IMG/VR virus record: IMGVR_UViG_3300045886_000064
Coordinates: 1 to 28,962 of that record
Reading direction: 5' to 3' (one strand)
Length of the DNA: 28,962 nucleotides
Source: a virus
In this document: positions 1 to 28,962 of the stretch, piece after piece
How positions within the stretch are numbered: position 1 is the first letter of the stretch
How the letters are laid out: every line of letters starts with the position of its first letter
Position numbers and translations under genes: made by a program
Notes under the pieces: model-generated
The model's database searches: none
Told to the model about the DNA's origin: nothing
What the model saw: the letters and a program-made list of their open reading frames with translations, nothing else

Positions 1-325
1 CCTGGATCGGCACGACGTTTTCCCCGATGATGCCGCTGAACGTCAAGGCGGTACTGTTAAACGTGGCGGTCACAGTCGCGGGTGAGTTATGCACGCCAGG
101 CGCCAGCAGCGGAAATACAAAGAGCACGCCAGGCGGATCTTTCTTCAGCCAGCGCCACTCTTCGCGCATGCCGGGCACCAGCTCCCCGCCCCCCGCTGCA
201 ATGCCGAGGTACGCACGGTTGAGGTAGGACAGCACCGTGGCCTGATACTGACTGGTGCCATCCGTGGGTTCCCCAGCCCGAAAGAGCACATCAGTGATCA
301 GGTCGGCGGTAAATTGAAGATTCAA
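1..325 (-). CDS. Partial adaptor-like (head-tail connector) protein, 5' part only
   Basis: The first 108 codons of a minus-strand gene leave the window at base 1. The only usable start is TTG at 325: an in-frame TGA lies just upstream, and a GGAG ribosome site ends eight bases before it. The product begins (M)NLQFTADLITDVLFRAGEP and continues with a helix containing YLNRAYLGIAAGGGEL and then EEWRWLKKDP. A short helical N-terminus that counts nucleic-acid-end partners, followed by beta-rich sequence, resembles the small phage adaptor proteins that sit under the portal in podoviruses. It lies 26 bases after the beta-helix gene in the same late operon. The adaptor call is inferred from this look and the position; the coding frame itself is well supported. 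Confidence 0.55.
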   Translation of the reverse strand, partial: MNLQFTADLITDVLFRAGEPTDGTSQYQATVLSYLNRAYLGIAAGGGELVPGMREEWRWLKKDPPGVLFVFPLLAPGVHNSPATVTATFNSTALTFSGIIGENVVPIQ

Positions 326-351
326 ATGATATCACTCCGCAGATTGGCCAC

Positions 352-3300
352 CTAATACCCCCCTGGCAAGCAGCCCGCGCTCATGATATTGAGCCGGCTA
401 TGCACATCCTGAGGGCTGTTGGTCACCGTATTGAGATCGGCGCTCGTGACCAGGGTGGTGGCGCTGAACGTGGGATTTGTCCCGCTCACGGTTGCCCCCG
501 CGGCCCCGAGCCATTTGCCGCTATTACCCGTGTCCCACAACTTTGCTGTTGTCTTGGTGCCATTCTGGTACAGGTAGAGCACTTCCGCGCCCACATCTTG
601 CCCGTTCAGCCCTGTACCTTTTAGTGTGGTGGCAGTCGTCGGCACCCACACCCGACAGTTCCCCATGGGATTTGAGCCAGTAATTTCGTTGGTGATATTG
701 GCATGCGTCGCGGCTGGCGTAAAGGTGCCACCCGTGGAGCCCATCACGGCGACATAATTGGCGCCCCAATCTTCGAGGTTCACTTCGTCGGTATAGAAGC
801 CCCATACCGTAGGCGCAATCGAGAGCACATTCTGCAAGAACATCGACCGTGGGGCGGTGCCAGGTGTACTAAGGGAGCTGGCATAAATATACCCACGCTG
901 GCTACCAAACACGGTGCATTGCTCGCAGCGCGTGTTCCGTCCAGCTCGCATATAGAAGCCATACGTGCTTGGGCTCACAATCAAATGGTCACGGTAGAGC
1001 ATATCTACGGTTTGGCCGCCACCAGACTTACCCTGGGCCAGTGCGCCAAAAATGCCGCCCATAACAATGTTGCCATAGAATTGATTATTCGTGCTGGTGC
1101 TCGATGGCTCTGGCGAAAACCCATGGCCGCTATCTTCGCTGATGTTGCTTTCGGTAATCCCGCCACTACCAGGATATTCCCGAGCGCACAAGTCGCCTTG
1201 TGACACAGTGCCAGAAGGAAATCCCCCAGTCGCATCCATATACCCACGACTATTGCAGTAATTCAGACGGGCAATCGTGCGGCTGCCGTACTTGGTCACG
1301 AGGCCATAGCGGTGAAAGTAGTAAAATTCATTCTCGATGAATTGATTGTCATGCGACGCCGTTGTGGTTGAATCGCCGTTTTGGAACAGTGACATATTGC
1401 CAAAGCGATTGCTGTGGTGTGCCAGATTCCGGTAGAAGCGCAAATTATGGGAGCTGCGGATTTCCACGGTACTAAAGCCTTCACCGCTCCCGTCGTTGTC
1501 CCGCGAGCTAAAGCGAAGCCCATTGATATGCCAGTAATTGCAACTGGTAATCCGCAAAGCAGGCGTCAAGCCGTTGGTTTTGAGCCAGGCTAGGCGTTCA
1601 TTGTCCGCTTGTAAGGTAATAGGAGCACTGGCGGTCCCATTCAGCGCATTGCCACCACTGGCACAATTCAGATTGACAAAGTTGCTGCCGGTAATATTGT
1701 ACGTGCCGTCTTGCAGAATCCAGGTTTCGCCAGGACTGGGACGGGGTTCGCTGGTGCTCATCAGTCGAGATAAGGCACACGGCGACCCACTGCTACAGGT
1801 CGACCCACTGCCCCCCGTTGAGACATAAAACGCACTGGCCGCACTGGTGGTTTGATCACCCACGGCACCAGTCGTTGAAAGACCGACACCATTCACCGCA
1901 TAGACCGCGGCTTCGTAAGCCGTACCCGCACTCAAGCCCGTTACGGTGGCACTGCATGATCCACCAGCCATCGTGCCCTGGACGCTTGGGTCCGTGCCAA
2001 ACGTGACCGCGTTATCATTGGTCAAGTCGTACACCACATGACAGGCACTGATGCCCGTTTGGGCATCTGAGGCTGTCGCGGTGACGGTAAAACTCGTCTG
2101 GGTGACATTGCTAAACGCGACACTGCCGACACTGGGCGCGGTGTTATCCACCGGTGCGGCAGGTAACGCAGGCCCCGCCTCGCAGACGCCCCATTGCGCC
2201 ACATCGGTGGGGCTGCTGGTCAGATTAAACGCCTGCTTATACTTCATCGTGCCGCCCGTCACCCGCTCTTGCTGGCGAAAATCACACAGCCATTGGCTCC
2301 CTGTGGCTATGGCGACAGGACTATCAAAGCATGCCTGCATGCGGCGTCGATCACCCGAGGTGGATTGCGAGAGTGCCAGATTCGCCAGGTCTGCGGTGGT
2401 GCTGAACACGCCGCTAGGCCAGGTGGCATCGTACTTATCCGCCTGTGGGCTGATGCCTAGTAACCAGGTATTCTCATCTTTCACTCGATCCAGGCTCGTC
2501 ATGCGGAGATAGGCAAATACCGCCTGGTAATTGGCGATCGCCGTGTCATCTTCGGCCACGTCGACCCAAGATTGATTCGCAAGGGTTTCTTCCCCCCGCA
2601 CACAGATGCGATCTGGTGTGCCATTCTTCCACACCGCGGCAATGAGCATATCCGCTGCGGGTGTCGTGCTATGCCCGGCCTTGGCCACAATGCTGGCCCG
2701 GTCCCATTGAGCGTCATCAATTGTCGGCTCATCCACCACCTCATATAGGGCATAATTGACTGTCACCCCAGCATCGCCCCCAGGCGATACCGGATTGGCG
2801 TTAGCATCGGTGGAGCAGTACCAGCTATCGAGCATCACTGATGGCTGAGTCAGGACATAGAGATCATTCCCACTCGTAAACGCGAAGTCTCGTTGCGCGG
2901 TGTCGTTAATCGGGACGGATGAGCCTTCATTCACCCGCTGCAGGTTTTCATCGGCACGACTGCCAATGCGCGTCCAGGTCCAGTCCGCCGCCACACCACC
3001 GTTGAAGAGAATGCTTGCCGCCGTATTACTGGGCACTGGGCCAAACGGGGTCTTGCTCAGCCAGGCAATGCCCGTTCCTTTAGCACGGAGCCAGAGATAA
3101 TTGCAGGTGGTGTCAATTTCCATGGCAAGCTGGGTCTGAAAGTCCCGCGTGCCGGAGAGCATCCCGAGATAATCACCACCATCGGCCGTGGTATCGACCA
3201 CCGAAGCCCAGCTCCCAGGATCAAACACCGCATCTTCTGCGGCGGCGCAGCGATGGGACGTATCACAGACGGCCCACACGTCAACCGGTGTCGGCACATA

Positions 3301-3369
3301 GCGCCATTTCGCGGCATGGCTCATGGTCGGCATGAGGAGCAGTAAGATCCAGGCGATCAGGTAGGCCAT
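352..3369 (-). CDS. Exported FN3 plus right-handed beta-helix protein (tail-spike or surface-polysaccharide enzyme candidate)
   Basis: This 1005-residue product is the largest in the window. It starts at ATG 3369 behind a strong GGAGGGGAG site. Residues 1-19 look like a Sec signal peptide: a hydrophobic run LIAWILLLLMP, then SHA before the likely cut. Residues about 20-400 are a beta-rich domain I do not recognise. Residues about 405-510 resemble a fibronectin type III module (TAPSVGSVAFSNVTQTSFTV onward). Residues about 513-900 open with FYVSTGGSGS and carry the N- and G-rich rungs of a pectate-lyase-like parallel beta-helix (for example HINGLRFSSRDNDGSGEG). The mature chain has about 20 cysteines, which fits an oxidising location. 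Phage beta-helix proteins are often spikes that cut surface glycans, but virion proteins rarely carry signal peptides, so a secreted or periplasmic role is equally possible. It is the last of four signal-peptide genes in a row. Confidence 0.8.
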   Translation of the reverse strand: MAYLIAWILLLLMPTMSHAAKWRYVPTPVDVWAVCDTSHRCAAAEDAVFDPGSWASVVDTTADGGDYLGMLSGTRDFQTQLAMEIDTTCNYLWLRAKGTGIAWLSKTPFGPVPSNTAASILFNGGVAADWTWTRIGSRADENLQRVNEGSSVPINDTAQRDFAFTSGNDLYVLTQPSVMLDSWYCSTDANANPVSPGGDAGVTVNYALYEVVDEPTIDDAQWDRASIVAKAGHSTTPAADMLIAAVWKNGTPDRICVRGEETLANQSWVDVAEDDTAIANYQAVFAYLRMTSLDRVKDENTWLLGISPQADKYDATWPSGVFSTTADLANLALSQSTSGDRRRMQACFDSPVAIATGSQWLCDFRQQERVTGGTMKYKQAFNLTSSPTDVAQWGVCEAGPALPAAPVDNTAPSVGSVAFSNVTQTSFTVTATASDAQTGISACHVVYDLTNDNAVTFGTDPSVQGTMAGGSCSATVTGLSAGTAYEAAVYAVNGVGLSTTGAVGDQTTSAASAFYVSTGGSGSTCSSGSPCALSRLMSTSEPRPSPGETWILQDGTYNITGSNFVNLNCASGGNALNGTASAPITLQADNERLAWLKTNGLTPALRITSCNYWHINGLRFSSRDNDGSGEGFSTVEIRSSHNLRFYRNLAHHSNRFGNMSLFQNGDSTTTASHDNQFIENEFYYFHRYGLVTKYGSRTIARLNYCNSRGYMDATGGFPSGTVSQGDLCAREYPGSGGITESNISEDSGHGFSPEPSSTSTNNQFYGNIVMGGIFGALAQGKSGGGQTVDMLYRDHLIVSPSTYGFYMRAGRNTRCEQCTVFGSQRGYIYASSLSTPGTAPRSMFLQNVLSIAPTVWGFYTDEVNLEDWGANYVAVMGSTGGTFTPAATHANITNEITGSNPMGNCRVWVPTTATTLKGTGLNGQDVGAEVLYLYQNGTKTTAKLWDTGNSGKWLGAAGATVSGTNPTFSATTLVTSADLNTVTNSPQDVHSRLNIMSAGCLPGGY

Positions 3370-3372
3370 GTT

Positions 3373-4116
3373 CTACTCCCCTCCCACGACGATACGCACG
3401 CTTTGCCCGACGGCCGCTTTGACCGACACACCAACATGGTCCATTTGATACGTCGTGGCATCCCAGGAATAGTCCATCCCTACGCTCGCGGCACCCGTTT
3501 TCGTGCTCGCAATACAGGTGATGTTATTACTGGCTGTGCCGTCAGTGGTTACGCTCAACCATTCTTCGACCTGTGGACTATCCGCGGTCGGTGTGTCGCC
3601 ACTGGAGCCCCGGGACAGATTGGAAATCACCAGCTCCCCCGTCGCACTGCCCACACTGATGGCTGCGGAGTTCGCATTAAAGCCCTGCGTGATCGGCGTC
3701 CCAAAGGGGTTGCCCAGGTTGACGCCTTGGAGGGTGATGCACCCAATGGCCCAGCGATGGTTTCCGCCCGTGCCTTCGACGGTATTGCTCCCCGTGGTCG
3801 GATTGGCGAGATACCAGATTTCGCTGCCGTTACTACCGCCACCATCGCCGCCTTCGTTTTGTGCCAGCTTCGACAGGCCCACGGAGTTGTAGGTAATGCT
3901 CGTGACATCGGTCAGGCCACGCCGGCAGACACCGCAGATGAGCAGCCGATTACTCCCCGTTGCGCCTGAGTCATGCGCAAAGCTGACCGTGGTACTTTGT
4001 ACCGCCCCGGTGTTGCCGGCATTCGACGTGCCCACTTCACTGGGGGCCGCGGCAACGGCCAGCGTGGCCCAGAGGACCATCGCGCACAGGATGAGGACCG
4101 ATTTAATTGATCTCAT
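3373..4116 (-). CDS. Exported beta-sandwich-like protein of unknown function
   Basis: I place the start at ATG 4116 because it opens a textbook signal peptide: MRSIKSVLILCAMVLW, then LAVAAAP with an AVA cut site. The 247-residue product overlaps the previous gene by 14 bases. The mature part is rich in Gly, Ser, Thr and Asn and has an alternating beta pattern: SNRLLICGVCRRG, then a SEIWYLANPTTGSNTV segment, ending in DHVGVSVKAA. The same layout (a GNLLVL-type strand, a SEIYLHSF-type strand, a closing TGVASFKAA) appears in the 14787-15524 protein, so the two may be remote paralogues. The mature region has four Cys. No enzyme motif is visible. It could be a virion accessory or a secreted carbohydrate-binding protein. 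Confidence 0.75.
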   Translation of the reverse strand: MRSIKSVLILCAMVLWATLAVAAAPSEVGTSNAGNTGAVQSTTVSFAHDSGATGSNRLLICGVCRRGLTDVTSITYNSVGLSKLAQNEGGDGGGSNGSEIWYLANPTTGSNTVEGTGGNHRWAIGCITLQGVNLGNPFGTPITQGFNANSAAISVGSATGELVISNLSRGSSGDTPTADSPQVEEWLSVTTDGTASNNITCIASTKTGAASVGMDYSWDATTYQMDHVGVSVKAAVGQSVRIVVGGE

Positions 4117-4897
4117 AGTCAATACCGATCGTGCATGTTTTGCCTGCGGTCGGCGTATTCGTGGTATCCAGCAACAGAGACTCACCTGCCACAAAGACAT
4201 TAGCCGCGGTGATCGCCTTGGGAGCATAGGTGGCGCTTTCGGAGGTGCAGGTCGGATTCGTATCGGTAATGGTCAGGGCATTGCCAGCCCCATCTTTCAG
4301 CGTAAAGGTCGGCAGGGTGCCCGTGACATCACTACACCGACACCAGATCGCAGTCACCGTCGAGGCATGGCGGAAATGACCGAAGGGTGTGTTATCATGC
4401 GTTGCCGCGACGTCGATAATGGTGATATAGCGCTCTTTCAATGCCGGTGACACGGTGATGGTGCTTCCACTCGCGGCGGTACTCAGCCCCTTCGCCCCTA
4501 TAACGCTGATATTTGTTGGCCCTGATGCCACGACAGATCCGGTATTGCCATCGATCTGCATGATGGCGTCGTCATTTTCGCCAATCAGATGCCAGTTTTG
4601 CCCAACGCCATAGCAAATATAGGTATCGCCCAGCGTCGTCGTATCACGATAGATGGCCTTCTCGTGTGGGCACGAGCCAGACGACGGAGCCCCTGCCCCA
4701 TTCAGCAAAAAGCTTCCCGTCACGACCTCGGGATTGAGCAGCTCGCCATTTTCGTCCAGGCCCGCCGCCCCGCCAGGCGTGCCAATGGTGACATCTCCCC
4801 CGGTGCTGGGCGGGACATATTGCACCTGGCCCCACAGTGGCAGGCTCGCCAGGGCCAGGATGGCCAGGAGGGCGCTGAGCAGCGCCAGACGACGCAT
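4103..4897 (-). CDS. Exported hypothetical protein with signal peptide
   Basis: The product has 264 residues from ATG 4897, which overlaps the upstream stop as TGATG and has GGGGAG six bases ahead. MRRLALLSALLAILALASLP followed by LWGQ is a clear Sec signal peptide. The mature part begins with a Pro/Gly-rich linker (QYVPPSTGGD) and then resembles phage tail-fibre segments: NPEVVTGSFLLNGAGAP, a YRDTTTLGDTYICYG strand, and a VSPALKERYITI strand. Six Cys, including WCRC, could form three disulfides. I do not recognise the family. Its position between two other signal-peptide genes suggests one exported or surface complex. Confidence 0.75.
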   Translation of the reverse strand: MRRLALLSALLAILALASLPLWGQVQYVPPSTGGDVTIGTPGGAAGLDENGELLNPEVVTGSFLLNGAGAPSSGSCPHEKAIYRDTTTLGDTYICYGVGQNWHLIGENDDAIMQIDGNTGSVVASGPTNISVIGAKGLSTAASGSTITVSPALKERYITIIDVAATHDNTPFGHFRHASTVTAIWCRCSDVTGTLPTFTLKDGAGNALTITDTNPTCTSESATYAPKAITAANVFVAGESLLLDTTNTPTAGKTCTIGIDYEIN

Positions 4898-5328
4898 CAG
4901 CGACTCCCCCCATGGCCTTCGAGATACGCATTGATCGTCCCACTGGTGTACGCCGTGATGCGCACCTTGACCCAGCGCACGTTGATGGTCATCATGACCA
5001 CCTGGTCCGTGGTAATGTCGGTCGCGTTGAGCTTGATGCCGTGGGTATTATCGGCGGGCTTCGTGGTGGCGTTGCTCCCGTCGATCTCCACCGTGGCCGT
5101 GGTAATCCCCGCGACATGCACGCTCATCGTCTTGAGCCCAGAGGCGTCAATCCACTCCCCGTCTGTCGTGGCCACAGCAGAGGTGAGCATCTGGGCGCGG
5201 AGGACTGTGGTCCCATTGACGCTGATCGTCGTGGTGGCGATCGCCCCGAAGGCAGCCAGCGGCCACCACAGCACCAGCGCCAGGAGCGTGATCAGGAGCC
5301 TATCCACGGCGCGGGCGCCCATGTCCAT
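4897..5328 (-). CDS. Small exported hypothetical protein with signal peptide
   Basis: The product has 143 residues from ATG 5328. ATG 5322 and GTG 5307 are alternatives, and all three give the same hydrophobic leader DRLLITLLALVLWWPLAAFG ending near FGA. The GTG choice would give the neatest signal peptide and sits at the upstream gene's stop; no start has a good ribosome site. The mature part (TTTISVNGTTVLRAQML onward) is a Thr/Val-rich beta protein without Cys and ends in an AYLEGHGGSR tail. It is the first of the four consecutive signal-peptide genes and couples to the next by a TGATG overlap. Function unknown. Confidence 0.7.
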   Translation of the reverse strand: MDMGARAVDRLLITLLALVLWWPLAAFGAIATTTISVNGTTVLRAQMLTSAVATTDGEWIDASGLKTMSVHVAGITTATVEIDGSNATTKPADNTHGIKLNATDITTDQVVMMTINVRWVKVRITAYTSGTINAYLEGHGGSR

Positions 5329-5590
5329 CGGTGGGATTCTGCCACCCCACGGCATGCAGACTGGCCGGCGAACACTTGCGCAGCTCTTCGTCGAACCAAT
5401 CAGGGAGTTCGTCTTTTGCGATCTCATCGCCCCCCTCGCCATACACCGCCCCCCCCTGCAGCCAGACCGGCGCGGCATCAGCCCCGCACAGGCGCATGGC
5501 GTAGCGCGTGGCGACAAGTTTATTGATCGGAATGCCGCCCTCTTCGACGGCGGCAAACTCGGTGATTTTGGTTAAGGTGAATGCTGGCAT
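5300..5590 (-). CDS. Hypothetical late protein
   Basis: The product has 96 residues from ATG 5590, with AAAGGAG about ten bases upstream. It is acidic and has no signal peptide. It holds PAFTLTKITEF near the start, then a GGAVYGEGGDEIAKDELPDWFDEEL segment, and ends in a basic Gly/Pro/Arg-rich tail. It sits between the capsid-adjacent genes and the exported block, so it may be a small virion or assembly protein. I see no motif that identifies it. Confidence 0.65.
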   Translation of the reverse strand: MPAFTLTKITEFAAVEEGGIPINKLVATRYAMRLCGADAAPVWLQGGAVYGEGGDEIAKDELPDWFDEELRKCSPASLHAVGWQNPTDGHGRPRRG

Positions 5591-5619
5591 TGAGCCGTGA
5601 CTCCTTTATAATCAACTAT

Positions 5620-5976
5620 TTATACGCCTTCGGCTACCCAGTCGAGCGTGATGGCTGCTGGCGCTTCGGATGTATCGCACTCCAAAAGCGGGCCTCCGGC
5701 CGCGGTGCCTTCCTCTTCGTAGGCCAGGAGTTTGTGAGCGCTCTTGTTGTAGGCGAACATATAGCTCACGGTGCGGGCGTTGTTGCCGTACACCACGAGC
5801 GAATCAATAAAGCTGTTAAAGCCAAAGCTGGTGATCGCCGGGAGCGGGATCCCGGCCGTGGGATACGTCGGCCCCCCGCCCGCAATCGCCATGGTCCCGT
5901 AGTGCCGTTTGGTCTTGCCGAGCTTCAGGCGCTTGGTCACGGTGACCGTCACATCGCCGGCTACATAGGCTGCCAT
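5620..5976 (-). CDS. Capsid-adjacent virion protein (conserved phage hypothetical)
   Basis: The start at ATG 5976 is chosen because GGGAGGG lies about eight bases before it. The 118-residue product opens MAAYVAGDVTVTVTKR and continues with a TYPTAGIPLP segment and FGFNSFIDSLVVYG. From memory, this pattern is common in small proteins next to the capsid gene in phages with N4-gp56-like capsids. It is beta-rich and probably a virion component. The exact role, whether head decoration or completion, cannot be read from the sequence. Confidence 0.75.
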   Translation of the reverse strand: MAAYVAGDVTVTVTKRLKLGKTKRHYGTMAIAGGGPTYPTAGIPLPAITSFGFNSFIDSLVVYGNNARTVSYMFAYNKSAHKLLAYEEEGTAAGGPLLECDTSEAPAAITLDWVAEGV

Positions 5977-5989
5977 GTCGTGCCCTCCC

Positions 5990-6415
5990 TTAGGCTGTGG
6001 CCACCATGGCACTCATGTTGGCGGGCTCCTCGGGAATGACCTCCACGAGGAACACGATATCTGCCAGATCGCCGGCTCCTGTGACGTCGGTCACCTGGCA
6101 GACGGCCTCGGTGCCAGGTTCCATGATCACCGGAGGATTGCAGCGCTGATACAGGACCGCGCCCGCCGCCAACCCGCTGGGGATGGTGAGCGAGGCAATA
6201 TCGCCATCGCCGCGCCCGGTATCGCTCTTGAACGTCACCCGCTTATCGACCTTCAGCACCCCCGCTGCCGCGGCGGCGTTGTGATTCAGCAAGGCCACCG
6301 CATGGATGGCATGCTTGCGAAAGCCCGGCGCCCAGGTGCCGCCTGTGACGTCGGCGGCACTGTTCAGGTCGGCGCCCTTCACCACCATGACTTCGTAGGT
6401 GTTATCCGGCCCCAT
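5990..6415 (-). CDS. Putative capsid decoration or head accessory protein
   Basis: The product has 141 residues from ATG 6415, directly downstream of the capsid gene in transcription order. AAGGGG and GAG purine runs precede the start. The sequence is beta-rich and Ala/Val-rich: RKHAIHAVALLNHNAAAAAG, then SLTIPSGLAAGAVLYQRC, then a strand with EAVCQVTDV. This position is where head decoration or stabilising proteins usually lie. The assignment rests on that position and the fold type rather than on a diagnostic motif. Confidence 0.65.
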   Translation of the reverse strand: MGPDNTYEVMVVKGADLNSAADVTGGTWAPGFRKHAIHAVALLNHNAAAAAGVLKVDKRVTFKSDTGRGDGDIASLTIPSGLAAGAVLYQRCNPPVIMEPGTEAVCQVTDVTGAGDLADIVFLVEVIPEEPANMSAMVATA

Positions 6416-6433
6416 AATCTCTATCCCCTTGAG

Positions 6434-7384
6434 TTATAAGCTGCCCACATGGATAAGATTGGCTTCGCCAGCGTTCGCCGAATCTTCCCACGGCATGCGC
6501 ACAGCGATTTGCCCATACCACGCCACCGAGTTGAACCGGCCCGCTGCGCCCCGTGGAGGGCTGGCGTACAGCTCAGGCGTGCGGCCCTCGATCATAGCCA
6601 GGGCATTGGCGCCAAAGCACACGCCTTCCCCGAGCACAGATCCGGTGCCGACTTTTCCCAATGCGGCCGCATGGTTGGTGCGGACAAAACGGAGGTTGTC
6701 GATCTTGCCGACTTCGCCCTGATATTTGGCCTGTGGATCGGTGTACTGATGCCAGATTTCCCAGTCCGGGTCATTCATGATGCCGCGCAGCGCCAGTTGT
6801 CGGAAAATGCCCAGATACCCGCCCCCGTCGACCTCTTCCATGTGGTAGGTGTCATACATGAGGTCGACCAGTGCGGAGGCATGGTAGACGTTCATGTTGG
6901 CGGTGGATGCCGCGCCAAAGGTGCCGTTGGTGGTAAAGTTACTCGTGGCGGCCCCGGTGATGGCATACTTGAGCTTGCCGAGCTTGGCGGCCGCAGCCGC
7001 AATGGTATCGATCGCCAGGGTCATCTGCTGGCGCAGCTTGCGCCGGATGCCCTGTTCGAGCCCGATCATGCTCATGTCGCGGCTGAACCCCGTAAACGGC
7101 ACCTGGCGCCCGATTTCCCGCAGCGTCAAGGCAATGGTGCTCATCGAGAAGGCATCTTCGGGGATGTCCTGGGTTTCCGACAAGTAGACGCTGGTCGGCT
7201 CGGCCAGGTTACTGATGCGCGGGATGGTGAGCGATTCCCCGCGCCGGGTACCGAAGCCAGGCGTCATGTCGATATGTTCGACAAAGACGCTGTCGGCCAT
7301 GGCGGCGTCAAGAATCTGGCTGGACACTTCATGGCTTTTATACGTGCCCGAGGGGGCGTCAAATTCCCATGTAAAGTTCGGCAT
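6434..7384 (-). CDS. Major capsid protein, N4-gp56-like
   Basis: The product has 316 residues from ATG 7384, with GGAGAGAGG upstream. Its features fit the N4-gp56 family of HK97-fold capsid proteins: an N-terminal SQILDAAMADSVFVEHIDMT segment, the IPRISNLAEPTSVYLSE strand, the RQVPFTGFSRDMSM and LRQQMTLAIDTIAAAAA helical spine, and a late KIDNLRFVRTNHAA segment followed by FGANALAMIEGRTPELY. Length and order are normal for the family. It follows the scaffold-like gene by 15 bases, the usual order in phage head operons. It should be the most abundant virion protein. No protease gene is visible nearby. Confidence 0.88.
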   Translation of the reverse strand: MPNFTWEFDAPSGTYKSHEVSSQILDAAMADSVFVEHIDMTPGFGTRRGESLTIPRISNLAEPTSVYLSETQDIPEDAFSMSTIALTLREIGRQVPFTGFSRDMSMIGLEQGIRRKLRQQMTLAIDTIAAAAAKLGKLKYAITGAATSNFTTNGTFGAASTANMNVYHASALVDLMYDTYHMEEVDGGGYLGIFRQLALRGIMNDPDWEIWHQYTDPQAKYQGEVGKIDNLRFVRTNHAAALGKVGTGSVLGEGVCFGANALAMIEGRTPELYASPPRGAAGRFNSVAWYGQIAVRMPWEDSANAGEANLIHVGSL

Positions 7385-7399
7385 GGGTTATCCTCTCTC

Positions 7400-8212
7400 C
7401 TATTCCGCTTGCCGACCCGCCCGCTGTCGGGCCTGGCGTCGGCGTTCGATCCATTGACTCATCGTCATAGGCTGGGCGCGGGCCTGTGGCTGTTGTGGCG
7501 CCGCCGCCCGCCGTCCGCCTTCGACGGGACGTCTGGCCTGCGGTAGCGTCTCCGCGGGCGCGTCGGCTTCCCGACCACGCCGGGAGATGCGCAGCAGCTC
7601 GCCCTTGGCCTCTTTGGCCAGCTCCGCGAAGAATCCCCGCATGTCCTGGCTGTCCGCCCACTCCGGTTGTTGGAGCAATTCCCCGGCAATGGCCCGGACG
7701 AGCCGTTGCTCATCGGCCAGGTCAGGGTTGTCTTTGTAGAATCGCCCCCAGTGCTGCTCTTGCTCACGTTCGGCGCGATACCGGGAGGTGAGTTGACTCG
7801 TGGCCTCCTCGATCGCTTCACGCTTGACGCGCATGAGGGCCTCTTCCGGCGCTTCAAAGATCCGCACGCCATAGTTGTAGCTGTCGGCCTGGGGCTGTGG
7901 TGCAGCCGGTGGTCGCTCCATCTGGCGTTGCCAGCGGCGCAGCTCGCCCACTTCGCGGCCTTGCTCACTCAAGCGGCGGTTGAAATCCTGCTCGCGGCCC
8001 TCCAGGGCTGATGCAAGCTCGGGGTCCACCGTAAAGGATCGCCCATTGATCGTGATGCTGGTCCCTGCCGGCGATGCAGGGGGCAGTGGTTCCGGCTCGG
8101 GGGCCGAGCGGTCTTCGGGGATCTGCTCCGGGGGCAGCTCAGGGTCATCCCCCCCCATGCGACTCGCCATGGATGGGGGCGTCTGAGGTGTCCGGTTCCG
8201 TCCTTGGGCCAT
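7400..8212 (-). CDS. Scaffold-like protein
   Basis: The product has 270 residues from ATG 8212, with GAGGAG nine bases ahead. It is highly charged. A Pro/Glu-rich N-terminus (residues 1-50) is followed by a short beta segment SITINGRSFTVDPELASAL, then long Glu/Arg/Gln helices (EGREQDFNRRLSEQGREVGE onward) likely to be coiled coil, and a basic C-terminal end (SQWIERRRQARQRAGRQ). A charged helical protein between portal and capsid with a basic tail is the normal signature of an internal scaffold. It would guide capsid assembly and leave the procapsid. The role is inferred from architecture and position. Confidence 0.75.
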   Translation of the reverse strand: MAQGRNRTPQTPPSMASRMGGDDPELPPEQIPEDRSAPEPEPLPPASPAGTSITINGRSFTVDPELASALEGREQDFNRRLSEQGREVGELRRWQRQMERPPAAPQPQADSYNYGVRIFEAPEEALMRVKREAIEEATSQLTSRYRAEREQEQHWGRFYKDNPDLADEQRLVRAIAGELLQQPEWADSQDMRGFFAELAKEAKGELLRISRRGREADAPAETLPQARRPVEGGRRAAAPQQPQARAQPMTMSQWIERRRQARQRAGRQAE

Positions 8213-8263
8213 CGGGGTTGCTCCTCTTGGCTGTGCCCCCTCATGGGGGGGGTCCGGGCCAAC

Positions 8264-8298
8264 AAAAAAGGGCTGACAGGCCGCACACGCTGCGGTCC
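8264..8298 (-). terminator. Possible weak terminator or attenuator ahead of the scaffold-capsid genes
   Basis: In the 116-base gap upstream of the scaffold gene, the minus-strand transcript can form a stem (plus strand GGCCGCA and TGCGG-T-CC around a CACGC loop, 8279-8298) and then reaches a run of six U (8264-8269). Nine bases separate stem and U run, which is long for an intrinsic terminator. A second C5/G5 hairpin lies at 8236-8249. The pair could partly stop read-through, or process or protect the capsid mRNA. Confidence 0.25.
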
Positions 8299-8328
8299 AT
8301 CAGTGCTTGGGGTGTCCAGTGGGGCGAC

Positions 8329-8532
8329 TTACTCAACCTCTTCGATTGTCTCCGCTTGAAAAACCAGCTCGAGGACGCCATCTTTCGGCACCCCCAGCCT
8401 CCGGGTCATCACGCCAATCTCCATCAATATGTACGCCTCAGGAATGCCCAGCGCCGCAATCAGGGCGGCGGGGGTAATCTCTTCCCGGAGCACCCGCACT
8501 ACCTTGGCTTGTCGCTGGCGTGGTTCATCCAT
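8329..8532 (-). CDS. Small acidic hypothetical protein
   Basis: The product has 67 residues from ATG 8532, which overlaps the upstream gene by eight bases. The sequence is helical: RQRQAKVVRVLREEITPAAL, then ALGIPEAYILMEIGVMTRR, ending in an acidic ETIEEVE. It belongs to the chain of small overlapping genes between portal and scaffold. No family recognised. Confidence 0.65.
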   Translation of the reverse strand: MDEPRQRQAKVVRVLREEITPAALIAALGIPEAYILMEIGVMTRRLGVPKDGVLELVFQAETIEEVE

Positions 8533-8713
8533 GGGTCACCCGATAGTGTTCTTTGACCTCAAAGCTCTGGATCTCGCCCCGATTCAAGTTGAGCAACACT
8601 TGCCCGGTGATGCCGCGCATCAGACTTTCCACAATGCACTTTTTCACCTGGGAGGAGAGATGTTCCGCCAGGTATTCATCCAACGTCCGCCCGAGCGTGG
8701 CCAGTGTGGTCAT
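8525..8713 (-). CDS. Small hypothetical protein
   Basis: The product has 62 residues. ATG 8713 overlaps the upstream stop as ATGA, which fixes this start over longer in-frame options. It is mostly helical, with TLDEYLAEHLSSQVKKCIVE, then LMRGITGQVLLNLNRGEIQS and an FEVKEHYRVTHG end. Function unknown; likely translated by coupling with its neighbours. Confidence 0.65.
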   Translation of the reverse strand: MTTLATLGRTLDEYLAEHLSSQVKKCIVESLMRGITGQVLLNLNRGEIQSFEVKEHYRVTHG

Positions 8714-8967
8714 CCTTGCCTCGCTTGTTGTTGATCGTCCTTCCCGAGCCGAATCAGCCGGCCGAGTTCTTTGCTCACGGTGTCCACCGCCACCAGCGTG
8801 GCCACAAGGGTGAGCGCCATCTCCAGCGTCAAACTGTTGGTCCGAAATGCGGCCATGAGCGCCTGCACCGCCGCGTCGGATTGCTTGGTCAGGTGCGGCC
8901 GGATCCGCGCCATGAGATATTCCGCCGCCTGCCCCTCCGCAATGTAGTCTCGATCCAGGTCGACCAT
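8710..8967 (-). CDS. Small helical hypothetical protein
   Basis: The product has 85 residues from ATG 8967, joined to the upstream gene by a TAATG overlap. A hydrophobic helix, SLTLEMALTLVATLVAVDTV, lies in the middle and could be amphipathic or membrane-associated. The C-terminus is charged (KDDQQQARQG). I do not recognise it. A holin-like role is conceivable from the single hydrophobic stretch, but nothing else supports that. Confidence 0.62.
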   Translation of the reverse strand: MVDLDRDYIAEGQAAEYLMARIRPHLTKQSDAAVQALMAAFRTNSLTLEMALTLVATLVAVDTVSKELGRLIRLGKDDQQQARQG

Positions 8968-9188
8968 TACAGCTCCACCTTAAGCCCCGCGGCCGTATAG
9001 AGCGTATGGCTCCGACCTTCCGCCTTGCGCAAGTCCTCAATGATGGCGGCCTGGATGGCAATAACATTGCGCAGCGCGGTGATCAGAAACTCCCACCGCT
9101 TGTTGGGATCTTCGACGCCATGCCGCCCGTAGTTGTTGTTCCACCACACGGCCAGGTCATCATACTTTTGCTCGGTCGCTTTGCTCAT
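8967..9188 (-). CDS. Small hypothetical protein
   Basis: The product has 73 residues from ATG 9188, with GGAG about 12 bases upstream. It begins MSKATEQKYDDLAVWWNNNY and is followed by a long helix (KRWEFLITALRNVIAIQAAI). No Cys pairs and no known motif. It is part of the compact late operon. Confidence 0.65.
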   Translation of the reverse strand: MSKATEQKYDDLAVWWNNNYGRHGVEDPNKRWEFLITALRNVIAIQAAIIEDLRKAEGRSHTLYTAAGLKVEL

Positions 9189-9194
9189 AGACTA

Positions 9195-9410
9195 CTAAAT
9201 CTCCGTGTAGTGGATCCCTTCGCCGCCGTGGGCGCTGATCTTCGCCACATACGAACAGCGCAGGCAACGATAGACGTTTTCGTGGGCGGTGGACGAAATG
9301 CAAATCAAATGGGCTTCCCCGTTGAACACGCAATCGGTGGCCGCCTCATGAATCACCCGGTCAAACTGCCAGCGCTCTTGCTGGCTGAGGGCACGCAACA
9401 CGTCAAGCAT
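9195..9410 (-). CDS. Small Cys/His protein, possible zinc binder
   Basis: The start at ATG 9410 is chosen because GGAGGG lies about six bases before it; it overlaps the upstream stop by eight bases. The 71-residue product has an N-terminal helix (LDVLRALSQQERWQF), then a part with Cys and His spaced like a divergent ribbon: DCVFNGEAHLIC, then YRCLRCSYVAK. It is one of several tiny Cys-pair proteins around the portal gene. Function unknown. Confidence 0.6.
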   Translation of the reverse strand: MLDVLRALSQQERWQFDRVIHEAATDCVFNGEAHLICISSTAHENVYRCLRCSYVAKISAHGGEGIHYTEI

Positions 9411-9693
9411 TGAGTCGCCCTCCGGTCGCATCAACGGGGCTCACGACACGCAACCCATGTCTACCCATATAGCTCAGCGCGTCGTCGCGGTCAGAGGAAA
9501 ACATCCAGTGCCGTGCGCCTCGCAATTTCTCCGCGAGATGGTCCTGACAGTGGGCGCAGCGGACATCGAACCACTCGGGATCCTCGCTGGCCCGAGTCAC
9601 AAGGCCATCCGAGCTACTGATCACCACGACGCCTTGGCGTGGGTCATCCGACAACAACTCGCAATGTCCACACTGGCACATAGGTATGCCCAC
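9403..9693 (-). CDS. Small Cys-rich hypothetical protein (zinc-ribbon-like)
   Basis: The product has 96 residues from GTG 9693, which overlaps the portal stop as TAGTG and has AGGAGG six bases before it, the best ribosome site in the neighbourhood. Cys pairs sit at MCQCGHC near the start and RCAHC in the middle, enough to hold one zinc. The C-terminal half (WMFSSDRDDALSYMGRHGLR) looks helical. Position right after the portal suggests a head-assembly or accessory role; no family recognised. Confidence 0.65.
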   Translation of the reverse strand: MGIPMCQCGHCELLSDDPRQGVVVISSSDGLVTRASEDPEWFDVRCAHCQDHLAEKLRGARHWMFSSDRDDALSYMGRHGLRVVSPVDATGGRLNA

Positions 9694-11633
9694 TAATAGC
9701 CTCCTCCGGTGGGTAGGCGTTCCGCGGGCAGGTTGCCAGGCACCCCAGCCGGTGCAGGCATCACGCCTTGTGGTTGCCCCTGTCCGCCCTGCATCTGAGC
9801 CATCATTTGCAAATTCTGCTGCATCTGGGCTTGCTCCTGGGCGTCGGGCTCCAGGGTGCTGGGGTCCAGGTTGACCGACTTGAAGAGATGATTCCAGATT
9901 TTACTCGGGCTGTAGCGCTGCCAGAACGTGAGCCCCATCATAGGATTTTTACTGGCCAGCTCTAAGATCGCCATGAGCTTCTGGAAGTCACGCACCCTGG
10001 CGACAATGGCACTCAGGCCCGTGACCTTGAATTGACACCCTGCCAGCTCGGCAAAGCGTTCCGCGGGGCTGAGACTGGCCAGGCGTAACGCGGCCTCTTG
10101 CCCGATCGCCGCGACCATGGCCTCTTCATCGAATTCATCCAGGTATTGCATGGTATTCGACCAGGTGAGGTGCAGGGCCTTGCTGATCGCCTTTTCCGCA
10201 TCTTTGATCATCCCGTCAAAGAAGTTGGCGCTCTGGGCGGAGGCTTCCACCACGGCGGTGGCGGTGGTATCGCCGCCAGGCGTCTGGCCGAGGCGCACGG
10301 CATTGACCTGCGTGGCGATTTGAAACTCCTGATCGGTGAGCTGAAACGCCGTCAACGATTCGGGAGGCACCTTCCCTGTGACGACCGTTTCGACGACCTT
10401 GACGCCCGCGGGCGTGCCTTCTTTCATGACCAGTGTGTCACCGGGGGCAATCCCATCTTTCACCTGCCGTGGATCGTCCAGGAATTCTGGGTAGAGCTGC
10501 TTGACGCCCCAGACGCTGCTAATCCCCCCGTCCAGGATGAGGTTGTACAGCTCATTTTGGGCCAGGTTCAACGCGACCGCATGGTCAAAGAGCGCCTTAT
10601 GCCAGACGCTGAACGGAATGCGCAGGAGAGGCCGGCTGACAAAGGGGCGCTCGCCATGCCAGTAGGGATTTGGTTCTGGCGGCCTGATCAGATATTTCCC
10701 ATTCGCCATGGTGCACACAATATTGCGCTCGGTGTAGCGTCCGCGCTCATCGAGCAGATCGCCCCAGCACTCCAGTAACACTACGCGCTTGCGAAAGCTG
10801 GGGGGCTCTTGACGTTGCTGGTCCCGCTGCTGCTCGTTGGTGCGGTAGGCCTCCTCTTCGTCCTGGGCAAAATCCTCGTCAATCTGCTGTACGATCGCCG
10901 GATCGTACACCCCGGCATCCGCCATCGCTTGCACGTCGGCCAGGTCGCGCTCGACTTCGTGCATCTCGTACAACCCACGCCCGGTGGGGTCAGGCAAGTA
11001 ATCCTCTGGCGCAACCAGGTCAATCACCGCTCGCCAATGGGACACTTCCCGCCGTACCAGGTTCGACACCATCTGGGCCACGATGGACCCATCAGGCATA
11101 GTCAGGTATTCATAGCCGCGTTCCGCCCGGAACACCTGCTTGGTGTCGTCGACCCCATGCACTTTGAACACCATGAGGCTGCCCAGGAGCGCCACCGTGA
11201 CGGCATCAGCCACCAACGCAGGAAAATCCTCATCGGCGTTGACGCCGTTGTTCGCGCTGTCATCGAGCACATACTGCAAGAGCTTGCGGGCCTGCTGATC
11301 GTTCAGGACGCGCTCACTGCGCAGATCGGTGGTGAACCAGTCGCCAAAGTCGGTCAGGCCGCGCTCGATAAAGGCGCCAATCTGCTCTTTGGCCATGGCC
11401 ACCTTGGGCAAGAATTCACGGCTCTGGCCCTTTTGTTTGTGGCTGAAATCCTGCTTGCCCATGAGCACATCCCAGTTGCGTTTCGTCAGGATGAGCCGTT
11501 CTTTGCGTGCTTCCTGGGCTTCCGTCTTGTACGCCTGCATCGCCATGAGCACCGTCAGACTGGCGCCCTGGACCACGGGGGCGTCGTTGGTCATCGGAGG
11601 TGCCTGGCGGCGTCGACGTCTTGCTTGAGCCAT
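9693..11633 (-). CDS. Portal protein
   Basis: The product has 646 residues from ATG 11633, tied to the upstream stop by a TAATG overlap; a longer in-frame start is less likely. The portal is the dodecameric ring through which DNA enters and leaves the head. Supporting features: a basic N-terminus, a long helical body beginning KTEAQEARKERLILTKRNWD, the wing segment LVRREVSHWRAVIDLVAPED followed by YLPDPTGRGLYEMHE, ERPFVSRPLLRIPFSVWHKA, the stem region LAQNELYNLILDGGISSVWG, and a Gln/Met/Gly-rich C-terminal tail. Length, order between terminase and scaffold, and these segments fit the large portals of podovirus-like phages. Confidence 0.85.
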   Translation of the reverse strand: MAQARRRRRQAPPMTNDAPVVQGASLTVLMAMQAYKTEAQEARKERLILTKRNWDVLMGKQDFSHKQKGQSREFLPKVAMAKEQIGAFIERGLTDFGDWFTTDLRSERVLNDQQARKLLQYVLDDSANNGVNADEDFPALVADAVTVALLGSLMVFKVHGVDDTKQVFRAERGYEYLTMPDGSIVAQMVSNLVRREVSHWRAVIDLVAPEDYLPDPTGRGLYEMHEVERDLADVQAMADAGVYDPAIVQQIDEDFAQDEEEAYRTNEQQRDQQRQEPPSFRKRVVLLECWGDLLDERGRYTERNIVCTMANGKYLIRPPEPNPYWHGERPFVSRPLLRIPFSVWHKALFDHAVALNLAQNELYNLILDGGISSVWGVKQLYPEFLDDPRQVKDGIAPGDTLVMKEGTPAGVKVVETVVTGKVPPESLTAFQLTDQEFQIATQVNAVRLGQTPGGDTTATAVVEASAQSANFFDGMIKDAEKAISKALHLTWSNTMQYLDEFDEEAMVAAIGQEAALRLASLSPAERFAELAGCQFKVTGLSAIVARVRDFQKLMAILELASKNPMMGLTFWQRYSPSKIWNHLFKSVNLDPSTLEPDAQEQAQMQQNLQMMAQMQGGQGQPQGVMPAPAGVPGNLPAERLPTGGGY

Positions 11634-11803
11634 TAGGCGTCTTCCCACCCCGCACGCGCGGGGTCTGTGATCCAGCCGTCGACGGGGTGTTGCGCCGGAC
11701 GACGATCGTCAACAAGCTCATGGGTGGCGTCAATGACCTGTTCGTCTGGCCGGCTCCGAAGGCGAATGCGTGTCGTCACCACATCACCCCCCCGTTCAAG
11801 CAT
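11633..11803 (-). CDS. Very small hypothetical protein upstream of portal
   Basis: A 56-residue frame runs from ATG 11803 to a TAA that shares bases with the portal start (TAATG). AGGAG lies about 12 bases before the start, and the upstream gene overlaps it by eight bases. The product is charged (TRIRLRSRPDEQVIDATHEL) and ends GWITDPARAGWEDA. The continuous overlap on both sides is the main evidence that it is translated. Function unknown. Confidence 0.55.
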   Translation of the reverse strand: MLERGGDVVTTRIRLRSRPDEQVIDATHELVDDRRPAQHPVDGWITDPARAGWEDA

Positions 11804-12026
11804 GCCCATACCGCGCTCCTGGAATCACGACCGGCTTCCGCTCGGCCTCATGCAAACATTCGCCACACAAGCCAATCGTCACGGTGGCCCCCTTGAGCCG
11901 CACGCCACAGGTACGGCAGCCGGCCTCCGGGTGATACGGCTCCACACGCACCATCACAGGGGGTGGCTCAGGCGCTGGGGCCCAGACCTTGACCTTTTTA
12001 GGTGCGGTCGTGCGTGTTCGAGGCAT
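11796..12026 (-). CDS. Small zinc-ribbon-like protein
   Basis: The product has 76 residues. ATG 12026 overlaps the upstream stop as TGATG, which fixes the start. A basic, Pro-rich N-terminus (PRTRTTAPKKVKVWAPAPEP) leads to two Cys pairs, CRTCG and CGEC, 18 residues apart, a typical zinc ribbon. It could bind nucleic acid or a protein partner. Confidence 0.65.
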   Translation of the reverse strand: MPRTRTTAPKKVKVWAPAPEPPPVMVRVEPYHPEAGCRTCGVRLKGATVTIGLCGECLHEAERKPVVIPGARYGHA

Positions 12027-12241
12027 CACGCCCCCCGGGGCAAGAGCGCGCTCAGGTCCACATGCACCCGGCGATGCCGGTTGCCACAGACCGTACAACG
12101 ATCGGTCGTAAAGGGCATGCGCGTCTCGATGCGTTCCAAGTTGAGCACGTCCTTGCAACACTCATTCACCCCCGCTACGTCCGGCGCGGGCTTCAGTGGG
12201 CCGGATTCAGCGTGAGGTGCCGACGCTCGCAGGTGTGACAT
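12026..12241 (-). CDS. Small zinc-ribbon-like protein
   Basis: The product has 71 residues from ATG 12241, with GGAG eight bases before it; it overlaps the preceding gene by 49 bases. Cys appear as NECC in the middle and CTVCG near the end, followed by a basic NRHRRVHVD stretch. It is the middle of three consecutive Cys-pair genes. Function unknown. Confidence 0.6.
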   Translation of the reverse strand: MSHLRASAPHAESGPLKPAPDVAGVNECCKDVLNLERIETRMPFTTDRCTVCGNRHRRVHVDLSALLPRGA

Positions 12242-12642
12242 TTGACGATCTCCATGCCATCATAATCCACCCGCAGATCCTCGCTCGCCGCACAGCACGC
12301 TGGCAGGTTCGCGAGCCGCTCTACGGATTTATTCCACAGGGCGGTGGCGTAGTGCTCATCTCGATCCCAACAGAAGGCCCCGCACGTCTCACAGCGCACT
12401 TCCCACACATCCGCCTGGAGTGCCGGCAAGATGCGCTGCTGAATCCGGTCGCGCTCTTTGGTATCTTCGGTGCGCGCAATCTCCGCCCGGAGCCTGGCTA
12501 CGCGATCGCCACTTGTCACAGGGCTGGCGCTCAACCCGCTCTGGAGCTCATCAAGGCGCCGTTGGTAGGCCTCCCGCACCACCTGGCGATGTGCGCTCGG
12601 CTGCGCGTGTGCTTCGCCCCCACAGGGGCATGGCAGTAACAT
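12193..12642 (-). CDS. Lar-like zinc-ribbon protein
   Basis: The product has 149 residues from ATG 12642. It begins LLPCPCGGEAH, has a long charged helix in the middle (VAYQRRLDEL-type and ARLRAEIARTEDTKERDR), then VRCETCGAFCWDRDEHYATA followed by LWN. The frame CPCGG, then CETCGA, then an acidic stretch and a final A-x-WN is that of Lar-type zinc ribbons, known for easing host type I restriction. The helical insertion is larger than usual, and a third pair CHTCE lies near the end. Possible anti-restriction role; this rests on pattern memory only. Confidence 0.55.
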   Translation of the reverse strand: MLLPCPCGGEAHAQPSAHRQVVREAYQRRLDELQSGLSASPVTSGDRVARLRAEIARTEDTKERDRIQQRILPALQADVWEVRCETCGAFCWDRDEHYATALWNKSVERLANLPACCAASEDLRVDYDGMEIVKCHTCERRHLTLNPAH

Positions 12643-12651
12643 AGGCGTCTC

Positions 12652-13074
12652 CTACGCAATCGTAAGTAGCGAAGCCCCAAAGTCAATTGTGAAGGTTTCT
12701 CCCGCGCCCACGAGGGTGATCTCTGAGCCATAGTCGAACCAGGCCATGAGCGGGTCTGATGCCGCCGTCTCATTGAAGATCACCACATAGCGAAACGGCC
12801 CGAATCCAGCCCCGGTCCCGGTGAACACAATATCCACGGCGGTCATCGTGCCAGTCCCGCTGGTTTCGGTGTAATCGTTCTGAATGTCGGCCTCGGCATA
12901 GCCATTCTGTTCGGTAATCCCGGCCAGGTCGGCCTTGACCGCATCGGCGCTGGCGCTCGGCGTGGCATTGCTGAGATACGCCTCGAAGGTATGCCCGGCT
13001 GCGTGAAGTTGATGGACACCCTTCCCGAGCTGCTCGACGAAATCTTGAAATTTGTTGTACGTCGCCGTCGCCAT
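12652..13074 (-). CDS. Conserved phage virion-type protein
   Basis: The product has 140 residues from ATG 13074. It begins ATATYNKFQDFVEQLGKGVH, contains a block of small residues (LSNATPSASADAVKADLAGI), then FGPFRYVVIFNETAASDPLM and WFDYGSEITLVGAGETFTID. I recognise this as a widespread small phage protein found among head and tail genes, beta-rich and usually annotated as hypothetical or structural. Exact virion location not known. Confidence 0.72.
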   Translation of the reverse strand: MATATYNKFQDFVEQLGKGVHQLHAAGHTFEAYLSNATPSASADAVKADLAGITEQNGYAEADIQNDYTETSGTGTMTAVDIVFTGTGAGFGPFRYVVIFNETAASDPLMAWFDYGSEITLVGAGETFTIDFGASLLTIA

Positions 13075-13077
13075 GTC

Positions 13078-14295
13078 CTATTTCCCTCGCTGCCACCAAG
13101 GACGCCCACGCCACCGGCGCCGCTCCGGTTCTGGTTCGCCCATCATTCCAAGCAGCCGCAACCGATGCAGACGCACGGCTGACCCTGATAAGCCCCCCTC
13201 CGGTGTTGCCTCCTCGGAATACACCAGCGTCACGGGTTGCCCCACGAGCACATAGGCGCCGGCGTCCGTCACGAGACGCCGCATGGCCAGGAGGTCGGCA
13301 TCGCTCCCCGTCAGGCTATACGCCCCCGCCTGGGCTTCCAGGATGCGGATCAGCTCCAGGATGATATCCTGTCCACTCAGGCTATATGCCCCCGCCTGGG
13401 CACTCAGCACGCGCCCTAGTTTCAGTGTCGTGCTCTGTCCCGTGAGCACATAACTCCCGGCTTGCGCGGCCAGGAGGCGTGTGAGTTCCAGTAGACCATC
13501 CTGCCCGGTCAGGCTGATGGCCCCTGCCTGTGCCCCCAGGAGGCGCGTCAGTCGCAGCCCGGCCGTTGCCCCGGTGAGGGCATACGCCCCGCTCTGAGCC
13601 TCTAGGACGATGCCGCCAGGGATGGCATAGGTCAGATTGACATCTTGCCCGGTGAGGCTATACACCCCCGACGCGAGCGTCAGGAGACGCGTCAGACGCA
13701 GGCTTGCATCGGTCCCGCTGAGGGCATAGCTCCCCGCCTGGATCTGCACGGGATAGCCACGTGCCAGGGACACGCTCTGACCGCTCAGGCTGTACGCCCC
13801 TGCTTGGGGCACCACCAACGCCGATCGCAAGAGCCCTACGGTCGCCCCGCTCAGACTGTAACTGCCTGCCTGGATCGCCGCTACGTGCCCATTCCGCAAC
13901 CCCACATCCTGCCCCGTCAGGGTGTACGCGCCCGCTTGCATCTGGAGAGGATAGCCGCGGGCGAGATTCGCCGTCTGGCCGGTCAGGCTATAACTGCCGG
14001 CTTGCGCTCCCAGGGTCCGCGTGGTCCGCAGCCCCACATCAGCCCCCACGAGGTTATAACTGCCAGCCTCTGGCACCAGCTCACGCCCATACTCCAGGGA
14101 GGTATCCTGGCCCCCGAGGCTATAGCTTCCGGCCTCTGGTGTGAGCACGCTCCCACGGCGCAGCGTCACGCTCTGCCCGGTGACGGCCACGCTCCCCGCC
14201 TCAAGGGTCAGCGTATACGCCTGGAGTCCCTTGGATGGCCTCCACCGCCGACCAGGGCGGCGTCGAACGGGCGTCCGGCGAAAGAGCGTGGGCAT
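13078..14295 (-). CDS. 22-residue tandem-repeat virion protein
   Basis: The product has 405 residues from ATG 14295, four bases from the neighbouring gene. A strongly basic N-terminus (FRRTPVRRRPGRRWRP) is followed at residues 33 to about 360 by 15 tandem repeats. Most are 22 residues with the pattern A-G-[SA]-Y-[ST]-L-[ST]-G-Q-D-x-x-L, then a variable strand; one copy is extended to 26. The C-terminus is Arg/Trp-rich (RRRWRGRPWWQRGK). The alternating pattern predicts a long beta-solenoid or fibrous rod. Basic ends could anchor it to DNA or to the capsid. Likely a fibre or surface decoration; no enzyme motif visible. Confidence 0.75.
   Translation of the reverse strand: MPTLFRRTPVRRRPGRRWRPSKGLQAYTLTLEAGSVAVTGQSVTLRRGSVLTPEAGSYSLGGQDTSLEYGRELVPEAGSYNLVGADVGLRTTRTLGAQAGSYSLTGQTANLARGYPLQMQAGAYTLTGQDVGLRNGHVAAIQAGSYSLSGATVGLLRSALVVPQAGAYSLSGQSVSLARGYPVQIQAGSYALSGTDASLRLTRLLTLASGVYSLTGQDVNLTYAIPGGIVLEAQSGAYALTGATAGLRLTRLLGAQAGAISLTGQDGLLELTRLLAAQAGSYVLTGQSTTLKLGRVLSAQAGAYSLSGQDIILELIRILEAQAGAYSLTGSDADLLAMRRLVTDAGAYVLVGQPVTLVYSEEATPEGGLSGSAVRLHRLRLLGMMGEPEPERRRWRGRPWWQRGK
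13216..14199 (-). repeat. 66-base tandem repeats inside the repeat-protein gene
   Basis: Fifteen imperfect 66-base units encode the 22-residue repeats. The repeated core (plus strand) is a variant of CAGGCTATA and GCCCCCGCCTG, the complement of the AGxYSLxG codons. Copies differ at many third positions, so the array is old enough to have diverged, while the protein pattern is kept. Confidence 0.85.
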
Positions 14296-14298
14296 CGG

Positions 14299-14781
14299 CT
14301 ACTCTTCCTCCAGCCAGAAGGTGCCCTGCGCGGTCATATCATCCGCTAGGGTGGTCTGCATGCGCACAATCAGCCCCTCGCCCTGCTTGGCCTTGGGCGC
14401 AAAGCGCTCATCGGGCGCCCACCACTCAAAGGGACTATTGCGGTTGATCCAGCCAAACTCCATCAGGGTCACAGCCGTGCCGGTGGTCGTCGCCACCGTG
14501 GTGCCGTTCACTTCAGCCGTACACCCCGCCGCGACATCTGCCGAATCCATCGGCGCCGGCGTCGTGGCCGTGCCGTTGCTACTGGTCACGGTCGCGGGGA
14601 GGCGTAAGACAGAGAAGCGAAGCCCTTCCTCTTCGGCGTCCTTGACCTCGCTGATTTGACTCAACATAAAGCCCCGCAGCTTAACGGGCTTATCATCGGC
14701 GGGCAGCACCTCCAACCAATCCGTATCGCCACCCGCGGCCGTCACGGTGGCACTAAACGAGACAGTATAGATGCGCCCCAT
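14299..14781 (-). CDS. Hypothetical virion-type protein
   Basis: The product has 160 residues from ATG 14781. It is beta-rich: RIYTVSFSATVTAAGGDTDW, a GFMLSQISEVKDAEEEGLRF helix, a strand with SVLRLPATVT, and an APKAKQGEGLIVRMQTTLAD end. Similar small proteins occur among phage head and tail genes. It sits in the run between terminase and portal. No motif specifies its role. Confidence 0.65.
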   Translation of the reverse strand: MGRIYTVSFSATVTAAGGDTDWLEVLPADDKPVKLRGFMLSQISEVKDAEEEGLRFSVLRLPATVTSSNGTATTPAPMDSADVAAGCTAEVNGTTVATTTGTAVTLMEFGWINRNSPFEWWAPDERFAPKAKQGEGLIVRMQTTLADDMTAQGTFWLEEE

Positions 14782-14786
14782 CTCCC

Positions 14787-15524
14787 CTACCTCCGCGCAA
14801 AGAAGCGATACGGCCGACGTCGTGCCGGCCTCGAGGTCGCTGCTGCGCTCGCGGCTTTAAAGCTCGCAACACCTGTGAACCATGTTCGAGGCGCAGCGCC
14901 AGTACCAGCGACTTTAGTACCATTACAGGTTACACTAGCCGTCGATGAGACAATTTTGTAGCCCAGATTATACGCTTGGCCGGTGCTATTTGATTCATTC
15001 TCAGCGGCTTGCGTAAACCCATCACCTGTGTCTGTCGCCATGGCATAGGTATCGCCTGTATGACTATGACTGAAAAAGATAATTTCATCAGCTTGGGATA
15101 GGGTGCCTGTGACAACGCTAGAGGTATAACCATTTTGATCAGTAAACGCCCCTGTATTGGTGACTGACACATCACGTTGACTGCTTGTGACTGCGCCGCT
15201 GACTTCGGTTAACGCCAGGTCAATATCTGCTGAAGTGCCAGGAGGATTACAAGTAACTTGTGTACTACCAGCACCGCAATTCGGAAAACTATGAAGATAA
15301 ATCTCGCTATCGGCGTCACCGTTGATAAAATATCCAGTAGTGCTATAGCTACTCCACGTACCATTGACCGGATCACTGATGGTCGGTTCGCCAGAGCCGC
15401 CACCGTTAAAAATAGCGCTATGCAGCACAAGCAAATTCCCTGCGCTGACAGTACGGGTTACGCTCGCGCTGTTAGCGCCACCCGCTCTGGTAGCTACAGT
15501 TGTGCCAACGACATCCTGTGCCAC
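14787..15524 (-). CDS. Beta-sandwich-like protein, possible paralogue of the exported 247-residue protein
   Basis: The product has 245 residues from GTG 15524, which overlaps the upstream stop as TAGTG; a GGTGAG site lies about five bases ahead. It lacks a signal peptide. Its strands (SAGNLLVLHSAIF, then SEIYLHSFPNCG, then ALTEVSGAV, closing in TGVASFKAA) follow the same order as the protein at 3373-4116. The C-terminal tail is basic (RPARRRPYRFFARR). Base composition is visibly less GC-rich than that of flanking genes, so it may have arrived recently. Probable virion or surface protein. Confidence 0.68.
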   Translation of the reverse strand: MAQDVVGTTVATRAGGANSASVTRTVSAGNLLVLHSAIFNGGGSGEPTISDPVNGTWSSYSTTGYFINGDADSEIYLHSFPNCGAGSTQVTCNPPGTSADIDLALTEVSGAVTSSQRDVSVTNTGAFTDQNGYTSSVVTGTLSQADEIIFFSHSHTGDTYAMATDTGDGFTQAAENESNSTGQAYNLGYKIVSSTASVTCNGTKVAGTGAAPRTWFTGVASFKAASAAATSRPARRRPYRFFARR

Positions 15525-15907
15525 TAACTCACCGTGACGTATTCGCCATTCAGGCCAATAGACTTAGTGGCATTCGTATTCAACCGACCACGAATGAACA
15601 CATGCCGCGCATATGGTTGCCCTTCGAGGTCTTGCCAGTAGGCTTGAATAAATGGCAATTCGCCATTCTTTGTTCGTGAGCCACCCACGATTTCCGCGTG
15701 ATAATTATCGTATGTGGTAAAATCATTGGACTCTGAAACATGAATTTCCAGGGAACAAAAGAAATCAGGATCATTCCATTGTGCGTCGGTCACAGTGAGC
15801 TGAATACGAAACGACATCAGATCGGTGATTTCAGCGGTCGGAGACATAAACTCACCAGCCTGCATGGATTGACGCGCTTTGATGGTAATCGTCCGCGTGG
15901 TAGGCAT
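15524..15907 (-). CDS. Hypothetical late protein, low-GC
   Basis: The product has 127 residues from ATG 15907, joined upstream by TGATG. It is beta-rich, with TRTITIKARQSMQAGEFMSP, SFRIQLTVTDAQWNDPDFFC, and LPFIQAYWQDLEGQPYARHV. It shares the lower GC content of its downstream neighbour, as if the pair moved together. No family recognised. Confidence 0.65.
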   Translation of the reverse strand: MPTTRTITIKARQSMQAGEFMSPTAEITDLMSFRIQLTVTDAQWNDPDFFCSLEIHVSESNDFTTYDNYHAEIVGGSRTKNGELPFIQAYWQDLEGQPYARHVFIRGRLNTNATKSIGLNGEYVTVS

Positions 15908-16044
15908 CAGTCAAGTACCTCAACGGTGACATCCATCGGCAGATGCCGCACAGGAGATTTTATCCCCAGCAGCCGCTGGTAGGCATCCATCGCCGCGGCC
16001 ATATGCTTGATAAAGTCCTGGTTGATCGTGTCAATCTCGCTCAT
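15907..16044 (-). CDS. Very small hypothetical protein
   Basis: The frame has 45 residues (MSEIDTINQDFIKHMAAAMD onward, ending VTVEVLD). ATG 16044 overlaps the upstream stop as ATGA, and its own stop overlaps the next start as TGATG. The perfect chaining on both sides is the evidence for translation. Function unknown. Confidence 0.55.
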   Translation of the reverse strand: MSEIDTINQDFIKHMAAAMDAYQRLLGIKSPVRHLPMDVTVEVLD

Positions 16045-16334
16045 CCGATCACCGCCACCTGAACGCCTTGCGGGGGATGGATGAACACCGGTGCGGGAAT
16101 GTTGACCGTTGGCCCCAGGGCCAGAGCTCCCAGCGGTTGCCCATTCACATCGATGAGCTGCACGCTGCTCTGATAATCCCCTGGCGTCGTGACGCCCAAG
16201 AAATCCGCAAAGAGCGCCGTCAACGGGGCATCCTGGGACAGCGGCCCAAACGCTACCCGAAAGTGATCTTCAGCCGGTGTTCCCGGTGCCACTTCGACCG
16301 CCGGCGCGAGCCACGACACACGATAATTCGGCAT
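16041..16334 (-). CDS. Hypothetical beta-rich late protein
   Basis: The product has 97 residues; I choose ATG 16334 over the upstream in-frame ATG because it follows directly on the preceding gene's stop. It begins PNYRVSWLAPAVEVAPGTPA, continues with SSVQLIDVNGQPLGALALGP and ends FIHPPQGVQVAVIG. Likely a small virion component given its place. No motif. Confidence 0.62.
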   Translation of the reverse strand: MPNYRVSWLAPAVEVAPGTPAEDHFRVAFGPLSQDAPLTALFADFLGVTTPGDYQSSVQLIDVNGQPLGALALGPTVNIPAPVFIHPPQGVQVAVIG

Positions 16335-16335
16335 G

Positions 16336-16572
16336 CTAGCCTCCCCTCCGTCTCGATTTCGCCCCCGCCGCCCGATAGCACACGAGGCACATATCCCGCT
16401 CCTGAATCGGGTCATACGCGAAGCTACTGGCCCAGTGCCCGCAATCCCGCAGCCGCTCCTGGGGCTTCTGTTCGTCTGCGACCAAGCCCCAGTCGACCGA
16501 TACCACGGGGTAGCGTGGGCGCTGGCGCTCGACGTACCAGGCTTGCAGGCGGTCCCACCACTGGCGCACCAT
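16336..16572 (-). CDS. Small Cys-containing hypothetical protein
   Basis: The product has 78 residues from ATG 16572, coupled upstream by TGATG; a GTG one codon upstream is possible. It has a helical Trp/Arg-rich start (VRQWWDRLQAWYVERQRPRY), then a single CG and an MCLVCYR Cys pair near a basic end (KSRRRGG). It may bind zinc weakly or contact nucleic acid. Unknown function. Confidence 0.6.
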   Translation of the reverse strand: MVRQWWDRLQAWYVERQRPRYPVVSVDWGLVADEQKPQERLRDCGHWASSFAYDPIQERDMCLVCYRAAGAKSRRRGG

Positions 16573-16931
16573 CACAGCACCTCTTGCACAAACAGGCCCA
16601 TTTGCACTTCGCCCGTGATATTCCCCACGAGCACACAGCGCAGCCGCTGATTCTGACTGACGGGAATTTTACTCAAGAGCGGCCAGTCGTCATTCCGGTT
16701 GGCATCCGTGGCGGCAAAGCGTCGGCGCTGGGAATTGATGTTGGTGTCGTTGGCGGCATTGCGGAGCTGCAGGTCGTATACCACCGCGACGCTGGCACTC
16801 CCCGTGACGCCGACGAGATAGTAGCCGCCTTTGATCGCGCTGAGTTCCCCACTATCCACGAGCACATCCCCGTTACTGGGGTTGGTGAGGATCGTGCCGC
16901 TATACCATTTGCCAATCAGCGCCGTGGTCAT
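16572..16931 (-). CDS. Conserved phage hypothetical (virion-type) protein
   Basis: The product has 119 residues from ATG 16931, overlapping the terminase stop as ATGA. It is beta-rich, with a KWYSGTILTNPSNGDVLVDS start, SASVAVVYDLQLRNAANDTN, and a closing VQMGLFVQEVL. Similar small proteins often sit downstream of terminase genes. Possibly a decoration or collar component; not certain. Confidence 0.65.
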   Translation of the reverse strand: MTTALIGKWYSGTILTNPSNGDVLVDSGELSAIKGGYYLVGVTGSASVAVVYDLQLRNAANDTNINSQRRRFAATDANRNDDWPLLSKIPVSQNQRLRCVLVGNITGEVQMGLFVQEVL

Positions 16932-18463
16932 CGCGCCACCCCATAGCCGGCCGCCTTCACCTGTACGGGTGCGGTGCCCTGTGGCCGCATGGCTTTCACC
17001 GGCGCCTCCGCTGTCACCCAGTAGGAGAGGCAGTCACTGGTATGCGTCCGACGGCTGTAGGGGTCTTTCTGGTTGTAGGTCTTCTTGAGCCCGCCCCGGG
17101 GATCCGCCAAGACTTGCTCCAGATCGGTAATCAGCTCCTGGCACTGGGGCGACACGATCACATGCGTGGCCCCGGTTTCATCCCGCAAGGCTAGATTCAT
17201 GGCGTTCACCCGGTCCACCTCTAAGGGATTGGCGGCGGGCACTTTCATGCGTAACCGGGCGCTGTATGCTTGCATGAGCTTCAGCAGCATCGTATAACTC
17301 GACTTCGGCGCGTCCTGGGTCAGATGCGAGCGATTGCCCCCGTTTGCATCGCCATAAATCCAGATCTCGTGTGGGTGGCGAGGGTAGCGCTGGCGGAAGG
17401 CATCCACCTGGTCTTCGATCACCCCTTCATCGAGCACGATCTCATCGTACACGCGGAACAGGTTGCCATCCCGTTGCCCCAGCACCGTACAGAAGGGGCT
17501 CACGTTGAAATCCCAGCACCAGCAGAGCGGTTTATAGGGCGAGAGGGGTGGCTGCTCCCGCACATGGATGGCTCGGGCAAAGTTCCCATACGCCACCGCT
17601 CCGCTGATGCCAGGGATCAGTTCCCCATTCAGCCGAATGCGGCGGGCCAGCGAGCCCAAGGGATAGCGGGCTTCCAGCCGGGCGATTTCTTCGCCACTGA
17701 TAAAGGGATTATCGTAGATGCTGGCATTAAACAACCCCACGTCGGTTTTGCGGCCTTCGAGAATGGGCGCGATAATTTCCGAGTACACCCAGGAGATCGT
17801 CTCGACATGCCCCTCGGGTGGCAGCAAGGTCGCGGTGGCAAACACCCGCAGCCGACGCCCGGCCCCCACGCGAATGGTGGCTTCCTCGTAGTGCTTCTTG
17901 GGTGGGGGCTCATCGAAGGAAATAAAGTCCAATCCCGCGCCCGCGCTCTTGCTGGCCAGCGCCTCACAGCTCTTATACACCGCGACCGACCCACTCTTGA
18001 GCCGCAGCTCCTGATCGCCTGGCCGCCATTCCGCAATCTCTCTGGCCGGGATGAAGGGCTCGGGCTGTCCCGGCTTGGTGTGCCCGTTGTCGAACAGGGC
18101 CGGCTGCAGCACGTCCCGAATCACGTTGCCATCCAGGCCAAAGATCCAGCCACTGGTGGCGCGGTCTCGTACCTCCAGACTGGTGCCATCGGGGAGCGTG
18201 CTATAGGCGCTGTGAATGGGCTCGATGCCTTCGCGCAAGAGCTTTGCCGTACACCAGCTATTGATCGCCGTCTTGCCCCAGCGATTCGAGCCCACGGCCC
18301 AATTCTCCCACTTGCCGCTGATCTCGGGGTGCAACACGCTGTCGGCAAAGGGGCGCTGTTTCACCGTGGGCTGGAAGTGCCGCATGGGGTCGCTGGCCTG
18401 GCGTTGAGCCAGAGTGAGACTGGCGATGCGCTGAAAGAGGGCAATCTCGTCAGGGGTGGGCAT
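16928..18463 (-). CDS. terL: Large terminase (packaging ATPase-nuclease)
   Basis: The product has 511 residues from ATG 18463, with AAGAGG eight bases ahead; an in-frame ATG 31 codons upstream is not needed. The motor domain shows a Walker A-like GSNRWGKT (residues 58-65), Walker B DFISFDEP (179-186) with the catalytic Glu, and the coupling segment ATATLLPPEG (about 210-218). The RNase H-like nuclease shows WDFN (Asp318), a GDANG loop (Asp372) and a C-terminal HTSDCLSYWV, where the third metal-binding Asp usually lies. It packages DNA into the procapsid through the portal and cuts the concatemer. Length is normal for the family. Confidence 0.9.
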   Translation of the reverse strand: MPTPDEIALFQRIASLTLAQRQASDPMRHFQPTVKQRPFADSVLHPEISGKWENWAVGSNRWGKTAINSWCTAKLLREGIEPIHSAYSTLPDGTSLEVRDRATSGWIFGLDGNVIRDVLQPALFDNGHTKPGQPEPFIPAREIAEWRPGDQELRLKSGSVAVYKSCEALASKSAGAGLDFISFDEPPPKKHYEEATIRVGAGRRLRVFATATLLPPEGHVETISWVYSEIIAPILEGRKTDVGLFNASIYDNPFISGEEIARLEARYPLGSLARRIRLNGELIPGISGAVAYGNFARAIHVREQPPLSPYKPLCWCWDFNVSPFCTVLGQRDGNLFRVYDEIVLDEGVIEDQVDAFRQRYPRHPHEIWIYGDANGGNRSHLTQDAPKSSYTMLLKLMQAYSARLRMKVPAANPLEVDRVNAMNLALRDETGATHVIVSPQCQELITDLEQVLADPRGGLKKTYNQKDPYSRRTHTSDCLSYWVTAEAPVKAMRPQGTAPVQVKAAGYGVAR

Positions 18464-18608
18464 GCGGTTTGACCTCTTGGGCGTGACAGGCGCTGCAGAG
18501 ATACCACGTCGGCACCTTGACCGCTTCGGGCTCGTGGTAGGGCAGCTCACGCCCACAGATACAGCAGCGCACGGTGGTCGTGTCGTCTGACTTTTCTGCC
18601 GTCGCCAT
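18450..18608 (-). CDS. 52-residue zinc-ribbon protein between the two terminase genes
   Basis: The frame starts at ATG 18608, sharing bases with the small-terminase stop (TGATG), and ends 14 bases inside the large-terminase gene. The product has CCICGREL near the start and CSACH near the end, a clean two-knuckle zinc site, plus a His-rich tail (KPHAHP). It may be an accessory of the packaging complex or an HNH-like remnant without catalytic residues. Evidence is the coupling and the Cys pattern. Confidence 0.6.
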   Translation of the reverse strand: MATAEKSDDTTTVRCCICGRELPYHEPEAVKVPTWYLCSACHAQEVKPHAHP

Positions 18609-19012
18609 CACGCGGCACTCCCCGGTAGAAGCTGCAAGGCGTCGTCCTGGCGCCCGGTGCTGAGCGCGTCCAAAAAGGCGGACAATTCCAGGTCACTCAT
18701 CATAATAATGGCCTGGATATGCGTCTGGGTAATGTTGAGGTCGATGGTTTCTTTCGGCTTGCCCCAGAGGTGCTCGGCGAAAAACTTCTCCATGTGGGGC
18801 GCGTCGCCGGCCTTGAGACGAACCTTCAGAGCCGCTAGATACTCGGGGTCCAGCAGGTGAATCGAGGCGAGTTCCTTGATGGGCGTGACTTCGAGGGTGG
18901 CGCGATGCTTGGCGCCCTTGGGCTTGCCAGGATTGCCAGCCGCAAACCGACCGTTAGCGGTCCGATTTGCGTCGGATTTAAACCGTATTCGTGCGGGTTT
19001 TTGCGCAGCCAA
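18608..19012 (-). CDS. terS: Probable small terminase subunit
   Basis: The product has 134 residues from TTG 19012, the only in-frame start after two upstream stops; the ribosome site is weak (GGTGG). The N-terminus is basic (KPARIRFKSDANRTANGRF) and runs into FAAGNPGKPKGAKHRA, a motif common at the start of phage small-terminase-like DUF5681-type proteins. A helical centre follows (PEYLAALKVRLKAGDAPHME) with the HLWGKPKETID segment. Position as first gene of the late operon ahead of the large terminase fits. It should recognise phage DNA for packaging. Confidence 0.7.
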   Translation of the reverse strand: MAAQKPARIRFKSDANRTANGRFAAGNPGKPKGAKHRATLEVTPIKELASIHLLDPEYLAALKVRLKAGDAPHMEKFFAEHLWGKPKETIDLNITQTHIQAIIMMSDLELSAFLDALSTGRQDDALQLLPGSAA

Positions 19013-19021
19013 GATGCACCA

Positions 19022-19036
19022 CCGCCATGGTGGCGG
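19022..19036. promoter_or_regulatory. Hairpin or operator in the late-operon leader
   Basis: CCGCCA-TGG-TGGCGG is a perfect six-base inverted repeat with a three-base centre. It lies about ten bases before the TTG start of the small terminase gene, so an RNA hairpin here could control that weak start, or a protein could bind the DNA. Confidence 0.4.
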
Positions 19037-19061
19037 CGTTCTGTCCCTACTTTATCAGACA

Positions 19062-19091
19062 CTTATACCATATGCAAGATAATACCGTAAA
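19062..19091 (-). promoter_or_regulatory. Predicted late-module promoter
   Basis: On the minus strand, TTTACG (19086-19091) and TATAAG (19062-19067) are 18 bases apart and face the small terminase gene. A second option is TTGCAT with TAAAGT a little downstream. Both are sigma70-like by eye. A phage late promoter may instead need an activator. Confidence 0.4.
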
Positions 19092-19172
19092 TTTCTTTAT
19101 TCCCCCCTTGCGCACCTGGTGATGACGCCGGCACCACGCATCAGCCGACCTCATACACCATTTCCTTATGTT

Positions 19173-19216
19173 TTGTCATGTATTGTCATAGAACAATTCC
19201 ACTTCTGGATATATCC
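19173..19216. promoter_or_regulatory. Operator-like repeats between the divergent modules
   Basis: TTGTCAT occurs twice, ten bases apart (19173-19179 and 19183-19189). The second copy lies inside the inverted pair ATTGT/ACAAT (19182-19197), and the perfect palindrome GGATATATCC follows at 19207-19216. The stretch is AT-rich and lies between the two predicted promoters. The 68-residue ribbon-helix-helix-like protein next door is a natural candidate to bind it. Confidence 0.45.
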
Positions 19217-19263
19217 CATACATTATATGTGCAATATATTTTTCGTTCGACTCATAATTCCCC

Positions 19264-19292
19264 TTGACTTGGTTCCCTGACTGCCACATATT
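19264..19292 (+). promoter_or_regulatory. Predicted early-module promoter
   Basis: TTGACT (19264-19269) and CATATT (19287-19292) are 17 bases apart and start a transcript about 35 bases before the first early gene at 19334. The -35 box matches five of six sigma70 consensus bases, the -10 box four of six. The rest of the 320-base gap holds the late promoter and operator-like repeats and no gene. Confidence 0.5.
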
Positions 19293-19333
19293 AGGGTAGT
19301 CATCAGCTTAAATCATAGCACTAAAGGGGATCG

Positions 19334-19540
19334 ATGGCCATGTTTGACAATAAGTTGCTGAACATTCCGGTTGACAAACGCACCCATCAAATTCTCCGAG
19401 TGCTGGCCGCAGGCAGAGGCCTGAAATTGCGAGAGATACTCGAAGAATTTGCCAAACCGTATGAATATCTCCTGGCGCCGTTCGAAAAGCCAAACGGCCA
19501 TAAATCAGTACTGCCGTCCCACGACCAGGACGGCAAGTAG
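19334..19540 (+). CDS. Small ribbon-helix-helix-like protein, possible regulator
   Basis: The product has 68 residues from ATG 19334, with AGGGGA upstream; ATG 19340 has better spacing. The core KLLNIPVDKRTHQILRVLAA followed by GRGLKLREILEEFAK fits the beta-strand, helix, helix outline of CopG/Arc-type dimeric DNA binders. The C-terminal end is polar and loose. As first gene after the early promoter and next to the operator-like repeats, it could repress one or both divergent promoters. The fold call is from pattern; no family member is named. Confidence 0.6.
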   Translation: MAMFDNKLLNIPVDKRTHQILRVLAAGRGLKLREILEEFAKPYEYLLAPFEKPNGHKSVLPSHDQDGK

Positions 19541-19564
19541 GCTCCTGACACGTTGCGGTGAATT

Positions 19565-19858
19565 GTGCCCAACACACATCACGACTATTGCCCGATATTG
19601 CACGGACCTGACAAATGCCCAAACTCGTGCGCGTGCCCGCAAGGCTATGTGTACCTAGGGCGCCAGGCGTGGATTGTCGGCCTGGGGATGTCAGGAGCCC
19701 AAAACCATCATATCGGTGCACAGGCGTGGCGTCTATATGCCCCACGTCAGGCAGGGGCCCCATCAGCGTCTGGCGGCGTTTACGGGCCTCACAGCACCAG
19801 CGCTGGCCTGGTGGAGGGGCATTCTCTCATGTGTAAGATGGCGATGGGTAGGCCATGA
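19565..19858 (+). CDS. Possible Cys/His-rich hypothetical protein upstream of the helicase
   Basis: A 97-residue frame starts at GTG 19565 and ends with TGA overlapping the helicase ATG (ATGA), which supports translation. A GCGGTGA site lies about five bases ahead. CPILHGPDKC followed by CPNSCAC near the start suggests metal binding. The rest is Gly/His-rich and low in predicted structure. Competing frames exist in the same stretch, so this is tentative. Confidence 0.4.
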   Translation: MPNTHHDYCPILHGPDKCPNSCACPQGYVYLGRQAWIVGLGMSGAQNHHIGAQAWRLYAPRQAGAPSASGGVYGPHSTSAGLVEGHSLMCKMAMGRP

Positions 19859-21456
19859 CGACGATTGCCCTCCGACCGTATCAATTGGAAGCCATCGAAG
19901 CAGCCGAGAAAGTGCTGGCGCAAGGCCATCATCCGGTGCTGGCGTTGCCCACCGGGGCAGGTAAAAGCCTGGTGCTGGCAGAGATCGCCCGGCGCCATGA
20001 TGGGCGTGTGTTGGTGGCCACGCATCGGCAGGAACTGCTGCAGCAGAATATCCGCGCCTTGGCGCAGCTCTCCGGCCTGGAGTCGGCCGGCATCTATTCG
20101 GCCGGCCTGGAGCGACGGGAGGCGGAGGCACGGGTGGTGTTCGGCGGTATCCAATCGATCTATCGCCACATGGAGCGCCTGCAGGCGTGGCGACCGTTCT
20201 CCCTGGTCATCGTCGATGAATGCCATCTGGTGCCGCCCAAGAGCGCCAACGGGGCCATGTATGCCCAGGTCTTCGCCGCCTGCCCAGAGGCTCCACGAGT
20301 GGGGTTGAGTGCCACACCCTACCGCTTGGAAGGCGGACAGGTCTGGGGCGAGTCCGATAGCTGGTTCGATGTGCTGGCCTATGAGGTTGGCATCCGGGCT
20401 TTAATTCCCGACTATCTGGCGCCGTTGCGGGGCATTCTGACCGCCCATAATGTCGACGTGGCTGGGGTGCGCACGCGCCAGGGGGATTATGTCCTGAGCG
20501 ATCTCAGCCAGAAGGCGTGCGATCAAGATCTGGTCGAAGGCGCCCTTGATGAGCTGTGCCAGCTGGCGCAGGCGCGGCGCTCTTGGCTGCTCTTTTGCGT
20601 CGATGTGGCCCATACCCGGCTCGTCACTGAACGCCTGCAGGCCCGCGGCATTGCCTGCGACCTGATCACCGGCGACACGCCCAAGGATCAGCGCGCCGAC
20701 ATTCTGGGCCGGTTCGATCGAGGCGAGCTGCGGGCGCTGGTGAATTGCCAGGTCGCCACCACGGGCTTTAATTTGCCCGATGTCGACGCCATTGCCATGC
20801 TGCGGCCCAGCCAAAGCAAATCCTTAATCGTGCAGATGATCGGCCGGGGGTCCAGGCAAGCGCCCGGCAAAGAGGATTGCCTCATCGTTGATTTCGCCGG
20901 CAATCTCGATCGTCATGCCCCATTGCATGAAATTCCCTCCATCGAATCCTCCCCCGCACGCGAGGCCCGAGACGCCCGAGAACGCCAGAAACGCCAGGAA
21001 GCCGCCGAACGCCTCAAGCAATACCAGCACAGTACCAAAGCCTCCACCCGTGACCCATTTGGTGAGGATCAGCCCGTTGGCCTCGTGCGTGGTGTCCTGA
21101 AAGCGATCTACGAGTTGCAGCCCAGCAAGAAGTATCCCGGCAAGCAGAATCTTGTGGTGTCGTATCTGCTCGACGGGCAGCCCAAGTGGGTGCGCCAGTG
21201 GGTGACGCTGGAATATGAGGGTGGCGCCCAGTGGTATGCCCGGCAATGGTTCGCACGTCGGGGGGTGTCAATGCCGAGTACGGCGGCGGAGGCGTTATCC
21301 CAGGCGCATCAGGGGCGTTACCCGACACCACAAGGGGTCGTGCTGCTCCCCGAAGGCAAGTATATGCGCATCGTCCTTGAGCATTTTGGCAGTATCCAGG
21401 ACGTGCGATCCTACGACGACGACACCGAGGATGCCTATGCCCACGCCGACGATTGA
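19855..21456 (+). CDS. SF2 DEAD/H-type helicase (RadD/UvsW-like)
   Basis: The product has 533 residues from ATG 19855. It shows an N-terminal Q-type RPYQ (residues 7-10), Walker A PTGAGKS (32-38), a DECH box (121-124), SATP (152-155), the second RecA-like domain with a TGDTP turn (272-276) and TTGFNLPDVDAIAML, and motif VI QMIGRGSR (327-334). A charged helix (residues about 370-395) and a C-terminal domain with KYPGKQNLVVSYL and WVRQWVTLEYEGGAQWYARQ follow. Such phage helicases remodel forks or R-loops and help recombination-dependent replication. Unlike cellular RadD, no zinc finger is visible. It overlaps the primase gene by 20 bases, so the two are likely made together. Confidence 0.88.
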   Translation: MTTIALRPYQLEAIEAAEKVLAQGHHPVLALPTGAGKSLVLAEIARRHDGRVLVATHRQELLQQNIRALAQLSGLESAGIYSAGLERREAEARVVFGGIQSIYRHMERLQAWRPFSLVIVDECHLVPPKSANGAMYAQVFAACPEAPRVGLSATPYRLEGGQVWGESDSWFDVLAYEVGIRALIPDYLAPLRGILTAHNVDVAGVRTRQGDYVLSDLSQKACDQDLVEGALDELCQLAQARRSWLLFCVDVAHTRLVTERLQARGIACDLITGDTPKDQRADILGRFDRGELRALVNCQVATTGFNLPDVDAIAMLRPSQSKSLIVQMIGRGSRQAPGKEDCLIVDFAGNLDRHAPLHEIPSIESSPAREARDARERQKRQEAAERLKQYQHSTKASTRDPFGEDQPVGLVRGVLKAIYELQPSKKYPGKQNLVVSYLLDGQPKWVRQWVTLEYEGGAQWYARQWFARRGVSMPSTAAEALSQAHQGRYPTPQGVVLLPEGKYMRIVLEHFGSIQDVRSYDDDTEDAYAHADD

Positions 21457-23686
21457 TCTCGGGATCACCGAGCGCTTTTTCGAGACGATGCTGGGGCCAG
21501 ACTGGGCCAGCGAGACGCTGATTCTACAAGCCTTCGACGATGATAAGGATCGCATCCGCCGTGAACGCCGGATTGCCAAGATGAAAGGCAGGCCCTACCG
21601 ATCGCCTCGAGCGCATACGGCTGTCGGTGTCTGGGCACAAGTCAAGGACCGCGCAATCTCCTGGGCAAAAGATGGCTGCTGTGTTTCATGGGCCATTCAG
21701 CGCTTTGAGGGTAAGCGACGCGATCACCCGGACTATTTCCGTGGGATTCGCTGTGTGGCCCTTGACTTCGATACGCCCGATCAGCCGTTGCCCGAGTTCC
21801 CGCTGACGCCCCATGCTGTGGTCGAGACGAGCCCAGGGAAATATCACGTCTACTGGCGTGTCGATCTCAGCCGAGAGGCCTATGATCGGCTCATGCCCGT
21901 CCTCATTGATCGGTATGGCGCCGATCCCAATGCGGCTGATGTGTGTCGGGTCTTGCGCTTGCCTGGGTTTCCACACCAAAAGAAGGATAGCCAAAAGGCG
22001 CTTGAGAAGTTACCCACACTCGTCACGGTACGGACCACGACGAATGGACATGTCGATGAGCCCTTATCTCTCTCGGTCATTCACGCGGAGGCATGGCCGA
22101 TTCCGACCGAAGAGCCTGTACAGGCCACACGCGCTGGAAATCATCTGAATGGTCAGCCTGGGTCTTCGCCGGCTAGACGCAAAAGCTATCCCGCCATCCT
22201 CCCGAGTGCCGGCCCATTCGACTTTCCGGCCATCACCAAGGCGCTGGCGTGCATCCCCTCCGAAGGGCGCCAGACCTGGCTCACCGTGGGCATGGCGCTG
22301 GCCAGCATCAGCCATCCCCGAGCTCGGCTGCTGTGGGACGATTGGAGTCAGCAGAGCGACAAGTACGACCCGGATGATCAGTCGCGGACGTGGGATAGCT
22401 TTAAAGAGCATACGGCGCGGGTGTCGGAGGAGTCGGCACGGGTGGGATTGGGCACCTTGTTCCATCTGGCCCGGCAGCATGGCTATGTGCCCGATGCCGC
22501 GGCGAGCTGGAAGCGTGACCTCATCACCACCCGCAGTGGTGAGCCCACCGAGAATGTCACCAACGTCTGTCTGTGGCTGACCCATGACGAGACGTGGCAA
22601 GGGCGCTTCTGGTGGGATGCCGTCGCCAATGTGCCGATGTGCGACGATGCCGTGGTGGGAGATCAGCTCGTGACCGATATCGCGCATTGGTTGGGGCAAC
22701 AAGCCCGGATCCCCATTCGCTCGCTGCGCCTGGTGGAGCGCTGCATCACCGCCGTCTGTCAGCAGACCGCCCGTGACCCCATTGTCGAATGGCTCGATGC
22801 CCTGCCGCCGTGGGATGGCATCGAACGCCTGGAGTCCTGGCTCGAAGATGTAGCCGAGGCGCCAGGCAGTGCCTATGGCCGAGCCGTCTCCCGCCTGATT
22901 CCTGTGTCCATGGTGGCCCGCGCCAAGGCCCCAGGCTGCCTGTACCGCTATGTGGTGATCCTCGAAGGCCCGGAGGAGAGCGGCAAGAGTTCGCTGGTGC
23001 GGGCGCTTGGGCAACGCTGGTACGCCAATATGAGCATGATGCTGGAGAGCAAAGAGAGTCATATGGCGATCCAGGGCGTGTGGGTCGCCGAGTTGACCGA
23101 GCTGGATTCGCTCACACGCAGCGAAGAGAACCGCATCAAGAGCTTCCTCACCATGACGCAGGACGACTATGTCCCTAAGTATTCGAATACCCGCGTCAAA
23201 TATCCCAGGCGTACCGTCTTTGTGGGAACCACCAATGAGCAAGAATACCTCAAAGGGCTCTCAGGCAATACGCGCTTTTTACCTATTCCTACTCGTGCGA
23301 TTGACGTGGATCTGTTTGAAGCCATGCGCGAGCAGCTCTTTGCCGAGGCGCTGGTCTATGTCGCCACCCATCCGCAGCAGTGGTGGGACGTGCCCACGGC
23401 GGTCAAGATCGAGGCCAGCCTGGAACGCGATGTGCGCCGGCATACCAACGAGTATGAGGAGCGCATCGCCGAATGGTTGTTGCCCCTGGTCGCCCAGGGC
23501 AAGCAGCGGGTGAGCTGGCCCGAGATCGCCGAACAAGTCCTCAAGATCACCAGTCCCGAAGCGTGGAAAGATACCCGCCTCCTGGCCCAAGTGCGTGCCG
23601 CTATGCGGGCCTTGGGATGGGTGCGGAAACCCGTGCGTGATGGCCTCATCACACGGCGCCTGTGGATCAAAGCCGACAGCTCCTAG
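21437..23686 (+). CDS. Primase-helicase: AEP primase fused to VirE-type P-loop ATPase
   Basis: The product has 749 residues. I place the start at ATG 21437, since GAGG lies six bases before it; longer upstream frames lie inside the helicase gene. An RepB-like archaeo-eukaryotic primase domain spans residues about 60-200, with the DFD metal pair at Asp110/Asp112, an HAVVETSPGKYHVYWRVDL strand and CRVLRLPGFPHQKK. A PriCT-2-like linker lies at about 260-330 (WLTVGMALASISHPRARLLW). The VirE-type ATPase follows, with Walker A GPEESGKS (511-518), a WVAELTEL Walker B, and a FVGTTNEQEYL sensor. One protein could prime and unwind at the origin, as in many small phage replicons. No DNA polymerase gene is in the window, so the host's may be used. 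Confidence 0.88.
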   Translation: MPTPTIDLGITERFFETMLGPDWASETLILQAFDDDKDRIRRERRIAKMKGRPYRSPRAHTAVGVWAQVKDRAISWAKDGCCVSWAIQRFEGKRRDHPDYFRGIRCVALDFDTPDQPLPEFPLTPHAVVETSPGKYHVYWRVDLSREAYDRLMPVLIDRYGADPNAADVCRVLRLPGFPHQKKDSQKALEKLPTLVTVRTTTNGHVDEPLSLSVIHAEAWPIPTEEPVQATRAGNHLNGQPGSSPARRKSYPAILPSAGPFDFPAITKALACIPSEGRQTWLTVGMALASISHPRARLLWDDWSQQSDKYDPDDQSRTWDSFKEHTARVSEESARVGLGTLFHLARQHGYVPDAAASWKRDLITTRSGEPTENVTNVCLWLTHDETWQGRFWWDAVANVPMCDDAVVGDQLVTDIAHWLGQQARIPIRSLRLVERCITAVCQQTARDPIVEWLDALPPWDGIERLESWLEDVAEAPGSAYGRAVSRLIPVSMVARAKAPGCLYRYVVILEGPEESGKSSLVRALGQRWYANMSMMLESKESHMAIQGVWVAELTELDSLTRSEENRIKSFLTMTQDDYVPKYSNTRVKYPRRTVFVGTTNEQEYLKGLSGNTRFLPIPTRAIDVDLFEAMREQLFAEALVYVATHPQQWWDVPTAVKIEASLERDVRRHTNEYEERIAEWLLPLVAQGKQRVSWPEIAEQVLKITSPEAWKDTRLLAQVRAAMRALGWVRKPVRDGLITRRLWIKADSS

Positions 23687-23696
23687 CTCATCTGCC

Positions 23697-23996
23697 GTAA
23701 CGATTACAGTCTGTTACGTTTTTCACCTTCCACCTAACACCTGGATTTTATTCACATGTTACAGCGTTACGTCTCGTTTCAGTCCTTTTATAAAACCGTA
23801 TCTCCAGGGGGAACCATGTATAGGGTAGCCATATGTCATATGGCAGATACCGTATATGGCAAATGGCAGACATTTATCCAAAGTTGTACACACTTTTCTC
23901 TTTCTTCTGTAACTTCTAGTAACAGTGTAACAAGTAAAGAATATCAAAGAGTTAGAGCGTTACACTCGACTCGGCAGCACTGTAACGGAGCGTAAC
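23697..23996. repeat. Iteron-like GTAAC/GTTAC cluster, candidate replication origin or operator
   Basis: The 326-base stretch between the primase-helicase and the next gene has no convincing frame. It holds ten GTAAC or GTTAC sites: GTAAC at 23697, 23909, 23919, 23927, 23982 and 23992; GTTAC at 23713, 23758, 23766 and 23959. Chance would give fewer than one per strand motif in this length. Several are spaced eight or ten bases apart, about one helical turn. The stretch is AT-richer than its neighbours and follows the primase gene, as phage origins often do. It could equally be a regulator array for the downstream genes. Confidence 0.6.
23829..23868. promoter_or_regulatory. Palindrome and ATGGCA repeats inside the iteron stretch
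   Basis: CCATATG-T-CATATGG (23829-23843) is a perfect seven-base inverted repeat with a one-base centre. Its right arm starts a set of three ATGGCA direct repeats (23840, 23856, 23863). A dimeric binding site in the middle of the GTAAC cluster would suit an origin or a repressor-controlled promoter. Confidence 0.5.
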
Positions 23997-24012
23997 AGTG
24001 AGGAAATACCCG

Positions 24013-24399
24013 ATGATCGAATGGAAACAGCACGATGACGAGGATGCCCCGTTGCGTCCTGAGGTGGATGCCTGGATTGAGGCGTGTGAGGCAGCATTGA
24101 GCTGTCACATCGCCGCGTTGGAAGCCGAAATCGCACGGCTCACGGAAGACCTGCGCCTGTCTCGGCTGGCCGTCGAGGCATGGACCGATAACTCGAATGC
24201 CTGGCAGGCTGAGGCAAAAGCCCTGCGCCAGCCCTGCACATGCAATCCAGTGGGGATTGGGGACGCATGCAATGGCTGCTGCCATGTACGAAATGCCCTC
24301 GGAGCGTACATCAATCGAGCGATACCCTGGACGCTAGGAACGGAATTGTTAATGGCTTTTGACGCCGCCGTGCAGGCGGTGCGGGAGGGACAGGGATGA
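24013..24399 (+). CDS. Hypothetical early protein with coiled coil and Cys cluster
   Basis: The product has 128 residues from ATG 24013, with GAGG about nine bases ahead. The N-terminus is acidic (EWKQHDDEDAPLRPEVDAW), then a helix likely to be coiled coil (HIAALEAEIARLTEDLRLSR) leads to a Cys group CTC and CNGCC with a His after it, probably a zinc site. The last residues [11 protein letters not shown] are shared with the gene ending at 24857 because the DNA there is repeated. Function unknown. Confidence 0.68.
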   Translation: MIEWKQHDDEDAPLRPEVDAWIEACEAALSCHIAALEAEIARLTEDLRLSRLAVEAWTDNSNAWQAEAKALRQPCTCNPVGIGDACNGCCHVRNALGAYINRAIPWTLGTELLMAFDAAVQAVREGQG

Positions 24400-24400
24400 G
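24363..24400 (+). repeat. Gene-boundary repeat A, copy 1 (38 bases)
   Basis: This stretch is identical to 24821-24858. It encodes the tail A[10 protein letters not shown] of the upstream gene, the ribosome site GGGAGGGACAGGG and the ATG of the following gene. A diverged third copy sits at 24570-24600, again at a gene junction. Confidence 0.9.
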
Positions 24401-24599
24401 TATCATCGGCAAGACAACGAATGGCACCCGCAACATTGTGGTGCTCGATGATATGGGTGGGGAGCGCATCGCCGTCGAGGTCACAGGCGGGCGTATCGGG
24501 CTGAACCAGGCTGAGCTGGAACAGATGGTGGCGCACTGCCACACGGCAATTGCTTTGCTTGCAGAGCGGGCCGTGCCGGCGGCGCGGGAGGGGCGATGA
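24396..24599 (+). CDS. Small hypothetical early protein
   Basis: The product has 67 residues from ATG 24396 (ATGA overlap with the previous stop), with GGGAGGGACAGGG just before it from the boundary repeat. The first half is beta-rich (TRNIVVLDDMGGERIAVEVT), then a helix with ELEQMVAHCHTAIALL. The tail RAVPAAREGR is a diverged version of the VQAVREGQG tails. Function unknown. Confidence 0.68.
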   Translation: MSIIGKTTNGTRNIVVLDDMGGERIAVEVTGGRIGLNQAELEQMVAHCHTAIALLAERAVPAAREGR

Positions 24600-24600
24600 C
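24570..24600 (+). repeat. Gene-boundary repeat A, diverged copy
   Basis: GCCGTGCCGGCGGCGCGGGA and the following GGGGCGATGA resemble the 38-base boundary repeats at 24363 and 24821, with substitutions and a three-base deletion. It keeps the same job: C-terminal tail, ribosome site, next ATG. Confidence 0.6.
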
Positions 24601-24715
24601 CGTGACGCTCAGTACAAGAGGCTTCTGGCGTTGGCTCATGCGGTTTGCGTACCGGCATTGGGCACTTGGCGAGCCCTTTAAGCCTATGGGCATTCCAGGC
24701 AATCGTGACCCCTGA
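24596..24715 (+). CDS. Very small basic protein
   Basis: The frame has 39 residues (TVTLSTRGFWRWLMRFAYRH onward) from ATG 24596, coupled as ATGA and preceded by GGGAGGGG. It is Trp/Arg-rich and could be membrane-active or nucleic-acid binding. The excellent ribosome site is the main evidence; function unknown. Confidence 0.5.
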   Translation: MTVTLSTRGFWRWLMRFAYRHWALGEPFKPMGIPGNRDP

Positions 24716-24857
24716 TGACCCCTGTACGGCCTATGCGCCACGCCCTGCACAGTGGCAAGATTGGCGGGATTGTGAAACCGATGGCCATTATCTCTGTCGT
24801 GAATGTGCTCATCGAACCACCGCCGCCGTGCAGGCGGTGCGGGAGGGACAGGGATGA
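24705..24857 (+). CDS. Small Cys-rich protein, possible zinc ribbon
   Basis: A frame of about 50 residues runs from GTG 24705 (TTG 24645 is a longer option) to a stop that overlaps the next ATG as ATGA. Cys lie at DDPC, RDCETDG and LCREC with a His after, like a compact zinc site. The tail [11 protein letters not shown] comes from boundary repeat A. The start is uncertain; the Cys pattern and the coupling support the frame over competing ones. Confidence 0.5.
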
Positions 24858-24858
24858 G
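24821..24858 (+). repeat. Gene-boundary repeat A, copy 2 (38 bases)
   Basis: A base-for-base copy of 24363-24400, again covering the end of one gene, the ribosome site and the start codon of the next (DUF4031 gene). The genes on either side are unrelated, so the junction itself is what is conserved. Confidence 0.9.
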
Positions 24859-25051
24859 CGTCTACGTCGATGATGCCAGGATTCCCTTCGGACGGATGGT
24901 CTGTTGCCATCTGTTTGCCGATACCGAGGAAGAGTTGCACGCCATGGCGGCGCAGATTGGCCTGGACCGGCGCTGGCATCAGCAAGGCGCCCTCGCATAC
25001 CGTCGAGCACCCGCCGCGCCATTGCCTCAAGCTGACGACGCAGCCTCGTGA
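24854..25051 (+). CDS. DUF4031 family protein
   Basis: The product has 65 residues from ATG 24854 behind boundary repeat A. The sequence [20 protein letters not shown] followed by [20 protein letters not shown] and WHQQGA fits the DUF4031 family (small proteins of phages and bacteria with a V-Y-V-D-D-x-R-x-P-F-G-R-M start, a His, and a closing R-W-x-Q). The biochemical role of this family is not known to me. The Pro/Ala-rich C-terminal tail is specific to this copy. Confidence 0.82.
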
Positions 25052-25196
25052 GTGCCTGCGCTGTCAACGGGCCTTCGAGAGCTGGGGTGCGGCCAATCGG
25101 CTATGTGAGCGCTGTCGCCATAATGACGCGCAGACGGACCCAGGACCGGACGCGAAGCCGCTGCCGTACCTGTTCAAGGAGACGTGGGGGTGGTGA
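25032..25196 (+). CDS. Small zinc-ribbon protein with PLPYLFKE tail
   Basis: A zinc ribbon of the type [21 protein letters not shown], common in small phage and bacterial proteins, followed by a Pro-rich linker and the tail [12 protein letters not shown]. The start is not clear: no ATG lies close, and CTG 25032 is the nearest in-frame possibility (54 residues); a longer frame opens at 24870. It overlaps the DUF4031 end and the methyltransferase start. Its last codons lie in boundary repeat B. Confidence 0.55.
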
Positions 25197-25204
25197 GGCT
25201 AGGG
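25161..25204 (+). repeat. Gene-boundary repeat B, left copy (44 bases)
   Basis: Matches 26446-26489 at 40 of 44 bases. It codes the PLPYLFKE-x-WGW tail of the zinc-ribbon gene and includes AAGGAG (25176-25181) and the GTG start of the methyltransferase. The two copies bracket the methyltransferase gene. Confidence 0.88.
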
Positions 25205-26428
25205 CATTCCCGAACCTTTCAGGGTCATGTCATTGACACACTGCGCCAGTTACCGGAGCAATCCGTGCATTGCGTGGTCACGAGTCCGCCGTACTGGGGG
25301 CTGAGAGACTACGGGATCGAGCCGCAGGTGTGGGGCGATGGCGCGAAGTTCTGTCTTGGCCTTGAACCAACTGTCGAGCTATACGTCGCGCACATGGTTG
25401 AGGTGTTTCGGGAAGTGCGGCGAGTGCTACGGGATGACGGGACGTGTTGGGTAAACATGGGGGACTCGTATGCAGCGAACCGAACATACCAAGTCACAGA
25501 TAACAAGCACGTCGATGTTGGGAATAACGGCGCGTCACAAGTACCAGCAGGGTTGAAACCAAAAGACCTGATTGGCATGCCATGGCGACTCGCCTTCGCC
25601 TTGCAGGAGGATGGCTGGTGGCTCAGGAGCGACATTATCTGGTCGAAGCCGAATCCGATGCCAGAAAGCGTCACTGATCGGCCGACGAAGGCTCATGAGT
25701 ACCTGTTTATGCTGACGAAGCGCGAGAAATACTTTTACGATGCCGAGGCGGTGCGGGAGAAGGCAGTCTATGGCGAGATGCGGTCTAAGTTTCGAGGCGA
25801 CGGTGTCTATGTCTATGGTCGTAGCTTCGATAACTCTTCTGGTACGAAGACGAGCACGGCTGGCATGGAACGTCCATTATGCACGCATCGTAACCTCCGC
25901 ACCGTCTGGACGATTTCCACGCATCCATTCCCAGGAGCCCATTTTGCCACCTTTCCACCGGCACTGGTCGAGACATGCCTGAAGGCTGGCACCAGCGAGC
26001 AAGGGTGTTGCGTCAAGTGTGGGGCACCGTGGGTTCGGGAAACAAAAAAGACTGGCGAGAGACAGACGCGATGGAGTGCATCAAATAGCTTGGCTATTGT
26101 TGTTGGTGGAACCCACAGAGAGCGCACGACACAGAATGTCATGACGACAACACAGAATGTCATGACGACAACCGGCTGGCGCCAAACCTGCCGCTGCGAC
26201 ACCAGCGAAACCGTTCCCTGCACCGTTCTTGACCCGTTCTTTGGTTCTGGAACCACAGGAATTGTGGCGGACAGGCTGGGACGTGCGTGGATTGGCTGTG
26301 AACTTAAACCGGAGTACCTGGAGATTTTCAGGACGCGCATGCAGGCCGACATCGACAAACGTAACGCGAAACCCAAGCAGCAACGCCAGCCGAAGGTATT
26401 GGCAGGGCAACTAGAGCTGTTCTCATGA
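25190..26428 (+). CDS. Orphan DNA methyltransferase, class beta (N4-cytosine or N6-adenine)
   Basis: The product has 412 residues from GTG 25190, eight bases after AAGGAG; GTG 25184 and 25193 are alternatives. The catalytic motif TSPPY (residues 31-35) comes first and the AdoMet motif DPFFGSGTTG (from 348) last, the order of class beta enzymes. A helper segment KPNPMPESVTDRPTKAHEYL lies between, and a Cys group (CCVKCG, then CRC) may hold zinc. No matching restriction enzyme is next to it, so it may protect phage DNA from host restriction or mark it. Its base composition is less GC-rich than its neighbours, and boundary repeat B flanks it, consistent with recent gain as a cassette. The target site cannot be read from sequence. 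Confidence 0.88.
   Translation: MVRLGHSRTFQGHVIDTLRQLPEQSVHCVVTSPPYWGLRDYGIEPQVWGDGAKFCLGLEPTVELYVAHMVEVFREVRRVLRDDGTCWVNMGDSYAANRTYQVTDNKHVDVGNNGASQVPAGLKPKDLIGMPWRLAFALQEDGWWLRSDIIWSKPNPMPESVTDRPTKAHEYLFMLTKREKYFYDAEAVREKAVYGEMRSKFRGDGVYVYGRSFDNSSGTKTSTAGMERPLCTHRNLRTVWTISTHPFPGAHFATFPPALVETCLKAGTSEQGCCVKCGAPWVRETKKTGERQTRWSASNSLAIVVGGTHRERTTQNVMTTTQNVMTTTGWRQTCRCDTSETVPCTVLDPFFGSGTTGIVADRLGRAWIGCELKPEYLEIFRTRMQADIDKRNAKPKQQRQPKVLAGQLELFS
26131..26172 (+). repeat. 21-base tandem duplication in the methyltransferase
   Basis: Two perfect copies of a 21-base unit (26131-26151, 26152-26172) give an in-frame doubling of T-Q-N-V-M-T-T in a loop between the Cys group elements. Being identical, the duplication looks recent. 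Confidence 0.92.
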
Positions 26429-26481
26429 AACCGAATAGTCACCCCCTGCCGTACCTGTTCAAGGAGGTGTGGGGGTGGTGA
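26425..26481 (+). CDS. 18-codon mini-frame, likely gene remnant
   Basis: ATG 26425 overlaps the methyltransferase stop (ATGA) and opens [18 protein letters not shown], then TGA. All but the first six residues match the tail of the zinc-ribbon protein ending at 25196. It reads as the leftover end of a duplicated or displaced gene, though a translated leader peptide cannot be excluded. Confidence 0.4.
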   Translation: MKPNSHPLPYLFKEVWGW

Positions 26482-26489
26482 CGTTAGGG
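26446..26489 (+). repeat. Gene-boundary repeat B, right copy (44 bases)
   Basis: The partner of 25161-25204 (40 of 44 bases). It repeats the PLPYLFKE-x-WGW codons, the AAGGAG site and the GTG-rich start. Here no good plus-strand gene follows; the antisense zinc-ribbon gene ends at 26484, inside this repeat. Confidence 0.88.
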
Positions 26490-26666
26490 GCGGGGTTTGC
26501 GGGGGTGAGGGCCAGGCTTCTGGCGCGGGCGATTCCAGGCGCGACTGGTGCACGAGGGGCAGCGCTTGGGGGCGCCACGCTTCCCGAGAAACCATTGATA
26601 GCCGCACTTCAGGCACGTCACAAGCTCTCGATGGGCGTCTGGTGTCATGACGAAAAAATCTACCAT
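26484..26666 (-). CDS. Antisense zinc-ribbon protein
   Basis: The only minus-strand gene in the early module. The core is CLKCGYQWFLGKRGAPKRC followed by P-S-C and WNRPRQKPGPHPRKP: two Cys pairs with the Arg/Lys and W-N-x-P-R ending of small DNA-binding zinc ribbons. The start is ATG 26666 (60 residues, AAGGGG only two bases ahead) or ATG 26648 (54 residues, nearly leaderless from the minus promoter at 26657-26685). The plus-strand frame over the same bases lacks any recognisable motif. It may act as a local regulator of the facing promoter. Confidence 0.7.
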   Translation of the reverse strand: MVDFFVMTPDAHRELVTCLKCGYQWFLGKRGAPKRCPSCTSRAWNRPRQKPGPHPRKPRP

Positions 26667-26685
26667 AACCCCTTGACGAATGCAA
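26657..26685 (-). promoter_or_regulatory. Predicted promoter for the antisense zinc-ribbon gene
   Basis: Minus strand TTGCAT (26680-26685) and TAGATT (26657-26662) are 17 bases apart. Transcription would begin about at ATG 26648. The boxes interleave with those of the plus-strand promoter, so polymerase can occupy only one at a time. Confidence 0.4.
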
Positions 26686-26701
26686 GGCCTGTAGGTATAT
26701 G
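26673..26701 (+). promoter_or_regulatory. Predicted promoter for the second early operon
   Basis: TTGACG (26673-26678) and TATATG (26696-26701) are 17 bases apart, the best sigma70-like pair in this part. It would drive the genes from 26747 through the recombinase and pentapeptide-repeat genes. Confidence 0.55.
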
Positions 26702-26746
26702 TATGGTTGAAAGTTACGACCACAACAACTCAAGGGAGACACCACC

Positions 26747-26926
26747 ATGACCGACACGCAGCCCAGCACCACCATCGAAGAGATCTACCGCACCTTCGGA
26801 TCAGCCCAGTCCGCCCGCACGCACTTTGTGTCACGCGGCTGTCAGTGCAGCGCCATTCAGCGCGACGGGCACCTGTATAGCTTTACGCGCACCGCCATGC
26901 AAGAGGAGCTGACCCATGCTCGATAG
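26747..26926 (+). CDS. Small hypothetical protein, first gene of the second early operon
   Basis: The frame has 59 residues from ATG 26747, with AAGGGAG about ten bases ahead. TIEEIYRTFGSAQSARTHFV is helical, then a CQCSAIQRDGHLYSFTR part with a close Cys pair. It could be a small DNA-binding or regulator fold, but no family is recognised. It overlaps the next gene by 11 bases. Confidence 0.6.
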   Translation: MTDTQPSTTIEEIYRTFGSAQSARTHFVSRGCQCSAIQRDGHLYSFTRTAMQEELTHAR

Positions 26927-27056
26927 CATCTGCAGCATAGCCCAGGGCTATGTGGAATATTACCAGCTCTCCATGTCGTGGGACTATGCCCCATACGAAT
27001 CAGGACTGGCCGCCTACTATGACGTGTTCTTCGCCCTGTGGAACGGCACACGCTAA
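26916..27056 (+). CDS. Very small acidic/aromatic protein
   Basis: The frame has 46 residues from ATG 26916, with GAGGAG seven bases ahead. The product LDSICSIAQGYVEYYQLSMS followed by DYAPYESGLAAYYDVFF is rich in Tyr and Phe with hardly any positive charge. Acidic tiny phage proteins like this can mimic DNA, but that is speculation here. Confidence 0.55.
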   Translation: MLDSICSIAQGYVEYYQLSMSWDYAPYESGLAAYYDVFFALWNGTR

Positions 27057-27164
27057 CCCCCAGGCGCCTGCACCCAGCGAACGGGCGGAACGTGTGGTAC
27101 GCCCACTGCCGCGATCGGCTGAAATGGTGCGGCGCTCGGACCCAAGGCCGAGAAGGAGCCGACG

Positions 27165-27392
27165 ATGAAAACGCGACATGCACTCACCGCACAGCTCGCC
27201 AAAACCCAAGCCCTCATTGCCCTGGGGCAACGCTTACTCGCCAGCCTGGAGGCCATCGAAGAGAGCTGCTTTGTCCTCGCCGGGAGCCACCTCCATCAGG
27301 CCCTGGGGAATACGCCGACATTCGAGGACACGTTGCAGCAGATGCAGGCGCTTAGGAGCGCCTACCGCGCGGCACGGGACCATGACGCCTAG
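27165..27392 (+). CDS. Small helical hypothetical protein
   Basis: The product has 75 residues from ATG 27165, with AAGGAG seven bases ahead. It is mostly helix: ALTAQLAKTQALIALGQRLL, LEAIEESCFVLAGSHLHQAL, and LQQMQALRSAYRAARDH. The 108 bases before it hold no convincing gene. Unknown function; it precedes the recombinase gene. Confidence 0.65.
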   Translation: MKTRHALTAQLAKTQALIALGQRLLASLEAIEESCFVLAGSHLHQALGNTPTFEDTLQQMQALRSAYRAARDHDA

Positions 27393-27459
27393 TCCTGCCG
27401 TCCAGCGGGCCATGGGACGGTTTTATGCACGGGTAGCTGCCTTGAAAGGACAAACAATC

Positions 27460-28527
27460 ATGACCGAATCAGTCGCCATTCCTATGGCGGGAATCACACC
27501 AGAAGTACTGGAGAAAACGGTGATCGGTGGCGATCTCTCCGGGCTGAACGCTGCGCAGCGCACGGAATACTATGCGGCTGTCTGCCGCAGCCTGGGCCTG
27601 AATCCACTGACCAAGCCCTTTGAGTATCTGACCCTCAACGGTAAGCTCAGGCTCTACGCCCTACGGGATTGCGCGGACCAGCTCCGCAAGCTGCATGGCA
27701 TCAGCATCTATATTGCTAACCGAGAAAAGATGAATGACGTCTATGTGGTCACGGCCCGCGCCAGGGACCGCGAGGGACGCGAAGACGAGAGTACCGGCGT
27801 GGTGCCGCTCAAGAAAGGAGGGAATGAGCTTACAGGCGAGGATCTCGCCAATGCGCTGATGAAGTGCGAAACCAAGGCTAAGCGCCGCGTCACCCTCTCC
27901 ATCGCCGGACTAGGATGGCTGGATGAAACCGAGATGGACACCATTCCCGAGCGGTCGATGCAGGCAGGCCCTGCGGCCTTACCGCTGGCGTCCAATGCAG
28001 TGAGCCCCGATGAGATCAACAGCCTTGTCACCCTGGCCACAAGCCTTGGGATTGACGCGGTCACCTTTGCGATCCATATGCGGCGGGTGATGGACCTGCC
28101 TGAAGATGCACGCATTACCAAAAAGCTGCTACGGGAGTGTATGACGCGGGCGCAGTACGAGGCAGCATGGAACGAGTACAGTGCTCGCCTGGCAGCGGAA
28201 ATCGAGCAGGATGTGCCACTGGGAGATGGCATCGAGACGCCAGAATCGTCCCAGGATGTACGATTGGACCCTGACCCCTCATCGGTAGACGCACCAACCG
28301 GAGAAGCCGTCACCACAGGTCAACCAGATAGCAAGAATGGGCATGCCAATGGCTTGGCGTCGACAGAGCGCATCAAGGCGGTGATGACGTATGCCGAGCA
28401 GCACAACCTGGGCTCGCTGCTGAACGATGCCCTGAAGCGCTGGCCTGATGGCATCAGCACGCAGGCTTTAGAGCGGGTGTACGCCAACCTGCAGGACCGG
28501 GTCGAGGCGCAGGGGCAACAAGGATAA
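27460..28527 (+). CDS. RecT/Redbeta-like single-strand annealing protein
   Basis: The product has 355 residues from ATG 27460, with AAAGGA nine bases ahead; ATG 27382 is a longer option. The N-terminal part [20 protein letters not shown] followed by [20 protein letters not shown], and [20 protein letters not shown] followed by GWLDETE, matches the order seen in phage annealing proteins: a G-L-N-P-x-x-x-x-F strand, an N-G-K turn, and a K-x-x-x-R-R helix. The C-terminal third is variable and ends in a small helical domain ([20 protein letters not shown]). It would pair single strands during recombination-driven replication. No partner exonuclease is in the window. Confidence 0.65.
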
Positions 28528-28547
28528 GCCACGACGGGAGGAATGCC

Positions 28548-28962
28548 ATGTTTGAAGTCAAGCACCGCTGGTTAGGAACTATCTTGTTTGCCGTCGAGGC
28601 CGATTCGCTGCGGCGGGCGCTAGAGCTGGCCGTGCAGCAGAGGGCGGACCTCCGTGGGGCTGACCTCGGGGAGGCGAACCTCCGTGGGGCGGACCTCCGT
28701 CAGGCGAACCTCGTGGAGGCGAACCTCGGGGAGGCGAACCTCCGTGGGGCGAACCTCCGTGGGGCGAACCTCCGTGGGGCGAACCTCGGTGAGGCGGACC
28801 TCCGTGGGGCGAACCTCGGGGGGGCGAACCTCTGGGAGGCGAACCTCGTGGAGGCGGACCTCCGTGAGGCGAACCTCCGTGGGGCGGACCTCCGTGAGGC
28901 GGACCTCGGTGGGGCGAACCTCGGGGGGGCGAACCTCGTGGAGGCGAACCTCGGGGAGGCGA
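28548..28962 (+). CDS. Pentapeptide-repeat protein, 5' part
   Basis: ATG 28548 lies six bases after GGGAGG. A short N-terminal region ([20 protein letters not shown]) precedes at least 21 uninterrupted A-[DN]-L-x-x pentapeptides that run off the right edge. Such repeats form a right-handed square helix. In Qnr and MfpA they copy the shape of DNA and act on gyrase; most phage members have no known function. The repeat is nearly perfect at DNA level, so length variation between relatives is likely. Confidence 0.88.
28644..28962 (+). repeat. 15-base tandem repeats of the pentapeptide gene
   Basis: About 21 consecutive 15-base units of the form GCG-[GA]AC-CTC-N-N, each coding one A-[DN]-L-x-x. 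Only the last two codons (mostly CGT/GGG/GTG and GGG/GAG) vary. The array continues past the window. Confidence 0.93.

Follow-up and report, generated by a model that had tools for sequence, protein, structure and literature searches.

Four consecutive late genes of a tailed, portal-packaging phage encode proteins whose export by the Sec pathway is well supported by their sequences. The phage is represented by the window, i.e. the whole 28,962-base IMG/VR record IMGVR_UViG_3300045886_000064. We see about an even chance that the block supplies exported proteins of the spike, fibre or decoration type, which would fold after leaving the cytoplasm and be added to virions at lysis. All four open reading frames are present on the - strand (Table 1). 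The first-pass annotation had set the block between the capsid and adaptor genes: the adaptor gene does follow it, but three leaderless small genes separate it from the capsid gene. A helicase, a VapE-type primase and a DNA methylase are encoded on the + strand. Three contigs from other data sets (L002-L004) repeat the region at ~100% identity, and an assembly artefact is therefore unlikely. Scans of genome contigs with the capsid and portal profiles found no prophage. Between the portal and scaffold genes (8525-9693) there is a cluster of very small ORFs (62-96 aa), and similar small ORFs are found in the relative L005/G003.

Table 1. Features of the window around the leader-bearing block; the last row gives positions in the relative L087
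Feature	Position	Strand	Description
Adaptor gene, 5' part	1..325	-	Profile match, L002 16060-17058, E 1.2e-120; start ~325, continues past base 1
1005-aa leader protein	352..3369	-	Leader ~3313-3369, ...TMSHA/AKWRY (/, predicted cut); N-terminal region, fn3, probable right-handed beta-helix
247-aa leader protein	3373..4116	-	Leader ~4051-4116, ...LAVAA/APSEVG
264-aa leader protein	4103..4897	-	Leader ~4829-4897, ...LPLWG/QVQYVPP; fibre/cement-like beta C-terminal domain
136-aa leader protein, GTG start	4897..5307	-	Leader ~5245-5307; homologue of core gene between capsid and adaptor
96-aa core slot gene, leaderless	5300..5590	-	
118-aa core slot gene, leaderless	5620..5976	-	
141-aa core slot gene, leaderless	5990..6415	-	
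Major capsid protein, HK97 type	6434..7384	-	phrog_1357 E 3e-12, PF05065 E 1.6e-5
Portal protein, SU10 type	9693..11648	-	PF23899 E 3.9e-11
L087 retroelement	11730-14016		VR 12804-12919, TR 12983-13098, RT ~13435-14016

Leaders were called with our own rule-based scorer (not SignalP) together with conservation. The earlier claim that all four proteins begin with Sec-type leaders was borne out: each has the n/h/c build and an end of the A-x-A type or G-Q, with small residues before the cut. The scores were 5.6, 6.9, 6.8 and 4.8 (6.9 being that of the 264-aa protein), and lambda Lom, a known exported protein, scored 6.5. The leader of the 1005-aa protein is the weakest, with an n-region that carries no positive charge. 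Chance is a poor source for these leaders, since only three of 76 virion and late structural proteins from lambda, T7, P22, SU10 and BPP-1 reached 4.5 (T7 gp14, at 5.1, SU10_017 and Bbp22) and none of the three has the charged n-region typical of a leader.

We also considered the choice of starts. The first gene of the block more likely begins at GTG 5307 than at 5328, judged from its overlap with the upstream stop and the resulting 136 aa, the exact length of the L005 counterpart; this better start retains the leader. Internal Met codons within the leaders of the 247- and 1005-aa proteins make mis-chosen starts possible there, yet in L005 a leader recurs at both places. Even numbers of mature Cys, reported earlier for three of the proteins, were also found (mature counts 0, 6, 4 and 20).

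Such an exported block had been called unexpected, which is true against the model phages, but it is not unique to the phage of the window. In L005 and L006 (records G002 and G003, respectively), whose capsid protein is 62% identical to that of the window, the same four-gene block stands in the same place and all four proteins have leaders. Between the window and L005 the leader of the 136-aa protein is 43% identical and its mature part 82%; for the three comparisons made, leader identities were 43, 37 and 32% and mature identities 82, 47 and 37%, i.e. the leaders are conserved at or below the level of the mature parts. In the same comparison, the first 20 residues of the capsid, the portal and three other late proteins were 56-75% identical, against 61-76% for the remainder. 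Judged from these alignments, the leaders have diverged in sequence whilst their leader character is kept in L005. The third gene of the block has been exchanged altogether: the 247-aa protein of the window is replaced in L005 by a 342-aa protein that is non-homologous by BLASTP, and both have leaders.

L005 shares all six Cys of the 264-aa protein, and in the 1005-aa protein 15 Cys line up with Cys of the L005 counterpart. Leader proteins here and in the relatives contain 1.48 Cys per 100 aa, compared with 0.64 in the window's other late genes, 0.40 in the G003 tail genes and 0.50 in the model-phage controls. Where leader proteins contain Cys, 14 counts are even and 4 odd, some of these proteins being homologues of each other.

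The relative G003 also carries leaderless tail genes of the ordinary kind, including one for an internal protein with an SLT domain and, by reading, a leaderless fibre-like gene; the main particle would therefore be assembled in the usual way. A gene with a response regulator receiver domain (L018:8326-8979; PF00072, E 1.1e-9) adjoins the tail/lysis end of the late operon in G003. A tyrosine integrase is encoded at G002:27558-28001 and G003:39812-40255, and L005/L006 are therefore probably temperate. In the near-identical contigs from the window's phage, all of them fragments, no integrase turned up.

The 136-aa protein links the block to the core late genes. Aligned with 12 leaderless relatives, it gave an hhalign probability of 92% (E 6.3e-7), and an HMM built from leaderless members only recovered L005 (7.8e-8) and the window (2.8e-6) ahead of the next non-member (0.12). 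The family (106-132 aa) is common to ~24 relatives, in which it lies near the adaptor gene and is leaderless throughout. Its profile similarity and its place in the capsid-to-adaptor slot make the 136-aa protein a leader-bearing member of this core slot family, and most likely a core late gene gained a leader in the window's clade. The other three leader genes separate it from the adaptor gene. A PDB sequence search with the 136-aa family profile gave no matches.

For the other three proteins, the evidence comes from domains and folds. The 264-aa protein gave a weak AF2 model that is usable in the C-terminal domain only; the closest folds to this weak model are phage tail/fibre proteins and the Pam1 capsid protein 7eel_H (best PDB E 2e-3). 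The 1005-aa protein contains an fn3 domain (PF00041, E 2.1e-7), its L005 counterpart matches the PF13229 beta helix just below the curated cut-off (E 1e-5), and residues 508-1005 are similar to L014. The AF2 model of the 1005-aa protein (pLDDT 31) was of no use for the fold, and PDB sequence searches with the 1005-aa and 264-aa profiles gave chance matches only. Tests for homologues of the 247-aa protein gave no support for L007 5092-6045, the L005 third gene or window 14787-15524.

Capsid-profile scans recovered 100 distinct relatives, 51 of them with a complete capsid-to-adaptor slot. The slot ranges from ~1.0 kb with three small genes up to 6.3 kb. On the capsid tree, leaders in the slot account for about six changes, at least four of which are forced by strongly supported branches; this count used ten leader-positive rows from the scorer's list, with L057 excluded by hand as not leader-like. 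On this tree, leaders in the slot arose repeatedly. L094 carries four leader genes in a row. One of them, in this slot, encodes a polysaccharide lyase (PF14099, E 2.3e-23) that also matches F5/8 C weakly. L092 encodes a pectate-lyase-like protein, again a weak match (E 0.0044).

Leaders are also found on Mtd, which serves phage BPP-1 as its receptor-binding protein. L087, a distant capsid relative of the window, encodes an Mtd with a Sec leader (PF21916, E 2.5e-23; Mtd-U1 1yu4, E 3.4e-10; the tail protein family phrog_11262, E 4.2e-62), the sole match to the mtd_2nd Pfam family (PF21916) in the 60-kb record. A 116-nt repeat at the 3' end of this gene differs from a copy just downstream at 18 positions, all 18 at template adenines. 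As in BPP-1, where Mtd is served by a diversity-generating retroelement, L087 thus combines an Mtd homologue, VR, TR, RT and adenine-specific differences; from its sequence, this is a complete retroelement diversifying an exported receptor-binding protein. A second leader-bearing Mtd (L245:5704-8376) has a 57-nt template-like repeat (91%) and is followed by another leader gene, and no reverse transcriptase was found in the 43-kb L245 record. Unlike these two proteins, BPP-1 Mtd is leaderless by the scorer, as are most of the Mtd homologues found.

A comparable case is a fibre domain with the motif FLKQSTA..GPF, which starts at residues 1-4 in most phages, including the isolate Mvi-Yong1342-1, and follows a leader in four groups (L096, L098/L099, L104 and L171). 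In L099 (4598-7401), two leader genes lie within an apparent siphophage tail module, where the tape-measure and tail-tip genes were assigned by reading. Known virion-type families, i.e. Mtd and the fibre N-terminal domain, therefore carry leaders in both related and unrelated phages. As separate observations, the unrelated phages L014 (7947-15121) and L099 (4598-7401) each have a pair of leader genes, for a Cys-rich repeat/beta-helix-like protein and a fibre-domain protein (the 1517-aa protein of L014 has 35 Cys), and a 61-kb phage record has a run of leader and possible lipoprotein genes around the fibre-domain gene (L104:3375-12473).

A model consistent with these results is one in which assembly takes place in two compartments. 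The block would encode late-made spike, fibre or decoration-type proteins; the host Sec pathway would export all four and signal peptidase would trim their leaders; and folding would follow in the periplasm or beyond it, three of the four forming disulfides. Capsid, portal, adaptor and tail would be built in the cytoplasm as usual. At lysis the two pools would meet, and the exported proteins would dock on the particle as an outer adhesin/spike layer. Cleavage, disulfides, virion docking and timing are the parts that we infer. Amongst the options offered by the first-pass annotation, virion parts added outside the membrane is the best supported. Joining of the virion is argued from the core-gene ancestry of the 136-aa protein, the fibre N-terminal domain retained after a leader, the retroelement-diversified Mtd and the fold similarity of the 264-aa protein (from a weak model); diversification of Mtd would pay most if the protein reaches the particle. 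Addition at lysis is chemically possible, since there are fibres and spikes, such as T4 fibres and the P22 tailspike, that bind to particles in lysates. Some points count against the model. The leaderless tail and fibre-like genes of G003 mean that it may also have receptor-binding parts that are not exported, retroelement-variable exported proteins are known to occur on bacterial surfaces without phages, and docking after lysis would have to be efficient at low concentration.

The strongest rival, which we judge unlikely, is that the block encodes a free secreted set of adhesins and glycan-active enzymes, which would stay out of the virion and act around the infected cell or lysogen, on its capsule, matrix or envelope. 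The secreted glycan-degrading complex proposed earlier accordingly stays a live option. It would account for the fn3 domain and probable beta-helix of the 1005-aa protein and for the leader-bearing lyase, weakly similar to F5/8 C, that L094 encodes in the corresponding slot; the high and conserved Cys content of the leader proteins and the integrase of the probably temperate L005/L006 would also suit it. It leaves unexplained, however, why a core late gene that lies near the adaptor and elsewhere lacks a leader should have gained one, why leader-bearing fibres keep the N-terminal domain of leaderless phage fibres, and why a retroelement-diversified Mtd should be exported.

Retention at the host surface, anchored or periplasmic, where the proteins would keep sister phages from adsorbing or cover receptors on debris, is improbable in our assessment. 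Leader-bearing Mtd-like receptor binders could occupy receptors, and some known exported exclusion proteins also begin with leaders, but the four proteins show neither a lipobox nor a second membrane segment, and neither a multidomain protein of 1005 aa nor a core-gene homologue resembles the known small exclusion proteins. For the superinfection barrier suggested earlier we found no positive evidence, the match of the 136-aa protein to GP17 in Pfam (E 0.069) being sub-threshold. We give still less credence to the view that the hydrophobic N-termini stay uncut and dock the proteins on the virion within the cytoplasm. Some virion proteins made in the cytoplasm do have hydrophobic N-termini, T7 gp14 (score 5.1) among them; against this, the leaders in the block have the n/h/c build and cleavage-like ends, their sequence diverges whilst the build stays, in families that otherwise lack them leaders sit at the domain border, and they accompany high, conserved Cys.

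The usual assumption is that virions of tailed phages are assembled entirely in the cytoplasm. Sec leaders on phage virion proteins are familiar from the coat proteins of inoviruses, which assemble at the membrane without lysis; those phages are filamentous, unlike the tailed, portal-packaging phage here. The late cluster of SU10/Kuravirus has the same order of portal, scaffold, capsid, small gene(s) and then the gene after the slot, with an SU10-type portal. It differs in that only a 132-aa Ig-like gene lies between the capsid gene and the next gene, and in that its virion genes have no credible leader. The Ig-like protein (SU10 gp10) has no demonstrable homology to the 136-aa protein and was rejected as a relative of its family (hhalign probability 0.2%, E 0.38). 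A literature search that covered few subscription journals found no published account of Sec leaders on tailed-phage virion proteins.

Two bacterial systems bear a resemblance. The MAT fibres of Bdellovibrio are phage-fibre-like trimers with a signal peptide and adhesive tips that include an Mtd-like C-type lectin (PMC10769870). These are chromosomal predation genes of a bacterium, whereas ours lie in phage late operons, and the likeness is taken from their description. Treponema TvpA is likewise an exported or surface-displayed retroelement-variable protein, as is a Legionella lipoprotein cited in PMC4159848. The TvpA and Legionella proteins differ in being bacterial and partly lipoproteins, whereas the phage leaders here have no lipobox and the genes lie in a virion operon.

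We consider it possible, a little short of an even chance, that several unrelated tailed-phage lineages combine heads and tails made in the cytoplasm with disulfide-bonded exported adhesins, spikes or decorations that are joined to them at lysis, with at least one lineage diversifying such a protein by a retroelement. If this is true, some phages exploit the oxidising compartment to stabilise their fibres by disulfides, and part of virion assembly happens at or after lysis. Treating a signal peptide as the mark of a host gene or an auxiliary metabolic gene would then misfile virion proteins. The leader-bearing, retroelement-diversified Mtd sharpens the question and makes it testable.
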